Shown here: positions 1-64,000 of the stretch, one piece after another | How positions within the stretch are numbered: position 1 is the first letter of the stretch | Layout of the letters: every line of letters begins with the position of its first letter | Source: Gemmataceae bacterium | GTDB taxonomy: Bacteria > Planctomycetota > Planctomycetia > Gemmatales > Gemmataceae | DNA: 64,000 nt | NCBI GenBank assembly: GCA_009692005.1 | Contig: SHZZ01000013.1 | Location: forward strand, 1-64,000 | Direction of reading: 5' to 3' | Translations under genes and position numbers: made by a program | The notes under the pieces: generated by a model | What the model saw: only the letters and a program-made list of their open reading frames with translations | Told to the model about the DNA's origin: nothing | Databases searched by the model: none

Positions 1-172
1 TGGCAAATAGCCGAGGCTTTTTGGTGAAAAACCCGTCGGTTGCGTTAAGTTCAGGACCCCAACCCGAGGTCCGGCGTTGCGGTTTAATAGTTGTTGGTTA
101 AAGTTGCCGCGGCTGGAAACCGGCCTTCATCACCTGAAGGCGTAAATGAATCTCGGTTAAAGGAACAAGAAC

Positions 173-2032
173 TCAAATGATGCCATGGAGCGGGCCGCCG
201 CGGGCGCCCAGGGCATCCACCCTCTTTTCAATTCCCGGGTCCACTTCCAAAGCCGGCGCGTGATGCGCCTTGACCCGGGCATCAATCACCAGCGATCCCC
301 GGCATCCCCAATGCTTATTGGTAATGAAAGCGCAAATGCCATCGAGATCCTTGGCCGGGTCGGTCTTGGTGAAGACGGTCCATAGGAAATCGCGGAGGCT
401 GGAGGTGGCTTGCGCGGAATGGTCAACCAAGACCACCCAGGGAAACCGGTTAATCCAATCGCCCGGTTGGAACTGCGAGCAAAACCAGGCCGCGCTTTGC
501 GGGTTTCCGTTCTCTGCAAACCCTGGGTGCGTAGGCGCCTGCACCGCCAGGATGCCTGGCAAAAAGACTCTGGGGTGGGCAAACCCCTGGGGCAGGCGCA
601 ACTCTGGAGAAATTTCCTTGGGCAATTCTCGTCGGGGTTCCCCGACTGCTGCCAGGATCAGTTTCGATCCCTGGTTCAACTCTCCGCCGGAGTAGTCCAA
701 AGTATCCATGGTCGTTCGGGTATGGAAATGAAGGTCGTTTTCCAGATCAATCCGTTGCAAAAGGTGGTTGAGGAACCGAGGGATGTCATGAATATCGAGG
801 GTCGGGTCATCCTCCTTGGCCACAATGAAGAGGAATTTGGCCAGGGATAACTGCCCCTGACCCAAGAGGGCGCTGGCGCCAGTTAGCAATTCCTGAGGCT
901 TTTTCCTTTTTTGATAGGGCGTATATCTCTCGCTGCCAATGGCCAGAAGCAGCGGATGCACGCCGGCGGCATCGACCGCATGAACCGCATGGATTCCAGG
1001 CACAACCCGGGGAATCAGCGGGCGGGTTAATTCATGGATCAAGGCTCCAAAGGCAGTGTCTTCCTGCGGCGGTCGGCCCACCACGGTAAATGGCCAGACG
1101 GCGTTTTTGCGGTGGAAGATTTTCTCCACTTTCAACACCGGGAAGTCGTGGCGCAGGCTGTAGTAGCCCAGGTGATCGCCAAAGGGGCCTTCGGGCAGCA
1201 GGCGCTGGGGATCGACGGTACCCACGATGCAAAAATCGGCCTGAGCTGGCAGAGGCAGGGGTAAGCTCCCGTCGGGTAAACCAGGGCAGGGAACCATTTC
1301 AACCCGGCGGCCTCCCAGGGCGCCGGCGAAGGCGATCTCGGGCAAGCCTTCGGGCAAGGGCATCACGGCGGCCAAAGCCAAAGAGGGCGGTCCGCCGACG
1401 GAGATTGCCAGGCGGAATGGAAATCCTTTTTCAATTGCTTTGGCATGATGGATGCCAATTCCCCGGTGAATCTGGTAATGCAAACCGGCTTCAGTGTCGG
1501 GCTGGTACTGGTTGCCACTCAACTGCACGCGGTACATGCCGAGGTTGGAATTTCGCCAGCCGGGGTTTTCCACATCTTCGGAATAGACCTGTGGCAGGGT
1601 GATGAAGGGCCCGCCGTCATTTGGCCAACAAACCAACTGCGGGAGTTGGGAAAGTGTTGTGGTTGCGTTCAGGAGCGGTCCGTGGCGCACCATGCGAGGG
1701 AGAGAATTCCAACCGCCGCGCAATAAATGCCACCAGGACGAGGGATGAAAAGCCCGCTCGGGGCGAGCCTGGCAATTCATCAAGACCTCGAGAGTTTTCC
1801 ATTGATGGCGGAAGAGGAACTTTGCCCTTTCGAGTGAGCCAAACAGGTTGCTCACCATGGGGAAATGGCAGCCCTTGACATTGGTGAAAAAAATGGCCGG
1901 GCCGGCGGATTGAAAGACGCGTCGATGTATGGCGGCGGCTTCCAGGCGGGGATCGACCTCGACATTGATCCTGACCAAATGGCGGTGATTTTCCAGGTCG
2001 CGTAAACAGTCACGGAGGTTGCGGTATGCCAT
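173..2032 (-). CDS. UbiD-family prenylated-FMN-dependent decarboxylase
   Basis: A 619-residue protein matching the UbiD family, enzymes that decarboxylate (or carboxylate) aromatic or alpha,beta-unsaturated acids using prenylated FMN in the cytoplasm. The conserved core is visible around the EGPFGDHLGYY segment, whose Glu belongs to the family's Glu-Arg-Glu catalytic network, and in the FAGALGGRRVEMV and TVDPQRLLPEGPFG stretches. It is longer than the roughly 490-residue E. coli UbiD, as some bacterial homologues are. No ubiX (flavin prenyltransferase) lies beside it, so the cofactor must be made elsewhere. The substrate cannot be read from sequence; a role in quinone head-group decarboxylation is possible but unproven. 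It is the leftmost gene and appears monocistronic. Confidence 0.88.
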   Translation of the reverse strand: MAYRNLRDCLRDLENHRHLVRINVEVDPRLEAAAIHRRVFQSAGPAIFFTNVKGCHFPMVSNLFGSLERAKFLFRHQWKTLEVLMNCQARPERAFHPSSWWHLLRGGWNSLPRMVRHGPLLNATTTLSQLPQLVCWPNDGGPFITLPQVYSEDVENPGWRNSNLGMYRVQLSGNQYQPDTEAGLHYQIHRGIGIHHAKAIEKGFPFRLAISVGGPPSLALAAVMPLPEGLPEIAFAGALGGRRVEMVPCPGLPDGSLPLPLPAQADFCIVGTVDPQRLLPEGPFGDHLGYYSLRHDFPVLKVEKIFHRKNAVWPFTVVGRPPQEDTAFGALIHELTRPLIPRVVPGIHAVHAVDAAGVHPLLLAIGSERYTPYQKRKKPQELLTGASALLGQGQLSLAKFLFIVAKEDDPTLDIHDIPRFLNHLLQRIDLENDLHFHTRTTMDTLDYSGGELNQGSKLILAAVGEPRRELPKEISPELRLPQGFAHPRVFLPGILAVQAPTHPGFAENGNPQSAAWFCSQFQPGDWINRFPWVVLVDHSAQATSSLRDFLWTVFTKTDPAKDLDGICAFITNKHWGCRGSLVIDARVKAHHAPALEVDPGIEKRVDALGARGGPLHGII

Positions 2033-2129
2033 GGAAGGATTATCGTCTAAAAAAAGGCCCCTGGGTTGCGCCCTCTATTAAAATTTTCCACATTCTCCAA
2101 ATAAATGGAAATAATTCGTGTCAGTTCAT

Positions 2130-2228
2130 TTATTTCTGCTCGGGCTTCCGCGGCCGGGAAAACACGGCTTCGCGATTGATGGCGTGGTAGATCAAGCCGT
2201 CGGGGCTCGGTCGCAAGGTTCGGCCCAT
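2130..2228 (-). pseudogene. Truncated RAYT/IS200-like transposase fragment (N-terminus only)
   Basis: A 32-residue reading frame beginning MGRTLRPSPDGLIYHAINRE. This matches the usual N-terminus of REP-associated tyrosine transposases (Y1 transposase superfamily), which typically start M-R-P-R followed by G-x-x-Y-H-x-x-N-R. Only the N-terminus remains: a stop follows at once and nothing resembling the HUH motif or catalytic Tyr is found downstream. A neighbouring frame continues for about 40 codons without recognisable similarity, so a frameshift plus deletion is likely. I read it as a relic of a mobile element between ubiD and the haemolysin-III-like gene. Confidence 0.55.
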
Positions 2229-2372
2229 GCGGGCAGCCAAAATGGGACCAGGTAATTGGCAACGGAAAAATGAACTGACACCATTTACCTATTTGCCCTT
2301 TACATTCCTCCGCCTGGAGTTAACCATTTCCTCGGTTGGGGATTGATTCCAAGTTTGGCAGGGGCGCTCCTT

Positions 2373-3131
2373 ATGTCACTTTTTCCCTTTCGCGAGCCGA
2401 TGAATGCCCTGACCCATGGGTTTTGGCTGGTGGTGTGCATTCCGGCGGTGGTCATCCTGCTAAGCCGGGCGCGGGGAGACCGCTTGCGCGTTCTCGGAAT
2501 TGCTATTTACGGCCTATCCCTTATGGCGTGTTTTGCCAGCTCCTGGTTATTTCATGCGATCAATGGCAGCCAGCAGGCCATTGACATGTGTAACACCCTG
2601 GACCATGTGAGCATTTTCTTTTTCATCGCCGGTTCCAGCACCCCCGTTGGCCTGGTCTACTTGCGGGGTTCCTGGCGCAAGGGGTTTTTAAGCGTGGTTT
2701 GGCTGCTGGCGGGAACAGGTATTCTTCTTCGCCTTAGTGGCGCTCCCCTTCCTCTTTACGCCCGCACCACGCTTTACCTCCTCTTGGGCTGGATCGGCTG
2801 CCTGACCTATTTCCAGCTTTCCCGGAGGCTTTCCACCAGACAAATCGCCCCCATATGGGTTGGGGGAATCCTTTATACGCTGGGGGCGGGCATCAACATG
2901 GCGGGCCAGCCAACCCTGGTGGAGGGAATCCTTGGCCCGCATGAAATCTTTCACCTCTTGGTGATGGCGGGCAGCCTGGCGCATTACTATTTCATCTTGG
3001 CCATTCTTTTGGGAAATCCCCGCCCTCTCGACATTCCTTCGGCTATTCCCGAGAATTCCCCTCACGCCCCGGCCTTGCTGACCGCAGCCGACGGGCCCGC
3101 CTTGGCGGGAAGTTCCAAAGTCGCTAGATGA
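2373..3131 (+). CDS. Haemolysin III / PAQR-family integral membrane protein
   Basis: A 252-residue protein of the HlyIII/PAQR (CREST) superfamily with about seven hydrophobic segments. The family's conserved polar residues are present: EPMNALTHGF near the N-terminus, a Ser/His pair in SSWLFHA after helix 2, Asp-His in LDHVSIFFFIAGSSTP, and the C-terminal H-x3-H-type segment FHLLVMAGSLAHYY. These residues form the putative metal site of the superfamily. The ATG at 2373 is chosen because AGGGG lies 8 nt upstream; a TTG ten codons earlier is less likely. Bacterial members have no settled function and most are not haemolysins. The gene precedes a dehydrogenase by 12 nt and may be cotranscribed with it. 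Confidence 0.85.
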   Translation: MSLFPFREPMNALTHGFWLVVCIPAVVILLSRARGDRLRVLGIAIYGLSLMACFASSWLFHAINGSQQAIDMCNTLDHVSIFFFIAGSSTPVGLVYLRGSWRKGFLSVVWLLAGTGILLRLSGAPLPLYARTTLYLLLGWIGCLTYFQLSRRLSTRQIAPIWVGGILYTLGAGINMAGQPTLVEGILGPHEIFHLLVMAGSLAHYYFILAILLGNPRPLDIPSAIPENSPHAPALLTAADGPALAGSSKVAR

Positions 3132-3143
3132 TTCGAGGTTCGC

Positions 3144-4148
3144 ATGAGAATCCTGGTTTTTCCCGCGCTGGATAGCGTGCGATTGAGCCGTTTGCAAGCC
3201 AAGGCCGGCCTGGGGAAAATCATCAATGTTCAAAACGAGGAGGAAGCGCACCAAGAAATTCCCGCCGCCGATGCCTTCCTGGGAAAAATCACACCTGCCT
3301 TATTGAAGGCCGCCACCCGCTTGAAATGGGTTCAATCCATGACGGTCAGTTTGGAACATTATCTTTTTCCGGAATTGATCCAGCATGAATGCGTCCTGAC
3401 AAATATGCGGGGAATCTTTTCAGATGTGGTGGCGGAACATACCTTCGCCTTGATGCTGGCCTGGTCGCGCAACCTGCCAACCTATTGTCTGCAACAGGCG
3501 CGCGCGCACTGGGAACCGGCGGGTGGAGAATCGGCGCGGGTGGATTTCCGCGCCGGGCCCGGGGTGACCAACGCCATCGACCTGCGGCACCAAAACCTGT
3601 CTGGAAAAACCCTCGGGATTTTCGGCCTGGGCGGGATTGGCCAGGCCATTGCCAAGCGCGGGCTGGCCTTTGAAATGTCCTGCCTGGCCCATGACCCTTT
3701 TTTGAAATCAGAAAAGGTAAACAACCCGGACATTCGCATGACAGCAACTTTGGCGGAGCTGCTGCAACAAGCCGATTACCTGGTTCTGGCCGCGCCCCAC
3801 ACGCCGCAAACCGAAGGGCTGTTTTCCCGGCAGGTCTTTCAGAAAATGCAGCGCCATGCTTTTCTCGTCAACATTGGTCGGGGGGCGCTGCTCAACTTGC
3901 AGGATCTTGTGGATTCACTGGAAGCAGGGGAAATCGCCGGCGCTGGCCTGGATGTATTTCAAACTGAACCATTGCCCAGGGATCACGCGCTTTGGCAAAT
4001 GTCCAGCAAAGTGCTCATCACACCTCATGTGGCTGGGTATGGACCGCCCATTGCCTCTCGTCATCTGGCTGTGCTTGAGGAAAATGTGGAGAATTTCGTT
4101 CAGGGGAAACCGCTGATCAATGTGGCGGATAAATCCCGCTGGTGCTGA
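3144..4148 (+). CDS. D-2-hydroxyacid dehydrogenase family protein
   Basis: A 334-residue NAD(P)-dependent oxidoreductase of the D-isomer-specific 2-hydroxyacid dehydrogenase family. The Rossmann motif GLGGIG is visible in the middle, followed by LVNIGRGALLN with the substrate-binding region, the Asp/Glu segment GLDVFQTEPLP, and the catalytic His in ITPHVAG. An N-terminal catalytic half carries KWVQSMTVSLE-type residues. Members reduce 2-keto acids such as glyoxylate, hydroxypyruvate or phosphohydroxypyruvate; the exact substrate cannot be decided. A GAGG ribosome-binding site precedes the ATG. It starts 12 nt after the HlyIII-like gene, suggesting a shared transcript. Confidence 0.88.
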   Translation: MRILVFPALDSVRLSRLQAKAGLGKIINVQNEEEAHQEIPAADAFLGKITPALLKAATRLKWVQSMTVSLEHYLFPELIQHECVLTNMRGIFSDVVAEHTFALMLAWSRNLPTYCLQQARAHWEPAGGESARVDFRAGPGVTNAIDLRHQNLSGKTLGIFGLGGIGQAIAKRGLAFEMSCLAHDPFLKSEKVNNPDIRMTATLAELLQQADYLVLAAPHTPQTEGLFSRQVFQKMQRHAFLVNIGRGALLNLQDLVDSLEAGEIAGAGLDVFQTEPLPRDHALWQMSSKVLITPHVAGYGPPIASRHLAVLEENVENFVQGKPLINVADKSRWC

Positions 4149-4243
4149 GGAATCAGATGGCTGGCGCCGGGTAAATCCGGCGGGCAGGGCATTCTAAGGT
4201 TCCACCTGGGCAAGAGTGTATTAAAAACCAATGGTAATCTAAA

Positions 4244-4939
4244 ATGAATCAAAACGGCAAGGTCAGAAGGATTGTCATCACCGGCTGCACCCGCGGGTTG
4301 GGGAAATTCCTGGCGCTTGGCCTGGCGGAATTTGGCCATGTGATCGCAGGGTGCGGCACCTCGCAAGCCGGCGTGGACAAGTTGCAAAAGGAACTGGGGA
4401 AGGCTCATCACATCAGGAAAGTGGATGTGGCGGACGCCCAGGCGGTAGAATCTTGGGCCCGGGAAGTCCTTACCCTTGGCCCGCCTGACATTCTGGTTAA
4501 TAATGCCGCCATCATCAACCACCCCGCCCCATGCTGGAAAATCTCGGCCTTTGAATTCGACCGCTTGATTGATGTAAACATCAAGGGAATGGCCAATGTG
4601 ATACGGGCCTTTGTGCCGGCCATGGTGGGCGCCGCCGCCGGAGTGATTGTCAACTTAAGTTCGGCCTGGGGTCGAAGCACGGCGCCCGAGGTGGCGCCTT
4701 ACTGCGCCAGCAAATTCGCCGTGGAGGGCCTGACCAAGGCCTTGGCCCAGGAGCTTCCTCCCGGGATGGCTGCGGTGCCCCTGAATCCAGGAATCATCAA
4801 CACGGAAATGTTGCAAGAAGTTTTTGGTAAACAAGCGGGGCATTACCATGATGCCGCCGACTGGGCCAAGCAGGCAGTTCCTTTCCTCCTGGCTCTGGGA
4901 GGGAAGGATAATGGAAAATCTCTCACGGTTCCGGGGTAA
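4244..4939 (+). CDS. Short-chain dehydrogenase/reductase (SDR)
   Basis: A 231-residue classical SDR. The cofactor motif TGCTRGLG (TGxxxGxG) is near the N-terminus, the NNAA motif follows beta-4, the catalytic Ser sits in NLSSAWG, and the active-site pair is Y-x-x-x-K in PYCASK. After the Tyr the sequence continues with the usual LNPGIINTEM lid segment. It is shorter than the typical 245-270 residues because the C-terminal end is compact. Members oxidise or reduce alcohols, sugars or acyl groups with NAD(P); no substrate is indicated. It follows the D-2-hydroxyacid dehydrogenase by 95 nt and has only a weak ribosome-binding site. Confidence 0.86.
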   Translation: MNQNGKVRRIVITGCTRGLGKFLALGLAEFGHVIAGCGTSQAGVDKLQKELGKAHHIRKVDVADAQAVESWAREVLTLGPPDILVNNAAIINHPAPCWKISAFEFDRLIDVNIKGMANVIRAFVPAMVGAAAGVIVNLSSAWGRSTAPEVAPYCASKFAVEGLTKALAQELPPGMAAVPLNPGIINTEMLQEVFGKQAGHYHDAADWAKQAVPFLLALGGKDNGKSLTVPG

Positions 4940-5050
4940 ACTGGCCGCCAGAAGTAAATCGGTATTATTCAAAAAGAATGTTTTACAAGGGCCAAAGAGT
5001 TCTTAGAATTGCCTTGTGCTTTCCCTTGGCCTAACTAATGGAGCCTTACC

Positions 5051-6112
5051 ATGACAACTCCCTTGCAATCACTGATTCAATCCGGAACCAAGCTCTGGCT
5101 CGATTCCATTGATCCCGACCTGGTGCGAGAAAACCGCGCCATGGGCGCCACCGGGGCAACTTCCAATCCCATCATTGTTTCCGACCTGTTAAAGACCGGC
5201 CGGTTCGACGATCAAATCGCCAAGCTGATCCAAAGCGGGATCGACGACGATACCATTGCCTGGACGATGACAGACACCCTGGTCTCTCAGGCCATGGGAG
5301 TTTTTCTGCCGGTGTGGGAATCGACGCGTGGCGACGATGGCTATGTCAGTTTTGAACTTGACCCCTTGCTGGAAGACAGTTCTTGCAAGCTGTCGGTCCA
5401 GGAAAAAGCGGCGCGCTATATCGAACTGGGGAAGAAGTGGGCCGCCGGGCACAAGAACCGCATGATCAAGGTGCCAGCAACGCCGGGCGGACTGGCAGCC
5501 GTGGAAGAAATGTGTGCTGCTGGAATCACATTAAATGTCACTCTGATCTTTTCCGAAAGGCAGTACATTGCCGCTCGCGATGCTGTTTGGAAGGGCGCGC
5601 AAAGGAGGAAATCCCTGGAAGCCTTCAAATCGGTTTACAGCATATTCGTCAGTCGGCTGGATGTTTACACCGAGAAACACGCGGCCAGCCTTTCTCCCGC
5701 GGCCCAGGGCATGGTGGGCATCGTCAACGCCAAAAGGCTGTGGAAATTAAATCATGAATTCTGGGTTGGCAAGAAACTGCCTTTGAACCAGGAGATTATT
5801 TTCGCCAGCACCGGCACCAAGAAGAAAGAAGACCTGCCCTACAAGTATGTGGCGGCCTTCGCGGGCAGCGATATCGAAACCAACCCGCCCGCGACCAATG
5901 ATGCGGCGCAAAAATGCGGCGTGACCTTCACCCGCCAGGTGGATCAATTCCCGGACAAGGCGATTTTAGACGAGGTAGATGCCAAGGTGAGCATGCAGCA
6001 TTTGGAAGAGACCTTGATGTCGGAGGGGCTGGAAAAGTTCGCCGACCCCCACAAAAAGCTGCTGGAATTGATCAAAACAAAACGGGCCGGATTGCTGGCC
6101 GCGAGTCGGTAA
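5051..6112 (+). CDS. tal: Transaldolase
   Basis: A 353-residue transaldolase, which moves a dihydroxyacetone unit between sugar phosphates in the non-oxidative pentose phosphate pathway. The N-terminal signature GATSNPIIV matches the family's conserved G-A-T-x-N-P, and the Schiff-base lysine lies in MIKVPAT, followed by [11 protein letters not shown]. The C-terminal region carries the expected Arg/Ser phosphate-binding residues in [12 protein letters not shown] lies upstream of the ATG, and a strong intrinsic terminator follows the stop, so the gene is probably an independent unit. Confidence 0.93.
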
Positions 6113-6127
6113 TTCCAGGGAATAGTG

Positions 6128-6160
6128 AACCCCGGCGGCTTACTGTCGGGGTTTCTTTTT
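6128..6160 (+). terminator. Intrinsic terminator after tal
   Basis: A seven-base stem AACCCCG / CGGGGTT with a twelve-base loop is followed directly by a T-rich tract. It begins 16 nt after the transaldolase stop codon. Confidence 0.8.
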
Positions 6161-6258
6161 TCCTTTTTTTATCTTTGCCTGGACTTGCAACCACGATTTC
6201 CGCTAAAAAATAAGGGTAGCGTTCCTCAAAAGTATCTCTGGCATGCGAGGGTTGTTTA

Positions 6259-6513
6259 ATGGCAAAAGAAGAAGCGATACAGGTTCAGGGCAAGGTTTCC
6301 GCTGCCTTGGCCAACACGACATTCAAAGTGGTTCTCGAAAATGGGCATCAGGTTATTGCTCACATTGCTGGAAAGATCCGCAAGAATTTCATCCGCATCC
6401 TGCCTGGCGACATTGTCACGGTTGCGATTTCCCCCTACGACCTGACCAAGGGGCGAATTACCTACCGCGGGCCCCTTCGGGCCAAAACCGACGAGCCCGT
6501 TTCCGGCGGGTAG
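6259..6513 (+). CDS. infA: Translation initiation factor IF-1
   Basis: An 84-residue OB-fold protein matching IF-1, which binds the 30S A site during initiation with IF-2 and IF-3. Visible landmarks are the basic-acidic N-terminus [11 protein letters not shown], the core [23 protein letters not shown] and the conserved [13 protein letters not shown]-terminal strand. It is about 12 residues longer than E. coli IF-1 because of a proline-rich tail. In many bacteria infA lies between map and rpmJ; here that position, at 55 kb, is empty and infA stands alone after transaldolase. Confidence 0.95.
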
Positions 6514-7248
6514 TTAATTCGCGTCTCTGTGATTTTCTTTTTCACCCTTAAAACTCGGGCGCGCTGATTTTTTGCCCTTGGGCTTCCCTTCCCCCGCATC
6601 CAGTATCAACACCGACCACAAACTGGGGTCTTCCCCGTAGGGAAGTTCCGCCGTGCAATCCAGGATCATGTCTCCTTGTTCCCGGTCGTGAACCCGCAGG
6701 CAGGTCCTCAACCGGGGACATTCCTCGGTGGAAAACCCATGCAAGGCAGACTCAGTGAGAAAAACCTCCAGGTGGTACCCATCGGGAAAAATCGCGCAAT
6801 GAAAGGGCAACTCAGTGACTTGAGCCATGGGGGCATCCTGCAAGGCTCGGTGAATTTTCGCCTGCACGATGCAGGGGTCTTCACCATCCGGCCCGCCACC
6901 CGAGGCCAAAAAATGGAACTGATGGCAAAATCTTGTTCCCCGGTGGCTGCCGTGAGAATCCCGCGTGTCCAGCCATAGGGTTACGCCATCGGCAACGGCG
7001 GGCCTTTTGACATCCCCAGCAGCGGGCTGTTTTTTCCCCGACACCGTCACCTGCAAGCCCACCCCCCGCGGATTCCAGGCCATGCGAATGTCCGCGAAGC
7101 TGGGCTGCCCATCCAGGGCGGACAAGTCCTCTAAGCGGCAGGAAGGGGGAAGGTCGAGGGGAAAGTCTTTGCTTTTCCTTGGGATGGCATCAAGCCTCTG
7201 GCATTTCCTGGCCAAACGCAGAAGAAAACGAGGAGGAACCGGCAACAT
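6514..7248 (-). CDS. CBM9-like (family 9 carbohydrate-binding / DOMON-type) domain protein
   Basis: A 244-residue protein whose centre (about residues 45-235) resembles the family 9 carbohydrate-binding-like beta-sandwich: DGQPSFADIRMAWNPRGVGLQV, then DGVTLWLDTRDSHGSHRGTRFCHQF, then a late strand EVFLTESALHGF. No signal peptide is seen, which is unusual for a domain normally found in secreted enzymes. The ATG at 7248 is preferred over an in-frame TTG at 7260 because GGGGA lies six bases upstream. It starts 15 nt after nadA on the same strand and is probably cotranscribed with it. The ligand is unknown. Confidence 0.65.
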   Translation of the reverse strand: MLPVPPRFLLRLARKCQRLDAIPRKSKDFPLDLPPSCRLEDLSALDGQPSFADIRMAWNPRGVGLQVTVSGKKQPAAGDVKRPAVADGVTLWLDTRDSHGSHRGTRFCHQFHFLASGGGPDGEDPCIVQAKIHRALQDAPMAQVTELPFHCAIFPDGYHLEVFLTESALHGFSTEECPRLRTCLRVHDREQGDMILDCTAELPYGEDPSLWSVLILDAGEGKPKGKKSARPSFKGEKENHRDAN

Positions 7249-7263
7249 GGAAATCCCCAAGGG

Positions 7264-8190
7264 TTAATTGAGCAGGCTTCTTTGCAAGACCTCGCGGGCC
7301 CGGTCAAAGGAAGGCGACCAGAAAATTTCCGGGGTGTCGTTTTCTAGACAATCCGCCAATTTTTCCAGCGTGTTCCTGCCCATGTGCGGGCATTTGTTGC
7401 AGGCGCAGGTGATTCCAGGAACGGGATGATAGCGATGCCTTGGGAACTTGTGTTCCATTTGCCACAGCATGTTGGGTTCCGTGGCCACAATTATCTCGGA
7501 GTCTTTTTCCAGGGTGGCGATTTTCCGCAGCATGGCTTCCGTGCCGCCAACGAAATCGCTGTGGGCGCGAATATTAGCCGGGCATTCCGGATGGGCGATG
7601 GTCAAAGCGCCGGGATGTTGCTTCTTCATGGCCAAAAGGTCGCCCAGGCTGAAAATCTCATGCACCATGCAAGCCCCATCCCAAAGAATCATCTTTCTGC
7701 CGGTCACTTCCTCCAGGTATTGGCCCAGGTGGCGGTCGGGAACGAAGAGAATTTCCATTTCCTTGGGCACCCGGTGGATAATTTCCATGGCATTCCCCGA
7801 AGTCACCACCCAATCGGACAGGGCTTTGACCCCGGCAGTGCTATTGATGTAGGTGACGGTTTGAAACTTCCGGCCATTGATGCGCAACATTTCCTGGTAG
7901 CGAGCCAGTTTGTCCGCCGGGCAACTATCGGCAAGTGAGCAACCAGCCAGCAAGTCGGGCAGGAGAACTTTTTTCTCGGGATTGAGAATTTTGGCGGTTT
8001 CCGCCATGAAGTGCACGCCGCAAAAAACGATGATGGGGTTTTCCACCTTGGTGGCCGCGCGGGCCAGAGCCAGGCTGTCGCCCGTGAAATCCGCCAGTTC
8101 TTGAATCTCCCCTTCCTGGTAGTAATGGGCCAGGATGGTGGCCTTCCGTTCCTTTTTTAATCTCTGAATTTCGGCAGTGATTTCCCGCAT
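7264..8190 (-). CDS. nadA: Quinolinate synthase
   Basis: A 308-residue NadA, which condenses iminoaspartate with dihydroxyacetone phosphate to quinolinate for NAD synthesis, using a [4Fe-4S] cluster with three Cys ligands. Conserved cysteines appear in FCGVHFMAE, in WDGACMVHE and in the C-terminal [11 protein letters not shown]. The catalytic-loop His/Tyr segment AHYYQ is at the N-terminus. The frame is open upstream to 8535, but the MREITAEI start at 8190 gives the family's normal length and avoids covering the S4 gene on the other strand. nadB and nadC are not in the window. A CBM9-like gene follows 15 nt downstream. Confidence 0.93.
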
Positions 8191-8299
8191 GATCCCTCCA
8201 AGCTTGGGGTGTTTTTCCTTTCCTCTATCCGCTCTCAATAACTTAATTGTAATGGGTACTTTACCCGCTTCCAAGAATTTGGTAATTGAAAACATTATC

Positions 8300-8524
8300 A
8301 TGCCGACACCCGGACGCGCCATCACTTTGAATTCCCCGACCATTTCACTGGCGCAAGCATTGAAAAAGGCTGGTATTGCCACCACTGGCGGGCAGGGAAA
8401 ACATATGGTTCGCGAGGGGTTGATCGAGGTGAACGGCGCGGTCGTCATTCTCCCGGGCGCCACGCTGAGCCCAGGCGATCGCTTTGGCCCCAAGGGAGAG
8501 GAGCCATGGGTGGTGCAGGCATGA
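8300..8524 (+). CDS. S4-domain RNA-binding protein (YaaA/YbcJ-like)
   Basis: A 74-residue protein that is essentially one S4 RNA-binding domain: [23 protein letters not shown] followed by REGLIEVNG and a basic-to-acidic turn ending LSPGDRFG. This matches the small YaaA/YbcJ-type S4 proteins, thought to bind structured RNA. The ATG at 8300 gives the family's usual length; ATGs at 8252 and 8177 are in frame but would add an unconserved tail. The gene diverges from nadA with a 109-nt gap, and its end overlaps the start of the MATE gene by 19 nt, which suggests translational coupling. Confidence 0.8.
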
Positions 8525-9945
8525 AGGAGGCCCAACCTGCCCTTTCACCCTTTACCGATCCAACCCGATCCCCGGTTTGGAAGGTGTTGGCCTTAACTTG
8601 GCCGGCGTTGATTTATCAATTCCTGCACTTGTGCGTTACTCTTTGGGACCGGTTTATTTCCGGCAGGTTTTTGGCCGACAACGGCGTTTCGCAACTTGCC
8701 ATTCAATCCGCTCAGACCACTAGCCAGTATTTCTCATGGTTGATTTCCAGTTACAGTGTTTTGGTGAGCGTTGGCAGCACCGCGCTGCTGGCGCGGTTTT
8801 TCGGCGCCGGGGATTTCCGCATGGCGCGCTCTGTCGTTAATCATTCCATGTGGATTGGCGCCTCCCTTGGATTGATCGCCTCGGTTGCGGGTTTGGCAAT
8901 GACTCCCTGGCTGCTTCCCTGGCTGGGATTGGAAGGAGAGGCCGGAACCGCGGCCAGTGATTTTCTCTTTTACATTTTCCTTTTCCTTCCTTTTCAAATG
9001 GTGGAATCAGCGGGTATTGCTTGTTTTACCGGCGCGGGGGATACCAAAACCGGGCTGTATGTGCTCGGCGGCGTGGCGCTGATCAACATTCCCCTGGCCC
9101 TGTTTCTGGCTACCGGTTTTGGGCCCATTCCCGCCATGGGGTTTCCAGGAATCGCCCTCGGCACAGCGCTGAGTCATGCCCTGGGGGGAATCGCCGTTGG
9201 CCTTTTCCTCATTCGGGGAAAATCGGGTTTGCTTTGGGAGTGGAAAAACTTGCCCGACATGGCGCTGGCACGCCGAATTTTAAGAATTAGTTTTCCCGCC
9301 GGAATGGACAGCCTCAGTATTGGCTTTGGCCAGTTTATCTTCTTGGGCATTATCAACCGGCTTGGCGCTGCCGCCAGTGGCGCTCATGGCATCGCCCTCG
9401 GTTGGGAAGCCTTGGGCTATCTCTCCGGAGGCGCCTTCGGCACGGCGGCCATTTCACTGGTAGGCTTAAACTTGGGCGCCGGACAGCCAAAAGAAGCCGC
9501 TCGCTGTGGCTGGACCGCTTATTTCCTCGGCGCGGGGTTCATGTCCCTCATGGGTGCTTTATTTTTCTTCCTGGCCGAACCGATGTTTCTTTTATTTTGC
9601 CCCGATCCCTCGCAAGCCCCAATTATCAAAGAAGGCGCCCCGGTTCTCCGCCTCATTGCCTTTGCCATGCCCTTTCTCGCTTCCTGCATAATCATGGCCT
9701 CGGCGCTCCGGGGCGCAGGCGACACCCGCGTTCCCGTTATGTACACTTGGATTGGTTTCTTTTTGCTGAGAGTACCAGCGGCTTTGATACTGGCCCGGCC
9801 AGTGGAAAACGCCCTGGGCTTGAACAGCAACTTTGCTTACGGCCTGCTTGGCGCCTGGATGGCGATGTTTCTCGATCTCTTTGCCCGGGGATTGATGCTG
9901 CTTTGGCGGTTTTACCGCGGGGCCTGGGCCCACATTCGCGTATGA
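8506..9945 (+). CDS. MATE-family multidrug/cation efflux transporter
   Basis: A 479-residue polytopic inner-membrane protein with twelve predicted hydrophobic segments in two six-helix halves, as in MATE (multidrug and toxic compound extrusion) transporters, which export drugs or metabolites using a Na+ or H+ gradient. Family features include ALIYQFLHL in helix 1, the [15 protein letters not shown] loop, and its repeat [21 protein letters not shown] in the second half. The ATG at 8506 has a strong GGGAGAGGAG upstream; the ATG at 8521 overlaps the S4 stop as ATGA and is an alternative. The substrate is unknown. Confidence 0.9.
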
Positions 9946-9966
9946 AGGCTTTAAAATCAGAGGGGA

Positions 9967-10329
9967 TTATTTTTTGGCAAACTCGGCCCCGGCTGCTGGA
10001 AAATCCTCGCAAAAATTAAAACGATCTTCCAAACGGCAAGCGGTAAAGATGGACCGCACCATCGGCTCGACATGACAGAGGAATAATTTTCCCCCGCCTT
10101 CGGACAGCAATTTTTGCAGCGAAATGAGCTTGCCAAGGAACACGCTGTACATGCATTCCATGTTGGGCCCAAGACTTAAAGCCACTTTAAAAGTCTTCTC
10201 GTCCTGAATGACCTTTTTGATTTCTTGGAAACAGTCTTGAATTTCCAATTCGGAAGGTCTTAGGTTCTTGAAGCGAATACAAAGAACATCACCGGTCTTT
10301 TCGTAGCTAATACCTGTGAGCGCAGCCAT
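9967..10329 (-). CDS. STAS-domain protein (anti-sigma-factor antagonist-like)
   Basis: A 120-residue single-domain protein fitting the STAS fold: an N-terminal strand pair GDVLCIRFKN, a helix, the ECMYSVFLGKLISLQKLL segment that corresponds to the usual D-S-x-G-L phosphorylation loop and helix, then GGGKLFLCHVEPMVRSIFTACRLEDRF. The Asp before the phosphorylatable Ser is replaced by Tyr while a Ser is retained, so phospho-regulation may be altered. STAS proteins typically bind an anti-sigma kinase in partner-switching modules; no such kinase or sigma factor is adjacent, so its partner is unknown. Confidence 0.72.
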   Translation of the reverse strand: MAALTGISYEKTGDVLCIRFKNLRPSELEIQDCFQEIKKVIQDEKTFKVALSLGPNMECMYSVFLGKLISLQKLLSEGGGKLFLCHVEPMVRSIFTACRLEDRFNFCEDFPAAGAEFAKK

Positions 10330-10491
10330 CTCATTTCCTTCGTTAAGTGTTTCCCAAATAAAAACTTAGGGGAATTATTTCGTCCAATCTAACCGGATTA
10401 ATTTCAGTGTCAAGGATCGCTGGCGCCTTTTCCCGATTTCTTGAAAATACAAAACTTTTGCCCATTGCTGCCAGGGGTGGCTATTGGCCTT

Positions 10492-11404
10492 TCAAATTAA
10501 TGACAGCCGTCCAGGAGTTGCCCCCGCGAAATCCTCCAACTGGGCCAATCCAGAATTGGGAGTTCCCCAAAGGGTTGTTCCTCTGATGCCTTCCGGGGTT
10601 ACAGGCACGATCTTTTTCCTTAGCGCCTCAATCATCCCGGGCAATTCCACCCGAACGCCCCGGCAGGAGGTTCCTATCCCCCAACCAGGCATTTCCTCGC
10701 TTGCTGTTTCCACCAACACATCTAAATTTTTCCCCACCAGGGAGCTTTGATAACCCTTCAAGTTTTCTATTTCGATTTCCTCCAAAATCCGTCGGCGCTC
10801 AGACTTGACTTGAAAGGGAACCAGGTCACCTGATGAGAAACCCGTGGTGCCTGACCTTGGGCTGTAAGGAAAAACATGCACTTGGAAAAAGCCCACCTCG
10901 CGCACCAAGTCGCTTGTCAGTTGGAAATCCGCCTCCGTCTCCCCAGGAAACCCACGATGACATCGGTGGAAAAACCAGGGAAGGGCAGAGCCCTGCGGAT
11001 TCTTTCCACTCGCTGCAAATACCCCTGGCGGGAATACCTGCGGCGCATCGATTGCAAAATCCTATCTGACCCGCTTTGCAAACAGAGGTGGAAGTGCGGA
11101 ACCAAGCGGGGTTCTTCCGCCATGATTTGGATCAGGTCATCTCGGGCCTCGGCGTAGCATCCCGTGACCAAGATATCCGCTTCTGAATTAGTCTTTTCAA
11201 TTTCCTCAAGGCCTGCCGTCCTTTGGCCTCGGCTTCATGGGTTACGGTGCAAGTGTTGACCAGGCATAAGTCCGCCGGCTGACCTTCCTCCGGTTCCACT
11301 ACTCCGTTCCATTCCAGCATTTCACGAAAGTACTGAGATTCGTACTGGCAGACCTTGCAACACAGGGTTACCAATTTAAAAGTCATTGGTTTCATGTTTG
11401 CCAA
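10492..11404 (-). pseudogene. Degraded MtaB-like tRNA methylthiotransferase
   Basis: Remains of a MiaB/MtaB-family radical SAM methylthiotransferase (MtaB modifies t6A37 in tRNA). The N-terminal domain is recognisable: TLCCKV followed by QYES, then CLVNTCTVT and, after a frameshift near 11185, VTGCYAEA. The next residues jump straight to the late core RLVPHFHLCLQSGSDRIL, so about 130 codons including the radical-SAM CxxxCxxC are missing. A second frameshift near 10950 separates DVIVGF from the continuation ETEADFQLTSDLV, and the TRAM-like C-terminus follows. Both frameshifts fall in short homopolymers and could be sequencing errors; the internal deletion cannot be explained that way. Confidence 0.8.
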
Positions 11405-11512
11405 GACTACTGGGACCAGTGACAGAAAGCTTGCAAAACAACCGTCTCATTAGCAGTTTGCCGAGTTATTGCAGGCCATTAACCACTTCGGTGGTTCACC
11501 ATAAGGGGGCAG

Positions 11513-12398
11513 CTATAATTGGACCGCCACCACGCGGAAACCAATGTGGTCCCATCGCCGTTCGGGTTCGAACCGCAGACGAAAGGCCGACCGGCACGGC
11601 CACCCTTGGTCGGACCAGCAACCGCCCCGGCGCACCCGCGACACGCCCCCCGTGTTCGCTTTTCGTTGCGGTTTCTTTCGCATCTCGCAGGTCGGGATCC
11701 TTTTCCCCGGGCAACTTTAAGTGATACCAATCGCGGCACCACTCGAAGGTATTGCCATGCATATCGTGCAGACCCCAGGCGTTGGCGGAGTAACTGCCAG
11801 TTTTTGCCGCACGGTTGAGAGATGGCCCCGGTTCGCCCCCGTTGTACGGCTTCCCTTTGAAGTTCGCCTGGCTGCTGCTGAGCTTGTCGCCAAATGCTGT
11901 CGCGGTCGTTGTCTGTGCCCGGCAGGCGTATTCCCACTGGGCCTCGGTCGGCAAGCGAAACTCCCAATCCCTGGCCAGGCTTCGGGATTCCCGCCCCATC
12001 TCTGTCAGCTTTTGACAATACGCTTCTACTTCCGCAAAGTTGACATTGCCCACGGGATAGTCGTCGCCTTCGGGCAGTTCTTCCGTTAACGGGCCAGGCA
12101 GTTTCCCCATTACCCTTTTCCAGTCCCCCTGCTTGGCCTCGTGTTTGGCCATCCAAAAGCCTTTGGTCAGCGTCACTTCGACCTGGTTTTCGCCTGGCCT
12201 GCGTTCCGGTTCACCTCGCGGACTGCCCATCAGAAAATTTCCTGCCGGGCACCAGCAAAGTTGAATGCCTGCAACCTCTCGCCCCTGCCCTGCTTTGGCG
12301 CCGTTGAAAAGTGAAGGAACCACGGGCGTCCGCACTTCGCCATCTCCGCACCCCAACAGGCCCGCTAGAAAAGTTGCCAGGAACCATTTCTTCGCCAT
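11513..12398 (-). pseudogene. Formylglycine-generating-enzyme-like (SUMF1) lipoprotein, frameshifted
   Basis: A SUMF1/FGE-sulfatase domain protein with an N-terminal signal and plausible lipobox LLGC. Domain landmarks are FLMGSPRGEP, PVGNVNFAEVEAYCQ, RLPTEAQWEYACRA and GLHDMHGNTFEWCRDW. The last strand block RRGGCWSD...FRLRFEPERRWDHIGFR lies in a different frame. One extra base in a four-T run (plus strand 11660-11663) accounts for the shift; removing it gives a continuous protein ending at 11513. Only one of the two FGE active-site cysteines would align, so even the intact protein may not be a true sulfatase activator. It is either a recent pseudogene or a single-base sequencing error. Confidence 0.78.
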
Positions 12399-12643
12399 CG
12401 AACTTCCCCTTTGTCAATGGGCGAATTTAATAATACCTGTAATTAGCATTGGCGCAGTGTGCAATATTTCAAAGGTTAAATGTTTTGTTTAGGATTGCGT
12501 TATGAAGGAAATGGTGTTTAAAGATGTGGACGAAATCAGTGCCCCCGACTAAGGGCTGTCAAATTCAAATGACGATCGCTTTGCGCGCTTAAAAGGATAA
12601 GCAAGAGCGAGAATAGGTTTAAGCGACCTACCCATTGCCTTGC

Positions 12644-14002
12644 TCAGCCAAAGAGTTGAAAGAGCGGGTCGCCGTTGGCCAGGCGGTAGGCCTGCCCGGC
12701 CCGGTCCTTGATTTCAGTTTTGGGATCGAGTCCGAAGCGCCAGAAAAGCGTCGCCGCCAGGTCGCCTGAGGTGACCGGGTCGGCGGCGGGATAAGCGCCA
12801 ATGCGGTCGCTGGCCCCATACACCGCGCCCCCACGCACTCCGCCCCCGGCTAAAATGGCGGTGAAACAGTCGGGCCAATGGTCTCTGCCGCGGTTGCCAT
12901 TGATCTTTGGCGTTCTGCCAAACTCCGCCAGGGCCACCACCAGGGTGGTTTCCAGCAACCCACGAGTTTCCAGGTCTTCGATCAGAGCGGAAAAGGCCTG
13001 ATCGGAGGGAGGCAACAAGTCATTCTTTAATCGTCCAAAATTATTCTCATGGCTGTCCCAGTTCGCGACTTGACCATTGTTGATCTTGTCGTTGACATTA
13101 ATAAAGCGCACGCCCCCTTCAACCAGCCTGCGGGCCAGGAGGAGACTTTGTCCAAGCGTGTCCCAGCCATAACGATCGCGCACACGAGTGCTTTCCCGAG
13201 AAAGATCAAAGGCCCGCCTGACCTCTTCCGAGGAAATTAGATTGAATGCCCGTTCCTGATGAGCGGACATGGATGCCCGCCTTTCCGCATGGCGCTGTTG
13301 ACTATCGACAAGAGCTAGCAAGGACCGGCGGTCGGCCATGCGGGCTGGCGAAAGGTCGCCGGGCAGGACAAGTTCGTCGATGTGAAAGTCGGGACGCGAA
13401 GGATCACTGGTGATCTGAAAGGGGTTGTGTGGCGCGCCGAGGAAACCCGCCGTCTGACCAGGTAAGCGGACAACATTGTACATCACATGGGGCAGGGCGA
13501 CTTGCGTGGGAACGAGCCGCCTGGCGGGCTTGAGATAGTCTAGGCTCGCGCCGTAACAGGGAAAGCTATTGGCGTCGTCGTTGAGCAGTTCGAGATCGCC
13601 CTTGAGCGGGGTCCGCCCGCACAAGGCCTCGACCGCGGCGGCGTTGTGATTGCGCATCGGATGATGCATTGAGCGCACGATGGCTAGCTTGTCAACGACG
13701 CGGGCGGAGCGCGGCATATGTTCGCAGACTTGTATGCCGGGGACTGTGGTGGCGATGGGTCGAAATTCGCCCCGCACCTCGGCTGGAGCGTTGGGCTTCA
13801 TGTCCCAGGTATCCAGATGGCTTGGCCCGCCGTAATAGAAGAGAAAGATGCAAGAGCGGATTGGCTTGGCAGCGCCGCCGGAATCGGCCTGGAGAAAGTT
13901 TGCCTGGTTGAGGCCCATCCAGCCAAGGGTCCCCGCTTGCAACAGCCTGCGGCGTCCGAGGAACAGTGGTGCGCAGGCGGCATGAGTGGAAGAGTGGTTC
14001 AT
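12644..14002 (-). CDS. DUF1501 protein, twin-arginine exported
   Basis: A 452-residue DUF1501-family protein, a sulfatase/alkaline-phosphatase-superfamily relative that is expanded in planctomycetes. The N-terminus has a twin-arginine signal (GRRRLLQAGTLG). Family landmarks follow: CIFLFYYGGPSHLDTWD, the HHPMRNHNAA segment, and the late metal-site-like GRTPKINGNRGRDHWP. These genes usually pair with a DUF1549/DUF1553 cytochrome-type partner, but none is adjacent here. The biological substrate is unknown. The gene stands alone, with 245 nt downstream and 212 nt upstream holding nothing recognised. Confidence 0.9.
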   Translation of the reverse strand: MNHSSTHAACAPLFLGRRRLLQAGTLGWMGLNQANFLQADSGGAAKPIRSCIFLFYYGGPSHLDTWDMKPNAPAEVRGEFRPIATTVPGIQVCEHMPRSARVVDKLAIVRSMHHPMRNHNAAAVEALCGRTPLKGDLELLNDDANSFPCYGASLDYLKPARRLVPTQVALPHVMYNVVRLPGQTAGFLGAPHNPFQITSDPSRPDFHIDELVLPGDLSPARMADRRSLLALVDSQQRHAERRASMSAHQERAFNLISSEEVRRAFDLSRESTRVRDRYGWDTLGQSLLLARRLVEGGVRFINVNDKINNGQVANWDSHENNFGRLKNDLLPPSDQAFSALIEDLETRGLLETTLVVALAEFGRTPKINGNRGRDHWPDCFTAILAGGGVRGGAVYGASDRIGAYPAADPVTSGDLAATLFWRFGLDPKTEIKDRAGQAYRLANGDPLFQLFG

Positions 14003-14214
14003 GAGATTGCTTCCCGGGAATTCCAGGGTTCAAGGGTAGCATCGCCAGCCCCAGATGTAAAGTTCTGGAATAACCAATGTCGCGGATTGGATTGAATTTG
14101 TCTGCGCCAAGCAACCGGGGATGTTTCAATCCGAATTGAAAGTTCGCCAGGATCTTTTTCCCTGTCCAAAGGCGAGATGTTCCAGCCTTCGACCCGTCAC
14201 AAGCTCTCGAAAAC

Positions 14215-14493
14215 TCAGCTTGCTTCGGCCGTCGTGGGATCAATGATCGATGTTATTTCAGAAACACGATTAGCTGGAAATCCGCCTTGCCGAGCATGTT
14301 CTCGTACCATCGCCTCGTCAGGAGCAATGTAAACGCAGTACACTTTGTTTCCGGTCACATAGCTTTGCACCCACTGAATCCTTGGCCCCAATTCTTGGAG
14401 CACGCTGCATGACTTCTGCGAGATCGCCTGCAAATCCGTGACTGACAGTTTCCCGGCTTCGGGAATCTCTCGTTCGATCAAGTACTTTGGCAT
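14215..14493 (-). CDS. DUF4242 (SCO4226-like) small protein
   Basis: A 92-residue ferredoxin-fold protein of the DUF4242/SCO4226 nickel-binding-like family, starting MPKYLIEREIPEAG and carrying the WVQSYVTGNKVYCVYIAPDEAMVREHA core that typifies the family. The ATG at 14493 is chosen because AGGAAAG lies about seven bases upstream and the family begins exactly here; longer in-frame starts would run into unconserved sequence. Some relatives bind Ni2+, but most have no known role. It diverges from the following plus-strand gene with a 153-nt gap. Confidence 0.82.
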   Translation of the reverse strand: MPKYLIEREIPEAGKLSVTDLQAISQKSCSVLQELGPRIQWVQSYVTGNKVYCVYIAPDEAMVREHARQGGFPANRVSEITSIIDPTTAEAS

Positions 14494-14646
14494 GACGGCT
14501 TTCCTTTCGATTTTGTCTGGGGCAACTGCCTGGCAGATCAGCATTGAGTATTCTATTGGGATGAATACGAAGGGCCGCAGAGCGAGGACCAATCCGTCCC
14601 GCAGCGAGGAAAGGTTGGCAAGGATACGAATGAGAAAGAAGGCAGG

Positions 14647-14919
14647 ATGATTCCACTCTTTGAAGACCCTTGCTTCACCTTCCGGTTCGCTGACGATCGG
14701 ATTATCCCCCGGTTCCATCTCGAAGGCATTGAGCCCGGGCGGCGGGTGTCGGTGTTCAAGGTTTGCCCCGGCACAGGCGAGCGGTTGGGCCTGCTGGCTA
14801 CAGCAAGTGTGGGTGAAGGAGGATGGGTGGATCTTCCGGAACCGATTATCGTCAGGGCCGGGGAAGCGTTCATTGCTGTGCCGGATCCTGCATCAGGCAA
14901 GGTCCACCCCATTGACTAG
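14647..14919 (+). CDS. Hypothetical protein, 90 residues
   Basis: A 90-residue reading frame with a plausible AAGGCAGG ribosome-binding site next to the ATG. The protein is beta-rich (CFTFRFADDRIIPRFHLEGIEPG; RVSVFKVCPGTGERLGLLATA; GGWVDLPEPIIVRAGEAFIAVP) and has no signal peptide or membrane segment. I do not recognise a family. Codon usage and the amphipathic strand pattern look like a real gene rather than a chance frame. It lies between the divergent DUF4242 gene and the convergent tRNA-Leu. Confidence 0.55.
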   Translation: MIPLFEDPCFTFRFADDRIIPRFHLEGIEPGRRVSVFKVCPGTGERLGLLATASVGEGGWVDLPEPIIVRAGEAFIAVPDPASGKVHPID

Positions 14920-14995
14920 ACCAAAAAAAGGGCTTTCCATTGCAACACCATCGGCCTTTTGCCAGGTTTTCTTTTCGCCTGGGATCATTTGGCAT

Positions 14996-15041
14996 TCAAA
15001 AGAGAAAGCCCCTGAAAAACATGGTGTTTTCAGAGGCTTTC
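14996..15041 (-). terminator. Intrinsic terminator of tRNA-Leu
   Basis: Read on the minus strand, a long stem GAAAGCC-T-CTGAAAA pairs with TTTTCAG-G-GGCTTTC and is followed by TCTTTT. It starts eight bases after the tRNA 3' end. Confidence 0.8.
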
Positions 15042-15048
15042 AGGATAG

Positions 15049-15132
15049 TGCCGAAGGTGGGAATCGAACCCACACACCCTTTCGGGCACCGGATTTTGAG
15101 TCCGGCGCGTCTGCCAATTCCGCCACTTCGGC
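15049..15132 (-). tRNA. tRNA-Leu (anticodon CAA)
   Basis: A cloverleaf with a seven-base acceptor GCCGAAG / CTTCGGC, anticodon stem CCGGA / TCCGG, loop CTCAAAA giving CAA, a class II variable arm (GTGCCCGAAAGGGTGT) and T-loop GGTTCGATTCC. The 3' CCA is not encoded. It faces away from the seven-gene operon that follows. Confidence 0.95.
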
Positions 15133-15252
15133 TCCAAACTTGAGTTTAGAACATGGCGGGCCACTTTCCAACCATGGAGTGTGAAATTCCCTTCCCTAAG
15201 GGGATTCGGGTTTTCCACCTCCCCTTTTTCCAGTAACCTAGAATCGAGGGGG

Positions 15253-16599
15253 ATGCAAAGATTCCGCGGCTTGATTGATTCCATGACTCAGACCATTAGC
15301 GAAAAAACCGAACTGGGCAACTATTTCATTGCCAATTACCCGCCCTTTTCCTTCTGGAAACCAGGCCACCTCGAGGCCGCGGCCCAGACACTCAACTCCC
15401 CGGCAAAAATCCCAACCCCCCTTGGTCTGTATGTCCACATACCCTTTTGCAGGAAGCGCTGCAAGTTTTGCTACTTCCGCGTCTACACCGATAAGAACGC
15501 TCGCGATGTCGATTCTTATCTCGACGCCCTGTTGAGAGAAATCAGCCTATATGCCCAGGCTCCAGTGCGTTCTGGCCGCGAACTGAAGTTTATTTATTTT
15601 GGCGGCGGCACCCCTTCCTACCTGAGCGTGGCACAACTGGAAAAACTCTTTCACGGCATCCGCGACTCCTTCTCCATTAAAAATGCCGGAGAAGCCACCT
15701 TTGAATGCGAACCGGGCACGCTGCAACAGCATAAGTTGGCAGCGCTCAGGGAATTGGGAGTCACGCGGCTGAGCTTGGGAGTGGAGAATTTCAGCGACGA
15801 GGTTTTGGAGGAAAACGGCAGGGCCCACCACAGCCAGGAAATTTTCCGCGCTTACTCCTGGGCCAGAGATTTGGGTTTTCCACAAATCAACATCGACCTC
15901 ATCGCCGGCATGATCGGCGATTCCGAGGCCAACTGGCACGATTGCCTCAAGAAAACCATTGAACTGGCGCCCGACTGCGTCACTATTTATCAACTGGAAC
16001 TCCCTTTCAACACGGTGTTTTCCAAGGAAATGCTGATGGCCGGCCAGCCCGATCCCAAGCGCGTGGCGGACTGGCCCACCAAAAGGAAATGGATGCGGGA
16101 TGCTTTTGAAACCCTGCAAGCGGCCGGTTACCAGGTTTCCAGCGGTTACACTCTGGTGAAAGATAAATCCAAGGTGAAGTTTGTCTACCGCGATGAATTG
16201 TGGCATGGGGCCGATATGTTCGGCACCGGCGTGGCTTCCTTTGGGCATATGCAAGGCATCCACTTGCAAAATGTGGACGGCTGGGAAGCCTACCTGGAAA
16301 AACTCGCCAAGGGTGAACTGCCCCTCGGTCGGGCCTTGCCCATCGCCCCGGCCCAGCAACGCGTTCGCGAACTGATCCTGCAACTGAAAACAGGCCACAT
16401 CCTGCCAGCAGAATTCGATGCCAAGTTTGGCGGTTCCCTCCTCAACGATTTTCAAGAACAATGGAAATCCCTGGAAAACACCGGCATGGCGGCCGTTGCA
16501 CCCGAGGGGATTCAACTCTCCCTCGATGGACTTCTTCAGGTTGACCGATTGCTGCCGAGGTTTTTCGAGCCGCAATTTCATTCCCAAAGGTACACCTGA
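15253..16599 (+). CDS. HemN-like radical SAM protein
   Basis: A 448-residue radical SAM protein resembling the coproporphyrinogen III dehydrogenase (HemN) branch. The [4Fe-4S]-SAM cysteines are C66, C70 and C73 in HIPFCRKRCKFCYF, followed by the SAM-binding IYFGGGTPSYL, then ECEPGTL and LGVENFSDEVL. The C-terminal part has a HemN-type extension. HemN-like proteins include haem enzymes, haem chaperones and methyltransferases, so the reaction cannot be fixed, and no haem genes are nearby. It is the first gene of a seven-gene operon with lipoyl, ferredoxin and isoprenoid genes. ATG 15253 is used; ATG 15283 is an alternative. Confidence 0.85.
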   Translation: MQRFRGLIDSMTQTISEKTELGNYFIANYPPFSFWKPGHLEAAAQTLNSPAKIPTPLGLYVHIPFCRKRCKFCYFRVYTDKNARDVDSYLDALLREISLYAQAPVRSGRELKFIYFGGGTPSYLSVAQLEKLFHGIRDSFSIKNAGEATFECEPGTLQQHKLAALRELGVTRLSLGVENFSDEVLEENGRAHHSQEIFRAYSWARDLGFPQINIDLIAGMIGDSEANWHDCLKKTIELAPDCVTIYQLELPFNTVFSKEMLMAGQPDPKRVADWPTKRKWMRDAFETLQAAGYQVSSGYTLVKDKSKVKFVYRDELWHGADMFGTGVASFGHMQGIHLQNVDGWEAYLEKLAKGELPLGRALPIAPAQQRVRELILQLKTGHILPAEFDAKFGGSLLNDFQEQWKSLENTGMAAVAPEGIQLSLDGLLQVDRLLPRFFEPQFHSQRYT

Positions 16600-16621
16600 T
16601 TCCTCCAACTTTTTGGAATCC

Positions 16622-17086
16622 ATGAGCGACTCCTTGACATTCATGATGGGGAAACACCCCGCGGTTCTGCCGGCGCATTTGCGTTTTGCACGCAATCACC
16701 TGTGGTGTGCGCCAACGGCCGAAGGGAACCGTTTCGGCTTTACTTCCTATGCCGTCCGACTGATGCAGGATGTCTATTTTCTGGACTGGCAGGTCAACAG
16801 CGGGGATGATGTGGCGTTGCTAGAACAAATTGGGCACATTGAAACCTCCAAGGCGGTCAGCGACTTGTTTTCCCCTGCCAAGGGAAAGCTCTTGCGCTTC
16901 AACGAGGTGGTGCTGGCCGACCCCTCGGGGATCAATGTGGATTATCATGGGCAGGGGTGGCTGTTTGAATTGGTCGGGGATGTAGGCCACCTGATGAATG
17001 TTCAAGAATATCTGGAATTCCTGGAAAGCAACTGGGAAAAGACACAGAGAATGATCAAGGGTAAGATCAACGCCGGGGATGATTAG
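16622..17086 (+). CDS. GcvH-like lipoyl-domain protein
   Basis: A 154-residue protein of the glycine-cleavage H-protein fold. The lipoyl-attachment hairpin is clear: HIETSKAVSDLFSP with Lys77 at the position that is lipoylated in GcvH, followed by GKLLRFNEVVL and the GWLFELVG strand. It has about 13 extra N-terminal residues compared with E. coli GcvH. No gcvP, gcvT or lipoate ligase gene is adjacent, so this is probably not the housekeeping H protein but a dedicated carrier for this operon. It starts 22 nt after the HemN-like gene and ends one base before the ferredoxin-like gene. Confidence 0.83.
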   Translation: MSDSLTFMMGKHPAVLPAHLRFARNHLWCAPTAEGNRFGFTSYAVRLMQDVYFLDWQVNSGDDVALLEQIGHIETSKAVSDLFSPAKGKLLRFNEVVLADPSGINVDYHGQGWLFELVGDVGHLMNVQEYLEFLESNWEKTQRMIKGKINAGDD

Positions 17087-17087
17087 C

Positions 17088-18119
17088 ATGAGTCAGCGAA
17101 AATTAAATGTCGTTTTGTCCCAGGCACAGGGAAAAGACCCGCTCAAACGGGGATTGGAAGAAGAGATCGCGGCGGCGCTCCTTCTCGAACCGGGGATTGA
17201 CCTCGGCATCGTGGCTCACCTATACGATTTGGAAAGCGGCCACACAGGGCGGTTGTTTCTGGAATCCCTGCCTGGCGATATGGTGGTTTTGTCCTGGCTT
17301 TACCCCCGGGCCGCTTACTGGCTTCTCGACCGCAATGAAATAAGCGGCAATTACGGAGAGAACCAACTGTCGCCTCCTGCCGAGGTAGATGAAGAGGAAG
17401 AAAGCGAAGCCTCACCAGCGCAAGAGAAGTCCATGGGTATCGGGTCGGCGAAAACCGCCGACCGAGTTATTTACTGCCTTGACATGCGCGATTCCCGCGA
17501 CTTCCGGGCCTTTGTGGAGGAAATCCGCCGCATTCTCAAGGAGTGCCGCCAACGCTGGAGCGAAGCGGAAAAAATTAAGCAGCCCGCTGTGGTGCAATTG
17601 GGGATCGGCATTTTGAGCAAGCCGGCCAATGGCACTGCGCACGAGAGTTTCCCAAAAGAAGGCATGTTGACCATCCCGGCACGGCGGTGGTACCCCGTCA
17701 TCGACTACAGCCGCTGCACCAACTGCCTCGAGTGCCTTGATTTCTGCTTGTTTGGCGTTTATGGCGTCGATTCTCTGGATAGGATTTATGTTGATAATCA
17801 GGACCAGTGCAAGAAGGGCTGTCCGGCTTGCAGCCGGGTTTGTCCCGAACAGGCGATTATGTTTCCGGATTACAAAAGCCCGGCCATCGCCGGCGCCCCG
17901 GTGGGCAGCATTGGCGGGTTGAAAATTGACCTTACGAAACTGTTTGGCGGGGGCGACGCTCTGGTGATCGCCGCTCAGGAACGGGACAAGGAACTTGTCC
18001 GGGATGGGCGCTCCGCCGTTGGATTGACGGTTGGCATTCCCAAGAGGCAGGAAGGGAAAGCCGACGGACCCAAGGACGATATCGACAACCTCATGGATGC
18101 CCTGGACAACCTCGATTGA
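17088..18119 (+). CDS. Two-cluster [4Fe-4S] ferredoxin-like protein
   Basis: A 343-residue protein with a poorly conserved N-terminal half (about 1-190) and a ferredoxin-like module near 205-260. The first cluster motif is C210-x2-C-x2-C-x3-C (RCTNCLECLDFC), the second C-x3-C-x2-C-x3-C (CKKGCPACSRVC), followed by PEQAI. This implies two [4Fe-4S] clusters that could deliver electrons to the flanking radical SAM enzymes. The N-terminal region contains an acidic linker and a LDMRDSRDFRAFVEEIRRIL helix of unknown role. GTG/ATG choice: ATG 17088 lies one base after the H-protein stop and has GGGG upstream; ATG 17079 is an alternative. Confidence 0.8.
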   Translation: MSQRKLNVVLSQAQGKDPLKRGLEEEIAAALLLEPGIDLGIVAHLYDLESGHTGRLFLESLPGDMVVLSWLYPRAAYWLLDRNEISGNYGENQLSPPAEVDEEEESEASPAQEKSMGIGSAKTADRVIYCLDMRDSRDFRAFVEEIRRILKECRQRWSEAEKIKQPAVVQLGIGILSKPANGTAHESFPKEGMLTIPARRWYPVIDYSRCTNCLECLDFCLFGVYGVDSLDRIYVDNQDQCKKGCPACSRVCPEQAIMFPDYKSPAIAGAPVGSIGGLKIDLTKLFGGGDALVIAAQERDKELVRDGRSAVGLTVGIPKRQEGKADGPKDDIDNLMDALDNLD

Positions 18120-18148
18120 TTCCTGGGCTCCCTGGGAGAGGAAAATAC

Positions 18149-19336
18149 ATGCTGACGAAACTTGCCTACCGCGCCTTGACAGAAATATCTCCCCGAGTGG
18201 GGATGAAAGCGGCCTACTTGTGGGTGTTCAAGGGGTTGATGGCTGTGCGGGCCTACAAAAAACGGCTGCAGAATAAAGAATTGTACCCGCCTTTCATGTT
18301 TGTCGCCCTGACCAACACCTGCAACTTGCGCTGCCATGGCTGCTGGGTTGAAAAAGAGGGAACAGCCTTTCACCTTCCTGCCGAGGACCTCGATGCCATT
18401 ATCCGGGTGGGCAAGAAAAACCGCGCCTATTACTACACGCTGTTGGGCGGCGAGCCCTACATGTACAAAGGCATCTGGGATGTGTTCCAGCGCCACCGCG
18501 ACTGTTACTTTCAAACCATCACCAACGGCATGCTCTTTACGGAAAGAAATGTGCAGCGTCTGGCCGAAGCGGGAAATGTCACGCCCCTGGTAAGCATTGA
18601 TGGGCAGCAATATCAGAATGACCTTCGCCGCGGCGAGGGCGTCTTCGACGCGGCCATGGAGGGGATGGACCGGCTAAGGAAAAAGGGGCTGATTTTCGGA
18701 GTAGCCTGTACCATCACCGGGAAAAACATGGAGGAAGTGCTCTGTGATTCCTACCTGGAAATGATGATCAAAAAAGGGGCCATGTACATCTGGTATTACT
18801 TTTACAGGCCAGTGGGGGAGGATCCCCATCCAGAGTACTGCCTGTCCCCCGAGCAACTTTTGGAAGCCAGGAAGAAAATGGTGGCCTTGCGCCACCGGCA
18901 TCCGATCATCATCATCGACAGTTATTGGACAGCCACGGGAGAGGCCTTTTGCCCGGCGGCCATGGGCATGGGCTTCCACATCGGCCCGCAGGGGAGCATC
19001 GAAATCTGCCCGCCTTTGTCCTTCGCCACCAACAAGGTCAGTGACAACAACCACGACCTGAACAAGACCTTCAAGGAAAGCAAGTTCCTGAACGGGTTTC
19101 AGGATTTTGTTAAAACCCGCACCAAGGGGTGTGTCATTTTGGAACATCCCCAAGAGTTGGTGGAGTTTATCCAGGGTCATGGGGCCAAGGATTACAGCAC
19201 ACGCGATGCCTTTAAGGAAATCGGCTGTGGCAAACCGAGGCAAAGCCAACATATGCCCGGGAAGGAAATCCCCGAATCTTACTGGGTCTACCGATTCTTG
19301 AAGAACAATGTTTTCTTTGGCATGGGTGCTTTGTGA
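18149..19336 (+). CDS. Radical SAM protein with C-terminal SPASM/Twitch-like cysteines
   Basis: A 395-residue radical SAM protein with the cluster cysteines C58, C62, C65 in TNTCNLRCHGCW and the glycine-rich LLGGEPYMY that binds SAM. After the barrel the segment AFCPAAMGMGFHIGPQGSIEICPP carries the C-x-n-G-x-C-P pattern of SPASM/Twitch auxiliary-cluster domains, with another Cys in KGCVILEHP. Homologues range from peptide-modifying enzymes to HpnH-like isoprenoid enzymes; the isoprenoid setting favours the latter kind of role but does not prove it. ATG 18149 is chosen for GGGAGAGG upstream. Its stop overlaps the GTG start of the cyclase gene (GTGA). Confidence 0.85.
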   Translation: MLTKLAYRALTEISPRVGMKAAYLWVFKGLMAVRAYKKRLQNKELYPPFMFVALTNTCNLRCHGCWVEKEGTAFHLPAEDLDAIIRVGKKNRAYYYTLLGGEPYMYKGIWDVFQRHRDCYFQTITNGMLFTERNVQRLAEAGNVTPLVSIDGQQYQNDLRRGEGVFDAAMEGMDRLRKKGLIFGVACTITGKNMEEVLCDSYLEMMIKKGAMYIWYYFYRPVGEDPHPEYCLSPEQLLEARKKMVALRHRHPIIIIDSYWTATGEAFCPAAMGMGFHIGPQGSIEICPPLSFATNKVSDNNHDLNKTFKESKFLNGFQDFVKTRTKGCVILEHPQELVEFIQGHGAKDYSTRDAFKEIGCGKPRQSQHMPGKEIPESYWVYRFLKNNVFFGMGAL

Positions 19337-21141
19337 ATGGAGTTGCCCATTCCAGACCAGACCTGATTTTGACCCTAAAAGAATCGCAGCGACTGGAAAA
19401 CGCCTGGCGATTGAACAAGGCCCGCTTGCTCGACCACCGCCAACCGGGGGGATATTGGCAAGGGGAACTTTCCACTTCGGCTCTCTCTACGGCGTTGGCT
19501 GCTGCCGCCCTCAGTCATGCAGGCTCCACCAAGGTTGACCTGGCGCTTTCTGGCCTGGAGTGGCTGGCGCAAAACCAAAATACCGATGGCGGCTGGGGCG
19601 ACACCACGATCAGCCATTCCAATATCTCCACCACGGCGCTGGTTTTGGCCTCCTTTCGCATCACAAGGCGGGAAAAAGAATTTGCCAACACGGTGGCGAA
19701 GGCCCAGGAGTGGCTGCGGGCCAAGTATGGCGCCGATTTTTCCCTGGCCAAAACGGTGAAGGAAAGGTACGGCAAGGACCATACTTTTTCCGTGCCGATT
19801 CTGGCCACTTGCGCCATTGCTGACATGGTCCCCTGGAAGGAAGTTCCTTCCCTTCCTTTTGAACTCGGCTGTCTGCCGCAAAGCTGGTTTCGCTTCCTTG
19901 GCCTGCCGGTAGTCAGTTACGCCTTGCCTGCATTGCTGGCAATTGGCCAATGCATTCACCACCATCAAGCGAGCCGTGTCCTGCCTTTGCGCTGGTTGCG
20001 CGACCTATGCCGGGGAAGGGCCAATAAGGTATTGGCAAAGATTCAGCCCACCAATGGGGGCTTCCTCGAAGCGACGCCGTTGACTGCATTTGTCGCGCTG
20101 ACGCTTTCTGCTTCCGGTCTGGGGCAAACCCCGGTGGTTTTGCAGTGTCTCGACTTTCTGGAAAAATCCGCCCGCCCCGATGGCGGCTGGGCCATCGACA
20201 CCAACCTGGCTACCTGGGTGACTTCTCTTTCGGTTAATGCCCTGGCGAGCAGCGGCGAACTGGACACTCTCGAGGATAAAAGCCTCCTGGCCGAGTGGAT
20301 TTTGAATCAACAGTATCGGACCCGGCATCCCTACACCGGCGCCGACCCGGGCGGCTGGTCCTGGACACCACTGCCCGGCGGCGTGCCAGACGCCGACGAT
20401 ACCCCCGGCGCGCTTCTCGCTCTCACCCACCTGGGAGTTCCCCCGGGAGAGTGGTTGGACAACGGTGTCAAATGGCTTTCCGGCCTGCAGAACCGGGATC
20501 AGGGGATGCCAACTTTTTGCCGCGGCTGGGGTACGCTCCCCTTCGACCGCAGCGGTTGCGACCTGACCGCTCATACCCTGCGGGCCATTGCTCCCTGGTA
20601 CTTGGATGAAATTTACCCCGTTTCGTCCGAGGTGCAGAGGCGTCTTGGCCCGGACATGGAGCGGCTTTATGATGGCGGTTTATATTTCCTTTATAACCAA
20701 CAGAGCCCTGAGGGTGCCTGGCTGCCCTTGTGGTTTGGCAACCAGTTTGCTCCGGAGGAGACCAACCCGGTCTTTGGAACCACCCGAGTTTTGGCCGCTT
20801 TTCGCGACCTGGGCATGACCAGTGACTCGCGCGCCCTGGCTGGTGTCCGCTATTTGGAACAGGCGCAAAATCACGACGGCGGCTGGGGCGGCGCACCGGG
20901 TTGCCCCTCCTCCCTGGAGGAAACCGGACTGGCCCTCGATGTTCTTTGCGCCTTCACCACCGGTCCGAATGTTCTCCACCGGGGTTTATTATGGTTGATT
21001 AATGCCGTGGAGAATGGTCAACTAGAAAACCCTACCCCAATTGGGTTTTACTTCGCCCGGCTTTGGTATTGGGAGCGATTGTACCCGGTGATTTTCGCTC
21101 TGGGCGGACTAGGCCGTGTTCGCCGGTCCCTGAAACCCTAA
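19333..21141 (+). CDS. Squalene-hopene-cyclase-family class II terpene cyclase
   Basis: A 602-residue alpha/alpha-barrel protein of the squalene/oxidosqualene cyclase family. The protonating D-x-D-D motif is intact at residues 353-356 (PDADDT). QW-type repeats are seen along the chain: NTDGGWGDTT, RPDGGWAIDTN, EGAWLPLWFGNQ and HDGGWGG. The DxDD motif indicates cyclisation started by protonation of a double bond, as in hopene or tetraprenyl-beta-curcumene cyclases. Because a polyprenyl diphosphate synthase is the next gene, and no squalene synthase is present, the substrate may be a polyprenyl chain rather than squalene. The start is GTG overlapping the previous stop. Confidence 0.87.
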   Translation: MNGVAHSRPDLILTLKESQRLENAWRLNKARLLDHRQPGGYWQGELSTSALSTALAAAALSHAGSTKVDLALSGLEWLAQNQNTDGGWGDTTISHSNISTTALVLASFRITRREKEFANTVAKAQEWLRAKYGADFSLAKTVKERYGKDHTFSVPILATCAIADMVPWKEVPSLPFELGCLPQSWFRFLGLPVVSYALPALLAIGQCIHHHQASRVLPLRWLRDLCRGRANKVLAKIQPTNGGFLEATPLTAFVALTLSASGLGQTPVVLQCLDFLEKSARPDGGWAIDTNLATWVTSLSVNALASSGELDTLEDKSLLAEWILNQQYRTRHPYTGADPGGWSWTPLPGGVPDADDTPGALLALTHLGVPPGEWLDNGVKWLSGLQNRDQGMPTFCRGWGTLPFDRSGCDLTAHTLRAIAPWYLDEIYPVSSEVQRRLGPDMERLYDGGLYFLYNQQSPEGAWLPLWFGNQFAPEETNPVFGTTRVLAAFRDLGMTSDSRALAGVRYLEQAQNHDGGWGGAPGCPSSLEETGLALDVLCAFTTGPNVLHRGLLWLINAVENGQLENPTPIGFYFARLWYWERLYPVIFALGGLGRVRRSLKP

Positions 21142-21180
21142 AAAGATTGACAAGCGGACAACCTGGAGGAATAGGAAATC

Positions 21181-22977
21181 GTGTCAAACACCATGGCGGC
21201 GCCGGCGCTTGAAATCGCCGTTCCCAAAGAGAAAAAAGGCAGCACCTCTCACCTCAAGGCGGTTCCGCAAGAACGGCAAGAGCGCGACCGCATTCGCCAG
21301 GAAGTTGCCCGGCATTGCGTCGGCCTTGATCGTTCCCGCTCCTTTACAAGGGTCGAAATTCAAGCTATTTCTGAAACCGTTCTCACCCACCTTGGTTTGG
21401 GTTTCCAATACACCGGCTTTACTTCGGTTTGCGTTGCCAACGAATTCTGGCGCGAACAAGTGCAAGGCATCGATTTCTCTCGCCGCTTGCTACTAATGCC
21501 CCATTGCTTAAAACACGCGGAAGGTTGCCCGGCGGATTATGACGAATTTGGCCTGGATTGCCGCAAGTGTGGCGCCTGTTCGGTCGCCGATTTCAAAACC
21601 AAGGCCGAGGACCTGGGCTATAAAGTCCTGGTTTCTGAAGGCACGCCGATTGTTCTCAAAATCATCGTCAGCGGGCATGTGGACGCAATTGTCGGCGTGG
21701 CTTGCCTCAATGTCCTGGAAAAGGCCCTGGACAAAATCCTCCTGGCTGGCATCCCCTGCGTCGCTGTTCCCCTCCTCTCCAGCAATTGCAAAAGCACTTC
21801 TGTGGACGAGGACTGGGTCATGGAAATGATCGACCTGAAGACACCGCCACCCGCGGTCATTACCCGTTCTTACATCCACCTGATGCGTGAAGCCAACCGG
21901 ATTTTCGAGGAACCGGAATTATCTCGCCTGGCCCCCCGGCCCCGGGAAAGTTCTTCCTCTGCCAATGTCAACCCTTTGGCCCAACAGGAAAGGCTCGCTT
22001 ACGACTGGCTTTCCCGCGGGGGAAAACGCAGCCGTCCTTTCATCACCCTGGCGGTTTACGACGCCCTCACCGGAGGGCAGGGCACCCTGAAACCCGAAAC
22101 CATTAAACTTCCCGATCATGTCAAGCGCGCTGCCTTGGCCATTGAAGCCTTCCACAAGGCTTCCCTCGTCCATGACGACATCGAGGACGACGATGGTTTC
22201 CGCTACGGCAAGGAAACTCTGCACAGGCAGGAAGGCGTGCCTGTGGCCATCAATGTGGGTGATTACCTGATTGGCATGGGTTACCGCCTGATTTCCCGCG
22301 ACCGCGCTGAGATGGGCGCCGAAGCCGCCGCCGATATCCTCTTTCGCCTTTCCGATGCTCATGTGAAACTCGCCGAGGGGCAAGGCGCCGAACTGCTCTG
22401 GCGCAAAGCGGCGGATAAAATCCTCACCCCGCTCGATGCCTTGCGCATTTATGGATTGAAAACCAGCCCGGCCTTCGAAGCGGCCCTCTTTGCTGGCATC
22501 CGCCTTGCTGGCTCTGCCGACGCTTTCGAAAAAATAGTCCCCGAGTTTTCTAAAAACCTCGGCGTCGCTTTTCAAATCCTCAACGACCTCACCGACTTTG
22601 AACCCGCCGCGGACAATAAAGTTGTCGCCGGGCAGGACATTCTCGCCGGCCGCCCCACGGTCTTGCTGGCCATGGCGCTGGAATCCGCAAGTCAATCGCA
22701 GCGGGAAGAAATCTTGACCATTCTGGAAAAAGTGCGCGGTGGCGATTCCTCGTTTGTTCTCATTGAACGGGTGCACCACCTGTTCGAAACCACCGGCGCG
22801 CTTAACAAGGGCCGGAAAATGGTGGAAAAGTACCGCGCCAGGGCCGAAGCCATCGCTGACGAGGTGGAATCCGAGGACTTGCGCCGTTTGCTTTATTTCC
22901 TAGTCGATTCCGTTTTGGAAACTCCCGGGGAAGAGGCCATGGAAGCGCCTGTTTTGTTGCAACTAGGAAAAACTTAA
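21181..22977 (+). CDS. DUF116 - polyprenyl diphosphate synthase fusion
   Basis: A 598-residue two-domain protein. Residues about 55-235 match DUF116, with a cysteine-rich segment (MPHCLKHAEGCP; DCRKCGACS) and GVACLNVLEKAL. Residues about 260-590 are a trans-isoprenyl diphosphate synthase: GGKRSRPF near 280, first Asp-rich motif HDDIEDDD from D332, second motif NDLTD (first Asp replaced by Asn), then GQDILAGRPT. The residue five before the first Asp-rich motif is Ala, which in the family usually goes with longer products. GTG 21181 follows GGAGG/AGGAA. The next gene overlaps the stop as TAATG, and the previous gene ends 39 nt upstream. Confidence 0.87.
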   Translation: MSNTMAAPALEIAVPKEKKGSTSHLKAVPQERQERDRIRQEVARHCVGLDRSRSFTRVEIQAISETVLTHLGLGFQYTGFTSVCVANEFWREQVQGIDFSRRLLLMPHCLKHAEGCPADYDEFGLDCRKCGACSVADFKTKAEDLGYKVLVSEGTPIVLKIIVSGHVDAIVGVACLNVLEKALDKILLAGIPCVAVPLLSSNCKSTSVDEDWVMEMIDLKTPPPAVITRSYIHLMREANRIFEEPELSRLAPRPRESSSSANVNPLAQQERLAYDWLSRGGKRSRPFITLAVYDALTGGQGTLKPETIKLPDHVKRAALAIEAFHKASLVHDDIEDDDGFRYGKETLHRQEGVPVAINVGDYLIGMGYRLISRDRAEMGAEAAADILFRLSDAHVKLAEGQGAELLWRKAADKILTPLDALRIYGLKTSPAFEAALFAGIRLAGSADAFEKIVPEFSKNLGVAFQILNDLTDFEPAADNKVVAGQDILAGRPTVLLAMALESASQSQREEILTILEKVRGGDSSFVLIERVHHLFETTGALNKGRKMVEKYRARAEAIADEVESEDLRRLLYFLVDSVLETPGEEAMEAPVLLQLGKT

Positions 22978-23534
22978 TGGCCCCGCAGGACAGTCCCGCC
23001 AAGAAATTGGAAAGCCTCTTTCGGGAATTCGTCGGTGAAGCCATTCCCCCCTTGTTCCCGGTTTCTCCTCAAGAAATGCCCGAGCCCTTCAAGAATCTTC
23101 TCGACCATGAAGATCACATGACCGTGACCATGGAAGCCAACTATGGCGAGTTGATGGAAATCCAGGTCCTCAAGGAAAGCCAGGGTGCCAACACCTATGC
23201 CCGCATGCTGCGTTTGAACGGGGAGAAAACCAAAAGAACGGTGTTATTTGGCGCCATGAGGGTAAGGCTGGATTTTCTCCCCCAGCTTGTCCGTCAGGAG
23301 ATTCTGGCCAAAAAAACACCCCTGGGAAGAATCCTGATCAAGCACCATGTCATGCGCAAACTTGAGCTGGTGCAGTTGCTGAAACTGGAATTAGGGGAGG
23401 AGCAGCGCCACTGGTTTGGCTCAATCCCACCTGGGCCTATTTATGGGCGTGTGGCCATCATCCATTGCCATGGCCTGCCGGCCATTGAACTTTTTGAGGT
23501 CGCCGCCCCCTTGGGCCCCGACCCCAGCGCCTGA
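22977..23534 (+). CDS. Chorismate-lyase-like (UbiC/UTRA-fold) protein
   Basis: A 185-residue protein resembling chorismate pyruvate-lyase. The alignment with E. coli UbiC is clearest in KTPLGRILIKHHVMRK (UbiC: KTPLGRYLF...), the Trp followed by YGRVAIIHCHGLPAIELFEV, and a Glu in that last strand at the position of the UbiC catalytic Glu. UbiC converts chorismate to 4-hydroxybenzoate and pyruvate. Whether this protein lyses chorismate or only binds an aromatic acid is unknown, because the family is broad. It is the last gene of the operon, starting within the stop codon of the synthase gene. Confidence 0.72.
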   Translation: MAPQDSPAKKLESLFREFVGEAIPPLFPVSPQEMPEPFKNLLDHEDHMTVTMEANYGELMEIQVLKESQGANTYARMLRLNGEKTKRTVLFGAMRVRLDFLPQLVRQEILAKKTPLGRILIKHHVMRKLELVQLLKLELGEEQRHWFGSIPPGPIYGRVAIIHCHGLPAIELFEVAAPLGPDPSA

Positions 23535-23894
23535 CTTTTCTCGATCTCATGGCGCGTCAAACTCTTTAATGAGATGACTTAAGTGGAAAAATGCTAAAAG
23601 GTTTATTGTGTGGCAAGGGCGGTTTTGGTCGGAACCAAATGGGGACCTTGCGAAAGGCTCCAACCCAGGTCGGCCTGGCGTAAAGTCCGTTCCACAAGCT
23701 TGTGAGTTGAACAAATTTCTTTTCAATCTTCGCCCAGGGAAATATTCCGGTTAATTTTGCCAAGACAATTTCCCTTAACTCACATTCGGTAAAAAACCAG
23801 CCTCAACTCAGACCAAAAGTAGCGATCCTTCGGGCTTGGAATGAAGGCGGTTCGAGAAGTTAAAAAGGTGTTGGTTTTGCCCGTTCGTTTCACC
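23535..23894 (+). other. Intergenic stretch after the seven-gene operon
   Basis: No gene is recognised. An inverted repeat ATCTCAT / ATGAGAT with an 18-base loop lies 20 bases after the operon, and a perfect CCAGG-TCGG-CCTGG hairpin lies near 23665. Neither has a T tract, so no clear intrinsic terminator is visible here. Confidence 0.5.
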
Positions 23895-23923
23895 TTGCCT
23901 TAAAGGGCGTGCTGGCCTATATT
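23895..23923 (+). promoter_or_regulatory. Sigma-70-type promoter of the tRNA-Thr operon
   Basis: TTGCCT at 23895 and TATATT at 23918 are separated by exactly 17 bases. The predicted transcript start is about 15 bases before the first tRNA, so this probably drives the tRNA-Thr/Tyr/Gly/Thr group and may continue into tuf. Confidence 0.65.
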
Positions 23924-23946
23924 TACTTTTTCTCATGGCTAGCCGT

Positions 23947-24018
23947 GCTAGCGTAGCTCAATGGCAGAGCACTGGTTTTGTAAACCAGTGGTTGTGGGTT
24001 CAAGTCCCACCGCTAGCT
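23947..24018 (+). tRNA. tRNA-Thr (anticodon TGT)
   Basis: Acceptor GCTAGCG / CGCTAGC, anticodon stem CTGGT / ACCAG with loop TTTGTAA, T-loop GGTTCAAGTCC, discriminator T, CCA not encoded. It is the first tRNA of a four-tRNA group upstream of tuf. Confidence 0.96.
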
Positions 24019-24116
24019 CTGTCTTGGGATGGTGTTACTGGCTGTGAGAAAATTGCGGGCTGAAGGCCGGTGGAGGGAAAAACTCCGGCCTGTTTGGATG
24101 GAAGGGCAAGCAACGC

Positions 24117-24200
24117 GGGTAGGTGGCCGAGCGGCCAATGGCATCAGACTGTAAATCTGACGGACTTTGTCCTACGGGGGTTCAAATCCCTCCCTGCCCA
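24117..24200 (+). tRNA. tRNA-Tyr (anticodon GTA)
   Basis: Acceptor GGGTAGG / CCTGCCC (one G-U pair), anticodon GTA in the loop CTGTAAA, a long class II variable arm, T-loop GGTTCAAATCC and discriminator A. A GGCCGG...CCGGCC hairpin sits in the spacer before it (24065-24090). Confidence 0.96.
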
Positions 24201-24235
24201 TTCGGGGTTCCCATAAGGTAAAAAAGGGAATTCAC

Positions 24236-24306
24236 GCGGGTGTAGCTCAATGGCAGAGCCCCTGTTTTCCAAGCAGGATATGGGAGTTCGATTCTCCCCA
24301 CCCGCT
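24236..24306 (+). tRNA. tRNA-Gly (anticodon TCC)
   Basis: Acceptor GCGGGTG / CACCCGC, anticodon stem CCTGT / GCAGG with loop TTTCCAA, T-loop AGTTCGATTCT and discriminator T. Confidence 0.95.
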
Positions 24307-24330
24307 TTTGGGCGCCCTGGGGTTCCCGAG

Positions 24331-24402
24331 GCTGCTGTAGCTCAGCGGTAGAGCGCTTCCTTGGTAAGGCAGAGGTCCTGGGTTCAAATCCCAGCAGCAG
24401 CT
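24331..24402 (+). tRNA. tRNA-Thr (anticodon GGT)
   Basis: Acceptor GCTGCTG / CAGCAGC, loop TTGGTAA giving GGT, T-loop GGTTCAAATCC. The anticodon stem CTTCC / GGCAG contains a T-C mismatch at 29-41, unlike the fully paired stem of the usual threonine tRNA. It directly precedes tuf, as in the thrT-tufB arrangement of other bacteria. Confidence 0.93.
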
Positions 24403-24548
24403 TTTGCAAGGTTTTTTCTCCGGGTCGGGCCCGGGGGTGTGCCTGTTTTTAAGGAAAACGGGTGCTGTTTACTGGTGTTTTTCCTACAATCTTGGGTGAA
24501 CCGGATTGCGGGTATCCTGATCAACCTACTTGATCTTTCGGAGGAGCG

Positions 24549-25763
24549 ATGGCTAAGGAATTATTCAATCGAAACAAACTCCATGTCAATGTTGGAACCA
24601 TTGGACACATTGATCACGGCAAAACTACGACGACGGCGGCCATCGTAGCCCGCCAGGCGTTTAAGAACAAAATCGAAAAGTACAAGGACTATAAGGAAAT
24701 TGCCAAGGGCGGAACCGAGCGCGACGAACTCAAGACCGTCACCATTGCCGTGGCGCATGTCGAGTACGAAACGGTTAAAAGGCACTATGCCCACATCGAT
24801 TGCCCGGGCCACGCCGATTACATCAAGAACATGATCACTGGCGCGGCGCAGATGGATGGCGCCATCTTGGTGGTGGATGCCGGTGACGGCCCCATGCCGC
24901 AAACCCGCGAGCATATCCTCCTGGCCCGCCAGGTGGGAGTGCCTCGCGTCGTTGTGTACTTGAACAAGTGCGATTTGGTCGATGACGCCGAACTACTTGA
25001 CCTCGTCGAAATGGAAGTTCGCGAACTGCTGAATAAATATGAATTCCCCGGCGATGAAATCCCGGTGGTGCGCGGCAGTTCCCTCCCCGTCATGCTTTCC
25101 GCGGGCAAGGATGATGTGGCTGGCAAGTGTATCGACAACCTCATGGATGCCCTGGATAGTTACATCCCTGACCCGATTCGCGAACAGGACAAGCCTTTCC
25201 TCATGAGCATCGAGGATGTTTTCTCGATCAAGGGGCGTGGCACCGTGGGCACCGGCCGAATTGAACGCGGCATGGTCAAGGTCGGCGATGAAGTCGAAAT
25301 CATCGGCCTGTGCAAGGACTCCAAGAAAACCGTTGTCACCGGCGTGGAAATGTTCCAGAAAACTCTGGACAAGGGCATTGCCGGCGACAATGTTGGCGTT
25401 CTCCTCCGAGGCATCGAGCGCACCGACCTGGAACGCGGTCAGGTGCTGGCCAAGCCCGGCAGCATCACCCCGCATACCAAGTTTGAGGCCAGCGTTTATA
25501 TTCTGAGCAAGGAAGAAGGCGGTCGGCATACCGCGTTCTTCAGCGGCTACCGGCCCCAATTTTATTTCCGCACCACGGATGTCACCGGTAATGTGGCTCT
25601 GCCAGCAGGAGTGGAAATGTGTATGCCGGGCGACAATGTCAAGGGTATGTCCGTTTCCTTGCTGGCGGAATCGCCAATTGCCATGGATGAAGGCCTGCGC
25701 TTCGCTATTCGCGAAGGAGGCCGGACGGTGGGTTCCGGCGTGGTGACCAAGGTTATTGAGTAA
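24549..25763 (+). CDS. tuf: Elongation factor Tu
   Basis: A 404-residue EF-Tu, which brings aminoacyl-tRNA to the ribosome. Domain 1 has the P-loop GHIDHGKT at 19-26, [15 protein letters not shown], and NKCD. Domains 2 and 3 follow with [13 protein letters not shown] and the [25 protein letters not shown] block. Switch I reads [16 protein letters not shown] instead of the almost universal RGITINTAHVEYET; the Mg-coordinating Thr is kept. I recall the same kind of loop in other planctomycete EF-Tu proteins. CGGAGGAG lies just upstream of the ATG. The gene sits between the tRNA group and rpmG. Confidence 0.97.
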
Positions 25764-25852
25764 ACCCGACCGCGAAAGGCCGGAGAGCGCCTGGAGGATA
25801 AAAATCTTTCCGGCGCTTCTTGGGTTTTCTTGGGTGGGTTTTGGAGAAGAAC

Positions 25853-26005
25853 ATGCGGGAATATGTCTGGCTGGAATGTAAAGATTGTGGTGCCCGGAAT
25901 TACCGGGCCAACAAGGAGACGCGTGGCCCCGAGCGCCTGGAATTGAAGAAATTCTGCCGCAAGGAGCGTAAGCATACCACCCACAAGGAATCCAGGAAGA
26001 AGTAG
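25853..26005 (+). CDS. rpmG: 50S ribosomal protein L33
   Basis: A 50-residue L33 (REYVWLECKDCGARNYRANK, then RLELKKFCRKERKHTTHKE). The first Cys pair CxxC is intact, but the second pair is C-R-K-E, so one zinc ligand is replaced by Glu and a standard four-Cys zinc site cannot form. ATG 25853 has GGAGA upstream. It lies between tuf and tRNA-Trp, the common order before secE. Confidence 0.92.
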   Translation: MREYVWLECKDCGARNYRANKETRGPERLELKKFCRKERKHTTHKESRKK

Positions 26006-26042
26006 ATTCTGGAGCATCTCCGGTTGGCGCCGGAGTTTTTGG

Positions 26043-26115
26043 AGGGGTGTAGCTCAATTGGTAGAGCACTGGTCTCCAAAACCAGCGGTTGCGGGTTCGA
26101 TTCCCTCCGCCCCTG
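26043..26115 (+). tRNA. tRNA-Trp (anticodon CCA)
   Basis: Acceptor AGGGGTG / CGCCCCT, anticodon stem CTGGT / ACCAG with loop CTCCAAA, T-loop GGTTCGATTCC, discriminator G. It sits between rpmG and secE as in many bacteria. Confidence 0.96.
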
Positions 26116-26232
26116 TTCATAGGATAACTTAGCGGTCGGCATAACCCGGCCGTGGACTGGCTTGATAGGCGGCTGCCAGCCACGGAAATTAATCGCACAA
26201 GTTTTTCTTGCCGCCTTCCTTCAGGATGTCCA

Positions 26233-27507
26233 ATGGCTTCGACTGTCAGCCAGGAAATAAGCGGATCGGAATCGCCAACCCAGGGCAACCTCGCACCTGT
26301 TTGCCTGGGTGTGGTGGTCTTTCTTGTTTTGCTGCTGCAAGCGGTATTTCACCTGGTGCCGCGGGCCTGGGAAAAAATCCCCGGCATGGGTGCCGGGGTG
26401 GTTTCCTATTTTGGGCTGGCCCTGGTATCTATTGCGGTTTTCGCTGGCGGCTTGGTTTTGGCCAGCAGGTTCCTTCGCGGCTGGAATCAACCTGGCCTCA
26501 AGGGCGGAGTGTTTCTTGGCTTCGTGCTGGCGTTGTTCGACCTTTACCTTGCCTCGTGGTGGGGGAAAGTTGCCGAGTCCTGGGCTATTGATCGGCGAAT
26601 TTTTTCTGAGTCGGTTGGCGCCGGGTTGGCCGCGGCGGGATCTGCCCTGATTGTCATTGCGACTATTATTTTTTTCCTGAAACCATCCGCGATCAGGCTC
26701 TTCAGGAAATTGGAAAACCAAGGGTGGTTTTCTTTTTCCCCTTTCAAACCAGGGCAAGGGCAGCGGGTTCGCCGGGGGACCATTGTTGGTTTGTTGGTTT
26801 TGCTCGGGTCGGGAGTTTACGCCATGGTGCAAGGCAGCTCTTCCGGACAGGCTGCGGATTGGCAAATTGATGTGCCTTTCACTGGCAAAGTAGAAGTGCC
26901 GGCAAATAAAGCAGGGGATGCTCTTGGCTTGCTGGAAAAAGCCGGCTACTCCGAGCAAAAACCCTGGGTAACCCGCGAACAATTCCGCCTGGCCAATCAA
27001 GGGGTCGATCCCGAAACTCATGTGAAAATTTCCACCCTGACCGGCGATTCAAAATTCACCACCGGGCAGGTTGTTTCCAAGGAAGACTACCTGCAGGAAT
27101 CAAGGGAATTGGCGAAAATAGACCGTCGTCCTGCGGATGTGGTTAGCCCCAAAATCGCGGAAGGTTCGGTAAAATATCAGGCGGTTGTTTTGCTTCCCGG
27201 GCTGCAATATTCGGTCCCCCTTTTGATGTTGGGTTTTTCCTTTTGGCTACCCTGGCGGGTGGTCAACCTGCCCGTTTTTGCCGACTTCCTGATCGCCACG
27301 GAAGGTGAATTGAACAAAGTTTCCTGGACGACTAGGAAAAGACTTGTGCAAGACACTTTGGTGGTGCTGTCCACCTTATTGCTCATGGCGATATTCCTTT
27401 TTGCCATGGACCTGTTTTGGCGTGAAGTCTTTACCCGGACTGGGGTTTTGAAAATAAACCGGGATACGGCCCAGAAAAACACCAATGTGGATTTGAAAAA
27501 GTGGTAA
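26233..27507 (+). CDS. secE: SecE with large N-terminal multi-helix extension
   Basis: A 424-residue protein whose C-terminal end (about 345-410) is SecE: the amphipathic helix ATEGELNKVSWTTRKRL followed by the single conserved membrane helix. SecE is the essential clamp of the SecYEG channel and is usually 60-130 residues. Here about 340 residues precede it, with hydrophobic segments near 22-44, 55-80, 90-112, 130-152, 188-207 and 325-345, and a soluble section (about 210-320) between. No domain of the extension is recognised. Position between tRNA-Trp and nusG supports the call. Several upstream starts are possible; ATG 26233 is the first after the tRNA with a plausible site. Confidence 0.87.
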   Translation: MASTVSQEISGSESPTQGNLAPVCLGVVVFLVLLLQAVFHLVPRAWEKIPGMGAGVVSYFGLALVSIAVFAGGLVLASRFLRGWNQPGLKGGVFLGFVLALFDLYLASWWGKVAESWAIDRRIFSESVGAGLAAAGSALIVIATIIFFLKPSAIRLFRKLENQGWFSFSPFKPGQGQRVRRGTIVGLLVLLGSGVYAMVQGSSSGQAADWQIDVPFTGKVEVPANKAGDALGLLEKAGYSEQKPWVTREQFRLANQGVDPETHVKISTLTGDSKFTTGQVVSKEDYLQESRELAKIDRRPADVVSPKIAEGSVKYQAVVLLPGLQYSVPLLMLGFSFWLPWRVVNLPVFADFLIATEGELNKVSWTTRKRLVQDTLVVLSTLLLMAIFLFAMDLFWREVFTRTGVLKINRDTAQKNTNVDLKKW

Positions 27508-27532
27508 TTCGCCGCCACCTCGGAGCCAAACA

Positions 27533-28168
27533 ATGATCACCGACACTCCTGAAACCAATGCCAGCAATCTGGAGGAAAGCCCCCAGGTTCCGGCGCATAA
27601 CGAACTCCCTTTCGAACCGCAAACCGTGGAAAAAAAATGGTATGTGGTGAAAGTTCAGAGTGGTCGCGAAGAGACGATTAAGGAAGCCATTGAGCGCCGG
27701 GTGAAAATCGAAGGTCTGGAGGAGTTTTTCGGACAAATCCATATTCCCATGGAAAAAGTCACGGAAATGCGCAAAAGCAAGCGGGTCACCAAGGAAAGAA
27801 AGTTGTTTCCTGGGTACCTGATGGTGGAAGTTGCCTTCAATGATCGTATTCTTTACCTATTCAGGGAAACCTCGGGTGTTGGTGATTTTGTCGGCGGGAC
27901 TTTGGGGAATAAACCCCCGATCCCCATGACCGACCGGGAAATTGAGCGCATGCTGCGGGTTAAAGGCGATGCCGTCGCGCCCACCATTGTCAGCAGGCCG
28001 AATTTTGATCCGGGCGACCGGGTAAAGGTTAAAGACGGGACTTTCTCCGGTATGGAAGGGGAAGTCAAAGAAATCCTGGAGGCTCTTGGGCGGGTGAAAG
28101 TGGAATTGACCATTTTCGGCAGACCCGTCCCAGTGGAACTCGAATACTGGCAAGTGGAAACAGTTTAG
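27533..28168 (+). CDS. nusG: Transcription termination/antitermination protein NusG
   Basis: A 211-residue NusG, which binds RNA polymerase and links it to Rho or to the ribosome. An acidic N-terminal tail of about 30 residues precedes the NGN domain (KKWYVVKVQSGREETIKEAIE; RKLFPGYLMVEVAF), and the KOW domain closes the protein (FDPGDRVKVKDGTFSGMEG). The tail makes it longer than E. coli NusG (181). It starts 25 nt after secE and is followed 12 nt later by rplK. Confidence 0.96.
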   Translation: MITDTPETNASNLEESPQVPAHNELPFEPQTVEKKWYVVKVQSGREETIKEAIERRVKIEGLEEFFGQIHIPMEKVTEMRKSKRVTKERKLFPGYLMVEVAFNDRILYLFRETSGVGDFVGGTLGNKPPIPMTDREIERMLRVKGDAVAPTIVSRPNFDPGDRVKVKDGTFSGMEGEVKEILEALGRVKVELTIFGRPVPVELEYWQVETV

Positions 28169-28180
28169 CAAGGGACTAAT

Positions 28181-28645
28181 ATGGCCAAGCATGTTACTGG
28201 ACAAATTCGGCTGCAGGTACCCGGCGGGCAGGCAACACCTGCTCCACCCGTGGGACCGGCTTTAGGCCAGCACGGTGTCAACATTGGGGCCTTTGTCACC
28301 CAGTTCAATGAGCGCACCAAGGAAACCAAGGGGATCACGGTCCCGGTGGTTATCACCGTCTATTCCGACCGGAGCTTCGAGTTTATTGTCAAAAGCCCGC
28401 CCGCTGCGGTCCTGCTCAAAATAGCGGCCGGGATTCCTCCGGAAAAGAAAAAAGGTGGGGACTTGATTCCCTCCGAGGAAAAAACCAGGTTGAGCGGGAA
28501 ATACAAGGGCTTCAAGGTTTCCGAATCGCAGGTGCGGGAAATTGCTCAGAAAAAGCTTCCCGATTTGAATGCTCGCGATTTGGATCATGCGTCTCGGATT
28601 GTGGCAGGCACAGCCCGAAGCATGGGTATTATAGTCGAGGGATAA
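28181..28645 (+). CDS. rplK: 50S ribosomal protein L11
   Basis: A 154-residue L11, part of the GTPase-associated centre with 23S rRNA helix 43/44. The N-terminal motif [20 protein letters not shown] is intact and the C-terminal RNA-binding domain ends in GTARSMGI. Length is slightly above the usual 141. It is followed after 93 nt by rplA, the standard L11-L1 pair. Confidence 0.97.
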
Positions 28646-28738
28646 GGGTGGAAGGTAAGGATTTTCCTGGCCCAGATCTGGCCGGGAACACCTGTGTTTC
28701 CTAGGATAAATTGTTCACGAAATAGCCGGGAATTTGAC

Positions 28739-29599
28739 ATGGCCAAAGAGAAAAAAGACCAAACCGTACCTTCTAAGGAAGTGGAAGCCAAGGGAGCTCC
28801 CGCACCCGTGGAAGCCGCCGCGGTTGTACCCGCTTCTGGCAAGGAAACAAGGCCGGATAGCGGTGCCAAGAAAAAGGGACAGCAGCCGGGAAATCCCCCC
28901 AGGGTTGGGAAAAAGCTGCGCGGGCAGATCTTGGCCCTTAAAACAAAAGTGATTAATGAAGGGGAAGTATCGCTGAAAAAGGCTATTTCATTGCTGAAAC
29001 AAGGCAAGCATGCCAAGTTTGATGAAACCGTAGAAATTCATATGTCCCTGGGAATCGACACGACTCAAAGCGATCAGATGATTCGCGGCAGCGTGGCGCT
29101 ACCGCATGGGGTTGGAAAAAAGGTTAGAGTTTTGGTTTTCTGCCAGGGCGAAAATGTTGCCAAGGCCAAGGAGGCTGGCGCTGACTATGTGGGCGATGCC
29201 GACCTCGTGAAAAAAATTCAGTCGGAAAACTGGCTCGATTTTGATGTTGCCTTGGCCACCCAAGACATGATGGGTCAGGTTAGCCGCTTGGGCAAGGTTC
29301 TTGGTCCCCGTGGATTGATGCCCACACCCAAGGCGGGAACTGTGGTTGCAGCCTCCCAGGATATCGGGGCGGCGATTCGCGAATTCAAGGCGGGAAAGGT
29401 GGAATACCGCGCCGACAAAGGTGGCAATGTTCACGGCGGCGTGGGCAAAATGAGTTTCGAGGATGATAAGATCCTGGAGAACGCCTCGGTTTTTGTCGAG
29501 CAGGTTCGCGCTGCCAAGCCATCCGGAATCAAGGGGCATTTCGTCAAGTCCATCACTCTTTCCGCCACCATGTCGCCTGGGTTTCGCGTCATGGTTTAA
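28739..29599 (+). CDS. rplA: 50S ribosomal protein L1 with N-terminal extension
   Basis: A 286-residue L1, the protein of the mobile L1 stalk and often the autoregulator of its own operon. The core matches the family: [50 protein letters not shown] and the C-terminal [12 protein letters not shown]. About 65 residues precede the core, rich in Lys, Ala, Pro and Glu and probably disordered. The start at 28739 is preferred over 28694 because the residues between look unconserved. It follows rplK and precedes rplJ. Confidence 0.94.
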
Positions 29600-29651
29600 G
29601 GCCCGGGATTTGGCTCGGGCATAGAGTAAGAAGGTTATGGGAGGGTGATTC

Positions 29652-30200
29652 ATGAGTAAGGAATTCAAAAACTTAGAAATTGACGCGATCCGAAGGGATT
29701 TTCTCAAGGTTCGCGATATGGTCATTATGGAAGTGCAAGGAATTACAGCTCAGGCGAACACCGGCTTGCGTTCCACTCTGAGGAAGAAAAACATCCGCTT
29801 GAAAGTCGTGAAAAACGCCTATGCCAGGAAAGTATTCCTGGAAGAGGGACTCCAGATTCCGCACGACTCCCCCATTTGGTCAGGACCTACGATGGTGGCC
29901 TGGGGAGCCAATAGTATTGCCGAGTTGAGTCGCGAAATTGATCGGGAGTTAAAGAATCCAAAAACCAGAGCGCTTTATAAAGACAAAGTGAAAATTAAAA
30001 GCGCGTTGGCTGACGGCCTGCCTGTGACTTTCGAAAATGCCCTGAAAATGCCAACCCGAGAAGAGGCGATCGCCAATATTGCCGGGTTGGTTCTTGCTCC
30101 TGGTGGACGATTGGCTTCTCTTTTGTTGGCCCCTGGGGGAATCTTGGCCGGCCAGGTGAAATCGATTTCTGAGAATGCGCCTGAAGGGGTCGCCAGTTAA
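29652..30200 (+). CDS. rplJ: 50S ribosomal protein L10
   Basis: A 182-residue L10, the base of the L7/L12 stalk. The N-terminal part shows VMEVQGITAQANTGLRSTLRKKNI and KVVKNAYARK, and the C-terminal helix that binds L7/L12 dimers follows. GGGAGGGTGATTC precedes the ATG. Gene order rplA-rplJ-rplL is standard. Confidence 0.95.
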   Translation: MSKEFKNLEIDAIRRDFLKVRDMVIMEVQGITAQANTGLRSTLRKKNIRLKVVKNAYARKVFLEEGLQIPHDSPIWSGPTMVAWGANSIAELSREIDRELKNPKTRALYKDKVKIKSALADGLPVTFENALKMPTREEAIANIAGLVLAPGGRLASLLLAPGGILAGQVKSISENAPEGVAS

Positions 30201-30278
30201 AAAATTGTTTGGAAATCCTATTACGCACGGGATAACCGCCAAGCTTCAGGCGGGTTTTTATGAAAGGAATGAGGATTC

Positions 30279-30683
30279 ATGTCAGAAACAGCAACTTACG
30301 CGCCGGAGATCACGGATCTGGGCGATAAAATCGTCGGCTTGACCTTGGGTAAGGCCGTTGAATTGGCCGATTACCTGGAAAAAGTCCATAACATCAAACC
30401 CGCCTCTGGCGGTGTGGTGGCAGTGGCTAGCGGCACTGGCGCTGGCGCCGCGGAGGCTGCCCCGGCAAAGACCGAGTTCACCGTGGTGATGGAAGCTTTT
30501 GCCGCAGACAAGAAGATTGCCATCATCAAGGTAGTTCGTGAAATCACAGGCTTGGGCCTAAAGGAAGCCAAGGATTTGGTGGAAGGCGCGCCCAAGAATG
30601 TGAAAGAAAACATCGCCAAGGACGAAGCCGAGGCGGTCAAGAAGAAGCTTGAGGACGCAGGGGCCAAGGTTTCGCTCAAGTAA
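30279..30683 (+). CDS. rplL: 50S ribosomal protein L7/L12
   Basis: A 134-residue L7/L12, the multicopy factor-binding stalk protein. An N-terminal dimerisation helix region, an Ala/Gly-rich hinge ([14 protein letters not shown]) and the C-terminal domain ([35 protein letters not shown]) are all present. It is followed by a strong hairpin terminator before rpoB. Confidence 0.97.
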
Positions 30684-30701
30684 CCCGGCAAAAATTCCAA
30701 G

Positions 30702-30752
30702 GCCCTGGTTTTTAGGACCAACCAAAAAACCAGGGGTCTTGCGTCTTTTTTT
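30702..30752 (+). terminator. Terminator or attenuator between rplL and rpoB
   Basis: A long stem formed by GCCCTGGTTTTT and AAAAACCAGGGG with a short loop, followed after a few bases by a run of T. In E. coli a partial terminator lies at this place to lower rpoBC expression relative to rplJL; this hairpin could act the same way. Confidence 0.75.
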
Positions 30753-30921
30753 GTTTTTTCACACGAATTTTGTGGTGTAATGCCTTGACTCTGCGTGGGC
30801 CGGTTTTTTCCGGAGTGTGGCGGGGGCTTGGAAACGGTTGGGTGGCCGTTTCACTTGGCATCGCGGTTTGGGGTGACAGTTACCGGATGCAACAAAAAAA
30901 CTCCCTGTTACTCGTCTCTCT

Positions 30922-30962
30922 GAGGTTGGGGACAACCTTCAGCCAGGTGTTTTTGCCTGGCT
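30922..30962 (+). promoter_or_regulatory. Tandem hairpins in the rpoB leader
   Basis: Two adjacent perfect hairpins: AGGTTG-GGGA-CAACCT, then three bases later AGCCAGG-TGTTTTTG-CCTGGCT. No T tract follows. They sit in the 450-nt gap (30753-31202) before rpoB, where no gene is recognised and only a chance 108-codon frame exists. They may be a structured leader; function unknown. Confidence 0.4.
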
Positions 30963-31202
30963 TGAGGCGTTTGCAGTGGGCTTCTTTCTTGTCCCAGTTC
31001 GCGCCGGTTTGTTTTTGCCCCAAGTTGACCCTGTTCCCATTAGATGCCGATGCTTGGGCCGCGAATCCAATGTCATCTGCGTTATCGGTGTTGTGATTAA
31101 GTTGGTTTATGTTGGAGAGGCTGGGTTTCCCTAGGTCCAGGCTTCCCGATGGTGTTTTGGTAAGTTTTTGATTTAACAGGCAATAACAAGGAGAGGCATC
31201 CA

Positions 31203-34200
31203 ATGCCCATCCCCTCAAAGCGGACGATCATACCGGAAAACACCCGAAATTTCGGCCATTTTGGCGATACGATTGATATTCCCCCGTTGACCGACATTCA
31301 GCTCAAATCATACGCCCGATTTTTGCAATACGATGTTGCGGTGGATAAACGCGAGTTGATGGGGATTGAAGGGGTTCTCCGGGAAATCTTTCCCATTGAA
31401 AGCTACGACAAGACAATCCGTCTGCGATATTTGCGGTACGAATTAGGCAAGCCCCGCTTCGGCCCAGATGAGTGCAGGCAATTGCGCCTGACTTACGGTC
31501 GGCCCTTCAAGGTTTGGCTGCGGCTTGAAAAAGATCAGCCGGTTGAAGAAGAAGTTTTTTTGGGCGAAATGCCCATCATGATTGGCGGCGGCGAGTTCAT
31601 TATTAACGGCGCCGAGCGCGTCGTCGTTAGCCAATTGCACCGTTCCCCCGGTGTGGATTTTCAAGAGGAAATGGATGGGGATCGGAAGTTGCATAGTTGC
31701 CGTATTATTCCCGAACGCGGCAGCTGGATCGAAATCAATGTTACCAAAAAGGACTTTCTGAGTGTCCGTATTGATCAGTCGGGCAAGTTCTCCGCCATGA
31801 CCCTATTGCGGGCCATGGATCCCAAGTACTCCTCCGACGCCGAAATTATCCGGGAATTCAAGGACTTCCTGGAAACCGAGGAAATCAAGAATAATGCCCC
31901 CGGCAAGACCCGCCTCATTGGCGCCCAGGTCGTTGGAGATGTCATTGACCCGCAAACAGGCGAGATTTTTGCTGATTGCGGCGATATCCTTACTGAGCAA
32001 AAAGTTGATAGAATTTCCGCCTCCAACATTAAAGCCGTGAGTGTCCTTGGCAAAATCAAGGATTCCATCATCATGGCTTCTATCAAGGATGATCCCACCA
32101 AGACCCGTGAAGAGGCCTTGTTAAAGATTTACCAGCGGCTTCGTCCGGGGAATCCACCCCAGTTGGAAAAAGCCAAGGAATTGTTCAAGGAAAAATTCCA
32201 GGATGCTAGCCGCTACCGGCTCGGCAAGGTTGGCCGTTTCCGGCTCAATCGGAAGTTCGAGCAAAATGTGGCCGAATCGGAAATGACCCTCCGTCCCATC
32301 GATTACCTCAACGCCATCCGCTATGTGTTAAAGCTGCGTTTGCGCGAAGGGTACGTCGATGACATCGATCATTTGGGAAATCGCCGGGTGCGCACCATCG
32401 ACGAATTGGCTGCCGACGAGCTTCGCAAAGGCTTTTTGAAACTGAAGCGGACGGTGCAAGAGAGAATGAGCATGCGCGAGCAGGCGGATATGACCCCTCG
32501 CCAGCTCATCAATCCCAAGAGCATTTCCGCCGCCATCGAATATTTCTTCGGGCGGGGTGAGTTGAGCCAGGTGGTCGACCAGACCAATCCCTTGTCGCAG
32601 CTAACGCACGAAAGACGCCTGTCGGCCCTCGGGCCGGGTGGTTTGAACCGGAAACGAGCCGGCTTCGATGTTCGCGATGTACATATTTCCCACTATGGTC
32701 GCATTTGCCCCATTGAGACGCCTGAAGGGACTAACATCGGGTTGATCTCCCACTTGAGCATTTATGCTGGGGTGGATGATTACGGTTTTCTCATCACGCC
32801 CTACCGGCAGGTTAAGCATCGTAAACTAACCACCGATGTGAAATGGCTTCGTGCCGATGAAGAAGCACGGGCAAATTTGGCCCCAGCCGATGCCCCAACG
32901 GATAACCAGAAAATCACTGACGACCGGATCATCGCCCGACATGAAGGTGACTTCAAACAGGTGGTTTCCGATGATGTGCAGTACATCGACATCAGCCCAA
33001 AACAAATGGTAGGTGTTTCCGCCGGTCTGATTCCATTTTTGGAACACGACGATGCCAACCGCGCCTTGATGGGTTCCAACATGCAAAGGCAGGCTGTGCC
33101 CCTGTTAATTTCCGAGCCGCCGTTGGTTGCCACCGGTTTGGAAAAAGATGTGGCTTACAACAGCGGCATGATCCTCAAGGCCCCCATGGATGGGTACATC
33201 ACTTTTGTGGATTCGGAAAGGATTATTATCGGGCCGCACAAATTGCCGGATGGCGTGCCTGGTTCGCAAATGGAAAGGGCGCGGGCCCAATCCGGTCACC
33301 GGGAGTTCCACCTGCGTAAATTTGTCGGGCTCAACGAGCACACCTGCCAGAATCATCGGCCGATCATCAAGGTGGGTGAAAAAGTAAAAAAGGGCAAGAT
33401 TCTTGCCGATGGCGCCGCTACCGTCCAGGGCGAATTGTCCCTCGGCCGGAATGTCCTCGTGGCCTTCATGTCCTGGGATGGGTACAACTTCGAAGATGCC
33501 ATCGTTATTAGTGAGCGTCTGGTGCAAAACGACACTTACACCAGCATCCACATCGAGCATTATGAAATCGAAATCCGGGAAACCAAGCTGGGCAAGGAAG
33601 AGTTTACTCGCGATATTCCCAATGTTTCCCCCAGGGCCCTGGCGAACTTGGACGAACACGGTGTAGTGCGCATTGGAACTTTTGTTCATTCCGGAGATAT
33701 CCTGGTGGGGAAAGTTTCCCCCAAGTCGAAGAGCGAACTCACCCCAGAAGAAAAACTCCTGTATGCGATCTTCGGCCGAGCTGGCGAGGATGTCAAGAAT
33801 GATAGCCTGGAAGTTCCCTCGGGCATTGAAGGTATTGTCATTGATGCCAAGCGGTTTTGTCGCCGTTCATCCATGACGGATGAGGAACGACGCAAGCTCG
33901 ATAAGGAATACCGGGAACAGGATCACACTTACAGCAAGATGATTATCGAGGAATTCCGCTCCATGCTGGTGGAGTTGGGCGCGGTTCTCGACAAGAATTT
34001 GGAAAAGGAATTTGCCGGCAAACCTTCCGACAAAGAAGAAAAGACCTTGCTGGATCTGGCAGTGGCCTGGAATCTTGAACGAGTCGATATTCGCAGTCCG
34101 GAACGGAAAAAAGAATGCGCTGAAATTTTCGGCCGCCATCATGACCGCATAGTCACCCTGGTGGACGAAAGAGACCGCAAACTGAACATCCTGAAAATGG

Positions 34201-34958
34201 GTGATGAGCTTCCTCCGGGTGTGCAGCAGATGGTGAAGGTTTATGTGGCTGCCAAGCGGCAGATTTCCGTTGGCGATAAAATGGCCGGCCGTCACGGGAA
34301 CAAGGGTGTGATTTCCAAAATCCTGCCCGTGGAGGATATGCCCCATCTGGCCGATGGCACACCAGTGGACATCCTGCTCAATCCACTTGGGGTTCCCAGC
34401 CGTATGAATGTGGGACAGATTCTCGAAACCCACTTGGGTTGGGCCGCCTCCAAGCTCAACTTCAAAGCTATTACCCCGGTTTTCGACGGCGCTTCTGAAG
34501 ATGAAATCCGCGCCATTCTCAAAGAGAGCGGTCAGCCCGAATCGGGCAAGTCCTATCTTTTTGACGGGCGAACCGGTGAGCGCTTCGAGCAACCTGTCAC
34601 GGTTGGCTACATTTATATGCTCAAGCTCCATCACTTGGTGGATGACAAGGTGCATGCCCGCGCCACTGGCCCGTACTCCCTGATCACTCAGCAACCTCTG
34701 GGTGGCAAGGCGCGTTTCGGCGGGCAGCGCTTTGGCGAAATGGAAGTCTGGGCTCTGGAAGCGTACGGCGCGGCCTACATCTTGCAAGAACTCCTCACCG
34801 TCAAGAGCGATGATGTTGAGGGGCGCACCAAGATTTACGAGTCCATGGTCAAGGGAGAAAACAAGCTGGAAGCGGGAACCCCGGCCAGTTTCGATGTGCT
34901 AACCAACGAAATTCGCGGGTTAGCATTGAATATGCAGTTAGAGAAAAAACGGTTGTAA
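31203..34958 (+). CDS. rpoB: DNA-directed RNA polymerase subunit beta
   Basis: A 1251-residue RpoB, which with RpoC forms the catalytic core of RNA polymerase. Recognisable blocks include the rifampicin-pocket region ([19 protein letters not shown], then LSALGPGG), [32 protein letters not shown], and the C-terminal [22 protein letters not shown]. The usual resistance-determining Asp, His and Ser of the rifampicin pocket are wild-type. An AAGGAGAGG ribosome-binding site precedes the ATG. Length fits non-proteobacterial RpoB. rpoC follows after 103 nt. Confidence 0.98.
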
Positions 34959-35061
34959 GCACTAGCCCGGAATGGGCGCCGGATTCCCGGGGGGAATCCG
35001 GATTGAGTTTTACCCAGCGTCGGCCCTGGCCGGCGTTCCTCAGACGGAGGCAATGGAAGCA

Positions 35062-38000
35062 ATGAGCAATGCCAGCGTAAACGAAGGTTCTTATGACCGG
35101 ATTAATGATTATGGGGCGGTGCGCATCAGCTTGGCCAGTCCCCATGACATTCGCAATTGGTCTTTTGGCGAGGTGAAAAAGCCGGAAACCATCAACTACC
35201 GGACCTACAAACCGGAAAAGGATGGGCTTTTCTGCGAGCGCATCTTCGGGCCGGAAAAGGATTGGGAATGCGCCTGCGGCAAATACCGCGGCATGAAATA
35301 CAAGGGCATGATTTGCGACCGCTGCGGCGTTAAAGTGGCCCACAGCCGCGTCCGCCGCAAGCGCATGGGCCACATTGAACTGGCCGCACCCGTGTGTCAT
35401 ATTTGGTTTTTCAAAGCCATGCCTTCGCGCTTGGGCACCCTCCTCGAAATGAAAACCAACAGCCTGGAAAAGATCATTTATTTCCAGGACTATTGCGTGG
35501 TGGATCCAGGCGAAACCCCTCTGAAAAAAGCGCAGCTTCTCACCGAAGACGAGTATCGCCGCGCTCGAGACACCTTTGGCGACGGCTTCAAGGCGGAAAT
35601 GGGCGCTGAGGCCATTCGCAAACTGCTCTGCGGCATTAACCTGGTCGAATTGGCCACCGCACTCCGCGAAAAACTCGACATGGAAAACAAAAAAGCCAAG
35701 CCCAGCAAGCAAAAACTTCGTGACCTGGTGAAGCGCTTGAAGGTGGTTGAGGCTCTTCGCGATTCTGGCATTGGCGGTCCGCAAAACAAACCCGAGTGGA
35801 TGGTTCTCGAGTGCATTCCGGTCATCCCGCCAGACTTGCGTCCGCTGGTATTGCTCGATAGTGGAAATTTCGCCACCTCCGACCTCAATGACCTTTACCG
35901 CAGGATCATTAACCGTAACAACCGCTTGAAAAAGCTGGTGGATTTGAATGCCCCCGAAGTGATCATTCGCAACGAAAAGCGCATGCTTCAGCAATCGGTG
36001 GATTCCCTGTTCGATAATGGCCGTTGCAAAAGGCCGGTCTTGGGTTCCAGCAATCGTCCGCTGAAATCCCTCACCGACATGATCAAGGGCAAGCAGGGTC
36101 GTTTCCGAGAAAACTTGCTGGGAAAACGGGTCGATTACTCGGCTCGTTCAGTTATCGTTGTCGGACCAGATTTGAAACTGCACCAGTGCGGTCTGCCCAA
36201 AAAGATTGCCCTGGAATTGTTCCAGCCTTTTATCATCCGGCGCTTGAAAGAGCTTGGCCATGCCGACACCATCAAATCCGCCAAGAAAATGCTGGAACGC
36301 AAGGATGACCAAATTTGGGATATTCTCGAAGATGTAATCAAGAATCATCCAGTGCTGCTTAACCGGGCGCCGACCCTGCACCGCATGGGCATCCAGGCTT
36401 TTGAACCGGTTCTGATTGAAGGCAACGCCATTCGTATTCATCCCCTGGTTTGCAAGGGTTTCAATGCGGATTTCGACGGCGACCAGATGGCTGTGCATCT
36501 GCCTCTTTCCATTGAGGCTCAGGTTGAAGCCACCGTTTTAATGATGTCCACCAACAACATTTTCAGCCCAGCCAATGGCAAACCTATTATCAGCCCGTCC
36601 CAGGACATTGTCATGGGCTGCTATTACCTCACTGCCACTCGGGGCGAAATGGGTGAAAGCGGCGAAAAAGGCGAAGGCATGACCTTTGCCGACATCAGGG
36701 AAGTATTTACCGCTTTTGACCTGCGCAAAGTGGGAGTTCATGCTCGCGTGCGCATCAAACTGCCCATCCACAAAAAGTATATTTCGGAAATCCGCGTGGA
36801 AGGCGACAAGATTCGCAATGAGGAATTGCAACGCAAGGCCAATGGCCTGGTCGCAACCACTGTGGGTCGCATCTTGTTTAACAGTATTCTCGACGACCAA
36901 ATGGCCTTTTACGATTTGCCCCTGTCGACCAAGAATCTTCAGACCATTATTTCCGATTGCTACAACCTGCTGGGCCGCCGTTCCACCATTGAGCTTTTGG
37001 ATCGGATGAAGGAAATTGGTTTCCGTGAATCGACGCGCTCCGGTTTGAGTTTCTCGACGGATGACCTGCGCACACCCGATAAGAAGGAAGGCATCCTCCA
37101 CGATTCCGAAAAGGAACTGGAAAAGATTCGCAAGAACTACGAAAAAGGAAATATCACCGAGCTGGAAAGATATGCGGCGGTTATCGATCTCTGGTCCAAG
37201 GCCAGGGACTTGATTACCAATCAAATGATGGTTGATTTGCGTAATGATACGCGGCCCGATGAGACGGGAAAGCGCCGCCCCTATTTGAACCCGATTTTTG
37301 TCATGTCGGAGTCCGGGGCCCGAGGCAGTAAGGACCAAATCCGGCAATTAGCCGGTATGCGCGGCCTCATGGCCAAGCCCAATGGTTCAATTATTGAAAC
37401 CCCAATCAAGGCTAACTTCAAGGAAGGCCTGTCGGTTTTGGAATATTTCAGTTCCACTCACGGTGCGCGAAAAGGTCTTGCCGATACCGCTTTGAAAACT
37501 GCCGATTCCGGGTATTTGACCAGGAAACTGGCCGATGTCGCCCAGAATGTCGTGATAACCACTCATGATTGCGGCACCTCCAATGGCATTGATAAAGTTG
37601 CCATTATTAAAGGCGATGAGGTCGAGAAGTCTCTTGGCGAAATCATTTATGGCCGGGTTAGCCGAAACACAATTGTCAATCCCGTGACCAATGAGCCGAT
37701 CGTTCAGGAAAATGAACTGATCAACAAGGATATGGCGAAAATGGTCGAAACCCTGGGTATCGACAAGATCTCGGTTCGAAGCCCGATGACCTGCCAGGCG
37801 CCCTTGGGCATTTGCCGTTTGTGCTATGGCATGGACTTGTCGACCGGAGCGTTTGTCGAAGAAGGCATGGCCGTGGGAATCATTGCCGCACAATCCATTG
37901 GCGAGCCTGGCACACAGTTGACCATGCGGACTTTCCATATCGGCGGCGTGGTCAAGCGCGAAGTCGGCGTCAGCGAGTACAAATCCAAAAAGACCGGTAC

Positions 38001-39408
38001 CGTGGTTTTTGAACGGCTCAATATTGTGGTGAATGACAAGAAGGATAGGGTTGCCCTTGGGCAGATGGGTGAAATCCGCATTATTGGCCCCAAGGACAAA
38101 GTGTTGGAATCTTTTCCTGTGCCCAACGGATCCTTGGTTTTCGTGGAAAAAGGCCAAACCGTGGCCCCCGGAAAAGTCCTGGCCAAGTGGGATCCGCACA
38201 TCATTCCCATCATCGCTGACCGCGGCGGGAAAATCACTTTCGAGGATATTGTCGAAGGCGAAACCGTCAGGAAAGAGCGCGATGAAGTGACTGGCGCCGA
38301 GCGCTGGGCTATTATTGAACATAAGGGTGAATTGCACCCCGCAGTGTCGATTTTGGATGAGCGTGGCGAAAAACTGATGTTTCACTATGTGCCGGAAAAA
38401 GCCATTCTTGAAGTCCGCGAGGGGCAAACCGTCTCGGCAGGAACCTTGCTGGCCAAAACCCCGCGCGAGATCGGCGGCACCCAGGACATCACGGGCGGTC
38501 TTCCCCGGGTAACCGAAATTTTTGAAGCTCGCAAACCGCGCGATCCTGCCGTCATGGCTGAAGTTGCTGGCATTGTTAGCCTGGGCGATAAACGCCGCGG
38601 CAAACGCTGCATTAACATCCAGCCTTGCGATGAAAATATGAAGCCGATCGGGGAAAAGGTTGAACACCTGGTGCCGCCCGGAAAACAGAGCAAGGTGCAT
38701 GCCGGGGACAGGGTGAAAGATGGCGATCCCCTCGTTCTTGGACCGCTAGTTCCCCACGATATTTTGCGCATCAGCGGCCAGGCAGTGGCTCAGGCTTACC
38801 TGGTTAACGAAGTGCAGGCCGTTTACCTGACCCAAAAGGTGGAAATTGACGACAAGCACATTGAAATCATCGTCTCTCAAATGTTGCGCAAGGTAAAGAT
38901 TGAGAAAATGGGTGACACCGGCCTGTTGCCAGGCGCCGTGGTAGACCGCTCCTATTTCCAGCAAACCAACCAGCGTTTGCGCGAATGCGTCAAAATCAAA
39001 AAGGCCGGGGATTCCAAATTCAAGGAAGGGCAGATTATCACCCGGGAAAGTTTCGAGGAGGAGCGGGCTCGCCTGGAAGCCGACGACCAGGATTTGCCCA
39101 CTTTTGTCCAGCCGGAACTGGCCACTTGCAGCACCCAGTTGTTGGGGATCACTAAAGCAGCCGTTCAGTCGGAAAGCTTTATTTCCGCGGCATCCTTCCA
39201 GGAAACCACCAAGGTTTTGACCGAGGCGGCTTTGGCTGGAAAGGTCGATACCCTGGTTGGCCTTAAGGAAAATGTGATTCTTGGCCACTTGGTTCCTGCC
39301 GGGACTGGTTTCAGAAATCACCACGAAGCTGAATTGAAGGTGAATACGCCTGTTGTTGAAGGCGGCGCGCCTATTGGCCTGGGAAAGCGGGAAACCGTTA
39401 GAAGCTAG
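35062..39408 (+). CDS. rpoC: DNA-directed RNA polymerase subunit beta'
   Basis: A 1448-residue RpoC. The N-terminal zinc site is C70-x-C72-x12-C85-x2-C88, the catalytic magnesium loop [12 protein letters not shown] has Asp at 470, 472 and 474, and the second zinc site includes CGTSNG and [11 protein letters not shown]. The bridge-helix/trigger-loop region and the C-terminal EGAP-rich end complete a full-length protein. ATG 35062 is chosen because GGAGG lies 11 bases upstream; ATG 35053 is only two bases from it. The frame is open further upstream but unconserved. Confidence 0.97.
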
Positions 39409-39458
39409 GTTTCAAGGGCTGAAAATCCAGGGCGCCTTCAATCCATGGCTGGCAGCCC

Positions 39459-39487
39459 TTGACCATTGCCCAAGGGGGCAATAAGGT
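39459..39487 (+). promoter_or_regulatory. Possible promoter of rpsL with inverted repeat in the spacer
   Basis: TTGACC and TAAGGT are separated by 17 bases. The spacer is almost filled by a perfect inverted repeat ATTGCCC-AAGG-GGGCAAT that reaches the -10 element, an operator-like placement. The -10 is only a partial match, so this is tentative. Confidence 0.4.
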
Positions 39488-39549
39488 AATCGTTTACCCT
39501 GAAATTGGCCCAGGTTAGCGGGCCATGGTAATTATTTTGGTTGGAAAAC

Positions 39550-39924
39550 ATGCCGACAATCAATCAATTGGTCCGTAAGCCACGGGTCCAGCAAAAAAGC
39601 AAATCCAAACACCCCGCCATGCAGGGTTGTCCCCAAAAGAAAGGGGTTTGCTTGCAAGTCAAAACCATGACTCCGAAAAAGCCGAACTCGGCGCTCAGGA
39701 AAGTGGCCCGCGTGCGCCTTTCCAATCAGATCGAAGTCACGGCATACATTCCTGGGGAAGGCCACAATTTGCAGGAACATTCGATTGTGCTGGTGCGCGG
39801 CGGACGCGTGCGCGATCTGCCGGGCGTGCGATACCACATTGTTCGTGGTGTGCTGGATTCGCAGGGCGTCGCGGACAGGAAGCAGGCCCGCTCGAAATAT
39901 GGCTCCAAGCGCGAAAGTAAATAA
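39550..39924 (+). CDS. rpsL: 30S ribosomal protein S12
   Basis: A 124-residue S12, the decoding-centre protein. [28 protein letters not shown] and the loop [13 protein letters not shown] are all visible. Lys43 is conserved, but position 88 is Arg where E. coli has Lys; Lys-to-Arg at this site is a classical streptomycin-resistance change. ATG 39550 is used; an in-frame TTG three codons earlier is less likely. rpsG and fusA follow, the standard str order. Confidence 0.97.
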
Positions 39925-39968
39925 TTTTTCAGGCAACCTATTGGACGGAAAAGGCGAGATAAAAAACC

Positions 39969-40439
39969 ATGGGCAAGCGGACAGCAAGCGAAGAAACTTT
40001 GAAACCGGACCCGGTTTACAATTCAAAACTGGTCAGCAAGTTTATTAACTGCCTGATGACCTGCGGAAAAAAACAAACCGCGTCACGCGTTTTTTACCAT
40101 GCCTTGGGCCAGATCAAAAAACGGCTTCCAGATATCGAGCCGGTGGATGTTTTCATTCAAGCTGTAGAGAATGTCAAACCCACGGTTGAAGTACGCAGCA
40201 AGCGCGTTGGTGGCGCAACCTACCAGGTTCCCATGCAAGTGAACCGCGTGCGTCAACAGAGCCTTTCAATCCGCTGGATTGTTGGGGCGGCACGGAGCAA
40301 GGCTGGCCGGTCCATGTTTCTCCGGCTTGCCGACGAATTAATTGCCGCCTACCGCAGGGAAGGCGAAGCCATGTCCAAGCGGGATAACACCATTAAGATG
40401 GCCGATGCCAACAAGGCTTTTGCCCACTTTGCCTGGTAG
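39969..40439 (+). CDS. rpsG: 30S ribosomal protein S7
   Basis: A 156-residue S7, a primary 16S rRNA-binding protein and the usual autoregulator of the str operon. PVYNSKLVSKFINCLMTCGKK, VGGATYQVPMQV and ANKAFAHFAW match the family at full length. It begins 44 nt after rpsL and ends 25 nt before a terminator-like hairpin that separates it from fusA. Confidence 0.97.
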   Translation: MGKRTASEETLKPDPVYNSKLVSKFINCLMTCGKKQTASRVFYHALGQIKKRLPDIEPVDVFIQAVENVKPTVEVRSKRVGGATYQVPMQVNRVRQQSLSIRWIVGAARSKAGRSMFLRLADELIAAYRREGEAMSKRDNTIKMADANKAFAHFAW

Positions 40440-40463
40440 AGCCGCTTCCGGTTGAAATTTTGC

Positions 40464-40505
40464 CGGGCCTTCTGGATTTTCTCCAGTGGGCCTTTTTTCT
40501 TTTCT
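40464..40505 (+). terminator. Intrinsic terminator between rpsG and fusA
   Basis: Stem GGGCCTTCTGGA / TCCAGTGGGCC with a short T-rich loop, followed directly by TTTTTTCTTTTC. This suggests that fusA is transcribed at least partly apart from rpsLG. Confidence 0.7.
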
Positions 40506-40552
40506 CTGGCGCGGGATTGCCAGCATTCCACCGTGGTGCGTAGGCGAGTTAC

Positions 40553-42661
40553 ATGAATCCCTCCTTGGATAATTTCCGCAACATTGGCATCATTGCCCAC
40601 ATTGACGCGGGTAAAACCACCACCACCGAACACATTTTGTTTTATGCTGGCGTGGTTCACAGGCTCGGGACAGTGGACACTGGAAACACCGCCACCGACT
40701 ACGATCAGGAAGAGCAAGAGCGCGGCATCACTATTTACAGCGCCTGTATCCCTTTCCATTGGCGCGGTAAAAGAATCAACCTGATTGATACTCCCGGGCA
40801 TGTCGATTTCACTGCCGAGGTGGAACGGAGCTTGCGCGTTCTCGATGGTTGCGTGGTGGTTTTCGACGCCCAGAAAGGGGTGGAAGCTCAATCGGAAACA
40901 GTTTGGCGGCAGGCAGACAAGTATGAAGTTCCCCGATTGGTATTTGTCAACAAAATGGATATTGTTGGGGCTAACTTTGAAAAAGCCATCGAAGATATTC
41001 GCAGCCGGCTTGAAGGCAGTCCTGTTGCACTGGCGATCCCCATGGGGAGCGGCTCCTCCAAGGACAGCGATAACCCCTTCCATGGCTTGATCGATCTTTT
41101 GGAAATGAAGGCGTTGACCTTTTCTGCCAAGGACCAAGGAAAAACGGTTTTCAGCGAAAACATTCCCGAATCCTACCAGGAACTGGCGCAAACCTGGCGA
41201 GACCGGTTGATTGACCATTTGACCGCCCTGGACAATACCGATCGCATCGCGTCTTTGTACCTGGAAGGAAAAGAAATTCCCGCCAGGCTATTGCGAACGG
41301 TGATTCGCGAAGCCACCCTGGCTAGAAAAATTCAGCCGGTTTTTGTCGGTTCCGGCCGAGAACACATTGGCATTCAGCCGTTAATGGACGGGGTGGCTGA
41401 TTATTTACCCTGTCCGCTGGACCGGCCGCCAGTGTCGGGCCTCAATCCCAAGAAAAAGGACAAGACGGAATGTCGAAAACCGGACCCGCGAGAACCGTTT
41501 TGCGGCCTGGTATTCAAAATCGTGGCGGATTCTCATGGGGAATTGGCCATGGTTCGCGTTTATTCCGGGATTCTAACCCCTGGCTCGCGGGTGTTGAACG
41601 CCGGCAAAGGCGCCAAGGAATTTGTTGGGAAAATTTTCTACACTGAAGCGGATCCTTCCCACCGAGTGGAACTGGAAGCGGCGGGCCCCGGGGAAATTGT
41701 GGGCGTGGTCGGATTCAAGGACGCCATCACAGGCGATACCCTTTGTGATCCCAACCAAGGCATCATTCTGGAAAAAATTCATTTTGCGGAAGCGGTGGTC
41801 AGCCGCTCAATTGAGCCGGAGTCTTCAGGGGACCGGGAAAAATTGAATGAGGTTTTGGAATTGCTGCGCAAGGAAGACCCCACTTTCACCGTAAAAACAG
41901 ATAAAGAGACTGGCCAAACACTTATGAACGGCATGGGCATGCTGCACCTGGAAATCAAGCAGCACCGGATGGAAAGAGACTTTCGCCTGAAAATCCGGGT
42001 GGGCAAACCCCGAGTCAGCTACCGGGAATCTTTGAAAAGTCCGCTGCGGGTTGAAGGGGAATGCATTCGCCAAACGGGCGCCACGGGGTTGTTTGCGAAG
42101 TTAACAGTGTCTTTTGCCCCTTGGATTCCCCCTTCTCGCGATGCCGATCCCATTCGGGTTACCCATAAATTGAAACCTGGAGATTTGCCCCCTCTTTTGC
42201 TGGAAGCCGCCGAAACCGGAATTCGCATGGGCTTGCAATCGGGTGAACTGGGGTACCCTGTGATTAATGTTCAGGCCACCATTGAAGGGGCGAAAATGGA
42301 CGAACAGCTTTCCAACGAAGTGGCTTTTCAGGTGGCTGGCAACCAGACAGTCCAATTGGCTTTGAAAAATAACATGGAATTGTTGGAACCGGTCATGAAG
42401 TTGGAAGTTACCCTTCCTGAGGAATACTTGGGCCCAATTACCGCTGATCTAAATGCTCGGCGGGCGGAAATCCGCGAAATTCACGCTCAAGGTAAACTTC
42501 GCGTGGTGGAAGCCATTGTCCCATTGGCTAAAATGTTTGATTATGCCGATAAAGTGCGAAGTTTAAGCCAGGGAAGGGCCTCATCAACCATGGAACCACA
42601 TGCCTACGCTGCGGCTCCGGAGAGCGTTTTGCAGCTAATGCTAAATCCTTATGGAGAATAA
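40553..42661 (+). CDS. fusA: Elongation factor G
   Basis: A 702-residue EF-G, the GTPase for translocation and, with RRF, ribosome recycling. It has the P-loop AHIDAGKTT, switch I ending QERGITIYSA, DTPGHVDF, and NKMD. Domain IV shows the usual basic loop region and the C-terminal LARRAEI-like segment is NARRAEIREIHAQ. Switch I YDQEEQERGITIYSAC and an unusual insert KKKDKTECRKPDPRE in domain II suggest the spdEFG type described in spirochaetes, planctomycetes and delta-proteobacteria. Which of the two spd forms it is cannot be decided here. Confidence 0.95.
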   Translation: MNPSLDNFRNIGIIAHIDAGKTTTTEHILFYAGVVHRLGTVDTGNTATDYDQEEQERGITIYSACIPFHWRGKRINLIDTPGHVDFTAEVERSLRVLDGCVVVFDAQKGVEAQSETVWRQADKYEVPRLVFVNKMDIVGANFEKAIEDIRSRLEGSPVALAIPMGSGSSKDSDNPFHGLIDLLEMKALTFSAKDQGKTVFSENIPESYQELAQTWRDRLIDHLTALDNTDRIASLYLEGKEIPARLLRTVIREATLARKIQPVFVGSGREHIGIQPLMDGVADYLPCPLDRPPVSGLNPKKKDKTECRKPDPREPFCGLVFKIVADSHGELAMVRVYSGILTPGSRVLNAGKGAKEFVGKIFYTEADPSHRVELEAAGPGEIVGVVGFKDAITGDTLCDPNQGIILEKIHFAEAVVSRSIEPESSGDREKLNEVLELLRKEDPTFTVKTDKETGQTLMNGMGMLHLEIKQHRMERDFRLKIRVGKPRVSYRESLKSPLRVEGECIRQTGATGLFAKLTVSFAPWIPPSRDADPIRVTHKLKPGDLPPLLLEAAETGIRMGLQSGELGYPVINVQATIEGAKMDEQLSNEVAFQVAGNQTVQLALKNNMELLEPVMKLEVTLPEEYLGPITADLNARRAEIREIHAQGKLRVVEAIVPLAKMFDYADKVRSLSQGRASSTMEPHAYAAAPESVLQLMLNPYGE

Positions 42662-42782
42662 CAGGCAGATTTATGGGGAGGGGCCGGGTAAATAGGTTTT
42701 TTTTACCCCTTTACAATTGAAAACCCATCGCCTTTCCTTAACCTGATTGTTTGGAGAAGGGAACGATGAACAGGGGAGTATC

Positions 42783-42811
42783 TTGACGCCCCATTCCCCG
42801 GCGTATATCCT
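42783..42811 (+). promoter_or_regulatory. Probable promoter of the S10 operon
   Basis: TTGACG and TATCCT are spaced by 17 bases. The predicted start lies about 40 bases before the GTG start of rpsJ. The 198-nt gap from fusA contains no gene. Confidence 0.5.
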
Positions 42812-42859
42812 TACTCTTTCCCGATTTATCGGGATTTGTATTATTTGAGGAGCGGTGCG

Positions 42860-43195
42860 GTGGCCAGAACCAACGAAAAAATCAGAATCCGTATGGAAGC
42901 ATATGACCATGAGATTCTGGACCGAACAGCCCAGGAAATCGTGTTGATTGCTGAACAATCAGGCGCCCTGGTGAATGGGCCGATCCCGCTCCCAACTCGG
43001 ATTGAAAGGTACACGGTATTACGAAGCCCCCATATTGACCGGAAGTCCAGGGAACAGTTCGAAATTCGGACGCACAAAAGATTGATTGAAATTTTGCAAC
43101 CGCAGGGGAAGACCATTGAGGCTCTAAACAAGGGACTCAGCTTACCCCCTGGTGTGGATATCAAGATCCGGGTGATTACTGGCGTAGCCAATTAA
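42860..43195 (+). CDS. rpsJ: 30S ribosomal protein S10
   Basis: A 111-residue S10 (NusE), first gene of the S10 operon. [35 protein letters not shown] and [15 protein letters not shown] are family hallmarks. The start is GTG 42860 with GAGGAG six bases upstream. The next gene is rplD, not rplC, which is unusual. Confidence 0.96.
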
Positions 43196-43340
43196 GCTGG
43201 GCTTGTCCGGATCGGGATGATGTGGGCAAACTTTCCCTTCCGACGAAAAACCGGTCTATTGTGGTTGAGTGTGGCGACCCGGCCTGTTGATTTTTGCCGG
43301 GAGTGGCTTATTGCCCCTGGTGGTTGGCCAAACTGAGGAA

Positions 43341-43982
43341 ATGAGCGGTGCCAAAATGTTGAAGATTGATGTCGTCAATCAAAAAGGCGAAGCGATTGGC
43401 AGCGTGGAGATCAACCCCGCGGAGTTCGGGGGCGAGGTGAAACCTCAACTGCTTCACGATGTGGTCATTATGTACCTGGCGAATCAGCGCGCGGGGACGC
43501 ATAGCACTTTGCGCCGGGGTGAAGTGTCGGGCAGCACGAAAAAGCTCTTTCGCCAAAAGGGCACCGGCAATGCCCGCGTGGGTAACAAAAGAACCAACAA
43601 AAGGCGTGGCGGCGGTACAGCCAAAGGCCCAAAGCCCCGCGATTATGAATACCACTTGCCTAAAAAGGCCGTGCAGGCAGCCACCCGCATGGCGATTCTC
43701 AGCAAGATCCAGGACCATGAAGCTTTGGTTATCGATGATTTGGGGTTTCCCAATGTGAAAACCCGCCAGATCCGCGAACTCCTCAAGAATCTGAAGCTCG
43801 ATAAAACCACCTGTCTAATGGGAACGGTGGGGATAAACAGGAACTTGTACCTGTCGGCCAGGAACCTTCCCAATGTGGAAGTTATGCCAGCAAACCAATT
43901 TAACGCTTACACCCTATTGAAACAGAAAAGACTGCTGCTGACGCGGGCAGCTTTGGATGAGTTGCGCAAAAGCCGTAGCTAA
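43341..43982 (+). CDS. rplD: 50S ribosomal protein L4
   Basis: A 213-residue L4, a large-subunit tunnel protein. The extended loop KKLFRQKGTGNARVGNKRT, then GGGTAKGPKPRDY, and the C-terminal KIQDHEALVIDDL are clear. ATG 43341 has GAGG very close; ATG 43356 (MLKIDVV) is also possible and begins at the position most homologues start. The 145 nt upstream, where rplC would normally end, holds no recognisable L3. Confidence 0.94.
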   Translation: MSGAKMLKIDVVNQKGEAIGSVEINPAEFGGEVKPQLLHDVVIMYLANQRAGTHSTLRRGEVSGSTKKLFRQKGTGNARVGNKRTNKRRGGGTAKGPKPRDYEYHLPKKAVQAATRMAILSKIQDHEALVIDDLGFPNVKTRQIRELLKNLKLDKTTCLMGTVGINRNLYLSARNLPNVEVMPANQFNAYTLLKQKRLLLTRAALDELRKSRS

Positions 43983-44015
43983 CCAGGCGAGTTTTGCCGT
44001 AGCGGAGATTGAATC

Positions 44016-44345
44016 ATGAGTGTACCGAGAAACCGGAAAAGGATTCGCGAAGGTGGGCCGGTGTTGGAGCCTCACCAGGTGGTGATTCGTCCTTTGATCA
44101 CGGAAAAGGGAACCCACCAGACTACGCATAAGAATGCCTATCCTTTTGAGGTCAATCCCTGGGCAACCAAGGATGAAATCAAAATTGCGGTAGAAGGCCT
44201 CTTTAATGTACAGGTTGACAAGGTGCGCACGCAAAACCGCCTGGGGAAAAACAAACGGTACAAGTCACGAGTTGGCAGGCTTTCCAATTGGAAAAAGGCC
44301 ATCATCACCTTGAAGCCAGAAAGTCCGAAAATCGAGTTGTTCTAA
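44016..44345 (+). CDS. rplW: 50S ribosomal protein L23
   Basis: A 109-residue L23, at the exit of the peptide tunnel and the docking site for trigger factor and SRP. HQVVIRPLITEKGTH and NKRYKSRVGRLSNWKKAIITL match the family. An N-terminal basic tail of about 20 residues precedes the core. It lies 33 nt after rplD. Confidence 0.95.
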   Translation: MSVPRNRKRIREGGPVLEPHQVVIRPLITEKGTHQTTHKNAYPFEVNPWATKDEIKIAVEGLFNVQVDKVRTQNRLGKNKRYKSRVGRLSNWKKAIITLKPESPKIELF

Positions 44346-44380
44346 TTTGAACGACTCCGTAAGGAATCGCGAGGAGTGAC

Positions 44381-45235
44381 ATGGGAATACGACAATATAA
44401 GCCGGTAACTCAAGGCCGTCGGCAAGGCAGCGTCAGTGATTTTAGCGAAATCACCGACCGCAAAAAAAAGCCCGAGAAAAGCCTCCTGGTTCCGCGGAAG
44501 AAGAAGGGCGGCCGGAATTTTCAAGGCGTTGTTTGTACCCGGTTTCGCGGGGGCGGACACAAGCAAATGTATCGCTTGGTCGACTTTAAGCGTAAAAAAG
44601 ATGGCGTTCCGGCCACGGTGGTGTCAATTGAATACGACCCCAACCGGACTGCCCGCATTGCCTTGATTCAATATTCCGATGGGGAAAAGTCCTACATCCT
44701 CGCGCCTGAAGGCCTGCGTGCGGGTGAGGTGCTGGAAAATGGTCCCAATGTAGAGCCAAAGGTTGGAAATTGCCTTCCATTGAGGAAAATTCCAGTGGGC
44801 ATGGCGATCCATAATGTGGAATTGCAGCCTGGCCATGGCGGGCAGTTTTGCCGAAGCGCTGGCACCAGCATGATCCTTACCGCCCGAGAGGCCGATTGGG
44901 CCCAGGTTACTTTACCCTCGGGTGAAGTTCGCCGGGTTAATTCCAATTGCAAGGCCACGATTGGGGTAATGGGAAACTCCGATCACATGAACATTAGCCT
45001 GGGAAAAGCTGGTAGAAAAAGGTGGATGGGACGAAAACCACATAATCGTGGTACATCCATGAATCCGGTGAGCCATCCCATGGGCGGTGGTGAAGGGCGA
45101 ACTGGCGGCGGCCGGCATCCGTGCGGTCCGACCGGGGTGCTTTCCAAAGGTGGAAAAACCCGCAAGAAGCGCAAACCATCGAGTTCGGCGATTGTGCGTC
45201 GTCGTCGTCCAGGGCCGAGGTACGCTAATTCGTGA
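44381..45235 (+). CDS. rplB: 50S ribosomal protein L2
   Basis: A 284-residue L2, near the peptidyl-transferase centre. [14 protein letters not shown] at the start, the [20 protein letters not shown] core, and GVAMNPVDHP-like [18 protein letters not shown] with the following His-rich loop are present. The usual GRNN segment is replaced by KKGGRNFQG, within normal variation. It is followed by rpsS after 94 nt. Confidence 0.97.
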
Positions 45236-45329
45236 TAGGACTATTTTCTCCTATATTTCCATAGGAGTGTGGACGGGCATTTTAGTAACTCTACAATGAC
45301 TGTTCCTGGTTTTTTGGAGTGGAATTTTT

Positions 45330-45626
45330 ATGAGTCGTTCGCTGAAAAAAGGCCCGTATGTGGATGAAAGGCTCTTTGCCAAGGTGGTAAAAATTGGCAA
45401 AAGCAGTTCCCGCGACCCCATTAAAACCTGGTCGAGGGATTGCACCATCATTCCAGAGTTTGTCGGGGTCACCTTTATGGTCCACAATGGAAAACAGTTT
45501 TTCAAGTTGTATGTGACGGAGGATATGGTGGGGCATAAACTTGGGGAATTTTCCCCAACCCGGGTTTTCAGAGGGCATAGTGGTGGGAAAGCGTCCAAGG
45601 CGGCACCAGCCTCCTCGGCGAAATAA
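45330..45626 (+). CDS. rpsS: 30S ribosomal protein S19
   Basis: A 98-residue S19, in the head of the small subunit. [30 protein letters not shown] and [10 protein letters not shown] match the family. Its stop is only 10 nt before an initiator tRNA gene, an unusual intrusion in the S10 operon. Confidence 0.97.
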
Positions 45627-45636
45627 AGATTTTCAT

Positions 45637-45708
45637 CCCGGGGTGGAGCAGTGGTAGCTCGCCAGGCTCATAACCTGGAGGTCACAGGTTCAAATCCTGT
45701 CCCCGGAA
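45637..45708 (+). tRNA. Initiator tRNA-fMet (anticodon CAT)
   Basis: Acceptor CCCGGGG / CCCCGGA leaves C1 unpaired with A72, the hallmark that lets formyl-methionyl transferase recognise the initiator tRNA. The anticodon loop is CTCATAA on stem CCAGG / CCTGG; the usual three G-C pairs become A29-T41, G30-C40, G31-C39. T-loop GGTTCAAATCC. It sits inside the ribosomal protein operon between rpsS and rplV. Confidence 0.94.
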
Positions 45709-45748
45709 TTTTGTTCTAAGGTTGCGGATCCTTTGAGGTTTATCAGTC

Positions 45749-46105
45749 ATGCAGTACAAGGCTGTGCACAAATATGCGGATATGTCGGCAAGAAAGATTC
45801 GTCCTTTTGCCACTCTTATTCGCGGTCGTTCGGCGGAAGAGGCCCTGGAGTTGTTGCGCTTTGTGCACAACCGGGGCGCCCGATTGCTGGAGCAGGTGGT
45901 GAAAAGCGCCTTGGGTAATGCGGAATTTCAAAACGCCAGGGATATTGAAAGCTTGGTTGTTTCGGAGTCCCGCGTTGATGGCGGGCCGATCATGAAGCGA
46001 ATCATGCCCCGGGCTCGGGGAACGGCTTACCCAATCAAAAGGCGAATTGCCCATATCCATGTTACTCTTTCCGATGGAAACGCAGAGGTTGAGGCTGGGG
46101 AATAA
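45749..46105 (+). CDS. rplV: 50S ribosomal protein L22
   Basis: A 118-residue L22, lining the peptide tunnel. The core SARKIRPFATLIRGRS, EQVVKSALGNAE and the tunnel loop KRIMPRARGTAYPIKRR are intact. It starts 41 nt after the embedded tRNA-fMet, so this tRNA is probably processed out of the operon transcript. Confidence 0.96.
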   Translation: MQYKAVHKYADMSARKIRPFATLIRGRSAEEALELLRFVHNRGARLLEQVVKSALGNAEFQNARDIESLVVSESRVDGGPIMKRIMPRARGTAYPIKRRIAHIHVTLSDGNAEVEAGE

Positions 46106-46159
46106 TTAGCCACCGCGGGGTGTTGCCAAAATTTTCCAAGTTAATGGGGTTGTATTCCT

Positions 46160-46849
46160 ATGGGTCAAAAAGTCAGGCCAACCGGTTTTCGAACTGGAAT
46201 CATGGTGCCCTGGTTAAGCCAGTGGTACGCGGGCAAAAAAGACTTCGGCGAACTATTGGTTGAAGACCAAAAGATTCGCAAGTTCATCAAAAAGAAGTTT
46301 GCTGGTTCCGGCATCTCCAAGGTTCGCATTGAACGAACCCGGGAAAAAGTTGTGGTGATTATTCATGCGGCCAAGGTCGGGGTGATCATTGGCAAAAAAG
46401 GGCAGGAAGTGGAAAAACTGACCAAGAATTTGGAAGAGCTTTGTCATCGCCATATTGAAGTCAAAACATTTGAGGTGACAAAGCCGGAAGTTGATCCGCA
46501 ATTGGTTGCCCAGGATGTTGCCGAACAATTGCAAAAACGGGCCAGTTTCCGCCGCACCATTAAAAGGGCCCTTGATACGACCATGGAGGCCGGAGCCAAA
46601 GGGATTCGCGTTCAGGTTTCTGGGCGACTTGGCGGGGCCGAAATGGCCCGCACCGAATCGTCCATGGCAGGTAGTTTGCCCCTGTCCACCCTGCGAGCGA
46701 AAGTGGAATTTGGTTTCACCGAAGCCGTGACGGCCCAGGGAAACATCGGGGTCAAGGTTTGGATCAACAACGGGGATTTCCTGACAGAGGAGTCAAGCGA
46801 TGGCAATGATGCCAAAGCGGGTAAAGTTTCGAAAAAGCCAGCGCGGTAA
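46160..46849 (+). CDS. rpsC: 30S ribosomal protein S3
   Basis: A 229-residue S3, near the mRNA entry channel. The KH domain motif GVIIGKKGQEVEKL and the C-terminal GRLGGAEMARTE, LRAKVEFGF and GVKVWI segments match the family. The last 17 codons (an acidic-basic tail) are also read by rplP in another frame: the genes overlap by 50 nt. Confidence 0.97.
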   Translation: MGQKVRPTGFRTGIMVPWLSQWYAGKKDFGELLVEDQKIRKFIKKKFAGSGISKVRIERTREKVVVIIHAAKVGVIIGKKGQEVEKLTKNLEELCHRHIEVKTFEVTKPEVDPQLVAQDVAEQLQKRASFRRTIKRALDTTMEAGAKGIRVQVSGRLGGAEMARTESSMAGSLPLSTLRAKVEFGFTEAVTAQGNIGVKVWINNGDFLTEESSDGNDAKAGKVSKKPAR

Positions 46850-47222
46850 AATCCGGGGCAACGCGCTCCGTGGAAATACCGTGACCTATGGCGATTTCGG
46901 TTTGCAGTCCTTGGAAGCCGGCTGGCTTTCCGCGCAGGCCATTGAGGCCGGGCGCATCACCGCTTCGCATTCCGTGCGGGGTGAAGGGAAGCTGTTTATC
47001 CGGGTGTTTCCGCATAAGTCGATTACCTCCATCCCGGCTGAAACACGCATGGGCAAGGGTAAAGGCGAACCGGAATATTGGGCCGCCGTGGTCAAGCCCG
47101 GCATGATTTTGTTTGAGTTGGGCGGCTTGCCTGAGGCCACAGTTAAGGAAGCCTTGAGCAAAGTTGCGTATAAAATGCCGTTTCGTTGCCGGTTGGTGGC
47201 CCGCAGGCCAAGTATTGGTTAA
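46800..47222 (+). CDS. rplP: 50S ribosomal protein L16
   Basis: A 140-residue L16, which helps shape the tRNA-binding sites of the large subunit. It starts MAMMPKRVKFRKSQRGK, the conserved beginning of L16, with GAGGAG upstream, and continues TVTYGDFGLQSLEAGW and FRCRLVARR. The conserved start proves that it really begins inside rpsC; the overlap is at least 44 nt. Confidence 0.96.
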   Translation: MAMMPKRVKFRKSQRGKIRGNALRGNTVTYGDFGLQSLEAGWLSAQAIEAGRITASHSVRGEGKLFIRVFPHKSITSIPAETRMGKGKGEPEYWAAVVKPGMILFELGGLPEATVKEALSKVAYKMPFRCRLVARRPSIG

Positions 47223-47262
47223 TAGGCAGCCAGGCGTGGGAATATTTTTAGGGAATGGCGAT

Positions 47263-47481
47263 ATGAAAACACAGGAATACCGGGGTATGAGCGATGAACA
47301 GCTCGGCCTCACACTTACTGATCTGATTAAGAACCTATTTCACTTGCGTTTTCAATCGGCGACTGACCGTTTAGAAACGCCCAGCGAGATTCGTAAGGCG
47401 AAGACGGAAATCGCCAGGATCAAAACAATACAGCGGGAACGCACCCTATCCAAGGGAAGCGCGGCCAGCGCGGGGAGCTAG
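47263..47481 (+). CDS. rpmC: 50S ribosomal protein L29
   Basis: A 72-residue L29, a two-helix protein at the tunnel exit. YRGMSDEQLGLTLTDLIKNLFHLRFQ and the second helix RKAKTEIARIKTIQRER match the family. ATG 47263 has AGGGA upstream. rpsQ follows after 6 nt. Confidence 0.94.
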   Translation: MKTQEYRGMSDEQLGLTLTDLIKNLFHLRFQSATDRLETPSEIRKAKTEIARIKTIQRERTLSKGSAASAGS

Positions 47482-47487
47482 TTAAAC

Positions 47488-47793
47488 ATGACCGAGGCAA
47501 TTGAATTAAGAGGTAACCGTCGGAAATTGACCGGTGTGGTTACCAGTGACAAGCGGAGTAAAACCCGAGCAGTGGAGATTCCGCGCCTTGTCAAGCATCC
47601 TCGTTACGGGAAATACATTCGCCGCAGCACCGTTTGCCAAGTTCATGATGAAAATAATGAATCGCGGTTAGGTGACACGGTGGAAATCGTTGAATCGCGT
47701 CCCTATTCGAAGACGAAATTCTGGCGGTTATTTCGGGTGGTAACCAAGGGCCCGGATGCGGTGCCGGATATTAAAGAGGCGCCGAAACAGTAA
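47488..47793 (+). CDS. rpsQ: 30S ribosomal protein S17
   Basis: A 101-residue S17, an early-assembly OB-fold protein. [32 protein letters not shown] and the final [11 protein letters not shown] match the family. It is 6 nt downstream of rpmC and 48 nt before rplN. Confidence 0.96.
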
Positions 47794-47841
47794 GCGTATT
47801 GAGTACGGCCCTGTGGCTTACCAAGGAAACATGGTGCTTTT

Positions 47842-48210
47842 ATGATTCAGATGTACACTTATTTGGATGTGGCGGACAACACCGGCGCCAAGGAATGTAT
47901 GTGTATCAAAGTCCTGGGCGGCTCCCGGAGAAGATATGCCGGCTTGGGTGATGTGGTGGTCGCCAGCGTGAAAAAAGCCATGCCTGGCGGCGATGTCAAG
48001 CAAGGTGAAGTGGTCAAGGCAGTTGTAGTTCGCTGCAAAAAGCCTTACCGCCGCGACGATGGCAGCTTTGTTCGTTTCGACCGGAATGCCCTGGTGCTTT
48101 TAGACGCGGACATGAATCCGCGTGGCACCCGTATCTTTGGCGCCGTTGCCAGAGAATTGCGTGATACCGGGTTCGCCAAAATTGTCAGCCTGGCGGCTGA
48201 AGTGGTTTGA
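47842..48210 (+). CDS. rplN: 50S ribosomal protein L14
   Basis: A 122-residue L14 with [18 protein letters not shown] at the start, [15 protein letters not shown], and the C-terminal [24 protein letters not shown] block. Length is exactly typical. It forms an inter-subunit bridge. Confidence 0.97.
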
Positions 48211-48241
48211 TACCCCTTACGGGGACGATTGGAATAACGCC

Positions 48242-48595
48242 ATGCATGTGAAAAAAGATGATCTGGTAGAAGTAATAGCGGGCGAGGATGCCGCCCGGGG
48301 TAAAGCCCATCGGGTTTTAAGGGTGCTGCCTGAAGCCAACAAGGTGATTGTTGAAGGGGTCAACCGGGTTTACAAGCATGTGAAACCCAACCGCCGCAAT
48401 CCCCAGGGTGGTCGGCTTTCCCTCGAGGCTCCCGTTGCAGTCTCCAATGTTATGTTGTTCTGCCCGAATTGCAAAAAGGGCGTTCGTTTTGGAAAAAAAA
48501 TTACTCCCGATGGCCGTAAGCACCGGGAATGCAAGAAATGCAAAGGGGACTTGGGAACAATTAGTTCCGCCAAGGCCAACATAGCCAAGAAATAA
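48242..48595 (+). CDS. rplX: 50S ribosomal protein L24
   Basis: A 117-residue L24, an assembly initiator with a KOW domain (KKDDLVEVIAGEDAARGKAHRV) and VNRVYKHVKPN. The C-terminal part has two C-x2-C pairs (CPNC and CKKC), a zinc-ribbon-like form. ATG 48242 begins the conserved part. Confidence 0.95.
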   Translation: MHVKKDDLVEVIAGEDAARGKAHRVLRVLPEANKVIVEGVNRVYKHVKPNRRNPQGGRLSLEAPVAVSNVMLFCPNCKKGVRFGKKITPDGRKHRECKKCKGDLGTISSAKANIAKK

Positions 48596-48642
48596 CCAAG
48601 GTGCTTTCAACCTGTTTCATGGGCCTAATGCCCAACGAGTGA

Positions 48643-49191
48643 ATGAAAATGGCGAGATTATTAGACCGGTACAGACAGGAAATCCTCCCAGCTTTGCAAA
48701 AAAAGTTTGGGCGAACAAATGCCCTGAGCATTCCCAGGATTACCAAAATCGTGGTGAATATGGGCGTGGGCCAGGCATTGGAAGACAAGAGTAAAATGGA
48801 GGTGGCGGCGGGGCAGCTAGCTCTGATCGCCGGCCAAAGACCTCAGATTACCAAAGCCAAAATTGCCGTCAGCGGTTTCCGCTTGCGTGAAGGAAATGCC
48901 ATTGGTTGCCGGGTTACCCTCCGTGGCAGGAAAATGTATGAGTTTCTCGACCGGCTTATTAGCGCCACCATGCCTCGTATCCGTGACTTTCGCGGCATTA
49001 ATCCGAAAAGTTTTGATGGCCATGGGAATTACTCCATGGGTGTTTCTGAGCAAGGGGTTTTCCCCGAGATTGATCCGGACAAAATCAATTTCGTTCAAGG
49101 GATGGATATCACCATTGTGACTTCCACCTCTAGCGACGAAGAAGCTCACGATTTATTGCGGGCTTTTGGTATGCCGTTCAAGGAAATCTAG
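48643..49191 (+). CDS. rplE: 50S ribosomal protein L5
   Basis: A 182-residue L5, which binds 5S rRNA. Family blocks include [50 protein letters not shown] and [19 protein letters not shown] 48643 or 48649 may start the gene. Confidence 0.97.
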
Positions 49192-49214
49192 CGAAAAGGG
49201 AAACAAGGAAAGTC

Positions 49215-49451
49215 ATGGCAACCGACGCAAAGAATGCCATGTTTCGCAAGCAAATGGCGAAACTGGAAAAACATCGAAAAGACCCCAAGAAACACCCGAT
49301 GACCCCCAGGGAAAAAATCCGTATCCGTTTGCGTTGCAAATTGTGCGGCAGGCCTCGGGCGGTATACCGGAAATTTGGCGTATGTAGAATTTGTTTCCGC
49401 AACATGGCCAGTGATGGGTTGATCCCTGGCGTCACCAAAGCGAGCTGGTAG
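49215..49451 (+). CDS. rpsN: 30S ribosomal protein S14 (zinc-type)
   Basis: A 78-residue S14 with the four-Cys zinc motif: [21 protein letters not shown]. The form is the Cys-plus paralogue, with a longer N-terminus than the 61-residue Bacillus protein. It sits between rplE and rpsH, the usual place. Confidence 0.95.
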
Positions 49452-49462
49452 GGCACACCAAA

Positions 49463-49909
49463 ATGATGACTGATCTGGTTTCTGATATGCTAACACGCAT
49501 CCGCAATGCCAACCGGATCGAACGATCCGTGGTGGATATGCCTGCTACTCGCCTGAGAGCAAACATTGCCCGCGTCCTCAAGGACGAAGGGTTCATCATT
49601 GATTACCAGGTTGGGGAATTGGCTATCGGTGAACATGGCGCCACCGAGCTGAAACCTGAAACCGAATGGTCCAAGCCCAAATTGACATTGCGGGTAATCC
49701 TCAAGTACGGGCCGGATGGCGAAAAAGTTATTCGTCATATTGAAAGGGCTAGCAGCCCTGGCCGCAGGCTGTATTACCGCTGCCATCAGTTGCGGCCCGT
49801 TTTGGATGGCTTGGGAATAAGCATTTTATCCACGAGCCAGGGAGTTATCAGCGACCGCCAAGCGCGCGTACGAAAGCTGGGCGGCGAAGTGCTCTGCAAA
49901 GTGTGGTAA
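49463..49909 (+). CDS. rpsH: 30S ribosomal protein S8
   Basis: A 148-residue S8, central-domain binder and classical regulator of the spc operon. DLVSDMLTRIRNANRIER and the C-terminal GLGISILSTSQGVISDRQAR are clear. About 16 residues longer than usual because of an insert around the segment GEHGATELKPETEWSKP in the middle. Confidence 0.96.
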   Translation: MMTDLVSDMLTRIRNANRIERSVVDMPATRLRANIARVLKDEGFIIDYQVGELAIGEHGATELKPETEWSKPKLTLRVILKYGPDGEKVIRHIERASSPGRRLYYRCHQLRPVLDGLGISILSTSQGVISDRQARVRKLGGEVLCKVW

Positions 49910-49925
49910 GGGGAGGAAATTTACC

Positions 49926-50480
49926 ATGTCAAAAATTGGAAAAAAAGTGATTAGCGTGCCCGTACCGGTGAAAGTACGGGTCGATGGCGGCATGGTCTTC
50001 GTGGAAGGCCCCAAGGGGAAACTTGAATTTGCCCATCATCCCGCCATGCAGGTTGCCTTTGACGACAAAGCCAGAGAGATCAGTGTTAACCGTCCAGACA
50101 ACGAACGGTTAAATCGTTCCCTGCATGGTTTAACCCGCACCTTGATCGCTAACATGGTGGAAGGGGTTTCCAAGGGATTCGAGAAAAGGCTGAAGATCGA
50201 GGGCATTGGATTTCAGGCCCGCATGGATAAAAAAACGGTGGAATTAACCGTTGGGTTTGCCAATAAGATCAAGGTCAACCCTCCCGAGGGGGTTACTATT
50301 GAAGTGCCCGAACCTACCGTGGTGGTGGTCAAGGGCGCGGATAAGCAAAAAGTTGGCCAGTTAGCCGCGGAAATCCGCGGTGTTCGTCCGCCGGAACCTT
50401 ACAAAGGTAAAGGCGTGCGTTACGAAAATGAGGTTGTTCGCCGCAAGGAAGGCAAAGCGTTTGCCAGCGGCGGCGCTTAA
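49926..50480 (+). CDS. rplF: 50S ribosomal protein L6
   Basis: A 184-residue L6 with the two related half-domains: [16 protein letters not shown] in the first, and [20 protein letters not shown] then [16 protein letters not shown] in the second. Full length. It follows rpsH after 16 nt. Confidence 0.97.
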
Positions 50481-50491
50481 TACGGAAAATA

Positions 50492-50863
50492 ATGATGAAA
50501 GAAAAACGCTTAAAAGAAATGCGGCGGACCCGCAGAAAATTGCATGTGCGGAAAAAGCTATCCGGCTCCGCCCTGCGCCCCCGGCTGGCGGTTTTCCGCA
50601 GCTCCAAGCATATTTACGCACAGTTGATCGACGACCTGTCGGGCGTGACCTTGGCTTCCGCCAGCAGTTCGCTCGAGGAAATCCGCAAAGAGATTCCCTA
50701 CGGCGGCAATATCAAGGCGGCCGTGGCTGTAGGCAAGAAACTTGCCGAAAACGCCATAGCCAAGGGCATCTGCAAGGCGGCCTTCGACCGCGGTTTTTAC
50801 CGTTTCCATGGCCGGGTCAAAGCCTTGGCCGAAGCCGCTCGCGAGGGCGGATTGCAGTTTTAA
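50492..50863 (+). CDS. rplR: 50S ribosomal protein L18
   Basis: A 123-residue L18, binding 5S rRNA. The basic N-terminus, [18 protein letters not shown], and the C-terminal [21 protein letters not shown] are conserved. It lies 11 nt after rplF. Confidence 0.96.
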
Positions 50864-50904
50864 TTCCGGCTTGATGGCATTTACGAAATGGGATGGAAAG
50901 AGCC

Positions 50905-51402
50905 ATGGCAAAAGAACGCGAACCGAAACAAGAAGAGCTTCAAGACCGGGTGATCAAAATCCGCCGTTGCGCCGCCGTGGTCAAGGGCGGGAGGCGTTTC
51001 AGTTTTAACGCCTTGGTGGTGGTGGGGGATACGCGGGGTAGAGTTGCTTCGGGTTACGGCAAGGCCAATGAGGTTCCTCCTGCGGTGGAAAAAGCCACCA
51101 AGGATGCCCAGGGAGCATTAAAGCGGACCCGCAGGGTTTCTCTGCGCGGGGATACCATTCCGCATCGGGTGGTGGGAAAATTTGGCGCTAGTCGAGTGGT
51201 TTTGGTGCCGGCCGGTCCTGGCACCGGGGTCAAAGCCGGCGCTGGCGTTCGCGATGTGCTGGAAGTTTGCGGCGTGAAAAACATTCTGACCAAGGTTCAT
51301 GGCAGCACCAACCCACTCAACCTGGTCAAGGCTACAATTCAAGGTTTGCAGCAACTCCGCACTCGCGCGGAAGTGGCTTCACTTCGGGGAGTAACACTCT
51401 AA
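50905..51402 (+). CDS. rpsE: 30S ribosomal protein S5
   Basis: A 165-residue S5, involved in decoding accuracy. VIKIRRCAAVVKGGRRFSF, GKANEVPPAVEKAT and PHRVVGKFGASRVVLVPAGPGTG match the family. ATG 50905 has GGAAAGA upstream; ATG 50893 is in frame. Its stop overlaps rplO (TAATG); rpmD (L30), usually between them, is absent. Confidence 0.96.
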   Translation: MAKEREPKQEELQDRVIKIRRCAAVVKGGRRFSFNALVVVGDTRGRVASGYGKANEVPPAVEKATKDAQGALKRTRRVSLRGDTIPHRVVGKFGASRVVLVPAGPGTGVKAGAGVRDVLEVCGVKNILTKVHGSTNPLNLVKATIQGLQQLRTRAEVASLRGVTL

Positions 51403-51899
51403 TGGATTTGTCGAAGGTACATATTGGCGTCAATCGCCTGAAAAAGAAAAAACGGGTGGGTCGCGGCATTGGCAGCGGCCATGGAAAGACCTCTACGCGC
51501 GGACACAAAGGCCAGTACGCCAGCGCTGGCGCCGATATGCCTATCGCCTCGTTTGAAGGCGGTCAGATGCAGCTATTCCGCCGAATTCCCAAACGCGGAT
51601 TCAGTCATGCTACCTGGGATAAAACATTCCTGGTGGTAAACCTTGGCGACATTGATTCTTTGTTTCAAGAAGGGGAAGTGGTGAATCCGGAGTCCCTGGC
51701 CTTAAAGGGCTTGGCCAAGGGACCGTGCGACGGAATGAAAATCCTGGGCAAGGGCGAGCTTTCTAAAAAGTTAAATTTTCGCGCACACCATTTTTCCAAA
51801 TCTGCTGTGGAAAAAATCCAAGCCAAGGGCGGGCTGGCTGAAATCATTCCTCCTCCGGCCAAGCCCAAGCGTAACAAAATGAAACCCAAGCAAAAGTGA
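51402..51899 (+). CDS. rplO: 50S ribosomal protein L15
   Basis: A 165-residue L15. KKRVGRGIGSGHGKTSTRGHKGQ at the start and FEGGQMQLFRRIPKRGF are family hallmarks; the C-terminus has a basic tail. It starts inside the rpsE stop codon, so no gene for L30 can fit between them. Confidence 0.96.
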   Translation: MDLSKVHIGVNRLKKKKRVGRGIGSGHGKTSTRGHKGQYASAGADMPIASFEGGQMQLFRRIPKRGFSHATWDKTFLVVNLGDIDSLFQEGEVVNPESLALKGLAKGPCDGMKILGKGELSKKLNFRAHHFSKSAVEKIQAKGGLAEIIPPPAKPKRNKMKPKQK

Positions 51900-52035
51900 T
51901 TGAATCGCGGCTGAGGCGATGTTCATTGGCCGGGATGTCGTGGATTGGCCTTTCCCGAAAACCTAGAATGGCTAACATTGCTTCTTTAAGGACTGCGCTG
52001 TTTCTGAATTTGAAAAAGGATGGTAGGAGTAGATC

Positions 52036-53394
52036 ATGGGTAAGCTGAAAGCCATCCTGACCATTCCCGAATTGCGCACAAAATTAATGATCACTTTCCT
52101 TTTTCTCGCCGTTTATCGCGTCGGGTACTGCATTCCTTTGCCCTTTGTTGACCAGCGCTTGATGAACCGGAATGTCGGTCAGGGCGGTCCCCTGGGAGAC
52201 ATCCTCGGTTTCGTTTCGCTGTTTAGCGGCGGCGACCTGAGTAACGCGACTTTGTTTGGCCTGGGAATCATGCCTTACATTTCCGCTTCGATTATTTTTC
52301 AGCTTTTGGCCGCCGTTTACCCTCCTTTGGAAAAGCTGCAAAAAGAGGGCGAAGCCGGCCGGAAGAAAATCAATAATTACACTCGTATTGCAACGGTATT
52401 CATCTGCTTCTTCCAGGCCTTCATGTATGTTCAGTTCATCATGCAGCCGGCCAATCGCGGAGGGCAAGGCTTTGCCTTGGCGGACTATAATACTGGGTTT
52501 TATTGGATGACCATGGTCGTGCTCATGACCACCGGGACTATGTTCCTTATGTGGATGGGCGAACAAATTGACGAGTATGGCATTGGCAATGGCATCAGCT
52601 TGATCATTATGGGTGGAATTGTGGCGCGGATACCGGCGGCCACGGCATCGTTGTTATTTGAAAATGGTCGGCTGAAAGAATCGATCTTTACCCTGGGGGG
52701 CGGATCGACCCAGGATATAAGTTTTGAAAAACTGGTTGTCCTCATGTTGCTTTTTATCGCCGTGGTTGTGGCGGTCATTGCCATTACCAAGGGTCAAAGG
52801 CGAATTCCAACCCAATCGGCCAAGCATATTCGTGGCAGAAGGGTATTTGGCGGCACCCGGCAGTTTCTTCCACTTCGGGTTAATCAAGCCGGCGTCATGC
52901 CAGTTATTTTTGCCAGCAGCTTGCTCGTGCTGCCCTATTTCATGTTTAACGCCTTGGCTGGGGCCACCGAGTGGGGGTGGATGGTCGCCCTCAAGGATGC
53001 CTTTGAAAGGCAGGGGTGGACTTACTCGGTTTTGTTTATCCTCATGATCTATGTCTTTTGTTACTTTTGGACCGCCATCATTTTCAATCCCAAGGACATG
53101 GCTAACAACTTGAAAGATTATGGGAGTTTTATCCCGGGCTACCGGCCAGGTAAGCGGACGGCGGAATATCTGGAAAAAGTGATGATGCGGATCACCTATG
53201 TGGGGGCGGCCTTCCTTGCCGTCATTGCCGTCATCCCCACTCTCATTACCAACACCATGGATGTCCGGCAGGAAGTTGCTAGTTTCTATGGGGGCACAGG
53301 GCTTTTGATTGTGGTGAGTGTGGCCCTTGACTTGGTCCAGAAAATCAACAGTCACCTGGTCATGAGAAATTATCCTGGCTTGACGGAGGATTAA
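52036..53394 (+). CDS. secY: Preprotein translocase subunit SecY
   Basis: A 452-residue SecY, the pore of the Sec channel, with ten hydrophobic helices. Landmarks are the plug/helix-2 region (GGDLSNATLFGLGIMPYISASII), LMWMGEQIDEYGIGNGISLII, KGQRRIPTQSAKHI and the cytoplasmic loop FIPGYRPGKRTAEYL. It lies between rplO and adk as in most spc operons. Its partner SecE in this genome (26.2 kb) carries a large extra membrane domain. Confidence 0.97.
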   Translation: MGKLKAILTIPELRTKLMITFLFLAVYRVGYCIPLPFVDQRLMNRNVGQGGPLGDILGFVSLFSGGDLSNATLFGLGIMPYISASIIFQLLAAVYPPLEKLQKEGEAGRKKINNYTRIATVFICFFQAFMYVQFIMQPANRGGQGFALADYNTGFYWMTMVVLMTTGTMFLMWMGEQIDEYGIGNGISLIIMGGIVARIPAATASLLFENGRLKESIFTLGGGSTQDISFEKLVVLMLLFIAVVVAVIAITKGQRRIPTQSAKHIRGRRVFGGTRQFLPLRVNQAGVMPVIFASSLLVLPYFMFNALAGATEWGWMVALKDAFERQGWTYSVLFILMIYVFCYFWTAIIFNPKDMANNLKDYGSFIPGYRPGKRTAEYLEKVMMRITYVGAAFLAVIAVIPTLITNTMDVRQEVASFYGGTGLLIVVSVALDLVQKINSHLVMRNYPGLTED

Positions 53395-53534
53395 CCCTTT
53401 CTAAAAGGGAAGTCAGTTCCCCGGTTCTTCTCATTCATAATTCACGCTTGCTTCTGCTTGGTAATATTCGGAGAATGTCCCGCAGTATTTTTACGGGTTA
53501 AGCTCAACCAGGCGGATTTTTTACAGGCGGCATC

Positions 53535-54185
53535 ATGCGATTGATCCTGATCGGCCCACCAGGTTGCGGCAAGGGTACTCAAGCTAAACTTGTCTGCAAA
53601 CGGAAGAAAATTGATCATATCGGCACCGGCGACTTGCTGCGCGAGGCCATTCGCAATGCCACTCCCGTAGGGCAAAAGGCCAAGCCTTTTGTCGAAACCG
53701 GGCACCTCGTCCCGGATGAGCTGGTCAACGACCTGATCCAAGAAAAATTTCAGGACCCTTCCCACCCAGGCGATTTCCTCCTCGATGGCTATCCCAGGAC
53801 CTTGGCCCAGGCCGCCGCTTTGGATTCCATTTTGGAAAAACTGCAATTTTCCTTGAACGCTGTCATTCTTTTTGAGGTGGCCGATGCGGAAATTATCCGC
53901 CGGGTGACTGGCCGCTGGAGTTGCCCTAAATTCGGATGCAAGGCCACTTACCATATTTCCAGCAACCCCCCGCGCGTACCAGGCATTTGTGATGATTGCT
54001 TGACCCACCTGGTCCAGCGCGACGACGATCATGTGGAAACCGTCAGGGCCCGGCTCGAGGTTTACCACCGTGACACAGTTCCCTTAATTCCCTATTACCA
54101 GAAAAAAAAGATGTTGAGGATTGTTCCAGGTGAAGGGAAAATCGAAACGGTATATAAAAATATTGTGCAGGCGCTGGGTTTATAA
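53535..54185 (+). CDS. adk: Adenylate kinase
   Basis: A 216-residue adenylate kinase (ATP + AMP to 2 ADP). The P-loop is GPPGCGKGTQ at residues 7-16, the NMP-binding part has GTGDLLREAI, and DGYPRTLAQA follows. The LID domain carries four cysteines (CPKFGC and CDDC), a zinc-binding LID as in many Gram-positive enzymes. The stop codon abuts the ATG of map. Confidence 0.96.
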   Translation: MRLILIGPPGCGKGTQAKLVCKRKKIDHIGTGDLLREAIRNATPVGQKAKPFVETGHLVPDELVNDLIQEKFQDPSHPGDFLLDGYPRTLAQAAALDSILEKLQFSLNAVILFEVADAEIIRRVTGRWSCPKFGCKATYHISSNPPRVPGICDDCLTHLVQRDDDHVETVRARLEVYHRDTVPLIPYYQKKKMLRIVPGEGKIETVYKNIVQALGL

Positions 54186-54977
54186 ATGTTGCGCAACTTG
54201 TTTTCCAACCGGCCTGAGTTAAAGTCACCCCGTGAAATCGGTTTGATGCGGGAAGCGGGCAAGCTTGTCGCCATGGCTTTGAAAATATGCAAAAGCATGG
54301 CAGTTCCAGGCGTGGCAACCTCTGAAATTGACAAGGCCGTGGATGAGTTTTTCCGGTCGCACGGGGCTTTGTCGCTTTTTAAGGGATACCCGGGAAAAGT
54401 TCCTTTCCCCGCCGTGACTTGCATTTCCATCAACGAGCAGGTTGTGCATGGGTTGCCTGGGAGTAAAACGGTTCGGGAAGGCGACCTATTGAAAATCGAC
54501 ACGGCGTGCAAACTGAACGGCTGGTGCGCCGATGCCGCCATTTCCCTCCCAATTGGCCAGGTAAGTCCCGAGAAAAAGCGGTTGGTCGAGGTGGGTGAAA
54601 AAGTTTTGGAGATTGCCATCCTGGAAATGGGACGCCGTACTTGGTGGTCGGAGGTTGCCTCCCGGATGCAACAGGTGGCGGAAAGCGCCGGCTTCAGCGT
54701 CGTAACCCAATATGTCGGGCATGGCATTGGCCGTTCCATGCACGAAAACCCTCAGGTGCCCAATTACTCAGACAGGGAAGTCAAAAAACATGATTTCCGC
54801 CTGGAAGAGGGCTTGGTTTTGGCGGTGGAACCAATGATTAACATGGGGCGTCCGGAAACGGAAGTTTTGCGCGACCATTGGACCGTGGTGACCCGTGATG
54901 GTTTGCCCAGCGTGCATGTGGAACATACCCTGGCAATTACCCCGGAAGGGGTGAAAGTTTTAACGGCAGAGGAGTAA
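54186..54977 (+). CDS. map: Methionine aminopeptidase type I
   Basis: A 263-residue MAP that removes N-terminal Met from new proteins using a two-metal site. Metal ligands are visible as Asp in LKIDTACKLNGWCADAA, His in GHGIGRSMHENP, Glu in VLAVEPM and Glu in VHVEHTLAIT. It begins immediately after the adk stop. infA, often next, is missing here; the next gene is rpmJ. Confidence 0.96.
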   Translation: MLRNLFSNRPELKSPREIGLMREAGKLVAMALKICKSMAVPGVATSEIDKAVDEFFRSHGALSLFKGYPGKVPFPAVTCISINEQVVHGLPGSKTVREGDLLKIDTACKLNGWCADAAISLPIGQVSPEKKRLVEVGEKVLEIAILEMGRRTWWSEVASRMQQVAESAGFSVVTQYVGHGIGRSMHENPQVPNYSDREVKKHDFRLEEGLVLAVEPMINMGRPETEVLRDHWTVVTRDGLPSVHVEHTLAITPEGVKVLTAEE

Positions 54978-55151
54978 TTCTGGCGTTTTAATTTAGGAAA
55001 ATTGGCGAGAAAAGGCGGGAAACGGTCGGAAAAGCCAGTAAAGGGAAAAGGGGCAAAGGCGAGGGTTTTTGCACTACCCCCTTGCCGTTCCATTTTCCCA
55101 ATGGTAAAAAGATAGTTTCCCAGATAAACCGTTTGAGGCGGGCCAGTTGCT

Positions 55152-55265
55152 ATGAAAGTAAGGTCAAGTGTTAAAAGGATTTGCGAAAATTGTAAGTTGA
55201 TTCGCCGTCACGGAAAGGTTTATGTCATTTGCACCGATCCCCGGCATAAACAACGGCAGGGTTGA
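55152..55265 (+). CDS. rpmJ: 50S ribosomal protein L36
   Basis: A 37-residue L36 starting [20 protein letters not shown]. The zinc ligands are the C-x2-C pair, a later Cys (VICTDP) and His in RHKQRQG. It is too short for most gene finders. It precedes rpsM by 19 nt, the standard alpha-operon position. Confidence 0.95.
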
Positions 55266-55284
55266 TTTTTAGGGAGCTTCAAGA

Positions 55285-55671
55285 ATGCCTCGCATTTTAG
55301 GCGTTGATATTCCAGGCGAAAAGCCCACGCATATTTCCTTGCGGTACATTTACGGCATTGGGCCGACTTTGGCGTTGCGTATTTGCGACCAAGCCAATGT
55401 CGATCCGCAACGCCGGGCCAAGGAACTGAACGAAGACGAAATCAGCCGATTGGCGAATATTCTTGACCGGGAATATGTGGTGGAAGGGCCGCTGCGCAGG
55501 CAAATTCAGCAAAACATTGGCCGCTTGCGAGATATCGGGTCGTACCGGGGCAACCGCCACCGGCGTAATTTACCAGTGCGTGGGCAACGCACCAAAACCA
55601 ATGCCCGCACCCGCAAGGGGCCGCGGAAAACGGTTGCGGGGAAAAAGGGCGTTAAGGAATTGCGGGGTTAA
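55285..55671 (+). CDS. rpsM: 30S ribosomal protein S13
   Basis: A 128-residue S13 with [23 protein letters not shown] at the start, [31 protein letters not shown] at the end. It contacts the P-site tRNA and forms bridges to the large subunit. It lies 19 nt after rpmJ. Confidence 0.97.
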
Positions 55672-55701
55672 TCCCCAGTCCATTTCAGGTTGGAGTTTTT
55701 T

Positions 55702-56076
55702 GTGTCAAAGAAAAAGAAAATCAGGCGCAATGTCAGCCGGGGTATCGCACATATCCAGGCCTCGTTCAACAACACAATTGTCACCATCACCGATCCGAAC
55801 GGGGATTCCCTGTGCAGCGCTTCCGCAGGGTCGTGCCAGTTCAAGGGCAGCCGGAAAAGCACTCCCTTCGCAGCGCAGCGGGCTGCCGAGGAAGTCGCTT
55901 CCAAAGCTTTGAAATTCGGCTTGAAGGAAATCGAAGTTCGGGTGAAAGGGCCAGGCTCTGGAAGAGAGTCGGCCATTACCGCCCTGCAAGCCTCGGGCTT
56001 GAATGTCAAGGCCATCGAGGATGTAACGCCGCTGCCTCACAATGGCTGTCGACCACCAAAGCGCCGTCGTGTTTAG
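55702..56076 (+). CDS. rpsK: 30S ribosomal protein S11
   Basis: A 124-residue S11, platform protein near the Shine-Dalgarno helix. [35 protein letters not shown] and the C-terminal [18 protein letters not shown] are conserved. The start is GTG 55702 with TTGGAG about six bases upstream; an upstream TTG frame is less likely. Confidence 0.96.
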
Positions 56077-56130
56077 AAAAACTGGGAATTTAAGGAAGTC
56101 AAACAACCTCGGGTAACCAAAAAGAGATAC

Positions 56131-56763
56131 ATGGCAAGAATCACCGAATCTGTATGCAAAATCTGCCGCCGTGAAGGCGTGAAATTGTATTTGAAGGGCA
56201 CCCGTTGCGATTCCCCCAAGTGTGCCTTGGAGCGGCGTAACCAGCCGCCTGGAATGCACTTGCGGCGCAACAAGCCTAGCGAATATGGCATTCGCTTGCG
56301 GGAAAAGCAAAAATTGAAAAGGTTTTACGGACTTTTGGAAACTCAATTCCGTCGCTATTTTGAACTGGCCTCACGCTCCAAGCAAAATACCGGCGAAGTG
56401 CTAATTACCTTGCTGGAACGGCGCCTTGACAATGTGGTTTTTCGCCTGGGTTTCGCACCAAACCGCGCTGCAGCCAGGCAACTTGTCACTCATGGTCACT
56501 TGACTTTAAACGGCCATTCTTGCAATATTCCCAGTCTTTTGGTCAAGGCAAATGATGCAATTGCGGTTAAAAACCGCAAGGGGTCGGTGGACTTGGTTCG
56601 TTTGTGCCTGCAAAGTGCGTCACCGCGGATTCCGGATTTTCTGGCCATAACGGCCCAGGAACCGCCTGCGGGAAAAATGACCCGCCTGCCAACCCGCGGG
56701 GATATGGACTCCCACCTGGAGGATATCCGGGAACAGTTGATTATTGAATTTTGCTCCAGGTAG
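56131..56763 (+). CDS. rpsD: 30S ribosomal protein S4
   Basis: A 210-residue S4, a primary 16S rRNA binder. The N-terminal zinc-type cysteines CKICRREG and CDSPKCA are present, unlike the Cys-free E. coli form. The S4 domain ERRLDNVVFRLGFAPNRAAARQLVTHGHLTLNG follows. It stands between rpsK and rpoA as usual. Confidence 0.96.
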   Translation: MARITESVCKICRREGVKLYLKGTRCDSPKCALERRNQPPGMHLRRNKPSEYGIRLREKQKLKRFYGLLETQFRRYFELASRSKQNTGEVLITLLERRLDNVVFRLGFAPNRAAARQLVTHGHLTLNGHSCNIPSLLVKANDAIAVKNRKGSVDLVRLCLQSASPRIPDFLAITAQEPPAGKMTRLPTRGDMDSHLEDIREQLIIEFCSR

Positions 56764-56839
56764 TTAATGGCTTTTGGCTGGTTTGCCGGTTGCTATCCAG
56801 CTTGACTTTTATGTTTCCTTTTCTCGGAGATATTGGACC

Positions 56840-57835
56840 ATGCGTATCCGATGGCGCGGATTAGAATTACCCAGCAGGGTTTCAAGTGAACGCGGAACTT
56901 TGACCGACACCTACGGGAAGTTTAGCGCTGAGCCTTTTGAACGCGGTTTTGGCGTATCCGTGGGCAACAGTTTGCGACGGATTCTCCTTTCCAGCCTTGA
57001 AGGCAGCGCCGTAACCCAGGTGAAAATCGATGGCGTTCACCACGAAATCACCACCATCCCAGGGGTTGTGGAAGATGTCACTGACATCGTGTTGAACATC
57101 AAGAGCTTGGTTGTTAAAAACCTTAGCGATCAGCCGCAAACCATTCGCATCGAAATCCACGAACGGGGCGTGGTAACTGCCTCTAATATCATCACCACTG
57201 AAGCTGTGCAGATTATCAATCCGGAGCATGTCATCGCCACCCTCACGGATGATGTCCCTTTCAAGGTTGAAATGGTGGTGGAAAATGGCCGTGGCTACCG
57301 CATGGCCGAAGAAAACATTCAGGGCGACCGGGAAATCGGTGTGATCCCCATCGATTCGAGTTTCACCCCGGTGGTGCGCGTTAAGTACGAAATCGAGGAT
57401 ACACGAGTCGGTCAGAAAACCAACTACGACAAGCTGATCCTGGAGATTTGGACCAACGGCACGGTGAACCCGCAAAACGCTTTGGTTGAAGGCGCCAAGA
57501 TTTTGCGCAAGCACCTGAACCCATTCATTCAATATTCCGAACCTGGGCCGGAAGTTGGCCTGGAGCACATTTCCGAGCCAGTAAGCATTTCTCAGGTCGA
57601 TGTAGAACTCGAACGGGTTTTGAATATGAGCTTGGCGGAGTTGGAGCTTTCCGTTCGCGCCACCAATTGCCTGGAATCGGAAGGGATTTCAACCGTACGG
57701 GACTTGGTCATGCGGAGTCAGGAAGAATTGCTGGAAGTTCGGAACTTTGGTGAGACGACGCTGAAGGAAGTGTTAATCAAACTGGAAGAACGAAGTTTGA
57801 AACTGGGAATGAGAATGCCCCAGATGCGCCGTTAA
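56840..57835 (+). CDS. rpoA: DNA-directed RNA polymerase subunit alpha
   Basis: A 331-residue RpoA. The N-terminal dimerisation domain contains [20 protein letters not shown] and the C-terminal domain, which binds UP elements and activators, shows [17 protein letters not shown] and [13 protein letters not shown] 56840 begins the conserved part with GGAGAT upstream; the open frame reaches further back but is unconserved. Confidence 0.97.
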
Positions 57836-57863
57836 TTTTTGGCATCAAAATTAGGAATCGAAA

Positions 57864-58286
57864 ATGCGTCATTTAAAGCGGGGTCGAAGGCTTGGAAGAA
57901 ACCAGGAGCACCGGGTTGCCTTATTCAGGAACTTGGCCTGCGCCCTTTTTCAGCACAAGCGGATTATCACCACGGTGCCAAAAGCCAAGGAAGTCCGAGC
58001 CTTTATCGAAAAGCTGATTACTTTGGGGAAAAAAGGAACCCTGCATGCCCGCAGGCTGGCCCTTTCCCGCTTGAGGCACAAGGATTTTGTCACCTTACTC
58101 TTCAAGGAAATTGCCCCGATCTTTGCCAACCGCCAGGGTGGGTATACCCGTATTTTGAAGCGTCATGAGAGGCGTTTGGGAGACGGCGGGGAAACCGCGA
58201 TTTTGGAGCTAGTCATGGACCAGGTGGAAAAGGTTACGCCCGTGCCCGCGCCTGTAGCCCCTGAAAAAGAGGAAGCCAAGTCTTAG
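57864..58286 (+). CDS. rplQ: 50S ribosomal protein L17
   Basis: A 140-residue L17 with MRHLKRGRRLGRNQEHR at the start and GGYTRILKRHERRLGDGGETAILELV. The C-terminal tail is Pro/Val/Glu-rich and longer than in E. coli. It ends the alpha operon, and a strong terminator follows. Confidence 0.96.
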   Translation: MRHLKRGRRLGRNQEHRVALFRNLACALFQHKRIITTVPKAKEVRAFIEKLITLGKKGTLHARRLALSRLRHKDFVTLLFKEIAPIFANRQGGYTRILKRHERRLGDGGETAILELVMDQVEKVTPVPAPVAPEKEEAKS

Positions 58287-58306
58287 CCATTTGCCGTTAA
58301 TCTGGA

Positions 58307-58337
58307 AAACCCGGGGTAATTGCCCCGGGTTTTTTCT
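58307..58337 (+). terminator. Terminator of the ribosomal protein cluster
   Basis: A perfect nine-base stem AACCCGGGG / CCCCGGGTT with a six-base loop followed by TTTTTCTTT, 20 bases after rplQ. Confidence 0.9.
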
Positions 58338-58420
58338 TTGCCCATTCTTCCTTGGATTGACTTACCCTTTGGAAAAAGTTATTTCCCTACTCCAGCATTC
58401 AAATGTTGAGGGCCAGGCCA

Positions 58421-59749
58421 ATGACACTTCTTCCCCTTTGCGTTTTTCTAAATTCCTTACTTCCCTTGCAAGGGGTGGACATAGCTCCTCCAGGTTTGGG
58501 AGAACGCCCCACCGTGGACGAGATTACGCGGGTGGAAATCCACATGGCCTTGTCGGGTGAAATGAAGTTTTCTCGTGAAGGAAAGCCTTCCACCCTGGCA
58601 GTTAAAGCCGAAGCGAAGCATACTTTTGCAGAAAAAGTTCTGGCTTTGAAAAACGGCCTGCCTGTCAAAGTTGCCAGGCACTACGAAATTGCCAATGCCA
58701 ATTTCACCCTCGATGGGGAAAAGTCGGTTCGCTCCTTGAGGAAAGACCGGCAAATCCTGGTGGCTCAAAGGCCAGAAAATGAATTGACTGTGTATTGTCC
58801 GAACGGCGCTTTGACCCGCGAGGAATTGGAACTGACTAGCGAGCATTTCGACACCATGGCCTTGGCGGGGTTGCTTCCAGGCAAGGAGGTCAAACAGGGT
58901 GAAAGTTGGAAAATCCCCAACGAAGTGGTTCAGGCCCTTTGCAATTTTGAAGGACTGGCGGAACACACTCTTACCGGAAAAGTGGAAAGTAAAGAGAATG
59001 GTATTTTGACTCTGGTCTTTCTTGGAATCGCTTCCGGTGTGGAGGGAGGCGCCTCGGTGAAGTCCGCCATCAAAGCGGTGGGGAAATTTGACGAGTCTTT
59101 GGGAAAAATCACCGAATTGCAATGGGGCCAGGAGGATGAACGGGAGCAGGGGCCGCTTAATCCTGCCTCGAAAACGCGCCTGAATCTCAAGCTGTCCAGG
59201 AAAAAAATCGTTTCTTCCACAGCCCTGGCCGATGCCGCCCTGGTTGCTGTTCCTCAGGGTTTCCGCGTTCCCAATTTGCTTTCTTATGTTGAATACCGCG
59301 ATGGCAATGGCCGTTTTGAATTGACCATGGCGCGCGATTGGCAAGTAGTGGCTAAAACGGAAAATCACCTTGTTTTACGCCTGGTGGAAAAGGGCGATTT
59401 CATCGGGCAAGCCACCATTTCACAATGGTCCAAGGCCCTGCCGGGGAAGCACATTTCGCCGACAGAATTCCGGGCTGTCGCTGAGCGGACCCCAGGTTGG
59501 CTGCCGGAGAAAGTCCTTCAAGAAGGAGAAGTCCCTGGCGTTGAAGGCGGGAAATGGATTTTTCGGATTGCCGCTATGGGGTTATTGGATGGCGTGCCGA
59601 CCATGCAAATCTTTTACCTAATTGCCGGCCCAGGAGGGGAACAACTGGTTGCGACTTTCAGCTTGCCTCCAAAACAAGCAGAAAAACTGGGAACCAAAGA
59701 CCTTTCCCTGGTGGGCAGCATTGAAATCCCTGCTGGCGGGAAGAAATAA
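58421..59749 (+). CDS. Secreted protein of unknown function
   Basis: A 442-residue protein with an N-terminal signal peptide (MTLLPLCVFLNSLLPLQGVD) and no other membrane segment. The mature part is beta-rich with alternating hydrophobic strands; one region (TSEHFDTMALAGLLPGKEVKQGESWKI) resembles the beginning of a repeated strand unit often seen in planctomycete secreted proteins, but I cannot name the family. Start: ATG 58421 has GAGGG 8 nt upstream; an in-frame ATG at 58403 is less likely. A T-rich run follows the stop. The gene lies after the rplQ terminator and faces the minus-strand cluster. Confidence 0.65.
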   Translation: MTLLPLCVFLNSLLPLQGVDIAPPGLGERPTVDEITRVEIHMALSGEMKFSREGKPSTLAVKAEAKHTFAEKVLALKNGLPVKVARHYEIANANFTLDGEKSVRSLRKDRQILVAQRPENELTVYCPNGALTREELELTSEHFDTMALAGLLPGKEVKQGESWKIPNEVVQALCNFEGLAEHTLTGKVESKENGILTLVFLGIASGVEGGASVKSAIKAVGKFDESLGKITELQWGQEDEREQGPLNPASKTRLNLKLSRKKIVSSTALADAALVAVPQGFRVPNLLSYVEYRDGNGRFELTMARDWQVVAKTENHLVLRLVEKGDFIGQATISQWSKALPGKHISPTEFRAVAERTPGWLPEKVLQEGEVPGVEGGKWIFRIAAMGLLDGVPTMQIFYLIAGPGGEQLVATFSLPPKQAEKLGTKDLSLVGSIEIPAGGKK

Positions 59750-59924
59750 TTTTTTTTTTTGCAACCGCTCAAGGGGCAAAACCGGAATTTCGAAGCCCGA
59801 AGCCCGAGCAAGGATTGGCCGTGATAGCCAAATGATGCCAGGGGACAACCCTGGCATAACAAAGTTTCGGGCATTCAACGCCCTTTTCCCTGGGATAATA
59901 AAAATGACAACCGTTCCCAAAATA

Positions 59925-60854
59925 TTATTCCGGCGGAAGGGCAACGGGCGGGTTTTCTCTTTCCAACGAGTCGTAGTCGTCTCCACCTTTTCCCATGGCC
60001 CAAGCGGTGGGAAATAAAATCAGCGCCATGCCGACAAGGGTGGGGATATCCAGGGTTTTTCCCCATAACAGAATGTCTCCTACCACCGCGAAAACGACCT
60101 GGCTGAGTCCCACTATAGACACCTTGGTTGGCGAGCCTTTGGCAAAGGCCAGGGTCAGAAAGATTTGCCCAATGGTGGCCGATACGCCGACCCCCAAGAG
60201 AAACCCCAGGGCTCGCCAATCCTGCAAGCCATCCCCATTCCATTGCCCTGGGGAAAGTGGCAACACTGCCAAACAAAAAAGTGTGGCCACGCCGGAAAAA
60301 TGCACCACAATCGAGCGCGCGGGAATGCCCTTGATCCGGTGCAATCCCAGCATGGCAAAAGCGGTGGCCAAGGAAGCTCCCAACGCCGCCAATATCGGCA
60401 CCAGGTCTTTGTTCCAGTGCGGCCTCTGAATAACCGCCACTCCAATTAGGCCGAAAAGGATTGCGGCCCATTCTCCCCTGGAAGGTTTTTTCCCAATCAA
60501 GGGCCAGGACAGCAATGCCACCCAAAGCGGGAACATGTTCGTCACAGTCAGAACCAGGGATAATTGCAGCTTGGTCATGGCGTAAAAAGTGCAAACCAGG
60601 CTTATGCTTCCAGCGATGCTGCGCATCCAAAGGTCTTTGCTGCCCCGGGCCACCAGGGGGACTTTCGCGGCTAAAGTGATAAACAGGGAAAGGAAGAAGA
60701 CCAACCCTGCGCGGGATAATGCGATAATGCGCCAGTCGATGGTTATCCCCGTTCCGGAGGATTCCCCCATGGCGAAAGTGAAATTCCCCATGATGGTGAA
60801 GGAAACGCAACCGCCCAGCATCCACAAATAAGGAAGGATTTCTATCCGGACCAT
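59925..60854 (-). CDS. EamA/DMT-family transporter
   Basis: A 309-residue protein with about ten hydrophobic helices in two halves, as in EamA (drug/metabolite transporter) carriers. Typical segments are WALLSWPLIGKKPSRGEWAAILFGLIGVAVI in the first half and FAVVGDILLWGKTLDIPTLVGMALILFP in the second. Substrates of this family are usually metabolites or amino acids; none can be inferred here. It lies 72 nt downstream of the cytochrome gene on the same strand. Confidence 0.85.
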   Translation of the reverse strand: MVRIEILPYLWMLGGCVSFTIMGNFTFAMGESSGTGITIDWRIIALSRAGLVFFLSLFITLAAKVPLVARGSKDLWMRSIAGSISLVCTFYAMTKLQLSLVLTVTNMFPLWVALLSWPLIGKKPSRGEWAAILFGLIGVAVIQRPHWNKDLVPILAALGASLATAFAMLGLHRIKGIPARSIVVHFSGVATLFCLAVLPLSPGQWNGDGLQDWRALGFLLGVGVSATIGQIFLTLAFAKGSPTKVSIVGLSQVVFAVVGDILLWGKTLDIPTLVGMALILFPTAWAMGKGGDDYDSLERENPPVALPPE

Positions 60855-60926
60855 TGGCCTGGTTTCAACTCGCTACAAAAGGAATAGCATTCGCAGGTAT
60901 GGCGATAGGTTACGAAACCCTGGAGG

Positions 60927-62603
60927 TTAGTCTACCGGGGTCGGATGGGCCACCAAGGGCCATTTTCTCTCAAACCCCTTGTTGGTCCAATGGACATCAT
61001 TGTCGATGTCATGGCATTTTTGACAGAATTGATCGATCTTTCCCAAGCGTAATTCCTTGTCTTTGGCTGTCTCACTTGGTTGGGGTTTCCAGGGGTTGAG
61101 TACCTTGTACCAGCGCTCGTCAGTGGCTTTCTTAACATGCTCCGAGGCGGGGCCATGGCAACTTTCGCAACCCACATCAGTCAAAATCGGTGTTTTATCC
61201 AGGGTGGTAAAACCTGATTGAAATCCAAAACCCACAGTGTGGCAAACAATGCACTCGGGATCAAATTGCCGGTTAGACGGTTCCTTTGCCTGCACCAGGG
61301 TTTGGTAAGCATGGCTGTGCGGGCTTTTCTTCCAAACCGCAAATGCGGATTCATGGCACTTTTTGCATTTGTCGGAACCGACATAAACCGGGCTGGCTTC
61401 GGCGAAGGCCACTTGGGCCGGATGCCTTACTTGTCGGTTACGGCTCAGGTAATTATCCGCTTTCAATTCCTTGCCATACCGCTCCATTAAATCAATGACC
61501 GGGTGGTTCTTTTTCGCGGAAGCGGGGGTCAGGTAGTCTTCGGCCATTTGGGCAATGGTGTAGCGGAACTTGTAAGGCTGCCCAACGGTTGGGTTTTTGT
61601 AAACCCCCAAAACCCCGATGTACTTCCCTTTCATTCCTATGCGAATGATCAGGATTTGTTCCTTGGTTTCAGGGTGAGTAACCACAATCGGATTGGAAGA
61701 TGGTTCTTCTTCCTCGCTTAAGCAGAGGACAACTTGAAATTGGGGAAAAGCGTGAACCGCTGCCAAGGCCTCGGAAGGCGAGGCCCCCTTGGCAACTCCC
61801 TTAAGCACTCCCTGGTACAGCAGGATTTTCAAGTCGAGCTTGGCTTTGTTCATTTCTTCCAGGGATTGCGCCAGTGCGTCCTTGGATGAAGAAAACTTGA
61901 CGCGGGGATCTTGGATTTTTCCCGCTATCCCAGGGCCAACCACGGCCGTGACTCCAAACTTAACCTGGCTTCCAGAGGTTTCAACTTTGGCCCAGGTTCC
62001 CACCTGATCGGGAAATTCCTTCTCCCGGTCTTTCAAGTTGGCCCCAAGTACTTTTGGCAGTGGGTCGTTTAAAGCGTATTCGGCCAAGGCGTTAAACAAG
62101 GGCAAACTTGCTTCATATTCACCAAAACCCACGGCGGAATAACCCATGGCCTTCTGAGCCATCATGGCGTAGCGGTATTTGATCAATCCTTGTTCGTTGG
62201 AAAGGGAAACCAGCCCTTGATTATGAGGCAAATCACCCAGGTCCAAAGCCGCGATTTTCCACCCTTGCGACTTTAGCCCCTGGATAAAGTTGAACCGCCT
62301 TTCCAATCCACCCACCTGGGGACGGGAACATCCACAGGGAAGCAAATAACCATGTTGCTGCCCGGTTAAAATGATGGCAAGGTCGGGTTTGTCCCACTTG
62401 GCAACCGGTTTAGGAAGCGAAATGGTGGAAGCAATCGGCACGGGATCATTTTGGGCCGCTTGTGCGTTTCCCGAGCCTGTTAAGGAGTAGGAAAATAGCC
62501 CGCCAAAAAACCAGGCAGCCAGAAGAATCAATCCAATACACAGTGTCCCAAAAAACCTAATCAGGCTTGTAGGAACCAAAATAACATTATCGACTTGGCC
62601 CAT
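60927..62603 (-). CDS. Tetrahaem cytochrome c with N-terminal phosphoesterase-like domain
   Basis: A 558-residue protein with an N-terminal membrane helix (about 15-40), then a domain of about 270 residues beginning LAIILTGQQHGYLLPCGC, related to the UshA/5'-nucleotidase metallophosphoesterase fold. The first metal-binding Asp of the family (T-N-D-x-H-G) is replaced, here T-G-Q-Q-H-G, so phosphatase activity is doubtful. The C-terminal third has four haem c motifs: CKKCH, CIVCH, CESCH and CQKCH. It is anchored outside the cytoplasm and probably transfers electrons. ATG 62603 has AAGGAAGG upstream. Downstream lies the EamA transporter, upstream the DUF1573-like gene. Confidence 0.82.
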   Translation of the reverse strand: MGQVDNVILVPTSLIRFFGTLCIGLILLAAWFFGGLFSYSLTGSGNAQAAQNDPVPIASTISLPKPVAKWDKPDLAIILTGQQHGYLLPCGCSRPQVGGLERRFNFIQGLKSQGWKIAALDLGDLPHNQGLVSLSNEQGLIKYRYAMMAQKAMGYSAVGFGEYEASLPLFNALAEYALNDPLPKVLGANLKDREKEFPDQVGTWAKVETSGSQVKFGVTAVVGPGIAGKIQDPRVKFSSSKDALAQSLEEMNKAKLDLKILLYQGVLKGVAKGASPSEALAAVHAFPQFQVVLCLSEEEEPSSNPIVVTHPETKEQILIIRIGMKGKYIGVLGVYKNPTVGQPYKFRYTIAQMAEDYLTPASAKKNHPVIDLMERYGKELKADNYLSRNRQVRHPAQVAFAEASPVYVGSDKCKKCHESAFAVWKKSPHSHAYQTLVQAKEPSNRQFDPECIVCHTVGFGFQSGFTTLDKTPILTDVGCESCHGPASEHVKKATDERWYKVLNPWKPQPSETAKDKELRLGKIDQFCQKCHDIDNDVHWTNKGFERKWPLVAHPTPVD

Positions 62604-62647
62604 GATTTTCACCTTCCTTGGTAACTTCAAAGAACCCGGGTGGTTCC

Positions 62648-64000
62648 TTAATTATCGGCACGGCCATCAACAGGGATGCGAATGGAGCGCGGGTTTGCGC
62701 CGGGGGATTTCAAATAAATGGCGGAATCCCGGTAAAACTCATCGTCTCGGGGAAACGGTCCGCTAACGATATCGGGGAGGATATCAACGAAAAAACGCCA
62801 GGTGCGCCGTCCGCCAAGGTCTTGGGGCCATCCAGGCGCCGCCCTGACTTTCAAATATTGCGAGGTTTTTGCCGGATCGAGTTGCAACTCCACTCCAGTC
62901 AATTCCGTCTCCACCTTGATGTCTTTTTTGATTCCTAAAGTCCTTTGAAACACTCCGAACGACAGCCTGCCTTTTTGTTCCGAATCCAAGACCCGGAATT
63001 CCCCTTCCACTCTACCTGTCACGCGAACTTCTACCTTGGTGTCGATCTCGCTTTCCTTGGTCGCCGGGTTGCCGATCAAGAATTCCAACTGCCTTGTAAA
63101 CGGCCCAAGTTCCATTAAGTCTTTTCCCCCGGGAACACTGTAAGAAACCGTTACGGGCACCCTGTATCCGCTCAGGACAGGCACGCCCTCCATTCGGGTT
63201 CGCTCTTCCTGAAGTTCCTTGTCGGTCATCGGTTCGGGCTTGCCGATTGTCAAGGTTTCATCAGGGCGGGGTCGGGTGATTTTTGCCAGTAGTTCAAATT
63301 TCTCCCGCGTGGAGGAAATACAATTGAAAAATATTTTCTTTTCGGAAACCAAAGGGGAGAGGACATCCACCGATTTTTCCGGCTGATCGACCAGCAGACC
63401 TGGCCGCACCATCGTCAAGGCTTCCAACCTGGCATCATTGGCAGAACCCTTTTTCCCCATCCACAGCGTCGCGGTCAGCCGCTGTTGGCCCATCTTCTCG
63501 GTCTTCCATTGCAAGCGAACCCAACCGGTTGTTCCCGGGGCCAGCACGGGAGTTTCATCCTTTTCCAATTGGCTGACCTTGGCGTTTGCTTCCATTTGCG
63601 CCTTGAGCTTTGGGTCTTTGGCGGCCATTTCCAATTTTGCCAGGTCGATCTTCCCGCCGTCGGCAGACAAATAAGGGGTCGCCAAGGATTTGTCGATCTG
63701 AAAAATTCTCACATTCGTGCAAGTGCAGTTCTTTTGTTCTAGCCCAACTCTCAAGGGCTTTGTTCCTTCATGGGTAAACCAGTAATCTTGTTGACCCCCG
63801 GCTTTGAATTCATTCTCCAGCATGCTTTGCCCGTCTTCGGGCATTACTCGAGCCCGAAAGGTCAATTCCTGATCGGTGCCTTCTTGGTCAGAAGGGTTAT
63901 TAGTCACTTTGGGAATGACGGGGACGGTCTGGTCTTTATCTCCCCCGAGCCCGCCCACAAACTGCATGGCAAAGGTGAGGCCAAAGACCATGGCCCCAAG
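62648..64000 (-). CDS. DUF1573-like envelope protein (partial, runs off right edge)
   Basis: A frame of at least 447 residues, open to the edge of the window, so the start is probably beyond it. A hydrophobic stretch near the N-terminus (VFGLTFAMQFVGG) suggests a membrane anchor. The region KPLRVGLEQKNCTCTNVRIF resembles the DUF1573 cysteine motif. The remainder is beta-rich (VTGRVEGEFRV; RRTWRFFVDILP) with an unassigned C-terminus. It is the upstream member of the minus-strand group DUF1573-like, cytochrome, EamA, with a 44-nt gap to the cytochrome. Confidence 0.6.
   Translation of the reverse strand, partial: LGAMVFGLTFAMQFVGGLGGDKDQTVPVIPKVTNNPSDQEGTDQELTFRARVMPEDGQSMLENEFKAGGQQDYWFTHEGTKPLRVGLEQKNCTCTNVRIFQIDKSLATPYLSADGGKIDLAKLEMAAKDPKLKAQMEANAKVSQLEKDETPVLAPGTTGWVRLQWKTEKMGQQRLTATLWMGKKGSANDARLEALTMVRPGLLVDQPEKSVDVLSPLVSEKKIFFNCISSTREKFELLAKITRPRPDETLTIGKPEPMTDKELQEERTRMEGVPVLSGYRVPVTVSYSVPGGKDLMELGPFTRQLEFLIGNPATKESEIDTKVEVRVTGRVEGEFRVLDSEQKGRLSFGVFQRTLGIKKDIKVETELTGVELQLDPAKTSQYLKVRAAPGWPQDLGGRRTWRFFVDILPDIVSGPFPRDDEFYRDSAIYLKSPGANPRSIRIPVDGRADN

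Follow-up and report, generated by a model that had tools for sequence, protein, structure and literature searches.

The rplC gene lies outside the S10 operon throughout Gemmatales and is preceded in about half of the genomes by a candidate RNA leader

Few gene orders in bacteria are as conserved as that of the S10 string, and the adjacency of rplC and rplD is usually assumed. L3, the product of rplC, is a primary assembly protein of the 50S subunit. The window, a 64,000-nt stretch of contig SHZZ01000013.1 from a Gemmataceae bacterium, carries an S10 cluster with the following features around the expected position of rplC:

42860..43195, + strand: rpsJ (S10), an open reading frame matching NF001861 at 144 bits; first gene of the S10 cluster
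43196..43340, + strand: rpsJ-rplD spacer, the site of rplC in other planctomycetes; contains no L3 coding sequence or remnant
43341..43982, + strand: rplD (L4), matching TIGR03953 at 211 bits; start at ATG 43341 or ATG 43356
44016..46105, + strand: rplW, rplB, rpsS, tRNA-Met(CAT) and rplV, the remaining S10 cluster in normal gene order

The start codon of rpsJ is likely GTG. Profile searches identified S10 and L4, then L23, L2, S19 and L22, as the proteins flanking the gap. Between the end of rpsJ (43195) and the rplD ATG at 43341 there are 145 nt, a length that matches relatives with the same arrangement, and rplC does not occupy its canonical position between the two genes. A tblastn search with the L3 of this genome returned chance-level matches only, whether the target was the entire window or 43151-43420; coordinates and search thus agree with the first-pass annotation, which had reported that no L3 could be read here in any frame. 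The frame LLIFAGSGLLPLVVG upstream of rplD, thought there to be faintly like an L3 tail and yet not called a remnant, is not distinguished from its own shuffles by alignment to L3, 17% of them scoring as high. An L3 remnant in the spacer is therefore ruled out, and the earlier caution was justified. The only known Rfam elements found at the spacer and at the rplC locus were tRNAs. Two further observations concern the ribosomal-protein genes of the window. The S10 operon contains the tRNA-Met(CAT) at 45636-45709, with rpsS on one side and rplV on the other; the same holds for about half of 20 other Gemmatales S10 loci, with both families represented, and for no canonical planctomycete locus examined. 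Moreover, rplO (ATG at about 51402) directly follows rpsE (window 51400-51405), and the spc operon lacks rpmD (L30).

The genome to which the window belongs (4.19 Mb in 99 contigs, 100% complete by computed estimate) holds a single rplC, on a contig other than that of the window (G000:C8:16551-17255). The gene encodes 235 amino acids with no internal stops, and its product (P0001) matches TIGR03625 over the full length at 226.1 bits, above the curated cut-off of 142.9, as expected of a uL3 protein. It is a lone gene, with a divergent sulfatase-like gene upstream and a tRNA-Phe downstream; the functions of these neighbours are putative ones, read from the sequences. The tRNA-Phe begins about 100 nt past the rplC stop (L164:9358-9431 on the same contig), is directly followed by a terminator-like hairpin in this genome, and is found behind rplC only in the lineage of the window and in several related genera. 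A TTGAC-like box belonging to the tRNA-Phe often lies between the two genes, and we therefore make no claim of co-transcription.

We searched 102 Gemmatales genomes with L3, L4 and S10 models, and 198 genomes across the class with L3 and S10 models, and then compared coordinates. Where a Gemmatales genome has rpsJ and rplD on the same contig, the interval between them, 157-678 nt from profile edge to profile edge, was free of L3 matches in every case (93/93). In 88/88 genomes, single-contig genomes included, rplC was found elsewhere, and in the 12 genomes that have rplC and rpsJ on a common contig the two are at least 224 kb apart. For eight of the 102 genomes the search found no L3, and several of those eight are incomplete. 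By contrast, rplC follows rpsJ at 78-664 nt in 118/118 scored genomes of the class's other orders, a count that leaves out one further genome with rpsJ and rplC on different contigs. A synteny comparison of 110 rplC loci was split just as cleanly: all Gemmatales loci had rplC without ribosomal-protein neighbours, whereas rpsJ-rplC-rplD is kept in Pirellulales, Planctomycetales, Phycisphaerae and others. A location of rplC outside the S10 operon is thus a trait fixed throughout Gemmatales as an order. The surroundings of the moved gene vary between genera, so that either rplC itself kept moving or its surroundings did; a conserved new operon for rplC is ruled out by the same variation.

The first-pass annotation had left two explanations standing, L3 elsewhere in the genome or a deletion in this contig, and had proposed a genome-wide search for rplC and a comparison with the S10 operon of relatives. 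Both bear out the former explanation, since one intact copy lies on a different contig and the junction without rplC recurs throughout Gemmatales. That an assembly error or a true deletion took rplC out of the operon could be suspected of a 99-contig, MAG-like assembly. However, the same junction is shared by all 93 informative Gemmatales genomes, among them the single-contig genomes G001, G008, G048, G049, G077 and G105, and rplC is intact on its own contig; a deletion or collapse is therefore excluded for practical purposes. Another account has the ancestral rplC lost and a horizontally acquired copy, whose donor may have been another planctomycete, taking over at a new place. The absence of other ribosomal-protein genes at the new location would suit such a replacement. 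Against it, almost all of the best matches of this L3 in the genome collection come from planctomycetes, and identity to canonical planctomycete L3 proteins reaches about 60%. Moreover, the L3 tree places Gemmatales beside other Planctomycetia, and a branch of that tree (SH-aLRT 94, one change) divides the detached genes from the rest; we consider replacement very improbable. As the tree requires a single change, one move of rplC explains the data. We are almost certain that rplC was relocated to a site apart from the rpsJ-rplC-rplD string to which it had belonged. The relocation was a single event, no later than the common ancestor of Gemmatales, and since then an intact single rplC has been passed on vertically while its surroundings changed.

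Comparison of the upstream regions indicates that the moved rplC very probably has a sigma-70-like promoter of its own. Of 29 rplC upstream regions, 16 contained the pattern TKGMCN-16..18-YAYNNT, whereas dinucleotide shuffles gave 0.9 such regions on average and 3 at most; a stricter form was present in 9/29 and in none of the shuffles. In the window's genome the site reads TGGCCA-N17-TACATT (C8:16428-16456). A simple promoter scan near this rplC found no consensus site; the conserved promoter is a TGGAC-type variant and is visible only by comparison. In the L005-L031 set, Gemmatales genera without the leader described below (e.g. L009, L012, L015 and L018) have a TGGACG-N17-YATAAT promoter in which the letters after the -10 box are also conserved, and these genera may carry other leaders.

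Alignment of the rplC upstream regions showed that, a short way ahead of the ATG, a variable hairpin is flanked by two invariant blocks. Together these parts form a conserved fold of 41-51 nt, made up of an outer stem, UGAUGC, an inner hairpin, (A/G)CAG and the closing arm of the outer stem; the invariant blocks are CGGCAATGATGCTCACC and AGACAGTTGC. A descriptor of this design (stem, UGRUG, hairpin, CAG, stem) found it in many genera. Type A, that of the window's genome, reads GGCAA-UGAUGCUCACCCGGGGCACCCCAGGGCCAGACAG-UUGCU, type B reads GGCCA-UGAUGCCCGCCACCAGUGGCGUUGAGCAG-UGGCC, and the Gemmata type reads CCGAC-UGAUGC-hairpin-GCAG-GUCGG. In the window's genome the element (C8:16486-16533) ends 17 nt before the rplC ATG, with an AGGAG site inside that gap. 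Types A and B were modelled jointly (alignment A3, model R1) and the Gemmata type apart (A4, R2), because a joint MAFFT alignment misplaced the CAG of the latter. In these alignments, which were partly picked by eye ahead of the statistics, covariation was 0.370 for A3 against 0.163 shuffled, with slid controls at 0.093 or less, and 0.424 for A4 against 0.201 shuffled. In each case 0/500 shuffles reached the observed value, and the slid controls for both alignments taken together were at 0.154 or less. The minimum free energy of the element in the window's genome is not unusual relative to shuffles (z -0.21).

Among the 102 Gemmatales genomes, R1 gave 23 strong matches (40.7-60 bits, next 27.5) and R2 gave 30 (41.5-56.6 bits, next 35.2). 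These 53 matches are without exception immediately 5′ of rplC and on its strand, most of them in genomes outside the training set, and weaker matches in G065 and G093 are also at rplC. One 35-bit R2 match lies away from rplC, at G109:C799:4727-4764. Nothing above 20 bits was found with either model at 55 canonical planctomycete S10 loci, and no copy of the element was found within the window. The leader is present in about half of Gemmatales genomes, that of the window included, and was not seen in the remaining half or so, which takes in all of family f2; rplC can therefore be expressed without it. On the L3 tree, each of the three large parts of Gemmataceae has leader-bearing genera, and f2 has none. 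From this distribution the leader was probably gained after the rplC move and lost in places, and transfer between genera is possible. The element has no match in Rfam and, going by Rfam and the literature searched, this folded RNA ahead of rplC is previously undescribed.

Judging from comparative sequence evidence, we think it probable that the leader is genuine, a structured RNA that regulates in cis. It shares with r-leaders a consistent position upstream of a ribosomal-protein gene and a conserved secondary structure backed by covariation. Likeness to the rRNA site of the ligand, a common r-leader feature that is not required, was not found: a model search against Gemmatales 23S rRNA, taken from a relative because the window's own assembly has none, gave a best score of 9.8 bits, which is chance level. 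A single UGAUGUUCCAGUU string near the 3′ end of that 23S (L242:4048-4065) superficially resembles the leader's UGAUGC...CAGUU. As a case of mimicry we rejected it, UGAUG..CAGUU occurring once (L242:4048) and being too short to count. The same observations could be taken to mean that the element acts as DNA, being part of a promoter or a repressor operator, or that it is a processing or stability hairpin, given its closeness to the promoter, the invariance of some of its blocks and the lack of rRNA mimicry. We regard this as rather unlikely. In two helices, changes in one arm are matched in the other and the loops keep their letters; read as mRNA, the helices also admit G-U pairs. An RNA fold predicts all of this. 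Moreover, sequence comparison places the promoter-like sites upstream of the element, and a general stability element would be expected at other genes too, whereas the strong matches to this one are all at rplC.

The structured-RNA reading suggests the following mechanism. The leader would be transcribed as part of the rplC 5′ leader, and free L3, or possibly another factor, would bind it. The bound leader would then lower rplC translation by blocking the ribosome-binding site, which in the window's lineage lies only a few bases downstream. L3 is the simplest candidate ligand because it is the product of the only gene behind the leader, and it may be the ligand, albeit at slightly less than even odds. 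In E. coli, L4 controls the S10 operon, rplC included, through the operon leader (PMC10931766), and an rplC outside the operon escapes that control. Most likely, the element is an r-leader that replaces this lost control by L4, for which it would stand in. We attach a probability of roughly 0.85 to the overall explanation of the locus by relocation, an own promoter and the candidate leader. The fuller proposal, in which the stand-alone rplC gained a feedback RNA that is the first r-leader to sense L3 and so repaired the operon break, is put forward only tentatively.

The move of rplC alone is a solid and moderately surprising piece of genome evolution. A break that spans the order and goes back to one event is a clean natural experiment on what holds ribosomal-protein genes together, and the detached gene can serve as an easy marker of the order. 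The candidate leader, for its part, is a compact and testable RNA. Should L3 bind it, this would add a new ligand to those of known r-leaders and show that feedback can be rebuilt once a gene has left its operon. If true, Gemmatales would hold a natural record of an operon break mended by a new autoregulatory RNA.

Apart from rplC, the genes in the window follow the order of the canonical S10 operon (rpsJ-rplC-rplD-rplW-rplB-rpsS-rplV-rpsC-...); the canonical operon has rplC, whereas all Gemmatales examined have it alone elsewhere. Among described regulators, autogenous r-leaders (PMC7247131), for example those for L20, S15, L31 and L17, are likewise small, structured and supported by covariation, and like the candidate each is confined to the region 5′ of a single ribosomal-protein gene. 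Mimicry of rRNA is not required of r-leaders (PMC7247131). Table 1 of that paper (Eckert and Weinberg 2020), with 20 new r-leaders, has none for L3, and uL3 figures solely as an assembly protein in a review from 2023 on extraribosomal functions (PMC10931766). The E. coli S10 leader and the proposed Archaeoglobi L4 leader, which lies upstream of rplC-rplD, likewise control the expression of rplC. The candidate probably differs from both in its fold. Those two leaders act on a whole operon through L4, whereas the Gemmatales candidate would serve a single-gene bacterial rplC.
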